Shown here: positions 1-64,000 of the stretch, piece after piece
Position numbering within the stretch: position 1 is the first letter of the stretch
Layout of the letters: each line of letters begins with the position of its first letter
Assembly: GCF_000981585.1 (NCBI RefSeq)
Contig: NZ_LN831776.1
Span: forward strand, 635,001 to 699,000
Length of the DNA: 64,000 bases
Origin: Paenibacillus riograndensis SBR5
GTDB taxonomy: Bacteria; Bacillota; Bacilli; Paenibacillales; Paenibacillaceae
Direction: 5' to 3'
Notes under the pieces: generated by a model
Database searches by the model: none
The model's input: the letters and a program-made list of their open reading frames with translations, nothing else
What the model was told of the DNA's origin: nothing
Made by a program: the position numbers and the translations under genes

Positions 1-2
1 TT

Positions 3-1613
3 TTCCCTGAACGCAGACAGGAGCTGCTCTTCGGAGACGAGACCTATTCGTTCTATGACAGCCCGGCCTATGTGCTGCCGCGCAGTGAAAAATATGTGCT
101 GAGTGACGGCAAGGTCCGGCAATACGGCGCCCTGCTGGAGGATGAAGAGAAGCTGCACCGGCTGAAGCGGAAGGCTTCGGAGACGCACTGGCTCCGTACG
201 GAAGGCGGTCACGGAGACATCTACCGCACCAGTCTGTTCGTGAAGATGCTGTCTCTCACGCTGAACAAATTTGCTACGCTCGACCCGTATGGCATGGGCG
301 TGGAAATGGAGGGCAACAAGCCGGGCTGGAACGACGCCATGAACGGCCTGCCGGGGTTATTCGGTTCAGGTATGAGCGAGACGTTTGAGCTGAAGCGGAT
401 GATCGTCTTTCTTCTGGAGGTTCTGGAGAACAGCGGGAACGGGATTGAAGCTGTTGGTTCAGCCGCTAAACTTCCGGTCGAAATGTCTCTGCTGCTTGAG
501 CAGGTGCACAACGCCACAACCGCCATACTGGCCGGGGAGATTGCGCAGTTTGACTATTGGCACACCGTAGCATCCGCACGTGAATTCTACCGCGAACGTA
601 TACGTTTCGGCATCACCGGGGAAGAACAGCCGGTAGCCCTTACGGAGATTCGTGAGGCGCTTGGCCGGTTCCTGCGCAAGCTTGATATCGGTATCGGCCT
701 TGCTGTAGAAATGGGCGGGGGACTGGTTCCAACCTATTTCCGCTTTGAAGCGACGCGGTTTCAGGCGGTGACCGATGAGAACGGACAGCCGGTAATTAGC
801 GGCTATGGATTGCCCAAAGCGGTGGTGGAGGAGTTCGAAGCCTTTGCGCTGCCGCACTTCCTGGAAGGGCCGGCCCGCTGGCTGAAAACACTCGACAGCC
901 CAGGCGAGGCGCGGGATATCTATAACCGGATCAAGCAAACAGAACTGTATGATCCGGTCACGTCGATGTACCGCACTTCAGTCTCCCTGGACAAAGAATC
1001 CAATGAGATTGGGCGGATGCGGGCGTTCACGCCGGGCTGGCTGGAGCGGGAGTCGAACTTTTTGCATATGTCCTACAAATATCTGCTGGAGCTTCTGAAG
1101 GCGGGGCTTTATGAGGAATTCTACGGGGAGCTGAAAACCTCGCTCATCCCGTTCCTGGACCCGGCAGTCTATGGGCGAAGCACGCTGGAGAATTCCTCCT
1201 TCATCGCTACAGGCGGCAATCCGGACCCGGGGACACATGGAAGAGGTTTCGTCGCCAGACTTAGCGGTTCCACCGCAGAGTTCCTGAGCATGTGGCGGAC
1301 GATGATGGCCGGAAGCCATGTGTTCACGGTTATTGACGGAGAATTGGCCGTGTCCTTAGCACCGGCGCTCCCAGGCTGGCTGTTTGATCAGCAGGGAGAG
1401 GTGTCCTTCACCTTCCTGGGCCATACCAAGGTAACTTACCACAACCCCCGCCATCTGGACACCTTCGGTCAGGGAGGGGCGTTAATCCAGAGTCTGACGC
1501 TGGCCTACTGTGACGGCACCGTAAGCCGTATATCCGGAGCACTGCTGCGCGGTGCTGAGGCTGAGGCGCTGCGCCGGGGGGACATCGCCGAAATCCGGGC
1601 GGTGCTGGAATAG
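3..1613 (+). CDS. Glycoside phosphorylase-like protein, C-terminal part (GH94-related)
   Basis: The frame is open from the first bases of the window, so the gene begins upstream and only about 536 C-terminal residues are visible. The segment GNKPGWNDAMNGLPG resembles the catalytic Asp region (WND) of the alpha/alpha-barrel phosphorylases of GH94 and the related GH149/GH161 families, which phosphorolyse beta-glucosides. A C-terminal block with RSTLENSSF and HGRGFVARLSG follows. I cannot decide which family without the N-terminal part; GH161 beta-1,3-glucan phosphorylase is a reasonable alternative since it is known from Paenibacillus. The stop codon lies 28 bp from the end of the convergent next gene. 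A role in handling sugars taken up by the transporter at 4.4-8.2 kb is inference. Confidence 0.5.
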   Translation, partial: FPERRQELLFGDETYSFYDSPAYVLPRSEKYVLSDGKVRQYGALLEDEEKLHRLKRKASETHWLRTEGGHGDIYRTSLFVKMLSLTLNKFATLDPYGMGVEMEGNKPGWNDAMNGLPGLFGSGMSETFELKRMIVFLLEVLENSGNGIEAVGSAAKLPVEMSLLLEQVHNATTAILAGEIAQFDYWHTVASAREFYRERIRFGITGEEQPVALTEIREALGRFLRKLDIGIGLAVEMGGGLVPTYFRFEATRFQAVTDENGQPVISGYGLPKAVVEEFEAFALPHFLEGPARWLKTLDSPGEARDIYNRIKQTELYDPVTSMYRTSVSLDKESNEIGRMRAFTPGWLERESNFLHMSYKYLLELLKAGLYEEFYGELKTSLIPFLDPAVYGRSTLENSSFIATGGNPDPGTHGRGFVARLSGSTAEFLSMWRTMMAGSHVFTVIDGELAVSLAPALPGWLFDQQGEVSFTFLGHTKVTYHNPRHLDTFGQGGALIQSLTLAYCDGTVSRISGALLRGAEAEALRRGDIAEIRAVLE

Positions 1614-1641
1614 AAGTAATGCGGGAATGCTTAGTGGAATT

Positions 1642-3153
1642 TCACATCGTGTTCCCGCTCTCCTTCATTCTGTGCAGACGCAGATTATGCATCAGTACAA
1701 TCAGCTTGGCAGCCCCGATCACGAGTGAAAGAATACTCAGGACAAACGCGAGATGTCCAAGTCCGGGCAAAAAGGAGAACACCACACTCCATGGAGCAAA
1801 GGTATGACTAAAGCCGTATAAAACAGCAATTGGCAGCACTGCATTAAACAAAACCAGACAGAACGCGAACAGGATGATTCGCAGCGGGGTATGTCTAAAG
1901 CTTTTCTTGCGTTTAATCAGATTAAAAACCGATACTCCCAGCATAATCATCACTGCCGCACTAATCACATCAATCAGAATATAGGTGCCGGTAATGCTTC
2001 CCGCATCATCCACCGGCTCCCGTCCATGCATAATTGCAAGAATTCCGTCAGCAACCATGCCTAGCTTAAAGGCGCGGACCGCATAATCATGGGCATTCAT
2101 TAATACCACAACACCTATGTCCCCGTCCAGCTTCATATCGGCGTGAAAGCTTTCAACATCACCCGCATGCTGAACAACACCATGCACGATTTCCCAGCCC
2201 ATGCCATATTCACCGCCGGTGGCAGGGTCTTTTATGGCCGGCTGATGCATCTGTGCAACACTTTCCGTGGCAGCCACGCTGATATCGTGGAACTTTCCGC
2301 CATTGAGTTGAGCAACTAAATAATGGCTCATATCTTCTGCGCTTGAAATCAGATAAGCGGATGCGAGCATAGACGGGTTATCCGGCTGCTCAAAAGGGGC
2401 CATAAAACCAAAGATGGACTTGTATCCTGTGGCCAACCCGTGTTTTTTCGCCTCAGGTGTAGATGTATAGCTGTTCTTCATGTCCAGAGGAGAATACACG
2501 TGGTCCTGTATATATTCTGCATAAGACTCGCCGGAAACGGCCTGGATAATTCCGCCCAGTAAATCGTAATTTGCATTAGAATATTGATACTGGGAGCCAA
2601 CCGGCTCGGTTAAGGGTGTGTTTTTTAGCCCATGTATGAGTTCATCAATAGTAGATGCCGTGTTGGTAAAAGCTGTCCGGCCATGAAAAGTGGATATTCC
2701 GCTGCTATGATTCAACAAATGCCGGACCAGAATGGTTTTGGACGCGTCCTTGTCTTCAAGCTCAAATTCCGGCAAATAACGCTGCACCGGTGCATTCAGA
2801 TCAATCTTTCCTTGCTCAACCAGCTGCATGATGGCCAGCGCCGTAAACGATTTGGAGCTGGAGCCCAGAATAAAGGGCGTTTGCGGTGTAACAGGCTGTC
2901 CATCCGGACCTGAATGTCCATATCCCTGGGTGTAAATGATCTGGTCTCCCTTCACAATGCCGACCGCCATGCCGGGAAAATCCAGCTTCTCCAGCATCGA
3001 TTCAACAAAAGTATCAATCCGGGCCGTGTCTACAGCATGTGGAGCTGCTTCCGCATGGGCCGTCCCCGGTTGCAGCAAGGGCAGTACGCTGCCTGCGACC
3101 ATCAACAGTATGATCATTAGGGTTTGAATTTTAGTGCAAGTAGTTCCTTTCAT
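1642..3153 (-). CDS. Beta-lactamase-fold serine hydrolase with C-terminal membrane segments
   Basis: The 503-residue product has an N-terminal hydrophobic signal segment (about residues 10-33), then a class C beta-lactamase/DD-peptidase-like domain. The SxxK motif is at about residues 98-101 (SSSK), the second motif is YSN (in YQYSNANYD), and the third is HAG (VQHAGD), all consistent with PF00144. After about residue 385 there are four hydrophobic stretches, so the C terminus is membrane-embedded. Such proteins act as cell-envelope peptidases or esterases on the outer face of the membrane; most are not true resistance enzymes. It converges with the upstream phosphorylase-like gene, and the 3' end contains a hairpin (GCGGGAA/TTCCCGC, 1621-1658) that may serve as shared terminator. 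Substrate unknown. Confidence 0.85.
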   Translation of the reverse strand: MKGTTCTKIQTLMIILLMVAGSVLPLLQPGTAHAEAAPHAVDTARIDTFVESMLEKLDFPGMAVGIVKGDQIIYTQGYGHSGPDGQPVTPQTPFILGSSSKSFTALAIMQLVEQGKIDLNAPVQRYLPEFELEDKDASKTILVRHLLNHSSGISTFHGRTAFTNTASTIDELIHGLKNTPLTEPVGSQYQYSNANYDLLGGIIQAVSGESYAEYIQDHVYSPLDMKNSYTSTPEAKKHGLATGYKSIFGFMAPFEQPDNPSMLASAYLISSAEDMSHYLVAQLNGGKFHDISVAATESVAQMHQPAIKDPATGGEYGMGWEIVHGVVQHAGDVESFHADMKLDGDIGVVVLMNAHDYAVRAFKLGMVADGILAIMHGREPVDDAGSITGTYILIDVISAAVMIMLGVSVFNLIKRKKSFRHTPLRIILFAFCLVLFNAVLPIAVLYGFSHTFAPWSVVFSFLPGLGHLAFVLSILSLVIGAAKLIVLMHNLRLHRMKESGNTM

Positions 3154-3286
3154 TTCTCTTTACCTCTTCTCCTGATCTTGTCTCTTTTTTGGTTTGACGT
3201 ATGAATCAAAGATATCCCTTCAATCTTTCAGCTGTCTTTCGTGAATCTTAAATTAATCTTACATGTACCTCTATATGCAATTTCCG

Positions 3287-3309
3287 AGCCACCCGTTTGA
3301 CGGGTGGCT
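3287..3309. other. Strong hairpin upstream of the serine hydrolase gene
   Basis: AGCCACCCGT and ACGGGTGGCT pair in a 10-bp stem with a 3-nt loop. No T-run follows on either strand, so it is not a clear terminator. It lies about 130 bp upstream of the minus-strand hydrolase gene and just outside the structured repeat starting at 3333. Confidence 0.5.
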
Positions 3310-3332
3310 TGAATTCTTGTATGTACTCAGAG

Positions 3333-3550
3333 CTATATAGAGTGAACTTGAAAAACTAACAAAAGGGAAAAGGGATGGAGGGGAAGTTTGGAACTGTAGG
3401 AGCGGTAGCGTCCGCCTTTGTCTGCGGATTTCTACCGCGAACAACGGTAACAATCAAGAAATCTGCAGACAACAGCGGCCGGAAGTCCAAACATTCTCCG
3501 GAGTCCCGACGAAGTCCCTAATGTTAATATCTTAAGTTCACTCTATATAG
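3333..3550. repeat. Structured intergenic element with 17-bp terminal inverted repeats, copy 1
   Basis: A 218-bp MITE-like unit. The left end CTATATAGAGTGAACTT (3333-3349) is repeated exactly in inverted orientation at 3534-3550. Inside, an imperfect hairpin core runs from GTTTGGAACTG (from 3385) to AGTCCAAAC (to about 3493). The core has an outer stem (CTTTGTCTGCGGATTTC pairing with GAAATCTGCAGACAACAG) and an inner stem (ACCG/CGGT). No reading frame of note and no transposase. A second copy at 4110-4310 keeps the core but changes paired bases together. Confidence 0.75.
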
Positions 3551-3733
3551 GTGGAAAAAGGGAGCTTAATTTGTGCGTTTATAAGGTTTTTGGGCATTTA
3601 GGTGGAAAAAGTATGCTTAATTTGCTCTATTTATTCATTTTTTTGTTTTGGGGCTTGGATTAAGTCTACTTTTTCCCACATAAGATGAGCTGGAAGCTGA
3701 ATCTGACGAATTAGTGATCCTTTTTCCACTTAG
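3549..3733. repeat. Four-palindrome array, family A, locus 1
   Basis: Two forward modules of the type GTGGAAAAAGGGAGCTTAAT (3551, 3602; 51 bp apart) are followed by two reverse modules ending CTTTTTCCCAC (3677) and CTTTTTCCAC (3727; 50 bp apart). Each module is an imperfect palindrome, ideally AAGTG...(C)ACTT, about 25 bp long. The array abuts the right end of the structured element at 3550. Same order and spacing occur at five other gaps in the window. Confidence 0.75.
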
Positions 3734-3830
3734 GAAGACGCGCGGGTCAGGACCAGAACCGCTGCGGGAGGGTCAAGATGAGAAGACCAAGATGAGCGCG
3801 CGTGGTATCTGCCGAAAAGCCACACTCAAT

Positions 3831-3975
3831 TGGGCTACCGAAGTACTAGATTCACTGAAGTTTCGGAGCTACCTAAGTTGCCGGAGCCACCGAAGCTGTT
3901 GAAGCTAGGCTGTTAGAGTTACCGAGGTACTGGAGCTACCGAAGTTACTGAAACCATGGAAGCTATAGAAGCCAC
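3831..3975. repeat. Degenerate short tandem repeat
   Basis: About a dozen decayed copies of a GGAGCTACCGAAGTTACTG-like unit, with shorter variants (CTACCGAAG, CACTGAAG, CACCGAAG), give this stretch a repetitive look on the plus strand. The unit length is not constant (roughly 9-20 bp), consistent with slippage and decay. Short frames through it give low-complexity translations and no recognisable protein, so I read it as non-coding. Confidence 0.5.
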
Positions 3976-4048
3976 CGAGCATAGGTGGCAATCAAACCCA
4001 TTGAAGCCAGGCAAAGCGAGGTGGATTCAGCAGTATGGGTCCAGTAAA

Positions 4049-4086
4049 GGCAAGGGGAGGCTGCACAGCCCTCCCCTTGCCTTTTT
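4049..4086 (+). terminator. Strong intrinsic terminator without an upstream gene
   Basis: GGCAAGGGGAGG (4049-4060) pairs perfectly with CCTCCCCTTGCC (4070-4081), followed by TTTTTG. On the plus strand the nearest upstream gene ends at 1613, so the terminator must close an unannotated transcript, be a remnant, or act on antisense transcription. Transcription through the degenerate repeat at 3.8-4.0 kb is one possibility. Confidence 0.75.
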
Positions 4087-4109
4087 GCTCCCGCCTGATT
4101 TTCTATATC

Positions 4110-4310
4110 ATTTGAACTTTGAAACCGGATTAAGGGTGAAGCAGCGGAGGGGAAGTTTGGAACTGTAGGAGCGGCAGCGTTCGCCTTTGTATCCGGATTT
4201 CATCCGCTAAAGCGGTATAAATCAAGAAATCTGGATACAACAGCGACCGGAAGTCCAAACATTCCCCGCAGTTGCGCTCTTGCCCTTAATCAAAGCTTTC
4301 ACCTTCAAAT
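4110..4310. repeat. Structured intergenic element, copy 2
   Basis: The core from about 4153 (GTTTGGAACTGTAGGAGCGG) to about 4260 (GGAAGTCCAAAC) matches copy 1 closely. The ends are a different inverted repeat: ATTTGAA...GGATTAAGGG on the left and CCCTTAATC...TTCAAAT on the right. In the core stems the paired bases differ from copy 1 in a compensatory way (CTGC with GCAG in copy 1; ATCC with GGAT here), indicating selection or constraint on pairing. Confidence 0.7.
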
Positions 4311-4395
4311 CCTATAGCCGAAAAATCAGCCCCCAAATACGAAATCTCAGCCCTTACACCCCCGACTGAAAGCCTATACAATAAACACATAGAGC

Positions 4396-4409
4396 TGTAA
4401 GCGCTTCAA
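4396..4409 (+). promoter_or_regulatory. Candidate CcpA cre site in front of the first sugar-uptake locus
   Basis: TGTAAGCGCTTCAA fits the cre consensus TGWAARCGYTTWCW at nearly every position. It lies 32 bp before the permease start at 4441, downstream of a likely promoter region (CTATACAAT near 4374), where CcpA binding would block transcription in the presence of preferred sugars. Regulation by carbon catabolite repression is an inference from the motif. Confidence 0.65.
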
Positions 4410-4440
4410 AGCAAAAACAGAGATAGATTCTGGAGGCCAT

Positions 4441-5433
4441 ATGATGGAGAACAAAAGCAGCACCGAAGCAAATCCGGCGATGAAACCGCTTCTTTCGCCA
4501 AAAATCGAAACCGGTCCAGGTCCAAAAAGCCCGCTGTGGAGGCGGCTTCTGGCCCAGCGGCATTTACAGACGATGGCCCTGCTCGGCGTGGTCTGGATGA
4601 TCATTTTCAACTATATTCCGATGTATGGGCTGATTATTTCTTTCAAAGAGTACAACATCGTAAGATCCATTGCCGAAGCGCCGTGGGTGGGGCTGGAGCA
4701 TTTCAGGGAGTTCCTGGATGACGAGGATTTGGTCAATGTTATCAAGAATACGCTGGGCATCAGCTTAATCAAGCTGTTGATCGGATTTCCGCTGCCGATT
4801 ATTTTCGCCCTTTTTCTGAACGAGATCCGTTCCTTAAGGTACAAGAAAGCGATCCAGACGATCTCATATCTGCCGCATTTCCTCTCGTGGGTAGTGCTGG
4901 GCGGAATTCTCGCCACCTGGCTGGCGGATGTGGGGATTGTGAACAATATTCTGCTGTCGCTCCATCTGATCGATCAGCCGATTACGTATCTCGCCGAGCC
5001 CAGCTATTTCTGGACGATCATTATATCCTCCGATATCTGGAAGGAGCTTGGCTGGTCCGCAATTATCTACCTGGCAGCGATCTCCGGGGTTTCCCCCGAA
5101 ATGTATGAGGCCGCGACCATCGACGGAGCCGGACGTTTTCAGAAAATGTGGTTTGTCACCCTGCCGGCGATTAAATCGACAATCAGCATCCTGTTCATTC
5201 TGGCAGTCAGCGGTGTGCTGAACTCCAACTTTGACCAGATTCTGGTCCTGCGCAACTCCCTTAACGACAGCGCCAGCAACGTAATCGACTATTACATCTA
5301 CTATACAGGTATTGTCTCGAACCGCTTCTCCTACTCTGCGGCGGTCACTCTGATCAAGGCGGTCATTGCACTGATTCTGCTGCTGATTGCCAATCAGGTA
5401 TCCAAAAAAATCAACGATACGTCGCTGTTCTAG
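4441..5433 (+). CDS. Sugar ABC transporter permease, LplB family
   Basis: The 330-residue protein has a basic, Pro-rich cytoplasmic N terminus and about six membrane helices. The permease EAA-like loop is near residues 220-240 (YEAATIDGAGRFQKMWFVTLP), which contacts the ATPase. The motif FNYIPMYGLIISFK at the first helix is typical of LplB-type permeases for complex oligosaccharides. It is the first gene of the set permease-permease-binding protein; no ATPase gene is present, as usual for this family, which generally shares a MsmX-type ATPase encoded elsewhere. Start ATG at 4441 follows GGAGGCCAT closely. Substrate cannot be read from sequence; a polysaccharide-derived oligomer is likely. Confidence 0.9.
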   Translation: MMENKSSTEANPAMKPLLSPKIETGPGPKSPLWRRLLAQRHLQTMALLGVVWMIIFNYIPMYGLIISFKEYNIVRSIAEAPWVGLEHFREFLDDEDLVNVIKNTLGISLIKLLIGFPLPIIFALFLNEIRSLRYKKAIQTISYLPHFLSWVVLGGILATWLADVGIVNNILLSLHLIDQPITYLAEPSYFWTIIISSDIWKELGWSAIIYLAAISGVSPEMYEAATIDGAGRFQKMWFVTLPAIKSTISILFILAVSGVLNSNFDQILVLRNSLNDSASNVIDYYIYYTGIVSNRFSYSAAVTLIKAVIALILLLIANQVSKKINDTSLF

Positions 5434-5449
5434 ACAAGGAGGACTTAAC

Positions 5450-6340
5450 ATGTTTGCTCTCAAACGCAAGACGAAGGGCGAGGCCCTGTTCGATATCGCC
5501 AATAATCTGATTATGCTGTGTGTCTGTTTCCTGACGCTCTACCCGATCTGGTACGTGCTGGTCAATGCCTTCAATGACGGAAATGACGCCATGCAGGGCG
5601 GGATATACTGGTGGCCGCGCGTGTTCAGCCTGAAGAATTTCGATGCGGTGTTCGCAAGCCCCGGCATCATGCAGGCCATGGGAGTTACCGTAGCCAAGAC
5701 GGTGCTGGGGGTATTCGTGCATGTGTTCTTCACGGCGATGGTGGCTTATGCGCTCTCACGCAAAGGGCTGATCGGCGGCAAGTTCTATATCCTGCTTGGC
5801 ACGATTACCTTATTCTTCAACGGTGGACTGATCCCGACCTTTCTGCTGAACAGGGATCTGCATCTGCTGGATAACTTCCTGGTCTATATTATTCCGGTAA
5901 TGTTCAGCTTCTTCGATCTTATTATCTTCATGACCTTCTTCCGGGAGATTCCCGAGGGGCTGGAGGAGGCCGCGCGGATTGACGGAGCGAATGACTGGTC
6001 CATCTTCCTCCGGGTTGTGCTTCCGGTATCCATGCCGGTTATTGCTACCATTGCCCTCTTTCATGGGGTGTATCAGTGGAATGATTATTTTGCCGGCATT
6101 ATCTACGTCAACAATCCCGATCTGCAGCCGATTCAGACCTATCTGTTCCGGGTGGTGGCCCAGTCCAGCTCCAATCAGATGATGGTGGCCGTCCAGGGCA
6201 GCAGTCTTACCAAAAGCGTGACCTCGCAGTCCATCAAACTGGCGACGATGGTGGTCACCACGCTCCCGATTGTGTTCGTCTATCCGTTCCTGCAGCGCTA
6301 TTTCGTGAAAGGCATGATGATAGGCTCAATCAAGGGCTGA
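5450..6340 (+). CDS. Sugar ABC transporter permease, YtcP/LplC family
   Basis: The 296-residue partner permease has six predicted helices and the loop LEEAARIDGANDWSIFLRVVLP typical of the MalG/LplC side. The ATG at 5450 is chosen because AAGGAGG sits 8 bp ahead; the frame is open further upstream into the previous gene but without a good ribosome site. Only 16 bp separate it from the LplB-type gene, so the two are co-transcribed and together form the membrane channel of the importer. Confidence 0.92.
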   Translation: MFALKRKTKGEALFDIANNLIMLCVCFLTLYPIWYVLVNAFNDGNDAMQGGIYWWPRVFSLKNFDAVFASPGIMQAMGVTVAKTVLGVFVHVFFTAMVAYALSRKGLIGGKFYILLGTITLFFNGGLIPTFLLNRDLHLLDNFLVYIIPVMFSFFDLIIFMTFFREIPEGLEEAARIDGANDWSIFLRVVLPVSMPVIATIALFHGVYQWNDYFAGIIYVNNPDLQPIQTYLFRVVAQSSSNQMMVAVQGSSLTKSVTSQSIKLATMVVTTLPIVFVYPFLQRYFVKGMMIGSIKG

Positions 6341-6462
6341 GGTTAGGTCTTGGAGCAAACGAAGGTACAACCAGGTAACTCCTCCGGCGCCCGGACACAT
6401 GCGGGTGACGGAGTTGAGCTTATAATTAATTTACTACAATCTTAGAAAAGGGGTAAATAAGC

Positions 6463-8160
6463 ATGGGCATGAAACGCAAGCCAAAAGCAATGGTGCTGCT
6501 GCTCTTGGGGCTGATGCTGGCATTCTCGGCAACGGGCTGTTCAAGCGGCAATAATGCCGGAAACAATGGCAAGGATAACACGGGAGGCGCAACCAATGCG
6601 GCTGAGGCTACCAAAGCACCGGCAGACCCGACAGCGTCAGCGGTCTCGGCGGATGAGCCGGGCTGGAAAAGCGATACCTCACCGATTACGTTCGACTGGT
6701 ATCTGAATTTTGCCTGGTTTCCGAATAAATGGGGTGTAGATCCTACCTCCCAATATATAACGAAAAAGACCGGTGTGAATATCAACTTTATCGTTCCCGC
6801 AGGGAATGAGAATGAGAAGCTCAACACGCTGATTGCTTCCGGCAAGCTGCCTGACTTCATTACGCTGGGCTTCTGGGAAGACGCGATCAAGAAGATGATC
6901 GAAGGCGAGCTGGTCCTGCCGCTGAACAAACTGGCTGAAGAATATGATCCTTACTTCTTCAAGGTGTCGGATGCCGACAAGCTGGGCTGGTATACGCAGC
7001 CGGACGGCAATGTATACGGTTACCCGAACTCCTCTTCCTCACCTGCCGATTATAAAAAATATGGCGATAACTATGTCTCCAACCAGACCTTTGTGGTCCG
7101 CAAGGATATTTACGAAGCGATTGGAAGTCCGGATATGCGCACACCAGAGGGTTTCCTGAACGCGCTGAAAATGGCGAAAGAGAAATACCCTGAGATCAAC
7201 GGCCAGCCGATTATTCCGCTCGGTCTGCATGAGTTCACTGAGAACGGCAACGACTCGCTGGAAGGCTACATTCAGAATTTCCTGAACATTCCTTGGGAAA
7301 AGGACGGCAAAGTGTATGACCGCGAAACCGATCCTGAATATGTACGCTGGATGAAAACGCTCCGCCAGGCCAACCAGGACGGACTGCTGGCCAAGGATAT
7401 CTTTATCGACAAACGTGCTCAAATGGAAGAAAAGATTGCGCAAGGCCGTTATTTCGCCATGCTCTATCAGCGGACGGACTTTGCTTCCCAGCTCGGTACT
7501 ATTTTCCAAAAGAACCCTGAACAAACCTATATCGCTATAGACGGACCTGCGAATACCAAGCTGGACCCTCCGGCGCTGAACGGCCCGAGCATCGCCGGCT
7601 GGACCGTAACCCTGATCTCCAAGGATGTTAAGGACAAAGCCCGTGCCATTAAATTCCTCAGCTACCTAAACAGTGAAGAAGGCAATAAGGATCTTTACCT
7701 GGGCGAAAAAGGGGTCAGCTATGATACAATTGACGGCAAAGACCAGTTTCTTCCCGAAGCCTTTGATCTGATGAACAAGGACCGCTCGGCATTTGATAAG
7801 AAATACGGTTCGGCCTTCACGTTCTGGATGCTGCAAAATACGAATATCACCGACCAATGGGCGCCGAAGTCCGTTGAGCCGTTCAAACAGCTGGAAGACT
7901 GGACCCGCGGTAAAACTAAAAACACTTCAGAATTCCAGCAAATTGATCCTACAGGCAACTCGCCTGAAGGCATAATTGCCACCAAGCTCAAAAACCTGCG
8001 CGGTAAAACGCTGCCGAAGCTGCTGATGGCGTCCTCCGATGCCGAGTTCGATAAGCTCTGGAGCGACTATCTGGCGAAGAAGGAAAAGGAAGGCCAGGCG
8101 ACCTTCGACGCTTACCGCCAGACGAAATATGAAGAGAACAAAAAGAAACTCGGAATGTAA
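6463..8160 (+). CDS. Extracellular sugar-binding lipoprotein of the first ABC importer
   Basis: The 565-residue precursor has a type II signal peptide with lipobox ATGC; Cys26 would be lipidated, followed by a Ser/Gly/Asn/Thr-rich linker to about residue 65. The rest is a large family 1-type solute-binding domain (LplA-like). It lies 122 bp behind the permeases in the same direction with its own ribosome site (AAAAGGGG). It should capture the oligosaccharide outside the cell and hand it to the two permeases. The aromatic-rich stretches (FDWYLNFAWF, WAPKS) suit sugar stacking. Substrate unknown. Confidence 0.9.
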   Translation: MGMKRKPKAMVLLLLGLMLAFSATGCSSGNNAGNNGKDNTGGATNAAEATKAPADPTASAVSADEPGWKSDTSPITFDWYLNFAWFPNKWGVDPTSQYITKKTGVNINFIVPAGNENEKLNTLIASGKLPDFITLGFWEDAIKKMIEGELVLPLNKLAEEYDPYFFKVSDADKLGWYTQPDGNVYGYPNSSSSPADYKKYGDNYVSNQTFVVRKDIYEAIGSPDMRTPEGFLNALKMAKEKYPEINGQPIIPLGLHEFTENGNDSLEGYIQNFLNIPWEKDGKVYDRETDPEYVRWMKTLRQANQDGLLAKDIFIDKRAQMEEKIAQGRYFAMLYQRTDFASQLGTIFQKNPEQTYIAIDGPANTKLDPPALNGPSIAGWTVTLISKDVKDKARAIKFLSYLNSEEGNKDLYLGEKGVSYDTIDGKDQFLPEAFDLMNKDRSAFDKKYGSAFTFWMLQNTNITDQWAPKSVEPFKQLEDWTRGKTKNTSEFQQIDPTGNSPEGIIATKLKNLRGKTLPKLLMASSDAEFDKLWSDYLAKKEKEGQATFDAYRQTKYEENKKKLGM

Positions 8161-8179
8161 CTTCTATACAGATGCCCAA

Positions 8180-8214
8180 TTGCCCGCTGACCGCGGGCTT
8201 TTGGGTTATTTTCT
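8180..8214 (+). terminator. Intrinsic terminator behind the first binding-protein gene
   Basis: GCCCGC (8182-8187) pairs with GCGGGC (8193-8198), with T-rich sequence behind (TTTTGGGTTATTTTC). It separates the transport genes from the two-component genes that start at 8243; partial read-through is possible because they share direction. Confidence 0.65.
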
Positions 8215-8242
8215 TCAAATATAAGGATGTACGTCGGGTGAG

Positions 8243-10159
8243 GTGTACAGGGCACAGGTGAGCATACACAAACAAACAGGGGCATTATGGAGCTCCTTCA
8301 ATTATTGGTGGGGACGAAGATCGCTGCAAAGCCGGCTGGTAGCGGCCTATATTTTTATTATTCTGGGTCCGTGTCTGCTGGTCTCCCTCTATTCCTACAA
8401 ATCGATCAACAATACGTATGTCCGCGATGCCGTGGACAAAAACAGCTATTTGCTGCAAATGGAAAAGCTGCATATTCTCAACCAGATCGAAGCCATGGAG
8501 CGGGCAGCGCAGATGGCCTATTCCGACAAGGCGGTCCAGAATTATCTGCTCAATGAGCATGATCCCTCCCTCGGAGAACTGATTGATTTCAATACGACGA
8601 CTTTTATGAATCTGAGCAGAATCCAAATCAACAATCCCAATATTGAGCATTTGCGCCTTTATTCAGGAAGCGGGGAGGTTCACGAGCTCTGGCCGATTAT
8701 TTTCCGGGAGGAACGGGTATCCATGGAGCCATGGTTCCAAAAAGCCCTAAAGCTGGAGGGGCAGGAGCTGTGGTCTTTTCAAAATGAAGACCCTGACCTC
8801 ATGCAGCGTTATTCGGGCGATCCCCCGAAGGGGCAGCCAAAGGTCTCTTTATTGCGCGAGATCAGCATTCCGGCCGGCCATCATGTCGGGATGATCCAGG
8901 TGGATATGCTGCTCAGCCGGTTCACGCCGAAAACCTATACCGATGTGCGCGACAACCAGTCGCAGATGTTCATCGCGGGCGAAGATCTGCAGTTGTTTAC
9001 CCGCGCTGACCATTCTTTTGTGCAGGATAATCCGCAGCTGACCGGAGCGATTGCCGGACGCCTGCAGCAGTATGCGGAGACCGGGGAGTGGGATATCCAC
9101 TATAAGGAGAAGGGCAACTCTTTTCTGCTGATTCATACCCCGCTGACGGAGATCGGTGCTTCACTGGTCAACGTGGTATCCATGGAAGGGGTTATGAAGG
9201 ATATATCGCATACCCGGAATCTGATTATCGGACTCAATATCGGTTTTATTGTTCTGGTTACAGCTATTGCCTATGTGCTGAATGCCTTTATCCTGAAGAA
9301 TCTGCGCCGGCTGACCGAGACGATGAAAAAAGCGCGGAGAGGGGAAGCGTATACGGGATTCAGCATCCGCGGCGGCGGGGAAGTCGGGGAGCTGGCCCAT
9401 CATTTCTCCAAGCTGATGAACACGATTAATACGCTGGTAGCCCAGGCTGTGAACAAGGAGGCTCTCTCCAAGGAGGCTGAGCTGCGCACGCTGCATAACC
9501 AGATCGATGCCCATTTCCTCTATAATACCCTGGAAAATATTAAAATGCTGGCCGAAATCGAAAATCAGCGGGGCATCTCCGATGCGCTGACTTCGCTTGG
9601 CGGCATGATGCGCTATAACTTTAAATGGTCTGGGGAGTATGTGAAGCTGCGGGATGAAATCCGCCATATCGAGAATTACATTGAAGTGATGAATATCCGG
9701 TTTGAGTACCCGATTCTACTGGAACTGGAGGTCGATGCTCCTTATCTGGAGCTGGAGGTGCTGAAGATGTCGCTGCAGCCCGTGGTGGAGAACAGTGTGA
9801 AGCATGCCTGGGCAGCAGGAGAGGAAGAGCTTCAGAACCGCTCGATCCGCATCCAGATCTCGGAGGCCGATGGGGATATCTTTATCGCTATCCGCGATAA
9901 CGGGTTCGGGCTGACTCCGGAACGGCTGACAGAGCTGCACAGCTCCATATATGCCAAGGAGGAGCCGGGGGCAGATGCTTCAGGTGCTTCAACTGGCGGT
10001 TACAGAGGGGGAGGCATAGGGCTCCGGAATGTGCATCAGCGGCTGCAGCTGTTCTACGGGGAAGCCTACGGGCTGGAAGTGCAGAGTCAAGCGGGGGAAT
10101 GGACGACAGTGTTCATGACGCTGCCCAAAGTTCTTTTGACAGGGGATAGACAGACATGA
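8243..10159 (+). CDS. Sensor histidine kinase, YesM type
   Basis: 638 residues: helix 1 at about 32-53, a large extracytoplasmic sensor region to about 322, helix 2 at about 325-350, a HAMP region, then a His_kinase domain with the phosphoacceptor His near residue 424 in AHFLYNTLENIKML, and an ATPase domain with N-box NSVKHA near 516 and glycine-rich GGIGLRN. This is the LytS/YesM family that senses extracellular carbohydrate or its binding protein. The GTG at 8243 is a weak start; GTG at 8258 is an alternative. The next gene overlaps by 4 bp (ATGA), so kinase and regulator are translationally coupled. Confidence 0.9.
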   Translation: MYRAQVSIHKQTGALWSSFNYWWGRRSLQSRLVAAYIFIILGPCLLVSLYSYKSINNTYVRDAVDKNSYLLQMEKLHILNQIEAMERAAQMAYSDKAVQNYLLNEHDPSLGELIDFNTTTFMNLSRIQINNPNIEHLRLYSGSGEVHELWPIIFREERVSMEPWFQKALKLEGQELWSFQNEDPDLMQRYSGDPPKGQPKVSLLREISIPAGHHVGMIQVDMLLSRFTPKTYTDVRDNQSQMFIAGEDLQLFTRADHSFVQDNPQLTGAIAGRLQQYAETGEWDIHYKEKGNSFLLIHTPLTEIGASLVNVVSMEGVMKDISHTRNLIIGLNIGFIVLVTAIAYVLNAFILKNLRRLTETMKKARRGEAYTGFSIRGGGEVGELAHHFSKLMNTINTLVAQAVNKEALSKEAELRTLHNQIDAHFLYNTLENIKMLAEIENQRGISDALTSLGGMMRYNFKWSGEYVKLRDEIRHIENYIEVMNIRFEYPILLELEVDAPYLELEVLKMSLQPVVENSVKHAWAAGEEELQNRSIRIQISEADGDIFIAIRDNGFGLTPERLTELHSSIYAKEEPGADASGASTGGYRGGGIGLRNVHQRLQLFYGEAYGLEVQSQAGEWTTVFMTLPKVLLTGDRQT

Positions 10160-11745
10160 AGAAGCTGCTGATTATAGATGATGAAAAGATGATCCGCCAG
10201 GGCTTGCAGGCCATGATTGAGCGGGAATACCCGTCCCGCTACAGCATCGCGCTCGCGGGAAATGGTGCAGAGGCGCTTGCGCTGTATCAGCAGGAACGCA
10301 GAGATATCATTATTACCGACATCCGCATGCCGGTGATGGATGGCATTACGCTGCTGGAGCGGCTGTCCGCAGAAGCGGAGCCCGGCAGTGAAGGGCCGGC
10401 GGTCGTGATCTTGAGCGGCTACGATGATTTTGAATATGCCAAAAGCGCGATCCGCTACCGCGTTAAGGATTATCTGCTGAAGCCGATCCGGCGCGAGGAG
10501 CTGTTCGGGGTTCTGGAGCAGATCAGCCGGGAGTGGAAGGAGCAGGAGTCCAGCTCCCGGAGGCTTGCGCAGGAGGCTGAGGGCTACCGCCGGGAGCTGC
10601 GGACCGCCCGGCTGCGCGGTCTGCTGATGCAGGAGCCTGTGGAGCCGTCGCTGGAGCAGCAGCAGGAACTGGAACAGCTGCCGGTTCCTTTTACGGTTGG
10701 AGTGTTGAACTTCTACTATAACGACGGGACGCGGATGAAGCCGGAGGAAGTGCAAGGGCTGATTGAGCGGATGAGCGGACCGCTCTCCGGACGTTTTACT
10801 GAGATTCTGACGGACTGGGAAGGAAAGCTGGTCCTGGTCGGAAGCGGCAAGGAGGCATTCCGGGAGCTGGCCCGGCAGGCTGCGGCAAAGGGCCTGCAGG
10901 AGCTGCTCCTTGGCATCGGCGGCGAAGTCCTGAATCCGGACGGTTTCCGTACCGGATACAAGGAAGCTTGCCGCGCACTGCAGTATACCTTTCTTCCGCC
11001 ACAGGCCAGCTTCATAGACTATGCGGATCTGCGCGAAGGGCGGCTGCAGTTTCCGGCGCCGGAGGAGGAGCTGCGCAAGCTGCTGAACATGCTGGGGACC
11101 GAACGCGAGAAGGAGATCAAAAGCTTGCTGGGCGCTATTTTTCAGCTGGAGCATTTGCAGCATTTGGATTTGGCGTATCTTGAGCATGTGGGCCGGAGCA
11201 TCAATGAACGGGTGCTGGACGAAGTTTTCCGTTTGCACGGGGAGGCTTCGGTAGAGGTGCTGAAGCTGTACCGCACAGTCGGCAATCTGTATAATTTCCG
11301 CCATTTTCACGACTATTACCGGACACTTGAGCATTTGCTCATTACGGTGAACGAATATATTATAGGAATTAGATCCGCTCACACCGAGCATACCGATATG
11401 GAGGAAGCGCTGGCCTATATTGAGGCAAATTATGCCCGTCCGCTGAATATGGCGATGGTCAGCAACTATGTGTCGCTTAATTATTCTTATTTCAGTGAGG
11501 CCTTCAAGGCCTACACCGGAGAGAGCTTTGTCCTGTATCTCAAAAGAGTCCGCATCCGCCACGCCAAAGCGCTGCTCTCCGAGAACCGCATCAAGCTGGC
11601 CGGTGTCTCCGAAGCGGTCGGCTTCGAGAACAGCAAGCAGTTCGCCCGTGTATTCAAGGAACTGGAAGGCATCTCCCCCGGCGAATACCGCGCCAAGCTG
11701 CTGCTGGAGCGTGACGCGGGACGAACGGGAGATAAGGAATTGTAA
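10156..11745 (+). CDS. Response regulator with AraC-type DNA-binding domain, YesN type
   Basis: 529 residues: receiver domain at 1-125 with acidic pocket DDE, phosphorylated Asp55 in TDIRMPVMDG and the conserved Lys in YLLKPI; a poorly conserved middle part of about 280 residues; and an AraC/XylS double helix-turn-helix at the C terminus (AMVSNYVSLNYSYFSEAFKAYTG ... VGFENSKQFARVFKELEG). It overlaps the kinase gene by 4 bp and most likely activates the adjacent transport operon. The middle part is usual for YesN proteins in this group. Confidence 0.92.
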   Translation: MKKLLIIDDEKMIRQGLQAMIEREYPSRYSIALAGNGAEALALYQQERRDIIITDIRMPVMDGITLLERLSAEAEPGSEGPAVVILSGYDDFEYAKSAIRYRVKDYLLKPIRREELFGVLEQISREWKEQESSSRRLAQEAEGYRRELRTARLRGLLMQEPVEPSLEQQQELEQLPVPFTVGVLNFYYNDGTRMKPEEVQGLIERMSGPLSGRFTEILTDWEGKLVLVGSGKEAFRELARQAAAKGLQELLLGIGGEVLNPDGFRTGYKEACRALQYTFLPPQASFIDYADLREGRLQFPAPEEELRKLLNMLGTEREKEIKSLLGAIFQLEHLQHLDLAYLEHVGRSINERVLDEVFRLHGEASVEVLKLYRTVGNLYNFRHFHDYYRTLEHLLITVNEYIIGIRSAHTEHTDMEEALAYIEANYARPLNMAMVSNYVSLNYSYFSEAFKAYTGESFVLYLKRVRIRHAKALLSENRIKLAGVSEAVGFENSKQFARVFKELEGISPGEYRAKLLLERDAGRTGDKEL

Positions 11746-11899
11746 GAAGCCGGGGCCGCCAGAGTTTGGCTGAGGCCAGGGGGACGCTGCTGACGGCAGC
11801 GCTGATGATGGGGAACTCGCCGAATCTAGATACCTCTTTGGCACCGAATAATGTCCGCTTCGCCTCTGGAAATCGGCTGTTACTTTAACTAACTTTTTG

Positions 11900-12096
11900 T
11901 TAGTGGGAATTAGTACAACTAATTTGACGGAATTGTGCTCTTTTTTTGAATTAGGTGGAAAAAGGGAGCTTAAATTTTCAGCGAACAGCGAATTTGGAGA
12001 TATTTTAACGATTACAGAGAATTTAAGTGGACAAATTCCCACTAAATGCGGATGAAGTTTGTTATGAGAAGAATTAGTGGGAGAAATTCCACCTAT
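11900..12096. repeat. Four-palindrome array, family A, locus 2
   Basis: Fills most of the 410-bp gap between the response regulator and the acetyltransferase. Forward modules have GGA at 11906 and 11957 (51 bp); reverse modules have CCA at 12039 and 12089 (50 bp). The modules are more diverged (GTGGGAATTAGTACAACTAA; GTGGAAAAAGGGAGCTTAAA; AAGTGGACAAATTCCCACT). The central gap is about 10-11 bp longer than in the other loci, that is, one helical turn. Confidence 0.65.
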
Positions 12097-12155
12097 CCTC
12101 TCAAATTGCAGAGGAGTAGATTCACAGGTATAGAAAGCTGAGGTGGAACATTCGA

Positions 12156-12959
12156 GTGGAGGAAGTTCAAGGAGAATTAATAACTGTAGAGTCGCTGGCT
12201 GCGGATTTTCGGAAGCTGGGGGTGCAGGAGGGGATGACGCTGCTGCTGCATTCGTCCTTCAAATCGCTGGGACAGTGGGTGGCAGGCGGGCCGGTGGCGG
12301 TTATTCTGGCGCTGGAGCAGGTGCTTGGGGATGAAGGGACATTGGTGATGCCGACCCAGTCCTCGGACCTGACCGATCCGTCAGGCTGGAGCAACCCGCC
12401 AGTTCCGGAAGCATGGTGGCAGGGCATCCGGGAACATATGCCGGCCTATGACCCGGACCTCACGCTGCTGCGGGGGATGGGCGTGATTCCCGAAACCTTC
12501 CGCAAGCAAAAAGGTGTGAAGCGCAGCAGCCATCCGATAAGCTCTTTTGCCGCCTGGGGCAGACACAGGGATGAGATTATCGATGGGCATGCGCTGGAGT
12601 ACGCTTTTGGTGAACAATCGCCTCTGGCCCGGATCTATGATCTGAAAGGAAGCGTACTGCTGCTCGGCATAGACAGCCTCAGCAATACCTCACTGCATCT
12701 GGCCGAATACCGGGCGGAGTATGCCGGGAAACAGGAAGTAACTGCGGGAGCACCCATGCTGGTTGACGGGGCCAGACAATGGGTAGAGTTCAGGGACTAT
12801 AACTGGAATTCGGATGATTTTGCCGCCATTGGCAGGGACTTTGGACAAGAGACGGGACAGATTACATATGGAAAAGTTGCCGCAGCAGAAGCCCAGCTCA
12901 TTCCGCAGCGGGAGATCGTGGACTATGCGGTGAAATGGCTGGAGCAGAGGCGGGGGTAA
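12156..12959 (+). CDS. AAC(3) family N-acetyltransferase
   Basis: The 267-residue protein belongs to the aminoglycoside 3-N-acetyltransferase / YokD family: LLLHSSFKSLG near the N terminus, GTLVMPTQS, VKRSSHPISSFAAWG in the middle and a C-terminal VDYAVKWL. These enzymes transfer acetyl from acetyl-CoA to an amine; chromosomal members such as YokD often do not confer aminoglycoside resistance. GTG at 12156 is preceded by GAGGTGG at suitable distance. The gene stands alone between the regulator and the phosphatase. The true substrate cannot be told from sequence. Confidence 0.85.
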   Translation: MEEVQGELITVESLAADFRKLGVQEGMTLLLHSSFKSLGQWVAGGPVAVILALEQVLGDEGTLVMPTQSSDLTDPSGWSNPPVPEAWWQGIREHMPAYDPDLTLLRGMGVIPETFRKQKGVKRSSHPISSFAAWGRHRDEIIDGHALEYAFGEQSPLARIYDLKGSVLLLGIDSLSNTSLHLAEYRAEYAGKQEVTAGAPMLVDGARQWVEFRDYNWNSDDFAAIGRDFGQETGQITYGKVAAAEAQLIPQREIVDYAVKWLEQRRG

Positions 12960-13085
12960 TGGATCAGGTTGCGTATGCGGCTGGGAAGAGCAGTTCTTCA
13001 GCACAGTTACGGGCAATTTTTTGAAATTAGGAGACCAAATGTGACTGATACCTTATAGGACGGACTATAAAAGGAGTGTGGACTC

Positions 13086-13727
13086 TTGACTGTAACAACA
13101 ATATTTATTACCCGGCACGGTCAGACAGAATGGAATGTCCAGAACCGTATGCAGGGGCATCTCGATTCACCGCTTACGCCGCTTGGCGAGCAGCAGGCAC
13201 AGTGGCTGAACGCGGGGCTGCAAAAGGAGCCGCTGGACCTCGTATACTCAAGCTCAAGCCCAAGGGCATACCGGACGGCGGAGATTATCCGGGGGGAGCG
13301 GGACATCCCGCTAACTGCCTGCGATGAATTCAAGGAAATTGGCATGGGGGTCTGGGAAGGATGCGACTCCGGCGAGATCGAAGCCAGGGACCCGGTGCAG
13401 CACTTTAATTTTTGGAAGAACCCGGAGGAATTCAGGGTGGAAGGCAGCGAGAGCTTTGCCGGTGTGCAGAAGCGTGCGCTGGACAAACTGCAGGAAATTG
13501 TGGCCGCACATGAGGGGCAGCGCATCCTGATTGTTACCCATACGGTGGTTATCAAAGTGCTGATGGCTTATTTTGAAGAGAGGGCCATGGAGAAGCTATG
13601 GGATCTGCCCTATATTTATCCTACCTGCCTGTGCCGGATTGATTTTACGGACGGGACCGCAGAGATCCTGCTGCACGGGGATACAAGCCATTATGTGAGA
13701 AGCACGGAAGATGAACTATTTGATTAG
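13086..13727 (+). CDS. Histidine phosphatase family protein
   Basis: 213 residues with the N-terminal RHG signature (ITRHGQTEWN; catalytic His), the Arg of SSSPRAYRTAE, the acid GVWEG and the second His in VTHTVVIKVL. This is the phosphoglycerate mutase-like phosphatase branch, which includes CobC/alpha-ribazole phosphatases and broad phosphatases such as PhoE. No cobalamin genes are adjacent, so the specific substrate is unknown. The start is TTG at 13086, supported by AAAGGAG about 10 bp upstream; no ATG gives an intact N-terminal strand. Confidence 0.88.
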   Translation: MTVTTIFITRHGQTEWNVQNRMQGHLDSPLTPLGEQQAQWLNAGLQKEPLDLVYSSSSPRAYRTAEIIRGERDIPLTACDEFKEIGMGVWEGCDSGEIEARDPVQHFNFWKNPEEFRVEGSESFAGVQKRALDKLQEIVAAHEGQRILIVTHTVVIKVLMAYFEERAMEKLWDLPYIYPTCLCRIDFTDGTAEILLHGDTSHYVRSTEDELFD

Positions 13728-13765
13728 TCCTAAATAACCCTGGTTGCTTAAAAAGCTCCAGCCTG

Positions 13766-13800
13766 CAGGCGATACTCCAATGACACGGGTATCGCCTGTT
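13766..13800 (+). terminator. Hairpin behind the histidine phosphatase gene
   Basis: CAGGCGATAC (13766-13775) pairs with GTATCGCCTG (13789-13798), followed by a short T-run (TTTGG). It lies between convergent genes and could work in both directions, though the T-tract is weak. Confidence 0.5.
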
Positions 13801-13873
13801 TGGTGTGGGAAATATGGATCGCCCCGAACACTGGGCGGATCAAGTCATATCCTGTGTCCCCGTGGAGGCGGGC

Positions 13874-15151
13874 TTACCTTTTGGCTAAAACGCCTGAAGC
13901 CGCGGCGGGAGGCCTGCGGTCCGGCAAATGTCTGGCTTCAAGCATTGACAGGTCACCATCGAGCATCCGGAGGCCGGGGAGAAGCAGGGCGGTTCCGGCA
14001 AATACAGCCGGCAGCAGTCCTGCGGCGAGAAACAGGGCAGAGATGCCGTAGGCCTCGGCAATGGCCCCTCCGGCAAAAGCGCCTAAGGGCGTCAGGCTGC
14101 CGCCAATCAGAAACCGGATGGAATTCACCCGTCCCTGAAGATTTCCGGGAACCAGCCGCCCGTGCAGGGAGGAGCTTAACGATCCGAAGAAGGGCCCCAG
14201 GGCACCGGATACAAATACGGCAGCAAGCGCGAAGGGGAAGCTGGGGACTAGCCCCCATATGGATGTAATGATTCCAATGGTGCCCAGACTGCCGAGCATG
14301 ACCAGGCGCCTGTGTGTAATCTCGCCCAGCAGGGAGATCACGCCAAGCCCAACCAGCGTTCCCAGTGCTGAAGCTGTGGTGAGCGTGCCCATGGCGGCGG
14401 CATCGCGGTGAAGCACCTCGCGCACATAGGGAACCATCATCGTCCAGACGGCGATGGAGCTCAGATTGCTGACCGAAGCCATGAGCATAATAGTAAACAT
14501 TGCCGGGAACTGCTTGTAGAAGGTGAAGCCTTCCGCAATTTCACGCATATATGCGGCTAGGGAGAAGCTGCCTGGAGCTGCATCCGGCTTGGGCAGCTTC
14601 GGCAGGCACAGCAGCGTGGCAATGGCGGCGGTGTAGCACAGCATATTGATGCCAAGGGCCGGCAGCGCTCCGCTGGCTGCAATGATCACACCGGCCAGCG
14701 CAGGCCCAAGCAGCGCCGCCGCTCCCTTGCAGCCGTCGATGACGGCGAAGGCGCGCACCAGCTTCCGGCTGTCCGCGACGCCGGGGATCACGGCCATCGC
14801 CGTGGGCATGAACAGCGCGGCGCAGGCGCCGCTAAGCCCGGCTGCGGCGAACAAATGCCAGAGCTGAAGCTGGCCGGCGAGGCCCATGCCCAGCGGCAGG
14901 GCAATGGCCAGCAGCCGGACGGCGGCCAGGCAGGCCATGAAGCGCACGCGGGGCAGCCGGTCCGACAGCGGCGAGCCGATTAAGCGCAGCACCAGCTCCG
15001 GGATGCCGGAGCTGAGTGCCAGCGCGCCCATGGCCAGCTTGGAGCCGGTCAGCTCGTAGACCAGCCACTCCATCGCCAGCAGGCCAAAAGCATCTCCGAA
15101 GGCGCTCAGGGAAATCGTGGACAGCAAACCATAATAGCTGCGTTTCAGCAT
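13874..15151 (-). CDS. MFS transporter (exporter type)
   Basis: 425 residues, about twelve membrane helices, with features of the major facilitator superfamily including DRLPRVR after helix 2 (the A-motif region) and GRLVPGNLQGRVNS in the second half, as in the Bacillus YfiS/enterobactin-exporter-like family. It lies 147 bp behind an ArsR-type regulator gene in the same direction, a common arrangement for regulated efflux pumps. The gap contains a small hairpin (CCGCTAAG/CTTAGCGG, 15215-15233). Substrate unknown. Confidence 0.88.
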   Translation of the reverse strand: MLKRSYYGLLSTISLSAFGDAFGLLAMEWLVYELTGSKLAMGALALSSGIPELVLRLIGSPLSDRLPRVRFMACLAAVRLLAIALPLGMGLAGQLQLWHLFAAAGLSGACAALFMPTAMAVIPGVADSRKLVRAFAVIDGCKGAAALLGPALAGVIIAASGALPALGINMLCYTAAIATLLCLPKLPKPDAAPGSFSLAAYMREIAEGFTFYKQFPAMFTIMLMASVSNLSSIAVWTMMVPYVREVLHRDAAAMGTLTTASALGTLVGLGVISLLGEITHRRLVMLGSLGTIGIITSIWGLVPSFPFALAAVFVSGALGPFFGSLSSSLHGRLVPGNLQGRVNSIRFLIGGSLTPLGAFAGGAIAEAYGISALFLAAGLLPAVFAGTALLLPGLRMLDGDLSMLEARHLPDRRPPAAASGVLAKR

Positions 15152-15297
15152 AGGGAATTCACTCCTTTTTCACGTATCCCCGTGCCAGGCGCTCAGACCA
15201 TAAAGGGGACAAAACCGCTAAGCGGCTTAGCGGCTAAGTGGTAAACGGCGGCTCATCCGGGGGATTGCTCTTTTAGCGCTTTGTCGTCTGTTCCTGC

Positions 15298-16203
15298 TCA
15301 CTTCTCCATATAATCTGCAATCTGCTGCGGCAGATTGTTCAGGGCATCCAGGCGCAGGCTGTAGGACGCGCTTTTGCCGCTGGTATGGACAATGACCAAT
15401 CCAGCCGAGCGCAGCGTGATGAGATGGTAGTGGATTGTGCTTTTGGACAGGCCGACCTGCCGGACGATTTCAGTGAACCCCAGCTGCTTCCCGGCCAGCA
15501 GGCGGAGAATGTAGAGCCTTGTCTCGTCCGAGAGCGCCCGCGTTAGCCGCAGCAGCGAAGGAGCGGGCCGCCCCTCCTCCGGAGGCAGCGCGTCACAGGC
15601 ATAGCTGGTAAACACAAATTCATCATATAACGAAGAGGTGACCAGCGGGCGGGCATGGTACTGCGGGATCAGTATGATCTGCTTCAATCGTTCGCCGGGA
15701 TGCAGCCGCATTCCCTGTGTCGCCTGTTCGTAGACCTCCAAAGCATTAGTGCCGTTCAATCCGGCCCGCCTGGAGTCTGCCTCCCGGCTCAGCGAGTCTA
15801 GAATAGCGGGATTGATGTCCCGGAAGTACCGTTCATTCCATTCCCGCAGAACCCCGGAGGCTTGGCTGCGCATATCGGTGAGACTAGACGGAACCGTTGA
15901 TCCGAAGCGTGCAGTAATTTCGAACAATTCTCCCGGAGAGAGGCCGTCGAACCAATCCAGGAAACCGGATACTGAACGGTCGCCAGGGCAGCTCCATATG
16001 TATGGGGTGAGCGTGAAATCGGCATTTTCCCTGGAGAACTCCTGCATGTTCCGAAGCTGGGCCGTGGTAAATCTCTTCTGAACCTCCTTAACCCAGAGCT
16101 TGCCGGACTCCAGAGCGTTATGATTCTGCCTGCCCAGGAAAGCAGTTAAACTGGTGAAGCATTCATACATAGGGGCAAAATCCACTTCTACCTTATAATC
16201 CAT
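15298..16203 (-). CDS. ArsR-type winged-helix regulator
   Basis: 301 residues. The C-terminal third holds a typical ArsR helix-turn-helix: DETRLYILRLLAGKQ, then FTEIVRQVGLSKSTIHYHL (recognition helix) and the wing SGKSASYSLR. The first 190 residues are a separate alpha-helical domain unknown to me, found in longer ArsR-like proteins of Firmicutes. No metal-binding Cys pair (CxC) is visible, so an organic ligand or protein signal is more likely than arsenic. It precedes the MFS gene and probably controls it and itself through the palindrome at 16327. Confidence 0.85.
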   Translation of the reverse strand: MDYKVEVDFAPMYECFTSLTAFLGRQNHNALESGKLWVKEVQKRFTTAQLRNMQEFSRENADFTLTPYIWSCPGDRSVSGFLDWFDGLSPGELFEITARFGSTVPSSLTDMRSQASGVLREWNERYFRDINPAILDSLSREADSRRAGLNGTNALEVYEQATQGMRLHPGERLKQIILIPQYHARPLVTSSLYDEFVFTSYACDALPPEEGRPAPSLLRLTRALSDETRLYILRLLAGKQLGFTEIVRQVGLSKSTIHYHLITLRSAGLVIVHTSGKSASYSLRLDALNNLPQQIADYMEK

Positions 16204-16326
16204 GTGCGTTCCTCGTTTCGTTATGATTGCGCCATGCAGGCGTTAGAGTAGCTGAAAGGCGGAATTCATATACTGCGGCGGGTACTGCTCGAAGCAGCCC
16301 ACCATTAATGGTGATCTGAAAATTTT

Positions 16327-16344
16327 GTTCTATAAATATAGAAC
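16327..16344. promoter_or_regulatory. Candidate operator of the ArsR-type regulator
   Basis: GTTCTATAAATATAGAAC is an 18-bp palindrome with 8-bp perfect arms, 124 bp upstream of the regulator start. Size and symmetry suit an ArsR dimer site, and the surrounding AT-rich DNA suits a promoter. Assignment is by position only. Confidence 0.5.
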
Positions 16345-16459
16345 TTAACTTTGTTTTATTATAAACGAACTAATTGATGATATCAAGGATGTCGAACTAT
16401 TTTCCGGAAAATAAATCTATGGTCCACTGGCGCATAAGCCCCCGTTTTTCAGTCATACA

Positions 16460-16592
16460 GGCAAGAGCGGAGGGTGCTTGGAGATGGGGGGCTTAGCGAT
16501 AGGGTGCTTAGCGATAGGGTGCTTGGTGACAGGGTGCTTGGTAATAGGGTGTTTGGCGATAGGGTGCATGGTGATAAGGGGCCGGGTGGATC
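16460..16592. repeat. 15-bp minisatellite
   Basis: About seven to eight copies of a unit like GCGATAGGGTGCTTA stand in tandem, with variants GGTGACAGGGTGCTT, GGTAATAGGGTGTTT and GGTGATAAGGGG. Because 15 is divisible by three, one minus-strand frame stays open and gives a Ser-Thr-Leu-Pro repeat, but no ribosome site or flanking domain supports a gene. Confidence 0.75.
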
Positions 16593-16611
16593 ACAGGTAG
16601 CCGCAGGTAAG

Positions 16612-16800
16612 TGAAGTGGAAATAGTACACTTAAATAAACGGAAAAACCTCCTGAAAAAGGAATAGTGGGAAAAAGTAGAGTTAATTTGGGCTTAATCAC
16701 GGGTGGGCGGGGAAATTGGTCGGATTAGGTACCCTTTTTCCAACTAACGTTTGCGGGGAAGTGGGAGAAGGAAGATTTAGGTTTACTTTTTCCACTTAAG
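16612..16800. repeat. Four-palindrome array, family A, locus 3
   Basis: Forward modules AAGTGGAAATAGTACACTTA (GGA at 16618) and AGTGGGAAAAAGTAGAGTTA (16669) are 51 bp apart; reverse modules have CCA at 16740 and 16792, 52 bp apart. The first module is the best palindrome of the family: AAGTG...CACTT. The gap between second and third modules (71 bp from GGA to CCA) equals that of loci 4-6. Confidence 0.75.
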
Positions 16801-16904
16801 GTTGTTACCGAACCGGGCAGATCCAAGCAGACGGGGGAATGGGGACAGGACCTGACCTCTCACCCTGGCAATCACAGTTTACAGGATTTTTAAGCAATCT
16901 TAAA

Positions 16905-16951
16905 ACTAAAACGGCTGCACTGTCCTGTGAAGGATGGTGCAGCCGTTTTTT
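16905..16951. terminator. Terminator between the array and the SLH protein gene
   Basis: AAAACGGCTGCAC (16908-16920) pairs with GTGCAGCCGTTTT (16937-16949). T-runs on both sides make it likely bidirectional; for the minus-strand SLH gene it lies just behind the stop codon at 17002. Confidence 0.75.
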
Positions 16952-17001
16952 CCATTAACGATGAGCTTCCTGCCTCGCAGGTGCTCTAAGCTCCGATAGG
17001 G

Positions 17002-20000
17002 TTAATTGATAAATTGAAGCGACTTTAGGGTCTTCTCCAGCATCGTTGCTGCTTCCGCCCGGGTAGCCAGCGCCTGCGGTGCGAACGAGCCGTCCGGTCT
17101 GCCCTGAATGATGCCTTCAGCAGCAATCCCGGCGATGGCCTCCCGGGACCAGGCCGGAATGACGGAAGCATCGCTGAATTTGGCCAATGCTGCAGGCCCG
17201 ACATTCAGGGATTTGCCCGTGTACCTCATGGCTTTGGCCATAATTGCGGCCATCTCCTGGCGGGTAATCGGACTGGCCGGCTTGAAGCTTCCGTCAGTAT
17301 AGCCCGTAATGAGGCCTGCGGCGGCGGCTGTCTTCACAGCATCCGTATACCAGGCATTGGCCCCCACATCACTGAAGGTGACTCCGCTGCTCATGGACGC
17401 AAGTCCGAGGGAGCGGGTAATCAGCGCCGCGAATTCCGCGCGGGTCACCATTTGCGACGGCTGGAATGCGGTAGCGCTCGTACCGGTAATAATCAGCTTG
17501 GAGGCCAGCAGATCAATGGAGGCTTTGGCCCAGTGCCCGGTAATATCCCCGAAGGTCCTGCCCGATTTCACAACGGTGTAAAAGCTGTTGCTGTTGCGTT
17601 TGATCGCAACTTCGGTGGTTCCGTCAGGCTTACCGGTGAAGACGGAAGGTACGAAGGACAGCTTGCCGGTAGCCGGATCAAACGAGACAGCGGTCGAACC
17701 CTGCGGGTTCAGCACTCCAGGTGCGGTAAGGGTCCGCTTCACATAGGTGCTTCCGAAATTGTTCAGCGAAACACTGCTGCTTCCAGCCTGTGCTGTAACT
17801 GTAAACTCCATCACGGGCGCAGCCAGGGTAAGCGGGCCGCCCTGGGCCGCAAGAGCCTGATTCAGGCTGCTGAGTGTTGAAGCACTTGCCTGCAGCAGGG
17901 ACACGGTTACAGTGAAATCGCTGGTGCCGAGTTGGGCGGCCAGCGCCGTTCCGTTCAGTACACGGAGCGGAAGTGAATAGGAAGCTCCCCCAGGGACCGT
18001 GAACGTAAGGACGGCAGCCGGGTTCGAAGCTGCCTGCTGCACAAGCACGCTGCCCGGAAGCACCACCTGTGCTCCGCCGCTTGAAGCGTTGAGCGGGATC
18101 ACCAGCTCACTGGTTCCGCCAGGCAAGGCGGCGAGCTTGCTGGTCAGATCTGCTGCGGTGATCGTCGTCACCTGCGGCGGAGCCAGCGCAGAAGCGGTTG
18201 CCCCTGGTGTTGGCGTTGGTGCTGCCGTTGCCGGTGTGCCGCCACCTCCTCCCGATGAGCTAGTCGAAGTCGGCGTCGGAGTCGGCGTTGCTGTTGGCGT
18301 CGGTGTTGTTGATGGTGTCGGTGCAGGGCCAGGAGTTGTGCCCTTCAGATCGGTAATCCGGCCCTCGACCTTGCTGTTAATTGGATGGTGCAGCTTCAGA
18401 TAAGATAAGAGAACCTCGAAATCCGGAAGACCCAGCTCATAATACCTCCCGTCGGCCTTTGCTCCAGCCAGTGCGCGGTAGAAGTCACCGCCCCCGGCCA
18501 TGAAGGAGTTCGTGGACAGGAGATAGTAGGCATTCGGATCAATCGGCAGATAAGAACCGTCCGTCTGCCGGATCTCCACGGATACTATGCGTTCTCCGGC
18601 CTGGGTTACCTGACCGGTCAGCGAATCTACAATTTCCGGTTTCTTCGTGGAATCATACGTATATTTCATCCCGGAAACCTGTGCAAACCGGCCCTGATCC
18701 GAGCTCAGTCCGCTGACTGAGTTCTCCAGGGAGGAGATGATTTCCGCACCGGTTACTTTGAGAGCGGCCAGACTGTTGCCGAACGGCAGCGTGGTCAGCA
18801 CTTCGCCCATCGTAATGTCACCTTTGTCGATGGCTGCGCGGATCCCGCCGCCATTCTGGATAGCGACAACACCCTTGATGGAAGCGAGGTCGCTTGCCGA
18901 TACGAAGTTTGGCATCAGCTCTCTGACTTTCTCCGCGATACTGTCGGCAATCATGTTGCCGATTGGGGTTTCTTCCTGGCGCACGACCCGGACGGACTTG
19001 CCGTCGATCATGCGGTTAGTATACAGATCGACGTCCGAGTAACCGACGACAGTGTTGCGTACGATAGCAAGTTTGGCATCATAGGGAGCAAGCAGTTTTT
19101 TGGCCGTGCTGTCCTCGCCGAACAGATTGACGTCAAGCAGTTTGCCGTTGTAAGCAAGAATTTCGCCGTCTTTGTCAAATGTTACATTCAGTTCACCAAG
19201 GAACTGGCTGTATTCACCGGTCTGTACGATCAGCACATTTTTGCCGGTGCCGGCATTGACGATTGGGGCTGGGGGATTATCGATCTTCGTATGCGAATGA
19301 CCGCCCACGATAATGTCAATTCCCGGCACAGCTTTTGCCAATTCCTGATCTACAGTGTAGCCCAGGTGGGTGACGGCGATAATTTTGTTGATGCCCTGCG
19401 CCTCCAGCATAGCTACTGTTTTTTTGGCGCTTTCCACATGGTCCTTGAAGCTGATTTGCTCTCCCGGCGAGGACAGCCCAACGGTATCCTCAGTGGTCAG
19501 GCCGAAGATGCCGACCTTTTCACCATACACATCCTTAATAACAGAAGGATAAATATGGCCGTCTTTTGCGGTGCTCTTGGTCTCGTCGGTTTCAAGCATG
19601 CCGATGGCATCGTGATAGAGTTCTGCCAGTTCACTTCCCTTTGTTGTAAAGTCAATATTTGCGCTGGTGAACGGGAACTTTGCAGCGGTGACAAAATTCT
19701 TCAGCACCTCCGGCTCCTTGGCGTTCAGATCGAACTCATGGTTGCCGAACGTCATCGCGTCATAGCCGATGTTGTTCATGAACTCGATGTCGGCCTGCCC
19801 CTTGAACTGGGTGAAATACAGAGTGCCGGAGAAAACATCGCCTGCATCCAGCAGAACCGCGTTGCCTGTCCGTTCACTGCTGATGGCTGAGGTCCGCTTG
19901 GTGATATTCTCCAGGTGGCCATGCGTATCGTTGGTATGCAGGACACGCAGGTTGAAATTTTCTGTGCCAAAATCAATTTGCGTCAGCAGCGGATCATGAT

Positions 20001-22599
20001 CGCTCACGCGCCCTTCTTTCTCATCAAAGTCGGCATTGATATGCACAATGTCCAGTGCCGATCTTGTCGCCAGCTTATTGTTGACCAGCATATGATCCAG
20101 CGTCTGGGAATTACCCTGGTATACGTAGGAGTAACGCTCTCCCAGCGGCAGGGTGTCAACCAGGTTGGTCAGGGCGCTGCCTTTCAGTATTTTCAAAGTA
20201 TTGGAGAACTGGAAATCGTTCAGATCGCCAAGCACAACAAGATTAGCGTCGGGACTTTTGGCCAGCACATCGGAAACGAAACCGTTCACGACTGTAGCAA
20301 TTTCCGCCCGCTGGGCTTCACTTGGCAGAACCGGAGGCTGGATGCCGCCGTAAAGTGCGGAGTCTCCCGTCTTGGAGTTGAAGTGGTTGGCAATGACCAT
20401 TACCTTTTTATTATTGAAAATAAATTCTGCTGCAAGCGGTTTGCGGGAATTGGCGAACGCGGGATTGGTTGGATCAATGCGCCCCGGATTCAGGCTGAGT
20501 CCGCCATCCTTGGTATAGGCCACCGCAGTGGTGGCATCGCCCTTTGTGCCTTCCGCCAGCTGCACGCGTTCAGTGTTGTAGATAAATCCGGCACGGATAT
20601 TCCCGCCCGGCGCACCGCCGTCCATATTATTCACAGGAGCAATATCGGTAAAAGCATAGGTTGGACCACCCTGTTTCTTAATGGCATCAATCAGCGCTTT
20701 ATAGCTGTCCGTGGCATCAACGGTTCCAGAGTTAGTATCACCGTCATTGTCCTGAACTTCCAGAAGGCCGAGGATATCCGGTGTGTTCAGATTAGTCACG
20801 ATGGCCTTGGCAATATTCTCGATTTTGGTGGAACCGCTTTTTAAAGAGAAGTTTTCCACGTTAAAGGAAGCTACCGTCAATTTGTCTGCTCCGGCTTTCA
20901 ATGGGGTCGTCTCCCGCTCGATAGAGGTTCCTTTGTCGACCTCCGGCAGAGCGCCTTCCGGATGCACCTTGAAATTGCCGTAGTCATACCCGAGGACACC
21001 GGTGATGTTTCCTTTAAATACCTGTCCCGTCCGAACCGGAGTGCCCGGCTGGGCGGCGATCAGAATACGCTGGGGATTAAAGTCTGCTCCAGTAAGTACC
21101 AGACCCCCCGCAGGTGAAGAGACTTCGGTTGTACTGGCGCCGTTGTTCACGGTAACCGGAATTTCATAATCGAAAGGCCCGATAATCTTCGGGGTGATGA
21201 GCTGAACGCGCATGCCCTCCAGACTCTCATAGAAATCGAGCGCATATTTGGCCGGGTCAAGCTCTTTGTCCAGCCCTACAGAAATCGTAGTGGCCGGAAT
21301 TGTGCGCCCGCCCGTTCCAATAACCGTTGGTGCAGGGAGCGGGTTATTGCTGGACAACACGGTTGCCTGAGTCGCCGCAATTTCAGTGGTCAGCAGATCA
21401 GTGGCATCTGCATATCCGCTTTCTTTATATTCCTTAACCCAGCCATCCACAAGAACGGAATCGGCTGCTTTCACCTTGTTGCCCGGCAGGTAGACCATAA
21501 TCGCCTCGGAGGTCCGGGGATCGCTGTCCGGCGTTGCGGTCTGAATGTAGAACGTGCTGCCGCTCGTGTATGTGACAATCCCCGCCACATCCTTCACAAG
21601 CTGCCCTGCATAGGTCGAGGATTGGACGGTGCCCTGAATCTTGGGAATCGTCAGTCCGCTGATGGCTTCCTTGGTGGTATAGCTGAATTGGGAGATACCG
21701 CTGTCCGTTTTGCCTTCTTCCGCAGAATAAGCTTTAATCAGTACGGTATCATCCTGGAGCAGAATCGGAGTCTTGTACAAAGCAAAGTCTTCCACAGCAC
21801 TGGTGCTGCCGTCAACGTACACACTATAATATACGCTTGCCGTTACACTGCTTGTGCTCAGGGAAAGCTTCGTGCCCTTAGGCACCGTCTGCCCGGAGGC
21901 GATGGAAGCAGAGACCGCCGGAGCCTTGGTGCTGTCCGTACCGGAGCTGCGGGGTTCCGGTGCCTGTACGGCAAAGTCGGACAGGTTCCTGTCCGTATCC
22001 AGTCCGCGGTTGCCGTCAGGGAGCAGGGAAGAGGACTTGCGCACGGCTGCGGTAGTGTTGGAGAGGGCCGGGGCCGGACCTGACCCTTCGATACCCGGGG
22101 TGCCTTCATATTCGCTGGCTGATCCGTAGCCGACCAGATCAACCCGGGTACCGGAAGCATCGAGCAGTTCAACTTTGCCGTTCGTGCCGCTCATAGAAAG
22201 AACCGCATCGCCTTCGGCAATTAGATTGGGAGCCGGAAGAGCGTCAGTACCTCCGGTGCCGGCGGCTTCCTGAACCAGAAAATATCCGCCAGCAGGAACA
22301 CTTCCGCTGAGCGGGGTGAACGATTTGGCGTTATCACCAAAAGAGCCTGAGGCGGAAGCGTACCTCACTTTCCAGCCGGTCAAATCAATATCTGTATCCG
22401 TAGGGTTGTACAGCTCGATGAAGTCATTTTTGTACTTGGCTCCAGAGTTGCCTCCGCCGCCGTACACCTGGGAGATCACGGGAGCGCTGTTATCCGCTGC
22501 CGCTGAAGCCATTGGAGCTGCAGGCAGGGCCGTATCGGTAATCAGCACCAATGAGAGCGCTGCCGACCACCATTTTGTTCGCCTTGAGGGAATGTTCAT
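17002..22599 (-). CDS. SLH-anchored multidomain nuclease / 5'-nucleotidase
   Basis: 1,865 residues from the ATG at 22599, chosen because a signal peptide follows directly and GAGAGGAG lies upstream; the frame stays open 20 codons further without a ribosome site. Order: signal peptide (to about 34); lamin-tail domain (about 35-150, FIELYNPTDTDIDLTGWKV); an OB-fold-like region (about 330-420); endonuclease/exonuclease/phosphatase domain (about 573-875: FNVENFS, VVLGDLNDF, SDHDPL); UshA metallophosphatase (about 880-1150: HTNDTHGH, DAGDVFSG, GNHEFD, GGHSHTK); 5'-nucleotidase C-terminal domain (NGGGIRA, FGNSL); a Thr-Pro linker; a beta-rich region; and three SLH repeats (from about 1680). It resembles B. 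subtilis YhcR with SLH anchoring added. Likely role: degrade extracellular nucleic acids to nucleosides and phosphate at the wall. Confidence 0.9.
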   Translation of the reverse strand: MNIPSRRTKWWSAALSLVLITDTALPAAPMASAAADNSAPVISQVYGGGGNSGAKYKNDFIELYNPTDTDIDLTGWKVRYASASGSFGDNAKSFTPLSGSVPAGGYFLVQEAAGTGGTDALPAPNLIAEGDAVLSMSGTNGKVELLDASGTRVDLVGYGSASEYEGTPGIEGSGPAPALSNTTAAVRKSSSLLPDGNRGLDTDRNLSDFAVQAPEPRSSGTDSTKAPAVSASIASGQTVPKGTKLSLSTSSVTASVYYSVYVDGSTSAVEDFALYKTPILLQDDTVLIKAYSAEEGKTDSGISQFSYTTKEAISGLTIPKIQGTVQSSTYAGQLVKDVAGIVTYTSGSTFYIQTATPDSDPRTSEAIMVYLPGNKVKAADSVLVDGWVKEYKESGYADATDLLTTEIAATQATVLSSNNPLPAPTVIGTGGRTIPATTISVGLDKELDPAKYALDFYESLEGMRVQLITPKIIGPFDYEIPVTVNNGASTTEVSSPAGGLVLTGADFNPQRILIAAQPGTPVRTGQVFKGNITGVLGYDYGNFKVHPEGALPEVDKGTSIERETTPLKAGADKLTVASFNVENFSLKSGSTKIENIAKAIVTNLNTPDILGLLEVQDNDGDTNSGTVDATDSYKALIDAIKKQGGPTYAFTDIAPVNNMDGGAPGGNIRAGFIYNTERVQLAEGTKGDATTAVAYTKDGGLSLNPGRIDPTNPAFANSRKPLAAEFIFNNKKVMVIANHFNSKTGDSALYGGIQPPVLPSEAQRAEIATVVNGFVSDVLAKSPDANLVVLGDLNDFQFSNTLKILKGSALTNLVDTLPLGERYSYVYQGNSQTLDHMLVNNKLATRSALDIVHINADFDEKEGRVSDHDPLLTQIDFGTENFNLRVLHTNDTHGHLENITKRTSAISSERTGNAVLLDAGDVFSGTLYFTQFKGQADIEFMNNIGYDAMTFGNHEFDLNAKEPEVLKNFVTAAKFPFTSANIDFTTKGSELAELYHDAIGMLETDETKSTAKDGHIYPSVIKDVYGEKVGIFGLTTEDTVGLSSPGEQISFKDHVESAKKTVAMLEAQGINKIIAVTHLGYTVDQELAKAVPGIDIIVGGHSHTKIDNPPAPIVNAGTGKNVLIVQTGEYSQFLGELNVTFDKDGEILAYNGKLLDVNLFGEDSTAKKLLAPYDAKLAIVRNTVVGYSDVDLYTNRMIDGKSVRVVRQEETPIGNMIADSIAEKVRELMPNFVSASDLASIKGVVAIQNGGGIRAAIDKGDITMGEVLTTLPFGNSLAALKVTGAEIISSLENSVSGLSSDQGRFAQVSGMKYTYDSTKKPEIVDSLTGQVTQAGERIVSVEIRQTDGSYLPIDPNAYYLLSTNSFMAGGGDFYRALAGAKADGRYYELGLPDFEVLLSYLKLHHPINSKVEGRITDLKGTTPGPAPTPSTTPTPTATPTPTPTSTSSSGGGGGTPATAAPTPTPGATASALAPPQVTTITAADLTSKLAALPGGTSELVIPLNASSGGAQVVLPGSVLVQQAASNPAAVLTFTVPGGASYSLPLRVLNGTALAAQLGTSDFTVTVSLLQASASTLSSLNQALAAQGGPLTLAAPVMEFTVTAQAGSSSVSLNNFGSTYVKRTLTAPGVLNPQGSTAVSFDPATGKLSFVPSVFTGKPDGTTEVAIKRNSNSFYTVVKSGRTFGDITGHWAKASIDLLASKLIITGTSATAFQPSQMVTRAEFAALITRSLGLASMSSGVTFSDVGANAWYTDAVKTAAAAGLITGYTDGSFKPASPITRQEMAAIMAKAMRYTGKSLNVGPAALAKFSDASVIPAWSREAIAGIAAEGIIQGRPDGSFAPQALATRAEAATMLEKTLKSLQFIN

Positions 22600-22750
22600 T
22601 TGATACCATCTTCTCCTCTCTAGATACGATATTGTTGTAGCCTTCTCCCAATCTATCATTTGCAGATTAAATGAGAGATTGTCTAACGTAAATATATAGT
22701 AAACAATGGCTGTTTAACATCAATTTACAAGGAAATTTGTCATAATGCAC

Positions 22751-22816
22751 AAAAAAACTATGAACTTCTCCTGCTCAGGCCGAAGCAGCGGCTGAATAGG
22801 CAAATTCATAGTTTTA
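22751..22816 (-). terminator. Terminator of serS
   Basis: On the minus strand AAAACTATGAA (plus 22805-22815) pairs with TTCATAGTTTTTTT (plus 22751-22764). A GC-rich inner part (GCCGCTGCTTCGGCC) may form a second stem. Located 65 bp behind the serS stop. Confidence 0.7.
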
Positions 22817-22880
22817 TAGCTTTCTGTGAGGATACATGAAAAGTTATCTGTGTGTCAGATGTTTTATCTTAAACGGTCCA

Positions 22881-24176
22881 TTATTCCGCTGCTGTCACCG
22901 CAGCGTGAAGAAATTCCTGCCCGTCCATATATTTGCGCAGCGCCTTCGGAATATAGATCGAACCATCTTCCTGCTGGTGATTCTCCAGCAGCGGAATCAG
23001 AATCCGCGGCGTGGCGACTGCGGTATTGTTCAAGGTGTGGCAATATTGCAGCCGCCCGTCTTTATCACGGAAGCGGATGCCCGAGCGGCGGGCCTGGAAA
23101 TCCAGCAGATTCGAAGCCGAATGGGTCTCCCCATATGCGCCACGGCTGGGCATCCAGGTCTCAATGTCGTACTGCTTGTGTGTCTTCAGCGCCATATCCC
23201 CGCTGCAGACTGCCACTACGCGGTAGGGCAGCTCCAGCAGCTGGAGAATATGCTCGGCATTCGCCAGAATCTCCTGCAGCATCTGCTCCGACTCGGCCGG
23301 ATCATTCTTGCAGATCACGACCTGTTCGATCTTCGAGAACTGGTGCACCCGGTACAGGCCGCGCACATCGCGCCCCGCCGAACCGACCTCGCGGCGGAAG
23401 CAGGCCGACATTCCGGCCAGCCGCAGCGGCACCTCCGCCTCGACGATCTCGTCGCTGTAGAGCGAGACGAGCGACACCTCCGAGGTCCCGGCCAGCCAGC
23501 GCTTTTCTCCGTTCAGCTCATAGGTCTGGTCCATCCCTCCCGGGAAAAACCCGGTCCGCTCCAACGCCTCCGGGCGGACAATAACCGGCACGTCCATCAC
23601 GGTGAAGCCGCGCTCGGCCAGCACATCCAGCGCCAGTCGCTGCACGGCGAGGTGCAGGTACAGCCCCGCGCCCTTCAGCACGTAGCTGCGCGGTCCTCCG
23701 GCTTTGACGCCGCGCGGAATATCGATGATGCTGTGGAGCTCCCCGAGCTCCACGTGATCTCGCGCCGTGAAGCCGAAATCCGGCAGAGTGCCGTTTCGCC
23801 GCAGCTCCACGTTCCCGCTGTCATCCGCGCCAATCGGCGTATCTGCCGATACCGGATTTGGCGCAAGCAGCAGCAGCTCGCTGCAGCGCTGCTCTGCTTC
23901 GGTCAGATCCGCTTCCAGCTTCGTAAGGTGAGCGTTAATCTCGCGCACCTGTGCCTTGGCTGCTTCTCCGGCCGCGGCCTCTCCCTGGCGGAGCAGGCGC
24001 TCGACCTCCTTCGTCAGCCCGTTGCGCTCCGCACGCCGACGCTCGGTTTCCCGGCGCAGCTCCCGCCGTTTATCGTCCCATTCCAACAGATCTTCCAGCG
24101 GGAAGTCCACCTTTTTCCACACCGCTGTGTTTCTCATAAGTTCCTCATTGTCCCTGATCCAGTTCATGTCCAGCAT
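22881..24176 (-). CDS. serS: Seryl-tRNA synthetase, divergent form
   Basis: 431 residues charge tRNA-Ser with serine in the cytoplasm. An N-terminal coiled-coil arm (about 30-110, rich in RRE and E) is followed by the class II catalytic domain: motif 2 FRREVGSAGRDVRGLYRVHQF and motif 3 region HTLNNTAVATPRILIPLLEN. SNLLDFQARR precedes motif 3. The usual bacterial motif 3 stretch contains LNGSGLAVGR or similar; here NNTAVATPR replaces it, so this may be a second, specialised serS. A T-box leader and its own promoter lie upstream. Start ATG at 24176 follows AAGGAGCG. Confidence 0.92.
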   Translation of the reverse strand: MLDMNWIRDNEELMRNTAVWKKVDFPLEDLLEWDDKRRELRRETERRRAERNGLTKEVERLLRQGEAAAGEAAKAQVREINAHLTKLEADLTEAEQRCSELLLLAPNPVSADTPIGADDSGNVELRRNGTLPDFGFTARDHVELGELHSIIDIPRGVKAGGPRSYVLKGAGLYLHLAVQRLALDVLAERGFTVMDVPVIVRPEALERTGFFPGGMDQTYELNGEKRWLAGTSEVSLVSLYSDEIVEAEVPLRLAGMSACFRREVGSAGRDVRGLYRVHQFSKIEQVVICKNDPAESEQMLQEILANAEHILQLLELPYRVVAVCSGDMALKTHKQYDIETWMPSRGAYGETHSASNLLDFQARRSGIRFRDKDGRLQYCHTLNNTAVATPRILIPLLENHQQEDGSIYIPKALRKYMDGQEFLHAAVTAAE

Positions 24177-24189
24177 GCCGCTTCGCTCC

Positions 24190-24420
24190 TTTTTGTCCTA
24201 TAAAAATACAAAAAACGCCCTCATCCATGGGACGAGGAGCGTCAGCTCGCGGTGCCACCCAGGTTGACCGAATCCTCTGAATTCACAGCAGGACAAGGCC
24301 CTCTTTGGTCTTCGCGGTAACGGGCGAAACCCGGTAAACTTAGGGAACAACAGAATTGCTCCGGTCGCAGACGCCTCACGGTTGGATGCCGGTCATTGGC
24401 CTGATCGGGATGTAGTATTG
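24190..24420 (-). promoter_or_regulatory. T-box leader of serS
   Basis: The minus strand carries the T-box sequence GGGTGGCACCGCG (plus 24250-24262), which pairs with the free acceptor end of uncharged tRNA-Ser. Downstream is a terminator: GACGCTCCTCGTCC against ATGAGGGCGTTTTTT (plus 24213-24243). Upstream lies a stem-I-like region. With charged tRNA the terminator forms; uncharged tRNA allows read-through into serS. I could not fix the specifier codon with certainty. Confidence 0.88.
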
Positions 24421-24426
24421 CCGCTT

Positions 24427-24455
24427 ATTATAGCTTAGGAAGCTGCCGGGTGCAA
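24427..24455 (-). promoter_or_regulatory. Promoter of serS
   Basis: On the minus strand TTGCAC (plus 24450-24455), 17 bp spacer, and a perfect TATAAT (plus 24427-24432). Transcription would start near 24420, giving a leader of about 245 nt that holds the T-box. Confidence 0.75.
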
Positions 24456-24469
24456 GAGGCCGGATACGT

Positions 24470-24499
24470 TTGACAATAATCCCTGCGCTCTGATAGGAT
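24470..24499 (+). promoter_or_regulatory. Promoter of the FMN reductase gene
   Basis: TTGACA (24470-24475), 18-bp spacer, TAGGAT (24494-24499). It is divergent from the serS promoter; the two are about 15 bp apart back to back. Confidence 0.5.
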
Positions 24500-24575
24500 T
24501 ATTACTAATTTAAAGGATTTTTGCCGTAGAAGCGGCGGAAGCGTATTGTGGATAACGAACGGAAGAGGTGGAAAA

Positions 24576-25130
24576 ATGGCTAAAATAGTTGTCATCAACG
24601 GAACACCATCCCTGGTCTCGCGGGTGAATGCAGTTATTGAATATGCGGAGGCCAATTTGCGCGGGCGCGGATTCGAAGTGGAGCGGATCAATGTGGCCGA
24701 ACTCCCGGCGGAGGATCTGATCCATACCAAATTCGAAAGTGAAGCCATCGTCAAGGCTAATGGCCTTGTAGCTGAAGCTGATGCAGTTATCGTGGTCAGT
24801 CCGGTATACAAAGCTTCTTATACAGGGGTCCTGAAGACCTTCCTGGATCTGATCCCGGAAAAAGGGCTGGCCGGCAAAATCCTGCTTCCCCTCTTTATGG
24901 GCGGCAGTCTGGCACATCTGCTTACCATTGAATATGCACTGAAGCCGGTGCTGTCCGTACTGGGGGCGCGTCATATTCTGGGCGGCGTGTATGCGGTGGA
25001 CTCCCAGGCTGTGCGCAATGACCAGGGTGCCGTCGAACTCGCGGACGAACTCAGGCTGCGCCTGGACAGCGTCCTTGCGGAGCTGGCGGAAGAGACGTCG
25101 CATAAGGCAGCGCGTAAATCTGCAGAGTAG
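24576..25130 (+). CDS. NADPH-dependent FMN reductase, SsuE-like
   Basis: The 184-residue flavodoxin-like protein begins VVINGTPSLVSRVNAVIEYA (phosphate-binding loop of the family) and contains SPVYKASYTGVLKTFLDLIPEKGLAGK, the signature of SsuE-type reductases that supply reduced FMN to sulfonate or sulfide monooxygenases. ATG at 24576 follows GGAAGAGG; the frame is open 10 codons upstream. No ssuABCD genes are adjacent, so the partner monooxygenase must be elsewhere and the name ssuE is not assigned. Confidence 0.85.
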   Translation: MAKIVVINGTPSLVSRVNAVIEYAEANLRGRGFEVERINVAELPAEDLIHTKFESEAIVKANGLVAEADAVIVVSPVYKASYTGVLKTFLDLIPEKGLAGKILLPLFMGGSLAHLLTIEYALKPVLSVLGARHILGGVYAVDSQAVRNDQGAVELADELRLRLDSVLAELAEETSHKAARKSAE

Positions 25131-25258
25131 CAAGTTAAGAAGCGCGCCTAAGGTTGCTTGGCTTCCCTGTGTGTACATTTAACGGGAGTGTTCTGAGTTA
25201 TCCAACAGTAGACGGTGTTTGGATTCAGTAGAACAAACCAATAGAAACAATAGGCGCG

Positions 25259-25282
25259 GATATACGCTGCGCAGCGTATATC
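25259..25282. repeat. Perfect 24-bp palindrome
   Basis: GATATACGCTGC followed directly by its exact reverse complement GCAGCGTATATC. It begins a composite repeat block (to about 25530) with CCATGGAAAT at 25286 and a further hairpin. Shared words reappear in the nrdD leader at 32998-33091. Confidence 0.8.
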
Positions 25283-25298
25283 TTCCATGGAAATCACA

Positions 25299-25342
25299 AA
25301 AGCCCCCTACTGCCGGGATTCCGGCGGTAAAGGGCTTTTGGC
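25299..25342. terminator. Hairpin terminator behind the FMN reductase gene
   Basis: CAAAAGCCC ... GGGCTTTTG with an inner stem CTGCCGG/CCGGCGG. T- and A-tracts on both sides make it a bidirectional terminator. It could end the FMN reductase transcript 170 bp after the stop. Confidence 0.65.
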
Positions 25343-25479
25343 AAATATAAGGATTTATATGTTTCATACCACAAATCATCCTTATATTTCTCGCTGAAAC
25401 GGTACCTGAAAGCGATACTCTGAATCGCTGCTTCGGGAGCACAGGCTGCATTTAAAAAACGGCGAAGCCGTTTCTGCTT

Positions 25480-25526
25480 GAAAGATAAGAATTTATATGT
25501 TTTGGGGTAAGCGAAGCTTACCCCTT
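25480..25526. repeat. Direct repeat with hairpin, left copy
   Basis: GATAAGAATTTATATGTTT, then a stem GGGGTAAGC-GAA-GCTTACCCC. Almost identical to 25937-25985; the two copies bracket the palindrome array at 25650-25840. A related sequence without the second hairpin (ATAAGGATTTATATGTTT) starts at 25346. Confidence 0.75.
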
Positions 25527-25649
25527 ATTTATTTTTAGGAAATTATGATTACTTCCGCTTGTGGATAAAATGTGCATAAAGTTGGGGGAGCAGTCGGTCT
25601 AGATATCCTAATTCCACCTAGCGCTTGCTCACCGGCTTCTTCGCAAGCG

Positions 25650-25840
25650 CTAGTTGGAAAAAGGGAACTTATTTCTCCCCAAAATCAACAATTATGAGAT
25701 TTAAGTGGAAAAAGGAAACTTAATTGGTCCATATTACCTCGTCAGGGGCGAAATGAGCTGAATTAGTGATCCTTTTTCCACTTAAGCTGCGGAGAGCAGG
25801 TAGTGTCGAGCAAATTAGTTACCCTTTTTCCACTTAGAGT
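25650..25840. repeat. Four-palindrome array, family A, locus 4
   Basis: Forward modules AGTTGGAAAAAGGGAACTTA (GGA at 25656) and AAGTGGAAAAAGGAAACTTA (25707), 51 bp apart; reverse modules with CAC at 25779 and 25831, 52 bp apart. Second-to-third distance is 72 bp from GGA to CAC. Nearly the same spacer words (ATCAACAATT, GGGGCGAAATGAGCTGAATT) occur in locus 5 at 35.7 kb, so the whole 190-bp unit has been copied, not only the modules. Confidence 0.85.
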
Positions 25841-25889
25841 TGCCACAGGATTCATAAAGGGTTCTCCAGGCAACGCTAAACTAAAATCC

Positions 25890-25931
25890 AAAACGGCTAC
25901 GTCATCCAGTCAAGGACCGCGTAGCCGTTTT
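25890..25931. terminator. Orphan hairpin terminator
   Basis: AAAACGGCTACG (25890-25901) pairs with CGTAGCCGTTTT (25920-25931). No gene ends here on either strand. It resembles the terminator at 16905 and seems to travel with the array. Confidence 0.6.
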
Positions 25932-25936
25932 GTTCA

Positions 25937-25985
25937 AAAGATAAGAATTTATATGTTTAAGGGTAAGCGAAGCTTACCCTTAAAC
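25937..25985. repeat. Direct repeat with hairpin, right copy
   Basis: GATAAGAATTTATATGTTT followed by AGGGTAAGC-GAA-GCTTACCCT; see the left copy at 25480. The last base pair of the stem differs between copies in a paired way (G-C against A-T), preserving the hairpin. Confidence 0.75.
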
Positions 25986-26083
25986 AGCAAGTAGTTTTGA
26001 AGTGCAGGGGCTGGAGCCTTAAATTGGCTGTGCGGATCTTCAGCGTCATCATCAGGGTCCAGCTTGGGCCCGCACTAATTAGT

Positions 26084-26282
26084 TTTATTGCATTCTGTGC
26101 AGCAGAATCTCCTCTGGGAGTACTGGAAATCAATTCAATTGCACATTGTGCAGCAGAATGTGGCGGATACGCCTCAAAAGTGCCATTTGGCGAAAATCTG
26201 CTGCATGAAATTCAACGGATCGCTTTTTTATGCCGGAATTGGGCCAATCTGCTGTACGAAATACAACAGATCGTCTTTTAGA
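26084..26282. repeat. Four-palindrome array, family B
   Basis: Two modules GTGCAGCAGAAT at 26097 and 26148 (51 bp apart) are followed by two reversed modules ATCTGCTG at 26196 and 26247 (51 bp apart). The last module, ATCTGCTGTACGAAATACAA, then CAGAT, is a good palindrome with a 10-bp stem. Same forward-forward-reverse-reverse order as family A with an unrelated sequence. Lies between the FMN reductase and the nrdB stop. Confidence 0.65.
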
Positions 26283-26407
26283 TTGGAACAGGCCTGGAGT
26301 CGGGCAGATCCGCTTCATTTGAGCAATAGACTGCGGCGCCAGTCCGCGCAGCCTGCTTTTACATATCGGGCTTCTCTGCACGATCCAGACAAACAACTCG
26401 CAGCACC

Positions 26408-27439
26408 TTATAAATCGTCGAACCCGTTGTCGTCGCCAACCTTGCCGTAGTTGCGGGACTTGGCTTCGAAAAAGTCGGTTTTGGTCGCGTTCAGCGCCTC
26501 GTCGGAGAAGGGTTTGATCCATGGCATGCAGTTGACGTCAACGCCGCTGTAGGCTTTTTCCAGGCCCATAAGGGTCAGACGCTTGTTGGCCGTGTATTTG
26601 ATGTAGTCGCTCAGTTCGTTCATATCAATGCCGCGCACGTTGGTCAGCGTGTAATAGCCCCAGTTGGTTTCGAGTTCTACAGCGCGGTCGATGGTGCGGT
26701 AGACATAATCCATGTTTTCTTTGGTGTTCAGCTCAGGAAAATCCACCAGCAGCTGCTTGAACACTTCGGCGAAGAAGTAGCAGTGCTGATTTTCGTCACG
26801 CTGAATGTAGGAGATCATCTGGCTGGTTGCCATCATTTTCTGGTCACGGGCCAGGTTATAGAAGAAGGCAAATGTACTATAAAAGAAAATTCCCTCCAGA
26901 ATCAAATCAGCCACCATTGCCCGGAAAAAAGTCTCCTTGGAAGGCGCATCGCGGAACTCTTGATAAATGTCCGAGATGAACTGGTTGCGTTCCAGCAGCA
27001 CCGGATCATGCTTCCAGTATTCAAAAATCTCCTTTTGCTCGCTCTCTGAGACGATAGAAGAAAGGACGTAGGAGTAGGACTGGTTGTGCACAACCTCCTG
27101 CTGGCCGATGATGGCCGAAATCGCCTCCAGAGAAGAATCGGTAAAATAACGCTTCACATCGCCGACGAACATCGTCTGCATGGAATCGAGCACCGCCAGC
27201 AGTCCGATGTTGATTTTGAACACGCGCTGTTCTTCCGCTTCCAGCAGCGGGAACTGCTGTGCATCCTTCGACATCGGGATTTCATCAGCGATCCAGTGGT
27301 TCAGCAGCAGCACCTTGTACAGCTTGTACATGTGCGGCATGCGGATATCGTTCCAATTCAGAATCCCTGAGCATTCCCCGTCGATGATGCGGGTGGATTG
27401 GTTCGGGGCTTCGGTATTAAAAATCTTTTGCAGTTGCAT
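26408..27439 (-). CDS. nrdB: Class Ia ribonucleotide reductase, beta subunit
   Basis: The 343-residue diiron protein holds the tyrosyl radical needed by NrdA. Iron ligands and radical Tyr are visible: IGQQEVVHNQSYSY (Glu, His and radical Tyr), LILEGIFFYS (Glu) and RDENQH (Glu, His). The C terminus ends in an acidic, Tyr-containing tail that binds the alpha subunit (YGKVGDDNGFDDL). It is the last gene of the nrdDGAB group, 507 bp behind nrdA; that gap is filled with palindromes, so a separate promoter is possible. Confidence 0.93.
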   Translation of the reverse strand: MQLQKIFNTEAPNQSTRIIDGECSGILNWNDIRMPHMYKLYKVLLLNHWIADEIPMSKDAQQFPLLEAEEQRVFKINIGLLAVLDSMQTMFVGDVKRYFTDSSLEAISAIIGQQEVVHNQSYSYVLSSIVSESEQKEIFEYWKHDPVLLERNQFISDIYQEFRDAPSKETFFRAMVADLILEGIFFYSTFAFFYNLARDQKMMATSQMISYIQRDENQHCYFFAEVFKQLLVDFPELNTKENMDYVYRTIDRAVELETNWGYYTLTNVRGIDMNELSDYIKYTANKRLTLMGLEKAYSGVDVNCMPWIKPFSDEALNATKTDFFEAKSRNYGKVGDDNGFDDL

Positions 27440-27555
27440 TGCTTATTCCCTCCTGTATTTTGCATGAAGCGGTCTTCCGCCTGATATCTATTGAAACGAC
27501 TATGACTATATAGTGAAACGTTTGAAAGAAAGCACGCTATTGTGGCAGCCTCCGC

Positions 27556-27752
27556 GTAGATAAATGTATTTACTGCAGCTATTTACTGCTGTGGAGCCTT
27601 TTCATGAGCTATAACTGTAGTTTCTGCAATTAAAAATAGAGAATTTCTGCAATTTAGCCGCTGTCCGCCTGGATAATTGTACAGAGTGCAGCTAAATTGT
27701 GTTTATCTGCCAAAAGCCAGGTTATAGCTGTACAAAGTGCAGTTATTTGGCA
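27556..27752. repeat. Four-palindrome array, family C
   Basis: Modules with conserved TGTA...TGCA: TGCAG at 27574, TGCAA at 27625, TGCAG at 27687 and at 27738. Spacings are 51, 62 and 51 bp. The last module, TAGCTGTACAAAGTGCAGTT, is a clear palindrome; the first two have pyrimidine loops (TTTAC, GTTTC), the last two purine loops (AGAG, AAAG), which suggests opposite orientation. It lies between nrdA and nrdB. Confidence 0.65.
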
Positions 27753-27774
27753 GGGCGGCGCGTGTGGCACTGAA

Positions 27775-27910
27775 GAGGCGGGAAGGATCACCGAAGGCTC
27801 TGCACCGGAAAGCCTTCCGGCGCAAAACCGGCAATCCTCAGTCTAAGCTGTCTGCGGATTCCGCCGCGAACAGCGACCGGAAGCCCAGACATTCCTCGTA
27901 GTGACGAACA
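27775..27910. repeat. Structured intergenic element, decayed copy 3
   Basis: The right half (GTCTGCGGATTCCGCCGCG, AACAGCGACCGGAAGCCC, ACATTCC) matches copies at 3.3 and 4.1 kb. The left half does not, so this is a truncated or rearranged copy next to the nrdA stop codon. Confidence 0.55.
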
Positions 27911-27946
27911 AATCACCGGTTTTTTCTGTTCAAGGCACGAAGACAA

Positions 27947-30280
27947 TTAGCTCGCGCAAGACTCACACTCTTCTATAGTTAAAGCACGGCTCCGTACATA
28001 ATACGTCGACTTCAATCCGCCCTTCCAGGCGTTCAGGTGCAGGTTCAGGAAATCGGTGGCCTTGATGTCCGGCGTCACGTACAGGTTGAAGCTCTGGCCC
28101 TGGTCAACATGGCGCTGGCGGGCCGAGGCCATGCGGATGGACCAGTTCTGGTCGATCAGGAACGCCGTTTTATAGTACCAGATCGTCTTCTCGGACAGAT
28201 CCGGTGCCGGGTTGGCGATCTTGTAGGTGGTTTTCTCCTCATAGGAGAGCAGCTCATACAGCGGATCGATGCTGGCTGTGGAGCCGGCGATGATCGAGGT
28301 CGAGCCGTTCGGGGCAATCGCGAACATCCAGGCGTTGCGCACGCCGTCCGCAGCCACCTGCTCCTGCAGCTCACGCCACTGCTCTGTAGTCACGTATTTG
28401 CCTTCCTGTTCGCCGCTGGTATAGCCGCGCGAGGTGAAGTAGGCCCCGGTCTCCCAATCGGAACCGGCGAACTTCGGATAGCGGCCCTTCTCACGGGCCA
28501 GCTCCATGCTGGAGCGCACTACCAGATAGTTGATATGCTCATACAGATGGTTGTTGTATTCCACGGCTTCATCGGACTCCCAGCGGATGCCCTCCAGTGC
28601 CAGCAGATGATGCAGGCCGAAGGTGCCGAGGCCGACCGCACGGTATTGGCTGTTTGTGTACTGCGCCTGCAGCACTTCAATATTGTTGATGTCGATGACG
28701 TTGTCGAGCATGCGGACCTGAATCGGCACCAGCCGCTCCAGCACGCCTGCCGGAATAGCGCGGGCCAGGTGAATGGAATTCAGATTGCAGACAACGAAGT
28801 CGCCGGGAACCTTCGAGATCACGATCCGGGTCTGTCCGTCCTTCGTAACCAGCTCTTCACTCTCAATAACCGTTGCCGACTGGTTCTGCATAATTTCCGT
28901 GCACAGGTTAGAGGAGAAGACCATTCCCTGGTGGCGGTTCGGGTTGGAACGGTTGACGGTGTCCCGGTAGAACATATATGGCGTGCCGGTTTCGAGCTGG
29001 GATTTCATAATCCGCTTCATGATGTCGATGGCCGGAACCGTGATGCGGGAAAGCTCCAGATTGGCGGTGGCTTCGGCATATTTTTCACGGAATGAGCCCT
29101 GTCCCAGCTGTTCATCATAGAAATCCTCCAGACCGAGTGCGCGTCCTTTGGCATCTTTCCAGCCCATTACCTTCTTCACTTCATGCGGGCAAAAGAGATT
29201 CCAGTGTCCCCGTGCTTCCACAGCCTCCATGAACAGATCGGGCAGGCAGACACCGTGGAATACGTCATGCGCGCGCATCCGCTCGTCGCCGTTATTCAGC
29301 TTCAGGTCGAGGAAGGCGAGAATGTCTTTATGGAAAACGTCGAGGTAGACGGCGACGGCGCCCTTGCGTGTGCCGAGCTGATCGACGCTGACCGCGGTAT
29401 TGTTCAGCTGGCGGATCCACGGGATAACGCCGGAGCTGGTGTTCTTGTGGCCGCGGATATCGGAGCCGCGGGCCCGCACCTTGCCGAGGTAGACGCCGAT
29501 GCCTCCGCCCATTTTGCTGAGCCGGGCCACATCGGTGTTGGAGTCGAAGATGCCTTCGAGCGAATCGTCTACCGTGTCGATGAAGCAGCTGGAGAGCTGT
29601 CCGGCGACCTTTTTACCCGCATTGGACATGGTAGGGGTAGCAGCGGTCATATAAATGTTGCTCATCGCCCAGTAGGCTTCCTTGACCAGCTCCAGACGTT
29701 TCTCTTCCGGCTCGGTATGCATGAGGAACATGGCGATAATCATATAACGCTCCTGCGGCAGCTCCATGACGCGCCCGTCAAAATCATGAGCCAGATAGCG
29801 GTCAGACAGGGTCAAGAGGCCGATATAATCGAACAGCAGGTCGCGTGTGTAATCGATGCAGCCGCCAAGCTCCTCAATCTGCTCCTTGGTATAGTGGGAG
29901 AGCAGCTCTTCGCGGTAGATGCCCTTTTTCACCAGATCGGTAATCAGCGGATACAGCTCGCCGTAAGGCTCATCCGGGTAAGCTTTGTAGCGGCGGTTGA
30001 CGGCAGCTTTTTTGTACAGGGAGGTCAGCAGTGAACGCGCAGCGGCGAATTTCCAGTCCGGCTCTTCTTTGGTAACCAGCTCAAGCGCGCTCATCGTGAA
30101 GGCATTACTGATCTCTTCTCCGCTGACCTCCTCACGGCGCAGCTTGGACTGCACCCCGCGCAGCAGGGTTTCTTTGCTTAGATGATCCAGGCCTTTCAGG
30201 ATACGGTCGGCGTACACGGAGAGACGGATTTCATCAAAAGCCAATTGGCGGTTGTCGGGTTTCACTACGAGCTGTGGCAT
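27947..30280 (-). CDS. nrdA: Class Ia ribonucleotide reductase, alpha subunit
   Basis: 777 residues reduce ribonucleoside diphosphates with NrdB. An N-terminal ATP-cone-like region (about 1-90, VVKPDNRQLAFDEIRLSVYADRIL) would sense ATP/dATP. The active-site Cys residues are SSCFIDTV (first of the redox pair) and NLCTEIMQNQ (radical Cys), and the C-terminal redox pair is ECESCAS. The ATG at 30280 is chosen because AAAGGATG lies about 10 bp upstream; ATG at 30292 is too close to it. The gap to nrdG is 115 bp, in the same direction. Confidence 0.94.
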   Translation of the reverse strand: MPQLVVKPDNRQLAFDEIRLSVYADRILKGLDHLSKETLLRGVQSKLRREEVSGEEISNAFTMSALELVTKEEPDWKFAAARSLLTSLYKKAAVNRRYKAYPDEPYGELYPLITDLVKKGIYREELLSHYTKEQIEELGGCIDYTRDLLFDYIGLLTLSDRYLAHDFDGRVMELPQERYMIIAMFLMHTEPEEKRLELVKEAYWAMSNIYMTAATPTMSNAGKKVAGQLSSCFIDTVDDSLEGIFDSNTDVARLSKMGGGIGVYLGKVRARGSDIRGHKNTSSGVIPWIRQLNNTAVSVDQLGTRKGAVAVYLDVFHKDILAFLDLKLNNGDERMRAHDVFHGVCLPDLFMEAVEARGHWNLFCPHEVKKVMGWKDAKGRALGLEDFYDEQLGQGSFREKYAEATANLELSRITVPAIDIMKRIMKSQLETGTPYMFYRDTVNRSNPNRHQGMVFSSNLCTEIMQNQSATVIESEELVTKDGQTRIVISKVPGDFVVCNLNSIHLARAIPAGVLERLVPIQVRMLDNVIDINNIEVLQAQYTNSQYRAVGLGTFGLHHLLALEGIRWESDEAVEYNNHLYEHINYLVVRSSMELAREKGRYPKFAGSDWETGAYFTSRGYTSGEQEGKYVTTEQWRELQEQVAADGVRNAWMFAIAPNGSTSIIAGSTASIDPLYELLSYEEKTTYKIANPAPDLSEKTIWYYKTAFLIDQNWSIRMASARQRHVDQGQSFNLYVTPDIKATDFLNLHLNAWKGGLKSTYYVRSRALTIEECESCAS

Positions 30281-30395
30281 AAGTTCATACATCCTTTCAT
30301 TTTTGGGTTTAATTTTCAATATCAAAAATTGAAGTATATAAGCGCAGAGAGGGGCCCGCACCAAGGCTTGGCCTGCTCTTTGATAGTTGCCAAAT

Positions 30396-30911
30396 TTATA
30401 AGACTGCCGGCTGCCAATGTACGATTTCCGTACCGGCAAGGCTGGCCTGAATATCAATAATCCGCTGGTTGCTGCTTCCCCGGTAGGGGAGGGTGGTGTC
30501 TTTGAGCTCTTCCACAAAACGCCCGTCAATCACGACCTGACACAGAGCCAGCAGGTTCCATTCGGGTGAGCCCGGAGCCGCTGTAAGCTCCTCATAGGTA
30601 TAGCCGGTGTAAATCCATACGGAATAGTCCGGCAGCACGCTGCGCAGCTCCTGAATGAAGCCCGCAGCCTCCTCTGCCGAGAAAAAAGGGTCGCCGCCCG
30701 CCAGCGTCAGTCCGTCCAGCAGCGGATTTGCCGCCATCTCGGCGATAATCTCCCGCTGGCGCTCCAAGGTGAACGGCTCGCCGTAGTTGAAATTCCAGGT
30801 CTTCGGGTTGAAGCAGCCCGGGCAGCGGTGACGGCAGCCGCTGAGGAAGAGGACGGCCCGCATGCCCTCTCCTTCGTTGATCGATTCCGGGTAGTAGCCG
30901 CATATATTCAT
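30396..30911 (-). CDS. nrdG: Anaerobic ribonucleotide reductase activase
   Basis: The 171-residue radical SAM protein makes the glycyl radical on NrdD. CRHRCPGC (CxxxCxxC) binds the 4Fe-4S cluster and GGDPFF is the SAM-binding GGE-like motif. Its ATG overlaps the stop of nrdD by 4 bp (ATGA), so it is translationally coupled to the enzyme it activates. Length is normal for the family. Confidence 0.93.
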   Translation of the reverse strand: MNICGYYPESINEGEGMRAVLFLSGCRHRCPGCFNPKTWNFNYGEPFTLERQREIIAEMAANPLLDGLTLAGGDPFFSAEEAAGFIQELRSVLPDYSVWIYTGYTYEELTAAPGSPEWNLLALCQVVIDGRFVEELKDTTLPYRGSSNQRIIDIQASLAGTEIVHWQPAVL

Positions 30912-32893
30912 AGATGCTTAACGCGGTCCCTTACTTCGGCTTGCTTGGCGGCATTGAAGCGGGTCTGGTAGTCGCCGGTCAGATAGCCGGTTACCCGGCG
31001 CAGGCGGCGGATATGCACATCGTTCTCATGCGCGCCGCAGGAAGGGCAGTTCGTGCCGATCACGCCTTCGTAGCCGCAGTCCGAGCAGCGGTCTATCGGG
31101 TGATTGATGCTGAAGTAGCTGACCTGCTGCTCCAGCGCATAACGGATGATCTTCACAAAAGCCGCCGGGTTGCTGCGGGCATTGCCGTTCAGCTCTACAT
31201 AAGAGATTGCGCCGGCATTGCAGTATTCATGGAACGGGGCTTCCAGGCTGATTTTTTGTGCGGCGCTCAGCTCATAGTAGACCGGGATATGGAAAGAGTT
31301 CGTATAATATTCACGGTCGGTGACGCCCGGAATCGAGCCGATCACCTTGCGGTCCACTTTGGTGAATTTGCCGGACAGGCCTTCAGCCGGTGTGGCGAAC
31401 AGCGTAATGTTGAGGTTCAGCTCCTCGCTCTTGCGGTCGCAGTATTCCCGCATGTGGCGGACAATGGCCAGCGCCTTGGCGTGGATCTCCATGTCCTCGC
31501 CGTGATGCTTGCCGTACATGGCCTTCATGCATTCCGCCATGCCGATGAAGCCAATCGACAGGCTGCCATGCTTCAGCAGCTCGCCTACACTATCTTCGGG
31601 AGCGAGCGCTTTGCCGCCTTCCCAGACGCCTTCGCGCATCATGAAATCGGAAGCCTTGGCCTTCTGGGAGGCCTGGATGCGGAAGCGGTGAAGCAGACCT
31701 TCCAGAGCGATGTCCATGTAATGGTTCAGATCGTCATAGAAGCCTTCTTCGTCGGCGGCAAGGCGGCGTCCTGTGGCAATGCCGTAGGCCAGTCCCAGCC
31801 GCACCAGATTGAGCGTATTGAAGGACAGGTTGCCTTTGCCGGAGCAGTGGTTGCGTCCGAAGCGGTCGCCCAGCACCCGTGTGCGGCAGCCCATCGTGGC
31901 AAATTCGGTATCCGGATCAGCCGGATCGTAATATTGCAGATTGAGCGGCGCATCCAGATTGGCGAAGTTCGGATACAGTCTGCGGGCGGAACATTCCGCC
32001 GCCTTGAGGAACAGCTCGTAGTTCGGATCGCCCTGCTGCTGGTTCACGCCCTGCTTGCATTTGAAGATCTGGATCGGGAACACCGGCGTTTCGCCGCTGC
32101 CCAGACCGTTCATCGTGGCCATCAGCAGCGAGCTGATGACCAGCTGCCCTTCAGGAGAGGTGCAGGTGCCGTAGTTGATGCTGGTAAAAGGAATCTGTCC
32201 GCCCGACCGGCTGGACATTGTATTAAGGTTATGTATCATGCTCTCTGCGGCCTGAAGCGTTTCACTTTCCGTCTCCTTCAGCGCAAAGCGGAAGGCCCGC
32301 GGATACTGCTCCGCCAGATCGCTGCGGCTCATAGTGACTTCCCCGCCGATCTCTCCGGCTGTACCTTCTTCGAAATATTCCAGTCCCTTGCGGAACAGCT
32401 TGGCGAAGGACTTGGTCACATAAGGAGCCAGATCAAAATCCAGCTTGTTGGCGGATACGCCGCCGTATTGGGCATTCTGCTGCGACTGGAAAATAATCGC
32501 CACCAGCGACATCGCAGTCATAATCGAGTTGGGTGGACGAACGCTGCCGTTGCCGGTGTTGAAGCCTTCGCGGAGAAGCTGCTCGAACGGGATAAAGATG
32601 CAGTTGGTGGTTCCGATCGCGTATTGGTCCAGATCGTGGACATACACCACATTATCGAGGGTAGCCTGCACGAGCTGCGGCGGCATCGTGAAGTTGCGGG
32701 CATACCACTTGGAATACTCACTGCCGAACTTGCTCATTTTGCCGGAAAAGCTCTCACCGTTCAAATTCGCATTTTCGCGCAGCAGATCCAAATCCCGGCT
32801 GTCGATAATATCGCGCCCCAAATGGATCACTTCCTCCAAAAGAACCTCCTGTGCAGCTTGTCCACCGTTGTACCGTTTCTCCAGCAGCGTCAT
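30908..32893 (-). CDS. nrdD: Anaerobic (class III) ribonucleoside triphosphate reductase
   Basis: 661 residues reduce ribonucleoside triphosphates without oxygen. The C-terminal end shows the glycyl radical loop RRVTGYLTG (Gly near 636) and, before it, the zinc-binding CSDCGYEGVIGTNCPSCG. INYGTCTSPEG carries a conserved active-site Cys. The N terminus starts without a full ATP cone, shorter than the roughly 710-residue E. coli enzyme. First gene of the nrdDGAB group; NrdR boxes, a cobalamin riboswitch and a terminator lie upstream. Confidence 0.93.
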   Translation of the reverse strand: MTLLEKRYNGGQAAQEVLLEEVIHLGRDIIDSRDLDLLRENANLNGESFSGKMSKFGSEYSKWYARNFTMPPQLVQATLDNVVYVHDLDQYAIGTTNCIFIPFEQLLREGFNTGNGSVRPPNSIMTAMSLVAIIFQSQQNAQYGGVSANKLDFDLAPYVTKSFAKLFRKGLEYFEEGTAGEIGGEVTMSRSDLAEQYPRAFRFALKETESETLQAAESMIHNLNTMSSRSGGQIPFTSINYGTCTSPEGQLVISSLLMATMNGLGSGETPVFPIQIFKCKQGVNQQQGDPNYELFLKAAECSARRLYPNFANLDAPLNLQYYDPADPDTEFATMGCRTRVLGDRFGRNHCSGKGNLSFNTLNLVRLGLAYGIATGRRLAADEEGFYDDLNHYMDIALEGLLHRFRIQASQKAKASDFMMREGVWEGGKALAPEDSVGELLKHGSLSIGFIGMAECMKAMYGKHHGEDMEIHAKALAIVRHMREYCDRKSEELNLNITLFATPAEGLSGKFTKVDRKVIGSIPGVTDREYYTNSFHIPVYYELSAAQKISLEAPFHEYCNAGAISYVELNGNARSNPAAFVKIIRYALEQQVSYFSINHPIDRCSDCGYEGVIGTNCPSCGAHENDVHIRRLRRVTGYLTGDYQTRFNAAKQAEVRDRVKHL

Positions 32894-32937
32894 TGTCTAG
32901 CTCTCCTCTCCGTATATGAAACATGTTCTGATTGTAA

Positions 32938-32982
32938 TAAAAAAGCATCCCCCGCCGAGGAAGGCGGAAAATGCCCGGATGC
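32938..32982 (-). terminator. Attenuator terminator in the nrdD leader
   Basis: On the minus strand GCATCC ... CCGCC pairs with GGCGG ... GGATGC (plus 32945-32982) and is followed by TTTTTT. It lies between the cobalamin riboswitch and the nrdD ribosome site, 45 bp before the start codon. It is the likely expression platform: cobalamin binding would favour termination. Confidence 0.75.
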
Positions 32983-32997
32983 GTAGCGCAAATAACC

Positions 32998-33091
32998 TGA
33001 GCGGATATTTGCGGATGGTCTCCATGGAAATATGCTTTCCCGCAGAAGCCGATACCTGAACGTGATAAGGCTTATCGCGTTCAGGTATCGG
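32998..33091. repeat. Composite repeat inside the nrdD leader
   Basis: Contains GCGGATAT, CCATGGAAAT (33022) and a nearly perfect 20-bp hairpin (CCGATACCTGAACGTGATAA, 33049 on, against its complement ending 33091, one mismatch). The words GCGGATAT, CCATGGAAAT and TACCTGAA occur in the same order at 25256-25412. It sits between riboswitch aptamer and terminator. Confidence 0.6.
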
Positions 33092-33185
33092 CAGCCTTGG
33101 CTCCCTGGCATAAGGGAAGGCTAAATCTGCTTGTGCAGGCCGCATGCGGACACCTCTCCTGTTCCTCGCAGGCGTAAATAATGGT

Positions 33186-33396
33186 GCCCGGAAACAGGCA
33201 GGTCTCCTGGCTTCCGGTGAATCCGGGGCGCCTTCCCAAGGGGGGCTACCCCTCAGTGGCGTGAGCCTCAGGATACTGCTCCGCAGGGCTTCTGGAGCCT
33301 GCAGGGCATCCGGTTACAGTGGCGGGACCGCAACGGATTTGCACCGCGCTTCCCTATTAAGCTTCAACTCTCCTGGAAGAGCAAAGCACCTGTTTC
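33186..33396 (-). promoter_or_regulatory. Adenosylcobalamin riboswitch
   Basis: Read on the minus strand: the 5' part ACAGGTGCTTTG, then GGGAAGCGCGGTGCAAATCC, GCGGTCCCGCCACTGTAACC, the second GCCACTG, GGGAAGGCGCC and the B12 box AGCCAGGAGACCTGCC (plus 33190-33206). All elements of the standard cobalamin aptamer are present in order. It precedes nrdD, so the reductase operon should be shut off when coenzyme B12 is plentiful. Confidence 0.93.
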
Positions 33397-33444
33397 CACT
33401 ATATTTTGTTGTCGCTAGATAAAAATAACCCAATATCTTGTGTT
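33397..33444 (-). promoter_or_regulatory. Tandem NrdR boxes
   Basis: Two 16-bp sites, CCACTATATTTTGTTG (33397-33412) and CCCAATATCTTGTGTT (33429-33444), fit the NrdR consensus ACACWATATNTWGTG in both directions. Their centres are 32 bp apart, three helical turns, the spacing usual for NrdR. They lie directly upstream of the riboswitch, at the expected promoter. Confidence 0.8.
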
Positions 33445-33490
33445 TGTAAACAATTTTTTGCGAACCCGCGCCCGGTGCGGACTCCGCCCG

Positions 33491-33566
33491 TTTACTCACA
33501 GCTGGTCCACAGCTGATCCACAGATAACCCGGTGTTCGTCCACAATTAGTCCACAGGTAATCCACA
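33491..33566. promoter_or_regulatory. Phased cluster of DnaA-box-like sites
   Basis: TCCACA occurs at 33506, 33517, 33539, 33550 and 33561, with a related CTCACA at 33494; spacings are multiples of 11 bp (11, 22, 11, 11). The 9-mers TGATCCACA and TAATCCACA differ by one base from the DnaA box TTATCCACA, others by two. The cluster lies upstream of the NrdR boxes. Confidence 0.55.
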
Positions 33567-33757
33567 GCACGGGAGTAAATTTTGCCGGAACTGATTCAAA
33601 AATTGTCCAAAATACGCCACAAAAGTTCCAAAACCTGGTCATACCCGCAGTAGGACTTTAGGCGATTTGTGGGGGGAGGCAGGAGTTGCTACAATAGAAG
33701 GGACCAGAGACTTATGTAACGAGGCTTATAGAGGCTTATAATAGGAGGGATTTCAGG

Positions 33758-34066
33758 ATGGCGATTGGCGAAGTAACTGTAATTCCGATTGGTACAGGCA
33801 GCACCAGCCTCAGCAGCTATGTGGCTGACATGCAGCGCGTGCTGGAGACGGTGGAAGGCATTACCTACGAGCTGACATCCATGGGCACCATTATCGAAGG
33901 TCCGCTGGCGCGGATTCTGGCGGCCGTCGAAGCGCTGCACGAGTCCCCTTTTACTGCCGGAGCACAGCGGGTATCCACCTCGCTCAAGATTGATGACCGG
34001 CGGGATAAGCCGTCCACAAGCCGCAGCAAGCTGGAATCGGTGGAACGCAAGCTGCAGGCGGATTAA
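33758..34066 (+). CDS. MTH1187 / YqgV family thiamine-binding protein
   Basis: The 102-residue protein begins with GEVTVIPIGTGSTSLSSYVADMQRVLE and contains YELTSMGTIIEGPL, the signature of PF01910 (DUF77), a ferredoxin-like fold whose YkoF-related members bind thiamine. ATG follows AGGAGGGATTTCAGG. A sugar isomerase-like gene follows after 36 bp, so they may share a transcript. No thiamine genes or TPP riboswitch are near, so the ligand is by family only. Confidence 0.85.
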   Translation: MAIGEVTVIPIGTGSTSLSSYVADMQRVLETVEGITYELTSMGTIIEGPLARILAAVEALHESPFTAGAQRVSTSLKIDDRRDKPSTSRSKLESVERKLQAD

Positions 34067-34102
34067 TTCATAACAATTACAGCGACAAGGAGCGGATGCG
34101 TA

Positions 34103-34876
34103 ATGGCGGCTATCAAACAGCAGATCGGGATACAGATGTACACGCTGCGGGACAGGGCGGAGAAGGATTTTCTGGGGACGCTGCGCAAGGTGGCGGAGAT
34201 CGGGTACAAATCGGTGGAATTTGCCGGGTATTTTGGCGTATCAGCTGCAGAACTGCGCAAAACGCTGGATGAGCTTGGACTGTCGGCCCCCTCAGCGCAT
34301 GTAGGGCTGGATTTCAGCAGTCTGGAGAATATGCAATCGGCCTTATCCAGAGAGATCGAATATGCCCGGGAGGTGGGGCTGGAGTATCTTATCACACCTT
34401 CTGCGCCTCTTCCGGAGCAGCCTGCGCTGGACGATGTGCTGGCTCTGATTCCATTCTTTGAAAAGGCTTCCGAGCTGGTACGGGCAGCAGGGCTGAAGTA
34501 CGGATACCACAACCATGACTTTGAGTTCAAGCAGGTCAACGGGCAGGCCGTCATCGACATCTGGCTGGAGCGGATTCCTGCTGAGCATATGGTGGCGGAG
34601 TTTGATTTGGGCTGGGTCCATGTGGGCGGTGCGGTACCGGCAGAATATATCTCCCGCTATGCCGGACGCGTGCCTCTGGTCCACATCAAGGATTTCGGCG
34701 CAGGCCATGAGGAAGCCGATCTCGGAAAAGGTCAAGTAGACTTCGATAGTGTCTTCAAGGCTGCGGATGAAGCCGGAATTCAGCACTACATCGTGGAGCA
34801 GGAGGTTTTCGCATCGTCGTCACTGGAGAGCGCCCGGCTGGCGCTGGATTACTTCCGCAAGCGGGGAATGCTGTAA
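34103..34876 (+). CDS. Sugar phosphate isomerase/epimerase (AP endonuclease 2-type TIM barrel)
   Basis: 257 residues with IGIQMYTLRD at the first strand, then YKSVEFAGYFG, YGYHNHDFEF (metal-binding His/Glu), FDLGWVHVGG, PLVHIKDFG and YIVEQEVF. This is the PF01261 family, which includes xylose isomerase-like enzymes and inosose-related epimerases. It follows the thiamine-binding gene by 36 bp with AAGGAGCGGATGCGT before the ATG. Substrate unknown. Confidence 0.88.
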   Translation: MAAIKQQIGIQMYTLRDRAEKDFLGTLRKVAEIGYKSVEFAGYFGVSAAELRKTLDELGLSAPSAHVGLDFSSLENMQSALSREIEYAREVGLEYLITPSAPLPEQPALDDVLALIPFFEKASELVRAAGLKYGYHNHDFEFKQVNGQAVIDIWLERIPAEHMVAEFDLGWVHVGGAVPAEYISRYAGRVPLVHIKDFGAGHEEADLGKGQVDFDSVFKAADEAGIQHYIVEQEVFASSSLESARLALDYFRKRGML

Positions 34877-34907
34877 CCGTTTCCTGATCGGGCTGTAAGA
34901 GAAAGGG

Positions 34908-34935
34908 TTGCGTTTTTCTCCAGACGATGTATAAT
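34908..34935 (+). promoter_or_regulatory. Promoter of tRNA-Thr
   Basis: TTGCGT (34908-34913), 16-bp spacer, perfect TATAAT (34930-34935), 29 bp before the first base of the tRNA. Confidence 0.7.
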
Positions 34936-34964
34936 GTATTTTGTTTGACAGAAAAATGCTGTAA

Positions 34965-35036
34965 GCTGGTGTAGCTCAGGGGTAGAGCAACGCACTCGTA
35001 ATGCGTAGGCCGGGGGTTCAATTCCCTTCACCAGCA
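34965..35036 (+). tRNA. tRNA-Thr (anticodon CGU)
   Basis: 72 nt with a full cloverleaf: acceptor GCTGGTG pairs with CACCAGC, D-arm GCTC...GAGC, anticodon stem CGCAC/ATGCG with loop CTCGTAA, T-arm CCGGG with GGTTCAATTC and CCTT. Anticodon CGT reads ACG. The 3' CCA is not encoded. Discriminator base A. Confidence 0.95.
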
Positions 35037-35056
35037 TCCCCAACAAACATACGTAG

Positions 35057-35093
35057 CGCGGATTCTTGAAAATTTCAAGAGCCGCGTTTTTTA
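35057..35093 (+). terminator. Terminator of the tRNA-Thr transcript
   Basis: CGCGG ... CTTGAAA/TTTCAAG ... CCGCG followed by TTTTTTA, 20 bp behind the tRNA. Confidence 0.8.
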
Positions 35094-35743
35094 TTTTATA
35101 GGAAGTTATACAGTGTAAAAAAGGATATCTTGGAAGCCTCCGAGGATAAAAGTGATGCAGGAGGGTTGAGCTTCATCCGTGGACTGAAGCGGACAAAGGA
35201 GCCCTTATTTTGCCAAAAATCTTGTTTTTTCAGCGGATACGGACTCAGGAACCGTTATATCGTTCGATTGAACCTGGAATAAAGGGGAAAAGGACAAATA
35301 AAGGCATCTCAGTCCGTCCTGCGGAATAGACGAATCTTCTATGAATAACGGCTTTCCAGTCCGCAACGGTTGCGGATCGATCGTGAAGGAAGCTCATCGT
35401 GTCCGCAGAATGACCCATACCATAATCATACGGCCCCCAATGCATGTTTTAACTAACTTCTGGGCGAGCGTTGTGCATGTGGTATAACAATATGAGCTCT
35501 AAGCAAGTCAAAGGACGCTAAGCCTGCCTATGCTGCCTATAATACAACAATCCGTCTTCAGCATACCCCCGTTGGTTTTGGAACGGCGGGGAATCCCTGC
35601 GGCCGTAAGCCCCGTGTTGTTATTCACCCGCCAGGGTGATTTTGTTCTTTTCGGGGAGATTGCAGCCCTTTTCACCTCAATAACGGATTATGTGTCCGGA
35701 TCACCTTGTATATTGCCCGTGCCAAGAAGTAGGTGAACAGTGC

Positions 35744-35931
35744 TAGTTGGAAAAAGGAAACTTATTTCTCTCAGAAATCAACAATTGTGAGATTGAAGTG
35801 GAAAAAGGGAACTTAATTGGGCCATATGACTTAGTTAGGGGCGAAATGAGCTGAATTAGTTACCCTTTTTCCACTTAACCTGCGGAGAACAGGAGATTCG
35901 GGCAAATTAGTTATCCTTTTTCCACTTGGAA
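35744..35931. repeat. Four-palindrome array, family A, locus 5
   Basis: Forward modules at GGA 35749 and 35800 (51 bp); reverse modules at CAC 35872 and 35923 (51 bp); 72 bp between GGA 35800 and CAC 35872. Spacer words are close to locus 4 (ATCAACAATTGTGAGATT; GGGGCGAAATGAGCTGAATT), showing that the two loci are recent relatives. Confidence 0.85.
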
Positions 35932-35974
35932 TTGCTGAAGGACACATAAAGGGTTCCCCTAAGGTGTTAACCCT

Positions 35975-36165
35975 CGAAAACTTGCACGGAATACAACAAA
36001 GTGTGATATAAGCAGACCGAATGGGCGAACATCTTGTACGTTATACAACAATCTGTGTCCAAAGTACGCTAAACGTACAAAAATCTTGTGAATTGTACAA
36101 CAATGTGGGCGCGGCTTCACCAAATGGACGAAAATCCTGGATGTTATACAACAAATGCGGACTTC
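35975..36165. repeat. Tandem palindrome array, family D
   Basis: ACAACAA at 35993, 36045, 36097 and 36148: periods 52, 52 and 51 bp. Each module is a palindrome TTGTA...TACAA, best in CTTGTACGTTATACAACAA. About 25 bp of module alternate with about 26 bp of non-conserved DNA. An isolated fifth module lies at 35537. Not a CRISPR: modules differ too much and no cas genes are near. Confidence 0.65.
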
Positions 36166-36398
36166 GTAACCTCCAAGACCCTTATTCACCCGCCAGGGTG
36201 ATTTTGTTCATTTTTCTACCTGTTCTTCTACCCCTATACAATAGGGATTTTTTATTCCTCGCCAGATTGTTTATACGATTCGGTTAATGTCAGCTTGTAT
36301 GCAACGCAGAGTATATATAAAATAACCCGGCTAGAGGCTGATGTGTGGTTTTTCACTTTTTAATATACTCAACCCATAAAGAAATTTGGGAGGGTATT

Positions 36399-36851
36399 AT
36401 GAGAAATTATAGAATTCGATTTTCGTTGACAGGCTTTTTATTATACGCATTGCAACTGCTTCCTAATATCATCTGGATGCTAGTGCCTCCAGTAAATGAT
36501 GTGCTTACCGGAAACAGTTCTGCCTATAAAACACTCAATATTATTGAGGGATTGTTTGGAGTGCTAACGGTTACTCTGATGATTTTTCTGTTAAACAAAG
36601 CTGAAGGGAGGAATAGAAACTTTTATATAGGATTAGCAGTTCTCTTTTTGGCAGGCTATTATATTTCTTGGATTTTCTACTATAACGGAGTGGTGGCTCC
36701 GTGGTTATTGATACTGGGAATTGCTTGCATGCCGCCGCTTTATTTCTTTTTTGCCGGGCTTTGGATGAAGAACTATGTCCTCCTCGTTCCGTGTGCTATT
36801 TTTGGAGTTACCCATATTTTGATCACATGCATGAATTATTTGGGAGCTTGA
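36399..36851 (+). CDS. Small integral membrane protein of unknown function
   Basis: 150 residues with five hydrophobic segments (about 11-29, 45-64, 75-96, 100-118, 125-147). ATG at 36399 follows GGGAGGGTATT; the frame is open 18 codons further upstream without a ribosome site. I do not recognise the family. Coding DNA is clearly AT-richer than the neighbours (for example GAAATTATAGAATTCG at the start), which together with the nearby tRNA and direct repeats suggests acquisition by transfer; that is inference. Confidence 0.7.
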   Translation: MRNYRIRFSLTGFLLYALQLLPNIIWMLVPPVNDVLTGNSSAYKTLNIIEGLFGVLTVTLMIFLLNKAEGRNRNFYIGLAVLFLAGYYISWIFYYNGVVAPWLLILGIACMPPLYFFFAGLWMKNYVLLVPCAIFGVTHILITCMNYLGA

Positions 36852-37028
36852 ATGGTTAGAATTGTTTTTGTGAGTAGCCGGATTCTAAATTGATTTTGGG
36901 CATGACTAACCGAATTTGCAAAATGTGAGCTGTAAAAGAAAAGAGACATCTCTACAAGATAGAGACATCTCTAAATAAATTAGTAAAGAACTGCCCGGAG
37001 TTTATGTCGCAGATATAATCAAAGTGGT

Positions 37029-37205
37029 TTAGCTGTAAGGTTTCAAATAAACCTTATAGCATACATCATGAGCAACCAAGCTTTGTTTAGTGGGATTAGC
37101 GTCATAATTATAATCAGCCGGGTCTGTCTCAAAAGCATACAAAACATTAGTCACAAGGTAAGATTTATAATTCCATAAAAGCAGCTCTCCTACTCTTAAA
37201 TGTCT
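37029..37205 (-). pseudogene. Possible 3' remnant of a lost gene
   Basis: The minus-strand frame ending at 37029 translates to a protein-like sequence of at least 55 residues (contains NYKSYLVTNVLYAFETDPA and ends YKVYLKPYS), but has no ATG, GTG or TTG start before it runs into the end of the sugar-binding protein gene. The remaining gap 36852-37028 shows only GAGACATCTCTA twice (36948, 36967). I do not recognise a family; it may be chance. Confidence 0.25.
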
Positions 37206-38737
37206 TATTTCCCGTAACCGAGTTCATTCAATTGGCTGATCGCCGTATCGAGATAGTTCTTGTAGCTGAACGTGTTTTCCAGCGTCTCCAGAAACTTGCT
37301 GTAGCTGTCGATCTTGGCTTTGCCATAGACAAATTTGATCATTTCTTCTTCAATGAAGCGGTTGGCGTCGGCCGGGTTGTAGCCCGGAGGGCTGGTCACA
37401 AAGCCGTCCAGTGTCTGGATGCGCGGCAGGTTGGCTTCAAAGTCAATATAGGCGGCCAGATTGCTGAATTTGGATTTCAGATAATCCGTTTCCGGGCGGC
37501 CTGTGAACTGGTACAGCCAGGTGAACGAAGCGTCGGAGCGGCCTTTGTCGGTAATTTTGACAGTATCGCCTTCCAGCGTATAGTGGGTATTCTCCACCCC
37601 ATACTGAACCAGCCGGTTGCCTTCCTTTGTCGATACATAATTGAGCAGCTCCAGCACTTTGTTCAGCTTTTCAGGCTCGCTTTCCAGCTTTTTGGGGATG
37701 ACCCACAGGCCGCTGGAAGCGCCGATATTCAGAGAATTGGCATTTGCGATGCCGGTTGGTCCTTTCGGGGGAGCCAGCTGAATCCATTCCGCCTTCGGAT
37801 TGGCGCCTTTCCAGACGGCTACCTTGTCGTCTTTCATGATTTGCGCCCATTCGGTGTTGATGATGCCCACCTTGCCCTGAAACGCCTTGTCGATGGCCAT
37901 CGTCCCCTTGTTGCTTACAATTTCAGGGTCAACGACTCCGGCATCGAGAAAACCTTTGATAGTGGTGAGTGCCTCTTTCATTTCCGGCTGGTAGAATGTG
38001 CTGACTACCTTGCCGTCACGGACAAACAGCTGCGAGGTGTCAAAAATATTGGTGAGACCGTAAGCGCCGAATATCGGGTCAAAGGTCTGGAAGTTGGTGC
38101 CGGTGAGGCCAAAGGTGTCGTTTTTGCCGTTTTTATCCGGATCGTTGGTTGTAAACGCTTTAGCAACCTCCAGCAGTTCATCCACGGTAGCCGGCGGCTG
38201 CAATTGCAGATTATCCAGCCAGTCCTTGCGAATCCAATACGTGTAGGAGACTGATTGACCCGTTTTGGGCAATGCATACTGCTTGCTGTCCAGAATGCCT
38301 TTCTTCAGCACCTCATCCCCGACAAATTTGGTGTATTCCGGCAGTTTGTCCAGATACGGCGTCAAGTCGAGCAAAGAACCGGACTGGGCCAGTTTTTGCA
38401 GATGGGCTTTGCTGGTCGCCATCAGCAGATCGGGGAGATTGCCCGAGGCCGCACGGACATTCATTTGATTCTCATAGTCGTTCTGGTCGCCTACGAGTGT
38501 CAGCTTCAGATTAACGCCTACTTGTTCATCCAGCGCTTTCTTGATGAAATCATCCGCCGGCAGGCTGGTGCCCCAGCTGATTTCGGCTGCTTCGATGTCC
38601 ACCGGCCCGGCTGCCGACTTAGCGGAAGCATCGCCTTCTGCGGTTTTGGGCGTATTGGACCCGCCGCCGCAGCCGCTGAAAAGCGCGACAGTCATAGCCA
38701 ACGCGGTCCACGCCATTACTCTGTTCTTCTTTCTCAT
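37205..38737 (-). CDS. Extracellular sugar-binding lipoprotein of the second ABC importer
   Basis: 510 residues with lipobox LFSGC (Cys23) followed by a Gly/Ser/Asn linker. The mature part is a family 1-type solute-binding domain of the LplA/YtcQ group, with ISWGTSLPADDFIKKALDEQ near the N terminus and FTWLYQFTGRPETDYLKSKF later. It lies 77 bp behind the permease pair and ends the transcription unit. Sequence is clearly different from the lipoprotein at 6463, so the substrate is probably different. Confidence 0.9.
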   Translation of the reverse strand: MRKKNRVMAWTALAMTVALFSGCGGGSNTPKTAEGDASAKSAAGPVDIEAAEISWGTSLPADDFIKKALDEQVGVNLKLTLVGDQNDYENQMNVRAASGNLPDLLMATSKAHLQKLAQSGSLLDLTPYLDKLPEYTKFVGDEVLKKGILDSKQYALPKTGQSVSYTYWIRKDWLDNLQLQPPATVDELLEVAKAFTTNDPDKNGKNDTFGLTGTNFQTFDPIFGAYGLTNIFDTSQLFVRDGKVVSTFYQPEMKEALTTIKGFLDAGVVDPEIVSNKGTMAIDKAFQGKVGIINTEWAQIMKDDKVAVWKGANPKAEWIQLAPPKGPTGIANANSLNIGASSGLWVIPKKLESEPEKLNKVLELLNYVSTKEGNRLVQYGVENTHYTLEGDTVKITDKGRSDASFTWLYQFTGRPETDYLKSKFSNLAAYIDFEANLPRIQTLDGFVTSPPGYNPADANRFIEEEMIKFVYGKAKIDSYSKFLETLENTFSYKNYLDTAISQLNELGYGK

Positions 38738-38814
38738 TACAACCCCTGCCTTTTCTCTGATTTATTCCTTGCACAGTAGTATGAATGAAGTGGGAACCCT
38801 TAACGGATTCCCAG

Positions 38815-39675
38815 TTATCCCTTGATCGCTCCCAGGAGCATCCCTTTGGTAAAATGCTTCTGGATAAACGGGTACACCACGATAATTGGCAGGCTTCCGG
38901 CAATGACCGCCGCCATCTGCATGGCTGCTGTCGGGACGGTAACCTCGGCCTGCAGCTCATTCGATTGAGTCAGCAGGAGCATATTGCGGATGACCACCTG
39001 CAGCGGATGCAGCTTCACGTCGGTAATATACAGAATCGCCGAGAAAAAAGAATTCCAGTGGCCGACCATATAGAACAGGCCAACCGTCATTATGGATGGA
39101 ATCGACAACGGAATGACAATCTGCCATAAAATGCGGAATTCCTTGGCCCCGTCTATTTTGGCCGATTCAAACAGCTCTTCCGGCAGATTCTCAAAAAAGC
39201 TTTTCATAATAAGCACGTTGAAGGTGGCGATTGCCCCCGGAATAATGAGCGACCATAGGGTATCCAGCATCCCCAGCGAGCGGACAACCAGATAGGTTGG
39301 AATCAGGCCGCCGTTGAACAGCATGGTGATGACGATAAACAGCAGGAAGAAGGTCCTTCCGCGCAAATTCCTGCGGCTGAGCGGATAGGCGGCCATCGTT
39401 GTCAGAATCATGTTGATGGCGGTGCCGGTCACTGTGACAAACACCGTGACCAGCATGGATCGGCCAAGCGCCGGGTCGGCCAAAATCCGCTGGTAAGCTT
39501 CAAAAGAAATGCTGCGCGGAATGACGACAAAACCTCCGTTTTTGATGACTTCGCTGTATGGCGTCAGCGACATTGAAATGACATAGAGCAGCGGGAAGAT
39601 TGCCACTACCGCCACTGCTGCAAGCAGGAGATAGACCACGGTGTTAAATAATTTATCGGATTTGGCGTTTACCAT
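38815..39675 (-). CDS. Sugar ABC transporter permease, YtcP/LplC family (second locus)
   Basis: 286 residues and six predicted helices; the ATPase-contact loop LFESAKIDGAKEFRILWQIVIP is in place, and the C terminus HFTKGMLLGAIKG matches the first-locus paralogue (YFVKGMMIGSIKG). The ATG at 39675 overlaps the end of the previous permease gene by 7 bp and has GGGGGGCGGA upstream; ATG at 39690 is less likely. Works with the next gene upstream as the membrane channel. Confidence 0.92.
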   Translation of the reverse strand: MVNAKSDKLFNTVVYLLLAAVAVVAIFPLLYVISMSLTPYSEVIKNGGFVVIPRSISFEAYQRILADPALGRSMLVTVFVTVTGTAINMILTTMAAYPLSRRNLRGRTFFLLFIVITMLFNGGLIPTYLVVRSLGMLDTLWSLIIPGAIATFNVLIMKSFFENLPEELFESAKIDGAKEFRILWQIVIPLSIPSIMTVGLFYMVGHWNSFFSAILYITDVKLHPLQVVIRNMLLLTQSNELQAEVTVPTAAMQMAAVIAGSLPIIVVYPFIQKHFTKGMLLGAIKG

Positions 39676-40625
39676 ATTCCGCCCCCCCATCGTTTAGCCA
39701 GCTTGTTGGCCCCCAGCACCAGCACAAAGCCAATAGCTGATTTGAACAATCCTACCGTGGTCGCCAGACTAAAGTTCATTTGCTCCAGACCGGTCCGGTA
39801 TACCCAGGTATCAATAATATCGCCGACCTCATATACGCGCGGGTTGTAGAAAACATAGATTTGCTCAAATCCGGCGTCCATGATGCTGCCGATTTTGAGG
39901 ATCAGGAGCAGGATGATGACATTGCGGATACCGGGAAGTGTAATATGCCAAATCATCCGCAGCCGGCTGGCGCCGTCTACCCTGGCCGCTTCGAACAGCG
40001 TCGGGTCGATCCCGCTGATCGCAGCCAAATAGACGATTGCGCCCCAGCCGATATCCTTCCAGATTTCAGTCGAGACCAGCATGCTGCGGAACCATTCCGT
40101 TGAGCCGAGGAAAGAGATGGACGAGCCGCCCGCTTCTGTAATCCAGCGGTTGACCAGCCCGGTCGTCTCCGAAAAGAAAGCCACCGAAATGCCGTAAATG
40201 ATAATCCAGGACAAAAAATGCGGCATATAGCTTAATGTCTGGACCCACCGCTTCAGCCACATCACCCGGCATTCGTGGAACAGAATCGCCAGAATGATCG
40301 AAGGCAGCATCCCGAACACCAGCTTGTATAAGCTGATCAGCAGGGTATTGGACATAAGCTGTAAGAAATACGGAGAATCAAAAAACATTTTGAAATACTT
40401 GTACCACGGGTCGGCCCAGGGGCTGTGCAGGATGCCGTCCGTAAAACTATAGTCCTTGAAGGAGATAATGACGCCGTACATCGGCAAGTATTTGAATACA
40501 AAATACCAGATTAGGCAGGGAAGCAGCATCAGGTACAACGCCCGCATTCCCCATATCCTGATCCATGCCTGACGCAGCGGTGACTCTGCTGTCTTGTTCC
40601 TTGTCATGCCAATGGATTCTTCCAT
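39669..40625 (-). CDS. Sugar ABC transporter permease, LplB family (second locus)
   Basis: 318 residues, about six helices. FKYLPMYGVIISFKDYSF is the LplB signature seen also at 4441, and the contact loop is FEAARVDGASRLRMIWHITLP. The start at 40625 follows AGGAAGG at 9 bp. The downstream permease overlaps. No ATPase gene is present here either, so both importers probably use one shared ATPase. Confidence 0.92.
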   Translation of the reverse strand: MEESIGMTRNKTAESPLRQAWIRIWGMRALYLMLLPCLIWYFVFKYLPMYGVIISFKDYSFTDGILHSPWADPWYKYFKMFFDSPYFLQLMSNTLLISLYKLVFGMLPSIILAILFHECRVMWLKRWVQTLSYMPHFLSWIIIYGISVAFFSETTGLVNRWITEAGGSSISFLGSTEWFRSMLVSTEIWKDIGWGAIVYLAAISGIDPTLFEAARVDGASRLRMIWHITLPGIRNVIILLLILKIGSIMDAGFEQIYVFYNPRVYEVGDIIDTWVYRTGLEQMNFSLATTVGLFKSAIGFVLVLGANKLAKRWGGGIW

Positions 40626-40853
40626 ACGCTCAACCTTCCTGTCTGTGTTTTGATACTATCATAGCGGACAGGGGAGGCAGGGCGTAATCTTCATATCTCA
40701 GCGATTCAGTGTACAATTTTAAGTTCTGGGGAGCGCAGCAAAGCGGATAGACAAGGGGGAAAAGAACGCGTTGAAAACTTGGCGCCGCAGAAGCTTTTCC
40801 GGCAGGCGCACATGTTCAGGGGGAGCGGGGCAGGAGGCCGGCGGCATTAATAA

Positions 40854-42368
40854 TTATGGCGCCGGCGGCTCGGTGCCCGCCTTTCCTTTACACTGCTGCC
40901 TGTATTCGTTGGGTGTCAGCTTCGTCCAGCGCTTGAAAATTTTAAAGAAGTAGCTGGGGTTGGCGAACCCGACCCGCTCCCCGATTTCGGCAACGGTCAG
41001 GTCGGTCTGCTCCAAATAGAACCTAGCTTCATTCACCCGGATGTGCTGGAGGTAGTTAATGAAGGTCTCGCCCGTTTTTTTCTTGAATAGGCCGCTCAAA
41101 TAATTTTCATCCATATTGACGTATTGCGCCATCGCCTGCAAAGAGATGTCCTCGTCATAATGATGCAGCAAATAGCGGATCATCGTGTTGATCTCGGGAT
41201 GGTCCGTCTCCTGCGGCCGCTGCCCGCCAAGACCCTTGGCATAAGTCCGCATCCGCGCGACTGTCTGCTCCAGCAATTCGGGATGGCGCACGGCATCCAG
41301 CAGGGCGCCGGGCGGTTCTGCAGGCTTTCCGGCAATACGCGCGAACAGCTTGTCCAGCCGCTCGGCGGTCTCCTTGACTGCCGCCATCGGCATGCGGACG
41401 GCCGCCATGAACTGCCATAGCTGCTCCAATTTGGCGGCACAGTCGCCCACATCGAGCCGCTCGAAGCGGCCGATAATCTCCCGTTCCTGTTCCCAGGGAA
41501 CGGGGAGGGGGTGCACCGGAGCCGTATCGGCTTCGGCCGTAACACCGTTCTCTCCACGGGCACAGCCATAATAATAGCGGCCCAGCACCTCCAGGTTCAT
41601 CCGCCAGGCGCCCAAACCGGCATCTGCCGCTGATCCAAGGCGGCGGACGGCAGGCAGCCCGTCATAGATGAACACCTCAGGCCGCAGTGCCGGGCTGCGC
41701 TCCAGCCAGACCCAAAAAGTGCTCTGCCCCATATACCTGAACAGGTGGCAGCGTGCTGCCTGCCCTGCCTCTGCGGGCAGCAGGGAAGGCAGGTCGGCTT
41801 TGCTCAGCATCCGGGTGCCGCCCAGCACCGAGATAAGCAGCAGCCCTGGGGAGTTTGCCGCCCGGCGGCGGAAATCCTCGAATTTGTCTGTTTCATCCTG
41901 GTGGAGTTCCTTGCCCCACAGGCTTCGCCACATATAACCGGCTGCCTCCCGGAACAGCTGGTCCTCCAGCCGGTCCTGCTGTTCCACCCGCTTCATCAGC
42001 TTGGCCCGGGCTTTGTTCAGCGCCTGGAGCAGCTCTTCGTCGCTCATGGACAGCTTGAGAATATAACTGGATGCGCCGTATTCAAGCGCAAGCCGGGCGT
42101 ATTCGAACTCGCCGGCGCAGGTAAGCATGATGAACGATCCTTCAAAGCCCTTGGCCCGTGCAGCCTGAATCAGCTCCAGGCCGTCCATGTAAGGCATAAA
42201 AATATCGGTAATTACAATATCGGGCTGCAGCCGGTCCATCAGCTCCAGCGCTTCCTGCCCGTGAGTGGCCTCACCGGTAATGGAAAAGCCGTGCTCCTCC
42301 CAGCGGATGGATTGGCGGATCGAGCGGCGGACGAACGGCTCATCCTCGACCAGAAGTATTTTCCACAT
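40854..42368 (-). CDS. Response regulator with AraC-type domain, YesN type (second locus)
   Basis: 504 residues: receiver with VEDE and phosphorylated Asp55 in TDIFMPYMDG, conserved Lys in SSYILK, a variable middle part, and the C-terminal AraC helix-turn-helix (LQAMAQYVNMDENYLSGLFKKKTG; VGFANPSYFFKIFKRW). The ATG at 42368 has AGGAGG 8 bp upstream; the frame is open six codons further. It overlaps the kinase gene by 29 bp. Probably activates the permease and lipoprotein genes that start 229 bp downstream. Confidence 0.92.
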   Translation of the reverse strand: MWKILLVEDEPFVRRSIRQSIRWEEHGFSITGEATHGQEALELMDRLQPDIVITDIFMPYMDGLELIQAARAKGFEGSFIMLTCAGEFEYARLALEYGASSYILKLSMSDEELLQALNKARAKLMKRVEQQDRLEDQLFREAAGYMWRSLWGKELHQDETDKFEDFRRRAANSPGLLLISVLGGTRMLSKADLPSLLPAEAGQAARCHLFRYMGQSTFWVWLERSPALRPEVFIYDGLPAVRRLGSAADAGLGAWRMNLEVLGRYYYGCARGENGVTAEADTAPVHPLPVPWEQEREIIGRFERLDVGDCAAKLEQLWQFMAAVRMPMAAVKETAERLDKLFARIAGKPAEPPGALLDAVRHPELLEQTVARMRTYAKGLGGQRPQETDHPEINTMIRYLLHHYDEDISLQAMAQYVNMDENYLSGLFKKKTGETFINYLQHIRVNEARFYLEQTDLTVAEIGERVGFANPSYFFKIFKRWTKLTPNEYRQQCKGKAGTEPPAP

Positions 42369-44139
42369 TTCGCTCCTCCTTGTCATAAGGCAAAGAATTC
42401 AACAGCGGAATATCCAGTACAGCCACCGTGCCTTGGGGGAGCGGCAGCAGAAGCAGCTCGCCTCTCCCCTTATAGAGCAGCATGATCCGTTCCCTCAGAT
42501 TGCTGAGGCCGATGCCCTTGCGCCGTTTCCCCGAAGCGGAGCCGCTGCGCTCCAGCCCCTGGCCGTTGTCACCGATCTCGACCCGCAGCCTGCCGCCGGC
42601 GCCGGCAATCAGAATGGTTATTTTTCCGCCTGCCTTCATATGCACAAGTCCGTGATAAATTGCATTCTCAACGAGCGGCTGCAGGCTGAACTTTGGAATC
42701 AGGGCGTACTCCAGGCCGTCGCCGATCATGTATTCCACGTTGAAGGAGTGGTCATAGCGGAAGGACTGGATGTAGACATACGCCCGGATCAGTTCAATTT
42801 CTTCCTTTAGAAAAACGAGGTCCGCATCGCTGTTGAGGCCTGATTCCAGCAGTTTGCCCAGATTCTGACAGATTTCCGATGTCCCCATATCACCGTGGTT
42901 GCGCGCGTTCCATTTGATCGTATTCAGCGTGTTGAGCAGAAAATGCGGATTCATTTGCGACATCAGCATTTGAAAGCGGATGGCTTCCTTCTGCCTTTCC
43001 TCCATTTGCAGCCGTTCGATCAGCTTGCGGATATCGCCGGTCATCAGATTAAAAGCACGGGCCAGCCGCAGCAGCTCGCCTTTATATTTTCGTTCGGGGA
43101 TGCTCACATTCAGGTTTTTATCGACAAGCTCACTCATTTTTTTCTGCAAATTATGCAAGGGCCTGACCGTAGAAGAAACAATTGCATACATGATTCCGGC
43201 AAAAATAATACAGGTGACCAGAAACGACAGCATAACCTCCCGCTTCATCGCCAGAATGTTCCCGGAGAGCGCTTCCAAGGGGAAGCGGCTCACGAGGTAC
43301 CAATCCATATTCGGCAGATAAGTGCCGTTAAAGATGAACAGGTCTTTGTCATCGGTAAAATAACGGGCCGGGTTGCTTTTGAAGGTGGCCAGCATCCCGC
43401 CCAGCGCCTGAGCAGAGCGGTCATTGCGGCCCATCAGAATCGGCTGCCCGCCGCCGTCCAGCAAATAATAGGTCTGCTTCACCTGGAAGCCGCCCGTTAT
43501 CGAGTTAAGCCAGGTCTTCATATCCAGACTGATGCGCAGATAGGCGAAGGTATGGCCGTCCGTTCCCTGCAGCTTTGAGAATAAAGAGAATAACTGCGAG
43601 CCCGGCAGGGCGTTCGCCAGCAGATAATCAGGCTCATGAACAGTCCAATAATAGGCTTCAGCCCCTTGTCTGAGCTTCACGAACTCCGGCTGCTGCAGCA
43701 ATTCCGCTCCGCTGACCGCCGGGACAGCCATTCCTTCCTCCAGCGTGTTGTAGACCTCTCCCTTATCATCCACCAGCGTGAGATGAACGGGGACAATGGC
43801 ATTCATCAGCCGTTGCTTCACCAGCAGCAGCTCATTTTTGATGAACATATTTTTTTCCGGCATATTCTCTCCGGTGCGGCCAAGCTGTTCGCGCAGGTCC
43901 GGGTCGCGTTCGAGCTGCAGCATCGCGCCCAATACACCGAATTTCAGGCTTTCAATATTATTTTTGAGAAAATTGAGCTGTGCCGCATTTTGCTGTGATA
44001 TATTGTCCTTCATCATCGTTTCCAGCTGCGTGATATTGCGGATTTGCAGGAATGCGGAAGGAATCAGCACGAACAGCAGAATGGATAGGACTAACCGGTT
44101 TTTCATGCTGGACGGCCACAGCCATTTTAATTTGCCCAT
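42340..44139 (-). CDS. Sensor histidine kinase, YesM type (second locus)
   Basis: 599 residues: helix 1 (about 13-32), an extracytoplasmic sensor part to about 295, helix 2 (about 298-320), HAMP, then the phosphoacceptor His near residue 396 in MNPHFLLNTLNTIKWNARN and an ATPase domain (ENAIYHG, DNGQGL, GIGLSNLRERI). Paired with the overlapping regulator gene. It should sense the extracellular sugar handled by the adjacent importer. Confidence 0.9.
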   Translation of the reverse strand: MGKLKWLWPSSMKNRLVLSILLFVLIPSAFLQIRNITQLETMMKDNISQQNAAQLNFLKNNIESLKFGVLGAMLQLERDPDLREQLGRTGENMPEKNMFIKNELLLVKQRLMNAIVPVHLTLVDDKGEVYNTLEEGMAVPAVSGAELLQQPEFVKLRQGAEAYYWTVHEPDYLLANALPGSQLFSLFSKLQGTDGHTFAYLRISLDMKTWLNSITGGFQVKQTYYLLDGGGQPILMGRNDRSAQALGGMLATFKSNPARYFTDDKDLFIFNGTYLPNMDWYLVSRFPLEALSGNILAMKREVMLSFLVTCIIFAGIMYAIVSSTVRPLHNLQKKMSELVDKNLNVSIPERKYKGELLRLARAFNLMTGDIRKLIERLQMEERQKEAIRFQMLMSQMNPHFLLNTLNTIKWNARNHGDMGTSEICQNLGKLLESGLNSDADLVFLKEEIELIRAYVYIQSFRYDHSFNVEYMIGDGLEYALIPKFSLQPLVENAIYHGLVHMKAGGKITILIAGAGGRLRVEIGDNGQGLERSGSASGKRRKGIGLSNLRERIMLLYKGRGELLLLPLPQGTVAVLDIPLLNSLPYDKEERNVENTSGRG

Positions 44140-44278
44140 AGGCTCTCCTCCGGAGCTTGAATTGAAATCCCCTCTATTCTAGCAAAAATGGCCGCCGCCC
44201 GCCCATTAATATAGCGGTCGGCAGCAAGTTAGTGCTAATTCAGCGAACGTGCCCCTATTGGGATACAGCAGACAGGTG

Positions 44279-46579
44279 TCAGGAGCGATAACAGCGGATC
44301 TCTGCGATGCACGCACTGGGATCGCCGTTCGTGGCGTGTACTGTAACGCGGAGTTTATCTGTCTTAACCGCCTCGGACAACGGATGACGGCGGCGGGTCT
44401 GGTAGTTGCCCGTGACGGAGGCGACCGTTGTCCATCCGACGCCGGTCCAGGCATCGATGCTGTAATCCCTTGGACACTGGGGGTCGCGGTAGAACGGCGG
44501 ATACCGGTGATATTCGCGGAACAGCTGGCCGGGAAAAGCCAGCTCGACCGTCCCGATGCACTCCTCCGTTTCCCATTCCAGCTCCAGCCGCTGCGGCAAA
44601 GGCCCGGCCGGATCGGAACGCCACATGTTTGTATAATCATACGGCCGGGCAATACCGGTCAAGACATTGGACGGCTCATAGCAGGCTTGCGGCGGCTCTA
44701 TCCGGAAGCTTAGAGTTCCCCCGTCGCCGTACCGGCGCATTTTGGAAGGGCCCATCTCGTAGGCCGAGGTATGGCCGGGAATGACAGTGCCGCCTTTATG
44801 CCACTCCACCTGCGGATTTGCCGCCAGTTCCAGGCGGACATACCCTCCGCTCCGCAGCCCATCCGCTGCGGTAAGCCCGGCTTCCCAGGCTACCCACTGC
44901 ATCCGGCCGGGCGGAACGGCCAGCTGCTGCCGGGCCAGCGGCTGCTTCGCCCCGCATTCGTAGTCCCAGATGGAGTCCACCGGGACAAGACTGGCCTCAA
45001 TGGTCTGCTCCGTCCCGGATTCATTGCTTAGGCACACGGCCAGGGAACGGATTTCCTCCGTCCCGGCGGCAATCCACTGCCCGCGCCGGTGCGTAAGCGG
45101 CTCCTTGTCCGGGAGCCGGGTTCCGCCGAAGCCGCCGGTGTAGTCGCGGCTCTCCGGCCCTACGCCATGCACGCGGGCGGAGCTGCTGGCCTGTACCCGT
45201 GCTGAGCGGGCCACATCGCCGGGGTCCTCGTTGCGGCAGTTCGGCAGGAAGCAGCCCTCGCGGAGCAGAATCTGCTGGACTTCGCGGATATCCGCGAAGT
45301 CCAGGCTGCACGCCTCCCGGCCCTGCCGCAGCGCCACGGCGGCGGCTGTACCCGCCGCCTGACCCAGCAGCGCCGTCGTTGCCATGACGCGCACAGTGCC
45401 GAGGGCGGCATGGCTGACGCTGACATTGCGGCCGGCCAGCAGAAGATTGTCGATATCCTTCGACATGAGAATGCGCAGCGGAATCCCGTAGGGCCCGCAG
45501 TAGCTTTTGATCGCATATTCGCTGGTCTCCGCGTAACCTTCCGCAGATGACGGCTCCGCAGTCGGGGCCAGCAGGCCACCTGTGCTGTGCAGGTCGATGA
45601 ACCAGCCGCCGTAGGCGATTTCATCGGGGAATATAGTGCGGCCCGCCGGATCATGCTCTGTCATGAAATAACGGCCCAGCACCCGCCGGCTCTCACGTTT
45701 GCCCGGCACCTGGCCGATCCAGTCCAGCGCATAGTTCGCAGCTTTTTCTTTCAGGAGCGGGTCCCTGTTCTTAATCCAGTCCCAGATGCCCAGTGTATGG
45801 CGGGTCAGTTCATGCCGGATGTGCTCATTGTCATAGATGGTATTCCAAGGGATGCCGATTTCGATCCACCAGTACCCGGCGGCAAGATCGTAGAAATGCC
45901 GTCCCTGATCATAGAAAAAAGCGGGGTCCTCATGTCTGACCGCCCAATCCGGTGCCGCAAACGGGACCGGCCGCCCCATATCCTTCGCCTTAAAATGTAT
46001 TGAGCTGCCCATCGTGTCGCCGCTGGCCGCAAGCGGGGCATGAGGTTCGCTGAATTCCTCCCGGCCCTCCGAACCCCAGCGCCATTCGCAGCCGGCCAGA
46101 TCGGCAACCACACCATCGCCGGTACAGTCAATGAACACCCGGCCTTCTATGGCGATTTGTGTCTCTGCCCCCGCCACCCGCACGGTCACAGAGGAGATGT
46201 GCCGCTCCGCGTTTTTGTGCACTTCGGTGACCGTGGAGTTTAAATGAAGCGTAAGGTTCGGCGTTGACACTGCCAAATTGTATAGCACCATGTCCCATAC
46301 GCTGTTCGTCCAGCCATTTTCGAGAATGGGTTCATGATTAAGCGCCCGTTCTTCGATCAGCAGCTCGGAAATAATGCCCGTCTCCCGGGCATAGGCATGA
46401 AATTGAGCCGCCCCGTGCGGAGTGACCCGGATTTCCGACGAGCTGTTGCCGCCCAGCACCGGCCTATCCTGGATGATACAGACACCGGCTCCCTGCCGGG
46501 CTGCCGCCACGGCTGCGCAGACACCCGCCAATCCTCCACCGCATACCACCACATCATAAACTTCCTGCCGCATCTTCAT
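44279..46579 (-). CDS. FAD-dependent oxidoreductase with C-terminal carbohydrate-binding-like domain
   Basis: 766 residues. The N terminus has the dinucleotide fold VVVCGGGLAGVCAAVAAARQG and DRPVLGGNSSSEIR; RVFIDCTGDGVVADLAGC is the second FAD contact, as in PF12831. From about residue 480 the protein has beta-rich parts, and the last 140 residues resemble an F5/8 type C galactose-binding fold. The ATG at 46579 has AAAGGGCGG ahead; ATGs at 46600 and 46597 are alternatives without good sites. First gene of the minus-strand locus; oxidation or activation of a sugar or polysaccharide-derived substrate is inferred from its neighbours. Confidence 0.8.
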   Translation of the reverse strand: MKMRQEVYDVVVCGGGLAGVCAAVAAARQGAGVCIIQDRPVLGGNSSSEIRVTPHGAAQFHAYARETGIISELLIEERALNHEPILENGWTNSVWDMVLYNLAVSTPNLTLHLNSTVTEVHKNAERHISSVTVRVAGAETQIAIEGRVFIDCTGDGVVADLAGCEWRWGSEGREEFSEPHAPLAASGDTMGSSIHFKAKDMGRPVPFAAPDWAVRHEDPAFFYDQGRHFYDLAAGYWWIEIGIPWNTIYDNEHIRHELTRHTLGIWDWIKNRDPLLKEKAANYALDWIGQVPGKRESRRVLGRYFMTEHDPAGRTIFPDEIAYGGWFIDLHSTGGLLAPTAEPSSAEGYAETSEYAIKSYCGPYGIPLRILMSKDIDNLLLAGRNVSVSHAALGTVRVMATTALLGQAAGTAAAVALRQGREACSLDFADIREVQQILLREGCFLPNCRNEDPGDVARSARVQASSSARVHGVGPESRDYTGGFGGTRLPDKEPLTHRRGQWIAAGTEEIRSLAVCLSNESGTEQTIEASLVPVDSIWDYECGAKQPLARQQLAVPPGRMQWVAWEAGLTAADGLRSGGYVRLELAANPQVEWHKGGTVIPGHTSAYEMGPSKMRRYGDGGTLSFRIEPPQACYEPSNVLTGIARPYDYTNMWRSDPAGPLPQRLELEWETEECIGTVELAFPGQLFREYHRYPPFYRDPQCPRDYSIDAWTGVGWTTVASVTGNYQTRRRHPLSEAVKTDKLRVTVHATNGDPSACIAEIRCYRS

Positions 46580-46779
46580 GATTATCCGCCCTTTCATCAT
46601 ATTACCGTTAATTTTAAACGGATATGGAGGGGAGGAATATCAACAAATCTGGCTGATCTTATGTACAAAACTGGTCGATCGGGTTGGTTGCCGCAGGACA
46701 GTGTATAACGCTTATATCTATAAAAATCAGGATAAATCCGTTATAATAAATAGAAAAGTAAATTCAATAAATAGGAGAA

Positions 46780-47088
46780 ATGAGCAATTTGAGGAATAAA
46801 TACATATTTATCTTCACGTTTACCTGTTTCGCGGCTTTCCTCCTGTTATTTCTGCAGCCGGCGCTCGTCCATGCGGCGGATGCAGGAACAATGGTGGACA
46901 GCGGCACAAAAGAACGGCTAATGGAGCAGTATGGACTTGAGCCGCCCAAGCCTTCTTTTTCCATGGGCTGGACTGGAATGGATGGCGGGATGAGTACACC
47001 GCTTCAAGTCTTTTTAGCAATCTGCGGGCTGGCGGCCAGTCCTTATTTAGTTGTAATCTGGAATTTTATTCTACTCCGGTTCTCGTAA
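46780..47088 (+). CDS. Small membrane-anchored exported protein, unknown function
   Basis: 102 residues: a basic start, a hydrophobic segment with a plausible signal-peptidase site (LFLQPALVHAADA, about 24-36), a short outer part with a Pro-rich stretch (GLEPPKPSFSMG) and a second membrane segment at about 74-96. AGGAG lies very close to the ATG, and TATAAT is visible at 46741. Family not recognised. Confidence 0.6.
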   Translation: MSNLRNKYIFIFTFTCFAAFLLLFLQPALVHAADAGTMVDSGTKERLMEQYGLEPPKPSFSMGWTGMDGGMSTPLQVFLAICGLAASPYLVVIWNFILLRFS

Positions 47089-47257
47089 AAGTTGCACAGA
47101 ATCCCATTGCGTCATACAATACAGTAGTAGAAAGCACACACATTGCGCAGGCAGGGGCTTTGCTCCTTCTACAGCATCCCGATAACTATAAGCGGTGCAG
47201 CTTTCCGGATGTTCGGCGGCTGCTTTTTTTGCTGTTCAGAGAGGAGAATAGGCGGAG

Positions 47258-47680
47258 ATGAAATGTCTGACCATCCGGCAGCCCTGGGCCACATTAATTG
47301 CGCTTGGGGAAAAACAGCTCGAGACCCGTTCCTGGCAAACGGCTTATCGCGGTGAACTGGCGATTCATGCCGGAATGGGGATCGACACCACTGCCTGCAG
47401 GCAGGAGCCTTTCAAGTCGGCCTTGGCGCGGCATGGCTTTACTGTGGACAATCTCCCCCGGGGAGCTATCATCGCTACAAGCCGTCTGGCCGGTTGCTAT
47501 GAGGTGACGCAAGCGGCTGCAGATGAGGGCTGGCCCGGCGGCAATGAGCTGGTTTTTGGCGATTATGCGCCAGGACGTTATGCCTGGAAGCTGGAGGATG
47601 TGACGGCGCTTGCCCGGCCCATACCGGCGAAAGGCAGGCTGAGCTTCTGGGAGTACCCTGTACTGGAGGGGGAGCAGTGA
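47258..47680 (+). CDS. ASCH domain protein
   Basis: 140 residues, starting MKCLTIRQPWATLIALGEKQLETRSW, the ASCH signature (IRQPWA...G.K..E.R.W), followed by YRGELAIHAG and ALARPIPAKGRLSFWEY. ASCH domains are PUA-like and bind RNA or modified nucleosides; the E. coli homologue YqfB hydrolyses N4-acetylcytidine. GGCGGAG lies ahead of the ATG. Monocistronic as far as can be seen. Specific role unknown. Confidence 0.85.
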   Translation: MKCLTIRQPWATLIALGEKQLETRSWQTAYRGELAIHAGMGIDTTACRQEPFKSALARHGFTVDNLPRGAIIATSRLAGCYEVTQAAADEGWPGGNELVFGDYAPGRYAWKLEDVTALARPIPAKGRLSFWEYPVLEGEQ

Positions 47681-47849
47681 CCTGCCGGGACTGCATAACC
47701 TTTTGGCGGAACAAAAAAATATTTAGCGGCCCAAGCCATGATTGGGTATGAACCGGCTGACTCGCGGGTAATCTTCTTATAGGATGTTTGGTGCTGCCAC
47801 TGTCCCGCGCGATCATCAGGATGTATAAGAAAGGGCGTATGCATAGGAA

Positions 47850-47990
47850 ATGGGAAGTCTCCTTATTGCGTGGCTTTGTATGCTGTGTTTGTATTTTTCG
47901 TTTGAGGATAAGGTAAGCCGGAAAATTATACTTCCCGTGGCCCTGGTCGTTTTTTTCGGCACACTGGGTTATTGGAAGCTTTTAATGTAA
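47850..47990 (+). CDS. Possible 46-residue membrane protein
   Basis: ATG at 47850 opens a 46-residue frame with two hydrophobic stretches (LLIAWLCMLCLYF and IILPVALVVFFGTLGYW) separated by a charged turn (SFEDKVSRK), a hairpin membrane topology. The ribosome site is doubtful (AAAGGG is about 14 bp away, AGGA too close). Family not recognised. Confidence 0.35.
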   Translation: MGSLLIAWLCMLCLYFSFEDKVSRKIILPVALVVFFGTLGYWKLLM

Positions 47991-48287
47991 TTTTTATGCA
48001 GCTATCAGCTTGTTTTCAGGTTAAGGATATATATTGAATGTACCAAACACTCCCCGGTGTTTATAAATAGCTTGCAGGGTCTTGCCAGCTCCCATGGTGA
48101 GGCCCGTTTTATTTTGTCTGGCTGATCCTTGCGCTGCATGGGGTGGATAAAATAACCACTGGTATTTATAAAAAAGGGTGATTTTATGTGATATTTTTCA
48201 CAATAAAATAATAAAAATTGTTTTATATTAAAATTGAAATATAAAAGATTGAAACGTAACAAAATAAAGCACCTCAAAAGGAGAATT

Positions 48288-48389
48288 ATGATGAGTCATG
48301 AAGGAAGTCTCCGCCGTGGGCTGGTATTCGGGTTGTTTTTGAGTATTCCGTTGTGGGTGTCCATGATTGGCTGGGTTCAGCTGCTGTAA
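48288..48389 (+). CDS. 33-residue single-pass membrane protein
   Basis: ATG at 48288 has a strong AAAGGAG 5 bp upstream. The product MMSHEGSLRRG then one hydrophobic helix to the end (LVFGLFLSIPLWVSMIGWVQ). AT-rich promoter-like DNA precedes it (48140-48280). A hairpin with T-run (CCGGTTGATTCCGG region, then TTTTTT at 48490) may end the transcript. Unknown function; too short for most gene finders. Confidence 0.55.
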   Translation: MMSHEGSLRRGLVFGLFLSIPLWVSMIGWVQLL

Positions 48390-48768
48390 ATCCCAATTCG
48401 CTATATCCGCAATGTCTGGTTACGGGAGCGTATATAGCATTACATAGAGAAGGATGAAGAACTGCTGCCGGTTGATTCCGGGGCGGTTTTTTGTTGTGCA
48501 GTCCTAATTTGCAGGGAAGTTCTTGCTCCTTAAGGAGTACATATAGCTAGGAATAAAGGTTCTGGATAAGATTTGAAATTATAGTTCGAATATACTAAAT
48601 TTTAATATTAAAAATTGCAATTAAATACAAGATCTGATACTTTGAAAAAGGCAAAAACCATTCTGTTGAGAGATTTCCTTCTGGACAGGAAGGCTGGAAA
48701 TCCTTATAGATAGCGGGTTTGTCCATGTTTCAGGCAACCGCGACTTGAAAAAATAGTTAAGGAATAGA

Positions 48769-48798
48769 TTGACAATCGGGCAGGGAAGAGGCTAAACT
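48769..48798 (+). promoter_or_regulatory. Promoter in front of the c-di-GMP riboswitch
   Basis: TTGACA (48769-48774), 18-bp spacer, TAAACT (48793-48798). Transcription would start near 48805, about 60 nt before the aptamer. Confidence 0.55.
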
Positions 48799-48865
48799 GA
48801 AATTAGTTCAAAAGTAACAAATGTCATAGACTACATAAGTTTTATTTAATCTATATTTCTCATGT

Positions 48866-48950
48866 ATAAACGCAAACCGTCTGAAAGGACGGGACGCAAA
48901 GTCAGGAATCTAATGCCCGACCAGGGCTATGATCGTCCGGCCGCCGTGAA
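48866..48950 (+). promoter_or_regulatory. c-di-GMP-I (GEMM) riboswitch
   Basis: GCAAACCGTCTGAAAGGACG followed by GGGACGCAAAGTC is the diagnostic first helix of the GEMM-I aptamer (GAAA tetraloop, then GGACGCAAAG). The second helix and tetraloop receptor part is GCCCGACCAGGGCTATGATC. A terminator follows at once, and the adhesin gene starts at 49032. Confidence 0.82.
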
Positions 48951-48977
48951 GCTGACCCTTCGTGGCGGTCTTTTTGT
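48938..48977 (+). terminator. Expression platform terminator of the c-di-GMP riboswitch
   Basis: GCCGCCGTGAAG pairs with CTTCGTGGCGGT, followed by CTTTTTG. Its left arm overlaps the 3' edge of the aptamer, so ligand binding can decide whether it forms. Sign of the switch (on or off by c-di-GMP) is not determined; related adhesin switches in the Bacillus cereus group turn expression on. Confidence 0.75.
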
Positions 48978-49031
48978 TGTTATAGTTTTTCCGCAAAATC
49001 ATAGAATAAGTTACTAGGAGGTGCAAGGCGA

Positions 49032-51191
49032 TTGAAAAAAAGATCACTGAAAGCAGCAGCTCTGATTCTGACAGGAGTATTAGCATTGAGCAGCACGGTT
49101 ACCTGGGGATGGAATGTTAAAGCTGCGGGAAATATGCCGTATATCCCTACCCCTGTCCTGGGTGTTGCCGGCAATTTTAATGCATTTATCTTTGGAGATT
49201 TCACGCAATCTTACGATCAGATTCATGGAAGGCTCGCGGCTGAAGGAAATATTACGTTGCAGGGGTACGGTGTTTCCAAGGATGCGCCCGGCGGGGATGT
49301 GCTGGTTGCCGGCAAAAATCTCACTCTAACAGACGGAACTATATATGGGGCAGCTGTATACGGAGGCACTATAAGCACCACACGGGCGGATCTCAAGGAG
49401 ACCCCCCGCCAAGGGACGCCGATTGATTTTGCGGCCGAGGAACAGTTTTTGGTCCGGCGTTCGGATGAATTGGCCGCATTGACGCAGACACAGCCTTTTG
49501 TAAAAGAATATGGAAAAATGACGATTAACGCTCCGGATGCCTATAATGTCATTCATCTGGCCGCTGCTGATTTGGCTGACGCCAACGGGCTGCAGTTCAA
49601 CATAGCAGGTGATGCCACCGTCATTATTAATGTGGGCGGAAGCGCTGTGAAAATTCCCAATTTTCAATTCTGGGGAGGCAAACCCCGCAAAGTCCTGTTC
49701 AATTTCTATGAAGCTGCTTCTGTGAATATCGGGAACACGACAATCGAGGGCACGATATTGGCTCCTCATGCCAGTGTCTTTTATGATCATGCAGAGCTTC
49801 ATGGCACACTGATTGCAAAAGCGTTCAGCGGTTATGTACAGATGCACCACTATCCGTATGAAGGCTCCGAACCGCCTGCAACGCCGACGCCGACGCCGAG
49901 TGCGACGGCGACACCGACGCCGAGCGCAACGGCGACACCAGCGCCGAGTGCAACGGCGACACCAGCGCCGAGCGCAACGGCGACACCGACGCCGAGCGCA
50001 ACGGCGACGCCAACGCCCAGTGCGACGGTGACGCCAACGCCGAGCGCAACGGCGACACCAACGCCGACGCCGAGTGCGACGCCGACGCCGAGTGGAACGG
50101 CGACACCAGCGCCGAGTGCAACGGCGACACCGATGCCGAGTGCAACGGCGACACCGACGCCGAGTGCGACGGTGACGCCAACGCCGAGCGCAACGGCGAC
50201 ACCAACGCCGACGCCGAGTGCGACGCCGACGCCGAGTGCGACGGCGACACCGACGCCGAGTGCGACGGCGACACCAGCGCCGAGCGCAACGGCGACACCA
50301 ACGCCGAGTGCAACGGCGACGCCGATGCCGAGTGCAACGGCGACACCGACGCCGAGCGCAACGGCGACACCAACGCCGAGCGCAACGGCGACACCGACGC
50401 CGAGCGCAACGCCGACGCCGAGTGCGACGGTGACGCCAACGCCGAGCGCAACGGCGACACCAACGCCGACGCCGAGTGCGACGCCGACGCCGAGTGCAAC
50501 GGCGACACCGATGCCGAGTGCGACGCCGACGCCGAGTGCAACGGCGACACCGACGCCGAGCGCAACGGCGACACCGATGCCGAGTGCAACGGCGACGCCA
50601 ACGCCGAGTGCAACGGCGACACCAACGCCGACGCCAACGTCAAGTACGACGCCGGTACCGACATCAAGTGTAACGCCGACACCAACGTCTAGCGCGTTAC
50701 CGAGCGCCACTGCATCAGCGACGCCGACGTCGAGTACAGCACCAACTCCTACAAGCGAAGTAACACCGGCGCCATCAACAGCAACACCAACGCCAGACAC
50801 TACAGTAATCTATGTTCCGGTAACGTTCCCGACGCCAACACCATCATCGGTAATCGGCACGATTGTGGATGATACCTTGATCAATGATGACCCATTACCC
50901 TTGGGGCCAGTGTCAACGGTCGCTCCAGTGCAGCCAACAGCGCCGATACAGCCAACAGCCTCAATAGAGCCAACGCCAGCCCCTGCACCGGCCCCAACGG
51001 TAACACCGGAGCCGGAGGAAATAGTTATAACAGATGACGAAATTCCTGCTGGCAGCGTGGATACCCCCGATAAACTGCCGCAGACCGGGGAAGCAAGTCC
51101 AGCGCCTTATTATATCGCAGGTCTGGGAATCGCTGGCTTGGGACTGCTGCTTAGCAGAACTGCAAGAAACAGCGGTAAACGCAAACGGTAA
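49032..51191 (+). CDS. LPXTG cell-wall adhesin with choice-of-anchor A domain and Thr-Pro-Ser stalk
   Basis: 719 residues. TTG start at 49032 with AGGAGGTG 9 bp upstream. Signal peptide (about 1-33), then a choice-of-anchor A / collagen-adhesion-type domain (about 36-275: [49 protein letters not shown]). Residues about 280-600 are a repetitive stalk of TPTPSATA units; then a more complex Pro-rich part and the sorting signal LPQTGEASP with hydrophobic helix and basic tail RNSGKRKR. The protein is exported and linked to peptidoglycan by a sortase (not in this window). The riboswitch in front couples it to c-di-GMP, as for adhesins in biofilm formation. Confidence 0.9.
49878..50700 (+). repeat. 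Coding tandem repeat of the adhesin stalk
   Basis: About 820 bp of 6-, 18- and 24-bp units related to GCAACGGCGACACCGACGCC (plus GAGT). A longer block with [20 protein letters not shown] in the product recurs near 50010, 50165 and 50425, indicating segmental duplication on top of unit slippage. Frame is kept throughout, also on the opposite strand, where an open frame of about 300 codons is an artefact. Confidence 0.9.
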
Positions 51192-51273
51192 AAGAAGTAT
51201 TTATAATGAAGGGGATTATAGCGGATTAGCGGATTAACCGAAGAGAGCGACTTTGTCCTTCAGCAGCATAACA

Positions 51274-51325
51274 AGCAAAAGGCAGGACTTCTTCAGCAAT
51301 GGAGAAGCCCTGCTTTTTGCTTTTG
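51274..51325 (+). terminator. Terminator of the adhesin gene
   Basis: AGCAAAAGGCAGG (51274-51286) pairs with CCTGCTTTTTGCT (51309-51321); an inner CTTCT/AGAAG extends the stem. T-run follows. Confidence 0.8.
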
Positions 51326-51421
51326 TTCACAACAGCTTATTAAAGCAAACTGTCAGCGAGTGAAACCCAATGGGCTTGCACTTCCTGAGCAGCCTCAACA
51401 CACTTCTGCAGAGACAAGACT

Positions 51422-51499
51422 AAACAAAGGTATTTCTGCCTTTGTTTTCGTCTACCCGGCCTGAACGAGGCCAAACAAAGGCATTTCTGCCTTTGTTTC
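51422..51499. repeat. Pair of palindromes, family E
   Basis: AACAAAGGTATTTCTGCCTT, then TGTT (51423 on) and AACAAAGGCATTTCTGCCTT, then TGTT (51474 on) form hairpins with 10-bp stems and a TTTC loop, exactly 51 bp apart. The pair sits between the adhesin and the hydrolase gene. Single-base variation (T against C in the stem) is compatible with pairing. Confidence 0.75.
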
Positions 51500-51669
51500 C
51501 GCAATTGAGAAGCCGGCCGCAGTCTCCGTCATTTGATGAATTTTGCCCGGTTCTTTGCGGCATTTCCAACCGTTCCCCCGGCCATGTTATACTATGCTGA
51601 AAATCGGGCGGCGTGCAGGGCTTGTCCTGGAGTGGATTCCATTATGCCGAAAGAAAGGTGATATTGTTC

Positions 51670-52614
51670 ATGTGGAGTGTTATTATACTTGCCATTGTGA
51701 TTATTGTGGCCGGCGGCTTGACTTATGCAGGGTTCTTTTTCTACGGAATCGCAATCAAGCGGGCACCCAAGGAGTTCCTGGCCAAAACCCCTGATCTCAA
51801 GGTGGACCCGCCGGTTGCCGGGCCTTCCTGGGGAGAAGGTGCAGACTGGGTATCCCGCCACAGCTTCAGGAAGATTGAGATTACTTCTGACGATGGGCTT
51901 ACCCTGCGCGGTTATTATCTGCCGTCAGAGCGCGCCGCAGGGCGGACTGCTATTATAGCCCACGGCTATTCCGGGAAAGGTAAGGATATGGGGGCATACG
52001 CCAAAATCTACTACGAGAGCCTGGGGTACCATGTGCTGCTTCCCGATGCCCGCGGACATGGCGACAGCACAGGGGAGTACATCGGGTTTGGCTGGCCGGA
52101 ACGCCGGGATTACCTGAGATGGATTGAGTATATCCTTGCAGAGAGCGGGCCGGAGGCCCAAATTGTGCTGCATGGGGTATCCATGGGAGGAGCCACTGTG
52201 ATGATGACTTCCGGAGAAGAGCTTCCCCCACAGGTCAAAGCCATCGTAGCCGACTGCGGTTATACCTCTGTCAAAGCGCAGCTGTCTTACCAGCTGTGGC
52301 GGATGTACCATCTGCCGAGTTTTCCTTTTGTCCATATGGCGAGCTTTATCACCCGGATCAAGGCAGGGTATTTCTTCGGAGAGGCCTCGGCGCTGAAGCA
52401 GGTCCGTAAAGCCCGCGTGCCCATACTGTTCATACATGGCGATGCCGACAAGTTTGTACCGTTCTATATGATGGATAAGCTGTATCAAGCGTGCAGGAGT
52501 CCCAAGGATCAGCTTGTGATCCACGGTGCCGGTCACGGCGTGGCTTATGATACGGATAAGGCAGCGTATGTAGGGAAGGTAACTGATTTTGTGACCCGGT
52601 ACGTTCAAATATAA
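51670..52614 (+). CDS. Membrane-anchored alpha/beta hydrolase
   Basis: 314 residues: an N-terminal membrane helix (about 2-27), then an alpha/beta hydrolase fold with oxyanion turn AHGYSGKGKD, nucleophile elbow HGVSMGGATV (Ser), Asp in FIHGDADKFVPF and His in HGAGHGVAY. Like B. subtilis YqkD-type enzymes. ATG at 51670 follows AAAGGTGAT; the frame is open 19 codons upstream without a better site. Substrate unknown; the active domain probably sits outside the membrane or loosely at its inner face. Confidence 0.88.
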   Translation: MWSVIILAIVIIVAGGLTYAGFFFYGIAIKRAPKEFLAKTPDLKVDPPVAGPSWGEGADWVSRHSFRKIEITSDDGLTLRGYYLPSERAAGRTAIIAHGYSGKGKDMGAYAKIYYESLGYHVLLPDARGHGDSTGEYIGFGWPERRDYLRWIEYILAESGPEAQIVLHGVSMGGATVMMTSGEELPPQVKAIVADCGYTSVKAQLSYQLWRMYHLPSFPFVHMASFITRIKAGYFFGEASALKQVRKARVPILFIHGDADKFVPFYMMDKLYQACRSPKDQLVIHGAGHGVAYDTDKAAYVGKVTDFVTRYVQI

Positions 52615-52669
52615 GAAAGTACCCGTTTCTACTTGAATGATCCTGAAAAAAAGTCCCTGAAACGTAGAC

Positions 52670-52704
52670 GCGCCCGGTATCCGCAAACTGCGGTTACCGG
52701 GCGC
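52670..52704. other. Long GC-rich hairpin without T-run
   Basis: GCGCCCGGTATCCGC pairs with GCGGTTACCGGGCGC (one mismatch), loop AAACT, 56 bp behind the hydrolase stop. No T-run on either strand. The rest of the gap to 53141 has a smaller hairpin (GACAAAAG/CTTTTGTC, 52858-52883) and a promoter-like TTGACA at 53024 with an AT-rich -10 region. Confidence 0.5.
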
Positions 52705-53141
52705 TGATATGTTCCACACATGGTCTGCATTACTATCTACCAAATGCAGTTCCATGTCTTCTCCGTATATTTAATCCCCCGCCGTCCGTGAGCAAACGGG
52801 TGTCTTAATTCCTTGTTATTTCCAGCAGCCGTGTGGCGAGAATAATCCTTCCAAAACGACAAAAGCCCTACCTCTCTTTTGTCCTTACGGCTCCGTGGCC
52901 GCGCCAGTGTGAATCGGAAAACTATGTTCGAATTTAATCTCATAAAAAGGAAGAGTACTGCAAGAAAACGTAAGATTTTGTGTCCAAAATGCCGATAATA
53001 TATAAACGGGCAACGAATCGGCTTGACATCTTCTTGATGGGGATAATATATACAGTAAACAAATGTTCTTTAATTATAGCACGGGATGTAAAGAATTGCA
53101 AACAGTTAAGCTGAATGGGCAGGCTGGAAACGGGGGATCTA

Positions 53142-54674
53142 ATGAATTTATACGGAGGTTTTTTAAAAAAGCAAATTCGTAACTACATATTCGGCTCCGT
53201 AGTTGCCGTGCTTGCGGTGGGGAGCCTGATCCTACTCTCTTCACTTGAAATAAGCACCGTAGAGTATTTCCGGCTGCTGATCATACTGCTGATTTCGTTC
53301 GCCATTATGGCTGTCGTGGAAATCAGTGTCTTCATCCGGCAAATCCGGCCGATCCGGGCCGCACTTACGGAGCATAGACCCGCACTTGCCATGCTGGAAG
53401 AAGCCTACTTGCATACTCACCGGCTGCCGAAGCTTGCGGTGCAGCGGATATTGGGCCCGCATTTTCTGGGGCTGTCCCTGCCTGCGTCGGTCATGACCTA
53501 TGGGATGATTCGTACGGGATTAATCAATCTCCCCTACTTCTACCTTGTGCTTGCGGTGGCCGGGGCCATCCTGGTAGCGTGTATGCATGCGTTGATTGAG
53601 TTTTTTCTGACCTCCTCGGCAATTATTCCACTAATTAAGAACTTCAGAAACCGGGCTTTGGAATTGCACATGGTTGATTTTTCTCTGGAGGGGCATGTGT
53701 TTGTGCCAATCCGCCCCAAATTCCTCATTACTTGTATGCTGATCGGTACCTTCCCGCTTGTGCTTTTTATTATGGCGACCCAGATCCGGCTGGAAACACT
53801 AGGGGGAAGAGCGGCTGAGAGTATGCGGAGCTACTGGGAGTGGGCCGGGCTTGTGCTGCTGATCGGCACCCTTTTTTCTTCCATAGCAGCCTGGCTGCTG
53901 ACCCGGAGCGTGCAGCATCCAATCAACGAATTATACCGGGCGATGAATAATATCAAGGACGGACGGCTGCTGCAGGTGCAGGATGAATACTCGGATGAAT
54001 TCTCGAAGCTTGTGGCCGGGTTTAATATGATGGTCCGCGGGCTGCAGGCCCGGGAACAGCAGAGCAGGCAGCTGCTCGACAGCTATTTCACCACCCTGGC
54101 CGTAGCGCTGGACGCCCGTGATCCGTATACAGCCGGGCACTCGCTGCGGGTAGCGGAATATTCGGTCATTATTGGCCAGCTCGCCGGGCTTACAGGACAG
54201 CAGCTGGATAATTTGCGCAAATCGGCCCTGCTGCATGATATCGGCAAAATCGGTGTGCGGGACAGCGTGCTTTTTAAGGAGGAAGAGCTTACGGAGGAGG
54301 AGTTCGACCAGATCAAAAGTCATCCCGTCCTGGGAGAAAATATTCTGCGGCAGATTGAGCCAGAAGAGAAAATGGCGCCTTACCTGGGCGGAGTCCGTTC
54401 CCATCACGAACGTTATGACGGCAAGGGATATCCCGACGGCTTGGCCGGAACGGCCATTCCTCTGCATGGCCGGATTATCGCCGTGGCCGACGCGTATGAT
54501 GCCATGACCTCGGACCGGCCTTACCGCAAAGGAATGGACCATGACCGGGCGCTCGCTATTCTGGAGCAGGGAAGAGGCACTCAGTGGGACCCTGAATTTG
54601 CCGGGTTGTTCCTGGCCTACTTCGGAAAAACCGGTAAATCCGATAAAGCAGGTTATCCGGGCCGGGCAGGATAG
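53142..54674 (+). CDS. HD-GYP domain protein, probable c-di-GMP phosphodiesterase
   Basis: 510 residues: four to five membrane helices in the first 240 residues, a HAMP-like linker (LTRSVQHPINELYRAMNNIKDG), a short coiled coil, and a complete HD-GYP domain (about 315-490): DPYTAGHSLRVA, HDIGKIGV, HPVLGENIL, HHERYDGKGYPDGL and DAYDAMTSDRPYR. These residues hold the metal centre that opens c-di-GMP to pGpG/GMP. ATG at 53142 follows GGGGGATCT. It lies 2 kb from the c-di-GMP-controlled adhesin; a regulatory link is inference. Confidence 0.9.
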   Translation: MNLYGGFLKKQIRNYIFGSVVAVLAVGSLILLSSLEISTVEYFRLLIILLISFAIMAVVEISVFIRQIRPIRAALTEHRPALAMLEEAYLHTHRLPKLAVQRILGPHFLGLSLPASVMTYGMIRTGLINLPYFYLVLAVAGAILVACMHALIEFFLTSSAIIPLIKNFRNRALELHMVDFSLEGHVFVPIRPKFLITCMLIGTFPLVLFIMATQIRLETLGGRAAESMRSYWEWAGLVLLIGTLFSSIAAWLLTRSVQHPINELYRAMNNIKDGRLLQVQDEYSDEFSKLVAGFNMMVRGLQAREQQSRQLLDSYFTTLAVALDARDPYTAGHSLRVAEYSVIIGQLAGLTGQQLDNLRKSALLHDIGKIGVRDSVLFKEEELTEEEFDQIKSHPVLGENILRQIEPEEKMAPYLGGVRSHHERYDGKGYPDGLAGTAIPLHGRIIAVADAYDAMTSDRPYRKGMDHDRALAILEQGRGTQWDPEFAGLFLAYFGKTGKSDKAGYPGRAG

Positions 54675-54894
54675 CAGGGCAATGAATGCGGGGATGTACA
54701 GCGGCATTATCCTTATATTTCTTGTTCAAGCGGATGCCATCCAGTTAATATTCGGTATCCGCTTCTGCTTGCGTGCCTATTTTGTGAACTGCCCCCTAAA
54801 ACCGACAAATCCCGAGCACATTCATTGAAGGATTGCAGGCGGACCGTTATAATTAATAAGTCTGGATTTTAATTAAAAAATAAGGGAGATCATT

Positions 54895-55287
54895 ATGAAA
54901 CGCGCAGATGTGCTGCTGATTTCCATCGTGCTCATTGTGGCGCTCGCTTTTATCGTACCGAGATGGCTCTCGAACGATAACGACAAGGCGGGACCGGACA
55001 ATAATCTTGTAGCCAATATAACGGTGGATGGCAAGCTGTATAAGACAGTGAAGCTTACAAAAGAGGAACAAACCATTGATGTCCGCACGGAGCGCGGTTA
55101 TAACATTTTGAAGGTGCATGATTACGGGATTGAAATGTACGATGCTGACTGCCCTGACAAGGTATGCCTGGGCTTTGGCCATATTACCCGTCCCAAGCAG
55201 ACCATTGTGTGCCTGCCGCACCGGGTGTTAGTAGAAATAGCAGGCGCGGTGCCGGGGGAGGATGATATAGATGCCTATGTCCAGTAG
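54895..55287 (+). CDS. NusG domain II-containing membrane-anchored protein
   Basis: 130 residues: one N-terminal membrane helix, then the small beta-rich NusG_II domain (VANITVDGKLYKTVKL; YGIEMYDADCPDKVCLGFGHITRPKQTIVCLPHRV) with a CPDKVC Cys pair. AGGGAGATCATT precedes the ATG. Its stop overlaps the next gene by 17 bp. The pairing with a Gx transporter-family gene is common in Firmicutes. Despite the name the protein is extracytoplasmic and not a transcription factor; role unknown. Confidence 0.85.
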   Translation: MKRADVLLISIVLIVALAFIVPRWLSNDNDKAGPDNNLVANITVDGKLYKTVKLTKEEQTIDVRTERGYNILKVHDYGIEMYDADCPDKVCLGFGHITRPKQTIVCLPHRVLVEIAGAVPGEDDIDAYVQ

Positions 55288-55822
55288 TGAATCAGCAACA
55301 GCTCTGAAAAGGACGGTGATTGTGGCGATTTTTGCCGCAGTGGCTGTAGTGCTCAGTCTGGTGGAAGCCCAGATCCCGCTGGTCGGGGTCGGGCTGATGC
55401 CTGGGGCTAAGCTTGGCTTCGCCAACATTATGATTTTGACTTGTATATTCTTTTTACGGGGCCGGGACGCCTTTGTCCTTGTTATTCTGAAGACATTGCT
55501 TACCGCATTCCTGCTCGGCACCTTTTCCAGTCTGCTCTTCAGCCTGTTCGGCTCGCTTCTCAGCTTTGTAGTGATGTTCCTGCTGGTGAAATGGGGGGGC
55601 AAGAAATTCAGTGTGATCGGAATCAGTATCGCCGGCGGACTGGCCCATAACACCGGGCAATTGTTCGCGGCAGCCATAGTCTTTAAATCCACGAGTATTT
55701 TCTACTACCTGCCGGTGCTGCTTATTACCGGAATCGTGACGGGGATTGCCGTCGGCTATGCGGTCCGCTATCTGGTAGCGTCGCTGTCCAAAATATCGCT
55801 GTTTGAAGAGTTTTTGGGCTGA
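55271..55822 (+). CDS. Gx transporter family protein (Hpre_diP_synt_I), candidate ECF substrate-binding component
   Basis: 183 residues, five to six membrane helices, with VVLSLVEAQIPLVGVGLMPGAKLGFANI, typical of PF07456, historically annotated as heptaprenyl diphosphate synthase component I. The fold class is like ECF S components. It overlaps the NusG_II gene and stands directly before the ECF ATPase and T genes, so I infer that it is the S component of this transporter. The ligand is unknown. GGGGGAGGATGATATAG precedes ATG 55271. Confidence 0.82.
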   Translation: MPMSSSESATALKRTVIVAIFAAVAVVLSLVEAQIPLVGVGLMPGAKLGFANIMILTCIFFLRGRDAFVLVILKTLLTAFLLGTFSSLLFSLFGSLLSFVVMFLLVKWGGKKFSVIGISIAGGLAHNTGQLFAAAIVFKSTSIFYYLPVLLITGIVTGIAVGYAVRYLVASLSKISLFEEFLG

Positions 55823-55851
55823 GCCGAATCATCAGCGGAAGGATGACTAAC

Positions 55852-56721
55852 ATGAGTGAAGCATATCAAGAGGTGGAGGGCGCAGAAGAGGCGCCGGCTG
55901 TGATTAAGCTGGATGGTGTATCCTTCGGCTACGACCCGGAGCATCCCATTCTCCATAATATCTCTTTATCCATTCCCCAGGGAGAGTGGGTTAGCATAGT
56001 TGGGCCCAACGGCTGCGGCAAGTCCACACTGGTCAAGCTGATGAATGCCCTGCTGCCGAAAAGTGGTGGCGAAATCACTGTTTGCGGCCATCAGCTGGGA
56101 GAGGAAACGATCGGAGCCATCCGGCAGTGCATTGGCATGGTATTTCAGAATCCCGATAATCAATTTATCGGGGCAACGGTTGAAGAAGATATATTGTTTG
56201 GCCTAGAAGGGCTGTGTTTGCCTTATGCCGAGATGGAGGAACGCCTGCGTGCCTATACCGTAAAGCTGGGGATTGAGGCGCTGCTGTCCAAGCATCCGGG
56301 CGAGCTGTCAGGCGGACAGAAGCAGCGCGTAGCTATTGCATCCATTCTAGCCATGAAGCCAGGCATCGTCATCTTTGACGAGGCCTCTTCCATGTTGGAT
56401 GAGGCGAGCCGCGATGAGCTGCTGCGCATTTTGCAGGGGATGCGGGCGGAAGGGCAGTATACCATTCTGATGATTACGCATGATGCTGACGAGATTCTGG
56501 CTTCAGACCGGGTGCTCGCCCTGCATGGCGGCGGTCTTGCCGCTGATACGACTCCCCGGGAGCTGTTCCGGGATAGAGGGCTTCTGGAAAAATGCCATCT
56601 GCTGGAGCCGTATCCTTGGCGCCTTGCCCGTGAATTGCAACGCCGGGGAATCAGGGTGGATGTTCCCGCCAGTGAAAAGGAGCTTATCGATACATTATGG
56701 CCATACAACTACAGCAAGTAA
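55852..56721 (+). CDS. ecfA1: Energy-coupling factor transporter ATPase EcfA1
   Basis: 289 residues with Walker A GPNGCGKST, Q-loop FQNPDNQF, ABC signature LSGGQKQRVAIA, Walker B IVIFDEASSMLD and switch His in ITHDADE. ATG at 55852 has GGAAGGATGACTAAC ahead; ATG at 55843 is too close to it. It overlaps ecfA2 by 25 bp. Forms the energising heterodimer with EcfA2 on EcfT. Confidence 0.92.
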   Translation: MSEAYQEVEGAEEAPAVIKLDGVSFGYDPEHPILHNISLSIPQGEWVSIVGPNGCGKSTLVKLMNALLPKSGGEITVCGHQLGEETIGAIRQCIGMVFQNPDNQFIGATVEEDILFGLEGLCLPYAEMEERLRAYTVKLGIEALLSKHPGELSGGQKQRVAIASILAMKPGIVIFDEASSMLDEASRDELLRILQGMRAEGQYTILMITHDADEILASDRVLALHGGGLAADTTPRELFRDRGLLEKCHLLEPYPWRLARELQRRGIRVDVPASEKELIDTLWPYNYSK

Positions 56722-57596
56722 GCTATACCTACGCCGAAAACAGCCTGTGGAAGCAGACGGCGCTGCATGAGATCACCCTCGGCATTCCCAAAGGCTCGCT
56801 GACCGGGATCGCGGGTGCGACAGGCTCCGGCAAGTCTACGCTGCTGCAGCTGTTCAATGGCATTTTGAAGCCGACTCAGGGCACGGTGCAGGTGCTGGAT
56901 GTAACTATACGCGCCGGTGAAAAGTCGCCGAAGCTGCTCCCGCTGCGCCGCCGGGTCGGACTGGTCTTTCAATTTCCGGAGCAGCAGATGTTCGAGGATA
57001 CGGTAGAAAAGGATCTGTGCTTCGGACCGCTCAATTTTGGCATGAGCCCGGAGGAAGCCAAGGAGCGGGCGCGCCAGGCCATGCTCGAAATGGGCCTGGA
57101 CCTCGGCCTGCTTACGCGCAATCCATTCCGGTTAAGCGGAGGGCAGATGCGCAAGGCGGCCATCGCCTCGGTGCTTGCTATGGACCCGGAGATCGTTGTG
57201 CTGGACGAGCCGACTGCCACACTGGACCCGGTCAGCCGGGCTGAGCTGATCTCACAACTGGAGCGTCTCTGCCATGAACAGGGTCGGACGATTATTATCG
57301 TAACCCACCGGATGGACGAACTGCTGCCTTATGCCGACCGCTGGATTCTGCTGAAGGACGGGGAGATTGCTTTTCAGGGCAGCGGCGGGGAGCTGGCGGA
57401 AGAGCCGGACATCCTTGCGCGCTGCGGTCTTGGCGTTCCGCATTCCCTCCGGTACTGGCGCGGCATTGCCGACCGTTTCGGGCTTGCTGGAGAGAAGCCG
57501 CGGCTTACGCCTGAGAGCCTTGCAGAGCTGATCGCTTCCCTGCCGGGGGCGGGCGCTGCGGGCAGACCGGAAGAAGGGGGGGATGCCCATGAATGA
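56697..57596 (+). CDS. ecfA2: Energy-coupling factor transporter ATPase EcfA2
   Basis: 299 residues: Walker A GATGSGKST, Q-loop FQFPEQQMFE, signature LSGGQMRKAAIA, Walker B IVVLDEPTATLDP, switch His VTHRMDE. The C-terminal 40 residues are Pro/Gly/Ala-rich and longer than usual. The start overlaps ecfA1; the stop overlaps ecfT by 8-14 bp, so all three are coupled. Confidence 0.92.
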   Translation: MAIQLQQVSYTYAENSLWKQTALHEITLGIPKGSLTGIAGATGSGKSTLLQLFNGILKPTQGTVQVLDVTIRAGEKSPKLLPLRRRVGLVFQFPEQQMFEDTVEKDLCFGPLNFGMSPEEAKERARQAMLEMGLDLGLLTRNPFRLSGGQMRKAAIASVLAMDPEIVVLDEPTATLDPVSRAELISQLERLCHEQGRTIIIVTHRMDELLPYADRWILLKDGEIAFQGSGGELAEEPDILARCGLGVPHSLRYWRGIADRFGLAGEKPRLTPESLAELIASLPGAGAAGRPEEGGDAHE

Positions 57597-58380
57597 GCGG
57601 CTGCTGCTGGGACGCAGTATTGAGACCGGCTCATGGGTGCATAAGCTGGATGCGCGTTCCAAGCTTACGGGGATGCTGCTGTATGTAGCTGTAATTCTGC
57701 TGTCGGATTCATGGCAGTCCATGGCGCTGCTGGCTGTGTTTTCGATTGCGGTCATGGCTTCAACGCGTATTCCGCTAAAGTATTTCATCAAAGCGGCCAA
57801 GCCTTTGCGCTATCTGATGCTGTTCATCTTCATCGTGCAGCTTCTGTCGGTCAAAGCGGGGGATGTGCTGTGGTCCGCCGGCTCCTTCTCGCTGCATGAG
57901 GGCGGTTTGCGCCTGGCATCCTTTTCTGTGATCCGCATGCTGTTTCTGATCACATTCACAGCGCTGCTAACCTTTACTACAACGCCGGGCAAGCTGAATC
58001 AGGGGCTGGAGGGAATCCTGTCGCCATTCAAGAAATTCGGGCTGTCGCCGGACCGGATTACGCTGATGATCAGCATCGCCCTGCGGTTCATTCCTACGAT
58101 TCTGGATGAATCGCAGATTATTATGAAAGCCCAGGCCTCCCGCGGGGCGGATCTGCAGGAGCTGCCTCTCAAAGAAAAAGCGCGGATGCTGGTGTCCCTG
58201 CTTGTGCCGGTGATCTCCAGCGCCTTCCGGCGGGCTCAGGACCTGGTCTATTCCATGGAAGCCAGAGGCTTCCGCATGGATGCCCCGCGCAGCCGGTATC
58301 ACCGCCTGAGGTGGGGCGCTGCCGATACTGTTTTTGTCGCTATGTTCGTCATCATGGGAGTTGCAGTTGCATTATTGTAA
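57589..58380 (+). CDS. ecfT: Energy-coupling factor transporter transmembrane protein EcfT
   Basis: 263 residues with about five helices and the two coupling motifs containing Ala-Arg-Gly/Ala: AQASRGADLQ and MEARGFRMDA. ATG 57589 is preferred over 57583 because it aligns with EcfT proteins (GRSIETGSWVHKLDARSKL) and gives better spacing to AAGGGGGG. Connects the ATPases to the S component. Confidence 0.92.
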   Translation: MNERLLLGRSIETGSWVHKLDARSKLTGMLLYVAVILLSDSWQSMALLAVFSIAVMASTRIPLKYFIKAAKPLRYLMLFIFIVQLLSVKAGDVLWSAGSFSLHEGGLRLASFSVIRMLFLITFTALLTFTTTPGKLNQGLEGILSPFKKFGLSPDRITLMISIALRFIPTILDESQIIMKAQASRGADLQELPLKEKARMLVSLLVPVISSAFRRAQDLVYSMEARGFRMDAPRSRYHRLRWGAADTVFVAMFVIMGVAVALL

Positions 58381-58400
58381 TATTTTAGGGGGAATAGGCA

Positions 58401-60326
58401 ATGGCAAGATTTTTTAACGGTAAAGAAATTGAACTGCTCGCGCCTGCGGGAACGTTCGATATTTTCCAGGCAGTCGTGGAGTCGGGCTGTGATGCAGTGT
58501 ATTTTGGCGGCCCGGTACTTAATATGAGAATGATGCGCAAAGGCTATAATCTATCGCATGAAGAAATAATTGAAGCCCTTGCTATGGCCCATAAACTGGA
58601 TAAAAAAGTATACATCACCGTAAACAATCTGTTCAGCGAAGACGATGTGGAGGAAGCCAGAGCTTACCTGCAGTTTCTGGACGAGGCCCGTCCGGATGCG
58701 CTGATCGTTCAGGATATGGCCGTGCTGGAGCTGATCCGTGAGATGGGGCTTACCGTTCCTGTCCACGCTTCAGTCATGATGAATGTGCACAATCTGGAGA
58801 TGATTTATGCTCTGCGCGATCTTGGAGTAAGCCGGGTAGTGACTTCACGGGAAATGGATCTGCAGACGGCCAAGCTGCTGGGTCAGAAGAGCGGCATGGA
58901 GCTGGAATACTTCGTTCATGGCGATATGTGCTCTGTGCACGGGGCGAACTGCTACTTCAGCTCCCAGGTCTTCGGCATGAGCAGCAACCGGGGCAAATGT
59001 ATGAAGCCTTGCCGATGGGATTACCGGATTAAACGTGACGGGTATGTGTTCCCGGCGGAATATCCGCTGGCCGTCAAGGATATGTTCATGTATGAGCATC
59101 TTCCGGAGCTGATCGATTCGGGGATTACCTCGTTTAAAATCGAAGGCCGGATGCGCGATAAGGAATTCATGGTCTCGCTGGTGAACAGCTACAGTGATGC
59201 GATTGACCGTTATATCGAAGATCCTATCGGCTTTGACCGCACAGTGGACTCCAAAGAGCTGTACAAAAACCGCAAACGTGATTTCTCCACTGCCTACGCT
59301 TTTGGCAAACCGGGTCTGGCGAATATTAACCGCCGTTACGAAGGTACAGGCAAGTTCTACAGCACTGGCAAGGTATTCAGTACACCAACAGCAGAGCGGG
59401 AGCTATCTGAGGCACGTGTGCTGGAGCTGCGCGAACGTCTGGCCCGGGCAGGGAAAGCACCGGAAGCACAACCGGAACTGGCTGTGCGTGTAAACAACAT
59501 GGCGCAAGCCCGGCTGGTCATTGAAATGGGCGCGGACAGTCTGTATCTGCCAGGAGATGTATTTGAACCCGACCGGCCGTTTACGAAGCAGGATATTAAG
59601 GAGCTTGGAGCAATTAAGGGGCAGACCAAGCTGTATCTCGGATTGCCGCGGATGATGACAGAGCTGCATTTTAACCAGTATGATCACTTGCTGAACGGAG
59701 AGCGGCTGCCCATTGACGGGCTGATGATTACTAATCTGGGAGCGATTCGGCGCTACAGAGCGGCTGGATATCCAATGATTGGCGATGTTAACTTGAATGT
59801 CTATAATCACCTGTCTGCAGGACTGTATGCCGGACTGGGGCTGGAAAAGCTTACGGTGTCCCCGGAGATGACGATGGAGCATTTTGCAGCCTTTACTGCG
59901 CGTTGTGATCTGCTGCTGGAGGTGGTTGTCCACGGGACACCGGCGCTGATGTACATGGAGCATGATCTTTACGAAAATACCGAGGTGATGGAGCCTATCG
60001 CTGAAGAGGATAACCGCTATGTCAGCAACGATGTGCTGGTGCTCAAAACCGATAAAGGCGAAAACCCGGTCTACCGCGACCAATACGGCCGCTGCCATCT
60101 GCTCTTCTCCAAAGAACTCTGCTACTTGCCTATGCTGAAAGAAATGAGCGGACTGGGCATTGCCAGCTTCCGGATCGAAGGCGCCACATACAGCACGGAA
60201 GAGCTGCGGGCAATTATTGCTGCCTATCAGGCTGCCTTGGGCGGTACAAATCCGCAGGAGGATTTACTGGGCGGGCTTACACCTGTTTATGCCGGTTATA
60301 CGCTGGGCTCCTTGCAGTTCAATTAA
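58401..60326 (+). CDS. U32 family protein with Fe-S cysteine motif, two-domain form
   Basis: 641 residues. The first half is a U32 (peptidase-like) barrel: LLAPAGTFDIFQAVVESGCDAVYFGG, TVNNLF, then the four-Cys cluster motif MCSVHGANCYFSS...RGKCMKPCRWDY. The second half (about 355-640) repeats a related barrel (VRVNNMAQARLVIEMGADSLYLPGDVF) and a C-terminal Cys-containing part. Members include UbiU/UbiV and the RNA hydroxylases RlhA/TrhP, which use the cluster and prephenate or other oxygen donors; proteolysis is doubtful. It follows ecfT by 20 bp with GGGGGAATAGGCA as ribosome site. Confidence 0.85.
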   Translation: MARFFNGKEIELLAPAGTFDIFQAVVESGCDAVYFGGPVLNMRMMRKGYNLSHEEIIEALAMAHKLDKKVYITVNNLFSEDDVEEARAYLQFLDEARPDALIVQDMAVLELIREMGLTVPVHASVMMNVHNLEMIYALRDLGVSRVVTSREMDLQTAKLLGQKSGMELEYFVHGDMCSVHGANCYFSSQVFGMSSNRGKCMKPCRWDYRIKRDGYVFPAEYPLAVKDMFMYEHLPELIDSGITSFKIEGRMRDKEFMVSLVNSYSDAIDRYIEDPIGFDRTVDSKELYKNRKRDFSTAYAFGKPGLANINRRYEGTGKFYSTGKVFSTPTAERELSEARVLELRERLARAGKAPEAQPELAVRVNNMAQARLVIEMGADSLYLPGDVFEPDRPFTKQDIKELGAIKGQTKLYLGLPRMMTELHFNQYDHLLNGERLPIDGLMITNLGAIRRYRAAGYPMIGDVNLNVYNHLSAGLYAGLGLEKLTVSPEMTMEHFAAFTARCDLLLEVVVHGTPALMYMEHDLYENTEVMEPIAEEDNRYVSNDVLVLKTDKGENPVYRDQYGRCHLLFSKELCYLPMLKEMSGLGIASFRIEGATYSTEELRAIIAAYQAALGGTNPQEDLLGGLTPVYAGYTLGSLQFN

Positions 60327-60432
60327 TATATTTCAATTTTAAAATATCAAGCTGGAGCGTATAATAACAGTAAGTGGTAGATTGATAAGTTATTTTTTTC
60401 ACAAGATATGCCTGAAAGAGAGGGAACCCATC

Positions 60433-61734
60433 ATGAAGCAAGAAGAGACGGTCATCGGGAGAACAGCGGTTGCCGCCAAAAGAAAAGATTATTTTTATCC
60501 CTGCACCGCACACTTTTACCGCGATGCGCCGCAGCTCGTGCGTGGAAGCATGCAGTTTGTGTACGATGAGCACGGCAAGCAATATACTGACTTTTTTGCC
60601 GGAGTATCGGTTGTCGCCTGCGGGCATTGCAACCCGGTGATTACGGCGCGTACAATTGCACAGCTTCAGCAGCTCCAGCATACCTCAACGGTCTATCTTA
60701 CGCAGCCGAATGTAGATTTGGCCGAGCGGCTGGAGGAGGTGCTGCCGGGGAAGCTGCGCCGCAGCTTCTTCGTCAACAGCGGCTCCGAGGCCAATGAAGG
60801 GGCGCTGCTGCTGGCCAGAATGCATACCGGACGCAAAGGTTTCATTGCCCTGGAGAGCGGGCTGCACGGACGCACTAATCTGACGATGAGTGTTACCGGA
60901 CTGCAGATGTGGAGAACGGATCAATACCTGGATGAAGATGTAACGTTTATTGAGCGTCCTTATGATCCAAAGCTTACGCTTGATGAAGCTGCGGCCGTTT
61001 CTCTAAAGAGCCTGGAACGGGTGCTGAAGGAGAAGGGCGACACGGTTGCGGCCATGATTGTAGAGCCGATTCAAGGAAATGGCGGCATGATTATGCCTGC
61101 CCCTGCGTATTTCCGCGAAGTCAAAACGCTGCTGGAGCAGTACGGCGTGCTGCTGATCGACGACGAGATACAGACGGGCTACGGCCGGACAGGTGCAATG
61201 TTCGCCATGGAGCATTTTGGCGTTGTGCCGGATATTATCAGCATGGCCAAAGCGCTGGGCAACGGGGTTCCGGTAGCTGCTTTTGCAACAACGGATGAAA
61301 TTGCAGCGTCGCTGAACCGGCCTTCGGCTTCGACGTTCGGGGGCAACCCTGTATCGGCGGCTACAGCCCTTGCGGTACTGGATTATATCCGTGACGAACG
61401 TCTGCCGGAGCGTGCGGCTGAGCTTGGTTCACGCCTGAAGAAAGGCCTTGAATCGCTTAAGGAACGTTATCCGGGAATGATCACTGATGTGCGCGGAACC
61501 GGGCTGATGCTGGGCGCAGAATTGGCAGGTCCGGACGCAGCCGGATCAGCTGAACTGACCGATAATGTGCTCGAAGCGATGAAAGACCGCGGTTATCTGA
61601 TCGGCAAAAACGGCGTAGGCCGCAACGTCCTGGCCTTCCAGCCGCCGCTGGTTATTACCGCAGAAGATGTCGATGGGATGCTTGCTGTTTTGAATGAAGT
61701 GCTGCTGCAGGTTTCCACAGAAAAGGAAGAATAA
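60433..61734 (+). CDS. Class III PLP-dependent aminotransferase
   Basis: 433 residues. Fold type I, class [55 protein letters not shown], and Lys of [12 protein letters not shown] binding PLP. It is closest in look to alanine-glyoxylate (AGXT2-like) and acetylornithine/4-aminobutyrate aminotransferases. ATG at 60433 follows AGAGAGGG; a TTG at 60382 is less likely. It is 1 bp from the prenyltransferase gene, so they are co-transcribed. Substrate unknown. Confidence 0.88.
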
Positions 61735-61735
61735 T

Positions 61736-62617
61736 ATGATCTTAAACGCTGTCAAAACCTCTGCGCTTAAGCTGAAAATGTTCAGCGAGCTGGTGATGTT
61801 TTCCCACACGCTGTTTTCCCTGCCCTTTGCCGTCATCTCGATGGTCTGGGCGGCAGGAGGCTGGCCGTCCGGCCACATGATGCTGTGGGGACTGATCGCT
61901 CTAATCGGGGCGCGGAATGGCGCCAACGCCTTCAATCGTCTCGTCGACCGTACCTTTGACGGGAAAAATCCGCGCACCGCGCACCGGCATCTGCCGCAGC
62001 ACCTGCTGGCGGAAAAGGAAGTTATCTTTTTTATCATCATCAACTATGCCTTGTTCATTGTCGCCTCCGGCATGCTGAATCTGCTCTGTCTGCTGCTGTC
62101 GCCGGTGGCCATCGTCCTGATCTCCAGTTATTCCTATACCAAACGTTTCACATTCTTGAGCCACCTGTATCTTGGCTTCGTAATAGCTTCGGCGCCGATT
62201 GGCGCCTGGTTCGCGGTAACGGGGAATATTGCGTTCACACCGTTTGTAATCGGTACAGTGGTAATGCTCTGGATCGCCGGCTTTGATATTATCTATGGCA
62301 CGCAGGATATCGATTTTGACCGCCGGAACGGCCTGTGGTCTATCCCCAGCTTCTTCGGACTGGAGAATGCGCTGCGCATTTCCAAAGGGCTGCACTTTAT
62401 CATGATCCTGCTCCTGCTGTTCCTGTACCTCTGGCGCGATCTGGGCTGGATGTATCTGGTCGGCATCGGCATCGCCACGCTGCTGCTGATGACGGAGCAC
62501 CGGATTATTAAGCCGCATAACCGGCGGCTGATGAAGGTGGCTTCCTATAATTTGAATCAGGTGATCAGTATGGTGATACTGCTGTGCACGCTGATTGATT
62601 ATTTTTTTGTTAGCTAG
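61736..62617 (+). CDS. UbiA-type polyprenyltransferase
   Basis: 293 residues, eight to nine membrane helices with the two Asp-rich motifs: NAFNRLVDRTFD (followed by KNPRTAHRHLP) and YGTQDIDFDRRNG. The first is of the MqnP/UbiA type that prenylates an aromatic acid for menaquinone (futalosine route) or ubiquinone. It adds a polyprenyl chain, probably made by the synthase at 63285. ATG 61736 follows AAAAGGAAG. Terminator at 62742 closes the transcript. Confidence 0.88.
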   Translation: MILNAVKTSALKLKMFSELVMFSHTLFSLPFAVISMVWAAGGWPSGHMMLWGLIALIGARNGANAFNRLVDRTFDGKNPRTAHRHLPQHLLAEKEVIFFIIINYALFIVASGMLNLLCLLLSPVAIVLISSYSYTKRFTFLSHLYLGFVIASAPIGAWFAVTGNIAFTPFVIGTVVMLWIAGFDIIYGTQDIDFDRRNGLWSIPSFFGLENALRISKGLHFIMILLLLFLYLWRDLGWMYLVGIGIATLLLMTEHRIIKPHNRRLMKVASYNLNQVISMVILLCTLIDYFFVS

Positions 62618-62741
62618 GGTACTATACAGATTGAACTTGCAATCTGTAATCTTCATTGTGGATCAATTGATTGTTGGTATGTATCCCAACCCCAGCCATT
62701 CCCTCGGAGGGCGGGCCGTAAGAATAACGCTAACTAAACGC

Positions 62742-62770
62742 AAAAGAAGGCCCCCCCGGGGCCTTCTTTT
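62742..62770. terminator. Terminator of the aminotransferase-prenyltransferase transcript
   Basis: AAAAGAAGGCCCC (62742-62754) pairs perfectly with GGGGCCTTCTTTT (62758-62770). T-run behind and A-run in front make it bidirectional. Confidence 0.85.
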
Positions 62771-62861
62771 CGCACTATAGTGATTCGATTGTAGACTATA
62801 CAAGCTGGGCCGAGGAATGGCCCGTCATACATGAAGTGGAGGCTCTATTGAGTCAGCGTGC

Positions 62862-63047
62862 TAAGTGGAATTTGTACACCTAATTTTCCCGAAATCCTTG
62901 AAACAGCGGTCTTTAGTGGGAATTTATACACTTAATTCCGGAGAGTTGCCCGTTTGGCAGCCAATCTGGCCCAATTAGATGTCCTTTTTCCCACTAAAGC
63001 TGCTAAGGGAGGGAGAAGCCGCCGATTAGTTATACTTTTTCCACTCC
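62862..63047. repeat. Four-palindrome array, family A, locus 6
   Basis: Forward modules AAGTGGAATTTGTACACCTA (GGA 62867) and AGTGGGAATTTATACACTTA (62919) are 52 bp apart; reverse modules have CAC at 62992 and 63042 (50 bp). 73 bp between GGA and CAC in the middle. Modules carry AATTT where other loci carry AAAAA, yet the spacing is the same. Confidence 0.75.
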
Positions 63048-63049
63048 GT

Positions 63050-63250
63050 TCGGCTGATAAATGCCGGTTGGACGGTTGACTAGCGGATTGGCCGGTTAAC
63101 GGTCTACTGCTGCGGGAATAGCTGAACCGGACTTACCGGGTCTGCTAACCAGCAGTCTGACAGCTTGCCAGCCAACCAGCCAACCGGGGTTTGTTGACCG
63201 GCAAGCCTGCCGTTTGATAACAATCAACCGGCCAACGGTTGTCTCCGGTT
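63050..63250. repeat. Low-complexity region rich in CCGGTT/AACCGG words
   Basis: Repeated short words (GGTTGACTAGCGG, GGCCGGTTAACGG, CCAGCCAACCAGCCAACCGG, CCGGCCAACGGTTG) in both orientations. No constant period and no gene. It separates the array at 62.9 kb from the polyprenyl synthase stop. Confidence 0.5.
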
Positions 63251-63284
63251 TGGCAATATAGGGCTGCAATTACCCAGCAGTGTT

Positions 63285-64000
63285 CTAACGGTCGCGTCCG
63301 GCAAAATACTGCAGCAATGTCTCAAGATCGGCATGTGCCGGGTAGCTGGAGAGCCGCTGGATAATTGCGGCAGCCTGGCCGAGATAATCCTGGCTGACCT
63401 CTTCGGTACGGAACAGGGCATCGCTGCGGTTAATCAGGGCCAGCACATGAGCCACCTCTTCCTCCAAAGAGGCGGGGCCAATGGTGCGGATGACAGGCGC
63501 CAGTTCGGGGTCCTGCAGGGCAAAAAGCACAGGAAGGGTGACCTGGCCATTGCGGAGGTCGCTGCCAGCAGGCTTGCCAAGCACATCGGCGGACTGGGTG
63601 AAGTCGAGCAGGTCATCCTGGATTTGAAAGGACATGCCCAGCGCCTCGCCAAAGTCATAGAGCAGGCCCGCGACTTCTTCCGGGCTCTCCGCAGAAAGTG
63701 CACCCACCCGTAAGCAGGTGGCCATCAGCATGGCTGTTTTGTTGCGGGATTTCTCCAGGTACTCGTCAAAAGTGAGATTGTAGTCATAGGCATGCTCCAT
63801 TTGCTGGTATTCACCCAGGCACAGCTGGGCAGTAGCCACGGACGACAGGTCATGGACATAACGGTTTTTGTCGCCGGTGTATTTGCTGAGCAGCTCAATC
63901 ACCCGGGCAGACATATAATTCCCGATATGGACTGCGGAGAGCACGCCGGTCTTGGTATGCAGGGCAGGAACGCCCCGCCGCAGTTCGGCATCATCGATAA
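63285..64000 (-). CDS. Polyprenyl diphosphate synthase, C-terminal part
   Basis: The gene runs out of the window; about 238 C-terminal residues are visible. The end of the first Asp-rich region is seen at the edge (IDDAELRRG), followed by GEYQQMEHAYD, KTAMLMATCLRVGAL, the second motif QIQDDLLDF and GKPAGSDLRNGQVTLPVLFAL. It condenses isopentenyl diphosphate into a long prenyl chain, for example heptaprenyl diphosphate for menaquinone. The neighbouring UbiA-type gene converges with it. Confidence 0.88.
   Translation of the reverse strand, partial: IDDAELRRGVPALHTKTGVLSAVHIGNYMSARVIELLSKYTGDKNRYVHDLSSVATAQLCLGEYQQMEHAYDYNLTFDEYLEKSRNKTAMLMATCLRVGALSAESPEEVAGLLYDFGEALGMSFQIQDDLLDFTQSADVLGKPAGSDLRNGQVTLPVLFALQDPELAPVIRTIGPASLEEEVAHVLALINRSDALFRTEEVSQDYLGQAAAIIQRLSSYPAHADLETLLQYFAGRDR

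Follow-up and report, generated by a model that had tools for sequence, protein, structure and literature searches.

REP and REPIN elements are extragenic quasi-palindromes that occur in high copy, with an inverted pair as the dispersing unit, and in P. fluorescens SBW25 they have preferred spacings of 71 and 110 bp and some tandem clusters, according to the portions of three accounts available to us (PMC3116915, PMC3733652, PMC6006769). The available portion of the last of these places insertions of the IS200/IS605 family on the lagging strand (PMC6006769). Here we describe arrays of short modules in a window of 64,000 nucleotides (bases 635001–699000 of the single-contig, 7,919,576-base genome of Paenibacillus riograndensis SBR5) and in related genomes. 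As far as those partial accounts go, the arrays resemble REP/REPIN elements in being extragenic, quasi-palindromic and high in copy, with preferred spacings and some tandem clusters. They differ in that their unit is a 51/62/51 tetrad, that one geometry occurs with unrelated modules and that a Y1 gene is not needed. No description of them was found among the papers listed in the literature searches, which included the accessible part of PMC10789242. The arrays are REPIN-like repeats in kind, set apart by the geometry, the tetrad unit and the independence of Y1. By eye, neither a GTAG nor a CGTC tag is present in the consensus of family E or in the modules of family H, and where REPINs disperse as an inverted pair, the dispersing unit of E is a tetrad whose halves are inverted, and H and D are direct arrays.

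Bacterial regulators can also bind helically phased operator arrays, in which palindromic sites lie approximately an integral number of turns apart. The sites of the present arrays are spaced likewise but, unlike such operators, they occur in tens to hundreds of copies by unrelated genes, combine several site sequences with one geometry and turn over in copy number. Our tentative reading, plausible though short of probable, is that the arrays are REPIN-like miniature dispersed non-coding repeats that act as multi-site scaffolds of duplex DNA at 5-6-5 turns, read by a putative diversifying protein or assembly.

Results and discussion

Geometry of the arrays

Array C lies at 27556–27752 (features of the window are given on its + strand) between two ORFs that we take to be nrdB and nrdA, and consists of four TGYA-N5-TRCA quasi-palindromes centred at 27571, 27622, 27684 and 27735, which gives spacings of 51.0/62.0/51.0. 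Array E (26083–26271), 1.5 kb away, has four modules centred at 26095, 26146, 26208 and 26259 with identical spacings (51.0/62.0/51.0), and its loops read, in order, pyrimidine-pyrimidine-purine-purine. Since the modules of A and D are weak palindromes, an automatic dyad finder gave scattered and unreliable values for them, and the A arrays were instead placed by hand through their aligned cores. This gives 51/62/51–52 for A1 (3546–3734; centres 3558, 3609, 3671 and 3722), A2 (16611–16800; 16623, 16674, 16736 and 16788), A3 (25648–25838; 25661, 25712, 25774 and 25826) and A4 (35741–35930; 35754, 35805, 35867 and 35918). Two further A-type arrays have four modules each: that at 11900–12100, also present in the relative G026, has differing centres and a lag of 51 between modules 3 and 4, and that at 62862–63050 contains pairs at lags of 52 and 51. 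Array D (35977–36160) is built of four direct TTGTAC-type modules at lags of 52/52/51, and pair F (51422–51499) of two copies of AAACAAAGGYATTTCTGCCTTTGTTT centred at 51434.5 and 51485.5 (51.0).

An earlier note on this DNA had proposed, from spacings measured by eye, that unrelated palindrome families share a geometry near 51-62-51 bp. The shared geometry is real and tighter than those values, as C and E show, and the 52/52/51 given for D holds. The middle spacing of 56–60 reported for the E-kind array measures 62.0, and the 72 reported for the second A locus becomes 62 when taken from the cores (16674 to 16736). 'Unrelated' is too strong for C, D and E, which have TGYA-N5-TRCA in common, and apt for A, for F/G/H and for the modules of G007 and G017, whose sequences are different. 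Among 30 A loci fetched, representing 29 distinct arrays, the core pattern > 51–52 > 66 < 51–53 < (66 between cores is 62 between centres) occurs in 23. It is missing in seven: L009, L012, L021 and L028 have the second half only, L013 lacks the last core, and L014 and L015 have one extra core.

These spacings stand out from chance. A lag census of the window together with 20 stretches of 20 kb taken at even intervals (464 kb in all, of which 66 kb lie outside ORFs), in which a run was 16 of 20 bases repeated at a lag between 20 and 300, gave 19 non-coding similarity runs at lag 51 and 12 at 52, with some few pairs contributing to both, compared with a mean of 0.30 per lag and a shuffled mean of 0.025; every other lag had at most 4 runs. 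Direct-pair lags of 41–42 and 61–62 were at background in these 464 kb, with 0 or 1 run each. The motif common to C, D and E, TGYA-N5-TRCA, has 157 sites in 1.264 Mb, with pair distances of 51 (13 pairs), 52 (12), 62–63 (5), 103–104 (5), 113–115 (12) and 164–166 (7) where about 0.02 pairs are expected per lag, and the spacer controls N4, N6 and N7, over distances of 13 to 180 bp in the same 1.264 Mb, gave 0, 1 and 1 pairs, respectively. A motif-free autocorrelation of palindromes, by which the earlier note had expected a peak at 51 bp to appear, found no such peak: 145 hairpins yielded no lag with four or more pairs.

In orthologous 80-kb regions of relatives, lag 51 is on top in G052 (8 runs), G026 (6, two of which are GC-rich repeats and not palindrome arrays), G054 (5) and G030 (4), and ties with other lags at 2 in G055. 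It is also the top lag in a genus sample of 20 kb from each of 20 genomes, with 14 runs in 8 genomes, partly other than palindrome arrays (those of G040, G055 and G058), compared with 8 for the next lag and a mean of 0.99. A lag-42 peak in this sample was rejected as a spacing class, five of its eight runs coming from one G039 tandem repeat. An array in G040 has strict-motif pairs at 114 and 165, which puts its middle spacing at about 63. Repetition at 51 bp also occurs, both here and in G004, in a family that has no clear palindrome (AAAAACCGAAC...) (L044, about 13556; L205, about 15310–15480).

Dispersal, turnover and recurrence with other modules

The E module CTGCTGTATNNNGTGCAANAGA, at no more than 2 mismatches, matches 86 places in this genome, which also has 307 matches of A and 178 of H, and is matched in 69 of the 100 genomes of the genus that were scanned. 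Among 198 genomes taken from the order, it has 0–4 matches in each of those outside the genus, near control level. A scan for E tetrads admitted only 50–52/61–63/50–52, so its 47 tetrads are uninformative on spacing, and the free test is the distance between neighbours up to 250 bp. Here 67 of 68 distances fall within 1 bp of 51, 62, 113 or 164, the remaining one being 190 (29 distances from all places in G000, and 39 from the places listed in G002, G006, G008, G029 and G030). Similarity among the 14 E copies compared, one of them without module 1, spans the tetrad between the outer halves of modules 1 and 4, both included, and further out is limited to a tail common to some. The dispersal unit, about 188 bp long, is a tetrad with inverted halves. 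Compared with a MITE, which has terminal inverted repeats and a target-site duplication, E ends at its outer modules. The spacers of E have a mean pairwise identity of 0.38–0.43 versus 0.25–0.28 when shuffled, and given this residual homology, descent accounts for part of the spacing constancy, and the 68 distances do not count as independent. By eye, the spacing is retained at loci L268, L269, L278 and L282 although their spacers are different.

Family H changes in steps of 51 bp: at one and the same site this genome has 1 unit, G052 has 4, G026 has 13, G054 has 8 and G073, over the stretch that was read, has at least 3. The spacers of H are similar within one array and different between arrays. 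At this site in G030 a long H array is masked by N (L297), so draft genomes may under-count arrays. As the E tetrads spread by copying, with spacers that are still partly homologous, and H changes by 51-bp steps, some of the spacings are maintained by inheritance. Both observations also lend support to the alternative raised in the earlier note, a mechanism that spreads and re-seeds such arrays. They also bear on whether a reader is needed at all. Minisatellites or old repeats with an inherited 51-bp ruler, altered by slippage or unit recombination and dispersed as copies that carry their spacing with them, would account for the H steps, for H spacers that are alike within arrays and for E copies with common spacers. 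The arrays are like minisatellites (VNTRs) in that H varies in unit number at one site, and unlike them in the differing modules and 62-bp middle step of the A, C and E tetrads. We consider this explanation unlikely, given that it leaves the 62 middle, the inverted halves and the tetrads of unrelated modules in G007 and G017 unexplained, and that the four E loci named above keep their spacing despite other spacers.

Those tetrads come from other genomes. G017 has four TTAGTTGCGAAACTGCATCTAA-type modules at 50/61/51 and G007 five modules at 51/61/50/49, in sequence unlike the other families; in both, the later modules are reversed by eye. The palindromes of F, G and H are stronger and stand in tandem at 51–52. 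The tetrad is thus not one repeat family. Exact matches of family A in a named genome collection comprise 32 stretches, 31 from Paenibacillus jilunlii and 1 from a MAG contig. The site of array C is occupied in G054 (92% in the neighbouring gene), and the array is absent from the same site in seven other aligned relatives, namely G052, G026 and G030 (97–98% in the neighbouring gene), G073, G027, G055 and G006.

Pairing, folding and the proposed duplex sites

Transcribed arrays could act as RNA elements, their paired hairpins serving as terminators, attenuators or processing sites. Arrays A, C and E and the array at 11900 do fold better than shuffles (z of −4.5, −3.6, −2.1 and −2.5, respectively), but A, C and E fold well because inverted modules do so by construction, and array D folds worse than shuffles (z of +1.9). 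Among 32 non-redundant E tetrads, a sample biased towards E matches, there is no consistent covariation in self pairs or in the pairings m2-m3 and m1-m4, with Watson-Crick z of −2.3 to +1.4; the largest value of either sign, 2.3, is negative. A hand tally of 123 H units, read on the strand whose loop is GAAA, counts 50 pairs of the G.T type and 66 of the A.C type, with no G.T excess and no strand-specific pair bias. The H and D arrays are direct, the orientation of A ignores genes, and none of four Rfam matches in the window lies inside any array. These matches include a cobalamin riboswitch (33180–33408, −), a c-di-GMP-I riboswitch (48861–48948, +) and a BsrC sRNA (52846–52932, +). Taken together, we regard an RNA role as very unlikely. 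In the E tetrads the bases TG.A and T.CA are near-invariant, which looks as duplex half-sites might. The earlier note had preferred protein sites to RNA hairpins; the lack of pairing covariation and the unfolded D are in line with this, any protein that reads the sites being putative.

Orientation with replication

The orientation of close A and H copies follows the replication fork irrespective of genes, with exceptions. All 100 A copies among the matches listed (of 307), which include the 2-mismatch class only below 3.35 Mb, lie on the + strand up to 3,996,224 and on the − strand from 4,338,313, and the GC skew of this genome changes sign between 4.1 and 4.5 Mb. Among the H matches listed (100 of 178), 99 follow the same switch, and the loop of the sole exception reads almost alike on both strands. 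In G026 all 40 H copies among the matches listed (of 392) switch orientation once, and in G052 all 100 among those listed (of 119) fall in three blocks, both patterns being read from the orientation of the copies. Module counts at 4 mismatches are not clean, given that the A pattern then also matches the other array half. Crude ORF predictions at 29 A and 14 H loci show orientation to be independent of the neighbouring genes, and gene orientation was rejected on this basis as the source of the polarity. Nor is the polarity absolute: 4 of 50 H copies among the matches listed in G054 (of 92) are discordant, in two arrays. In the present genome the A array close to 4.50 Mb is discordant too, and the orientation of pair F in the window is opposite to that of H. 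Unlike A and H, family E is mixed in orientation.

The main rival to a scaffold on duplex DNA, ahead of inheritance without a reader and, last, RNA, is single-strand mobility linked to the fork, in which hairpin modules would be cut and pasted on the lagging-strand template by an HUH-type nuclease or another single-stranded DNA mechanism whose cutting geometry sets the 51 nt. The replichore pattern with its skew switch, the blocks in G026 and G052 and the indifference to genes all favour it. So does a resident IS200 that is oriented with replication in 6 of 6 copies, together with the lagging-strand insertion described for IS200/IS605 in the available part of PMC6006769. The arrays share fork-oriented copies and hairpins with IS200/IS605 and its miniature derivatives, but their module hairpins are unlike the ends of the resident IS200, H has no strand-specific pair bias, E is not polar and discordant copies occur. 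Moreover, 9 of 29 genomes with at least 8 E matches, some of them drafts, have no Y1 (PF01797) match, and G030 has 218 H copies and a single Y1 match that carries five stops. On balance we judge such mobility to be rather unlikely as the main explanation. Two narrower candidates were rejected: dependence on a RAYT (Y1), by the same E-rich genomes and the stops in G030, and the resident IS200 as the source of the modules, by the lack of resemblance between its ends and the array modules. This 761-bp IS200 (G000:C1:619090 and five other places) sits after the T-runs of terminator-like sequences.

A proposed reader of position and face

In the tentatively preferred reading, a scaffold on duplex DNA, an array comprises two to five quasi-palindromic sites, each with two half-sites round an asymmetric centre. 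Neighbouring centres lie about 5 turns apart (50–52 bp) inside each half, and about 6 turns (61–62 bp) where the halves of a tetrad meet. With such spacing every centre can lie on the same face of the helix, and a two-fold-symmetric assembly could bind. As modules turn over between families and species and the geometry stays, related proteins or one tolerant assembly probably read position and face, and selection may keep the distances beyond what copying does. This agrees with the spacings of C, E and A, with G017 and G007, with the lag peak, the TGYA-N5-TRCA distances and 67 of 68 E distances, and with the near-invariant half-sites, absent covariation, H pair tally and unfolded D. Against it, no reader protein was found, motif-free palindromes show no peak, E spacer homology makes the constancy partly descent, and duplex binding does not predict that close copies of A and H should be oriented with the fork. 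The earlier suggestion that a protein or protein family reads these sites gains from finding one geometry with different modules, also in other species, the protein itself being putative.

Helical phase, which the earlier note had claimed, is suggestive: 51 and 62 are near 5 and 6 turns of 10.3 bp. There are just two spacing classes (51–52 and 61–63) and their sums, so a fixed ruler or copying fits as well and is inseparable from phase; no spacing of 72 was confirmed, and direct-pair lags of 41–42 and 61–62 are at background. A broader form of the reading is possible yet doubtful, namely a genus-wide class of scaffolds set by architecture and not by sequence, with four dimer sites in two-fold symmetry at 5-6-5 turns, which a putative diversifying protein family would read, seed and trim, partly at the replication fork, reader and site co-diversifying like REP/RAYT with a fixed physical ruler. 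If the 51-62-51 ruler outlives replacement of its palindromes, some machine recognises or builds DNA by geometry, whether a protein of the nucleoid, a complex for transposition or a process tied to the fork. It would also mean REPIN-like spread without RAYT, and repeats whose orientation follows replication instead of genes.

Adjacent repeats

Other repeats accompany the arrays. A MITE-like repeat with 36-base inverted ends (CTATATAGAGTGAACTT...) at 3333–3550 of the window adjoins the first module of A1, and L084 has a similar one. A dispersed element of about 150 bp (GGAGGGGAAGTTTGGA...CCGGAAGTCCAAACATTC) occurs at 3363–3504, 4132–4272 and 27843–27905, and in the nrd intergenic region it has the opposite orientation in G027 and G006. 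Within a long ORF (49032–51191), a 24-base tandem repeat at 49776–50800 is variable between relatives. A arrays often lie within a larger composite, with GTGGATAAAATNATGC, which we presume to resemble DnaA boxes, and an H unit on the upstream side and, downstream, a terminator-like hairpin that is itself repeated (flanks of L005–L030; about 25550–25600 in the window).
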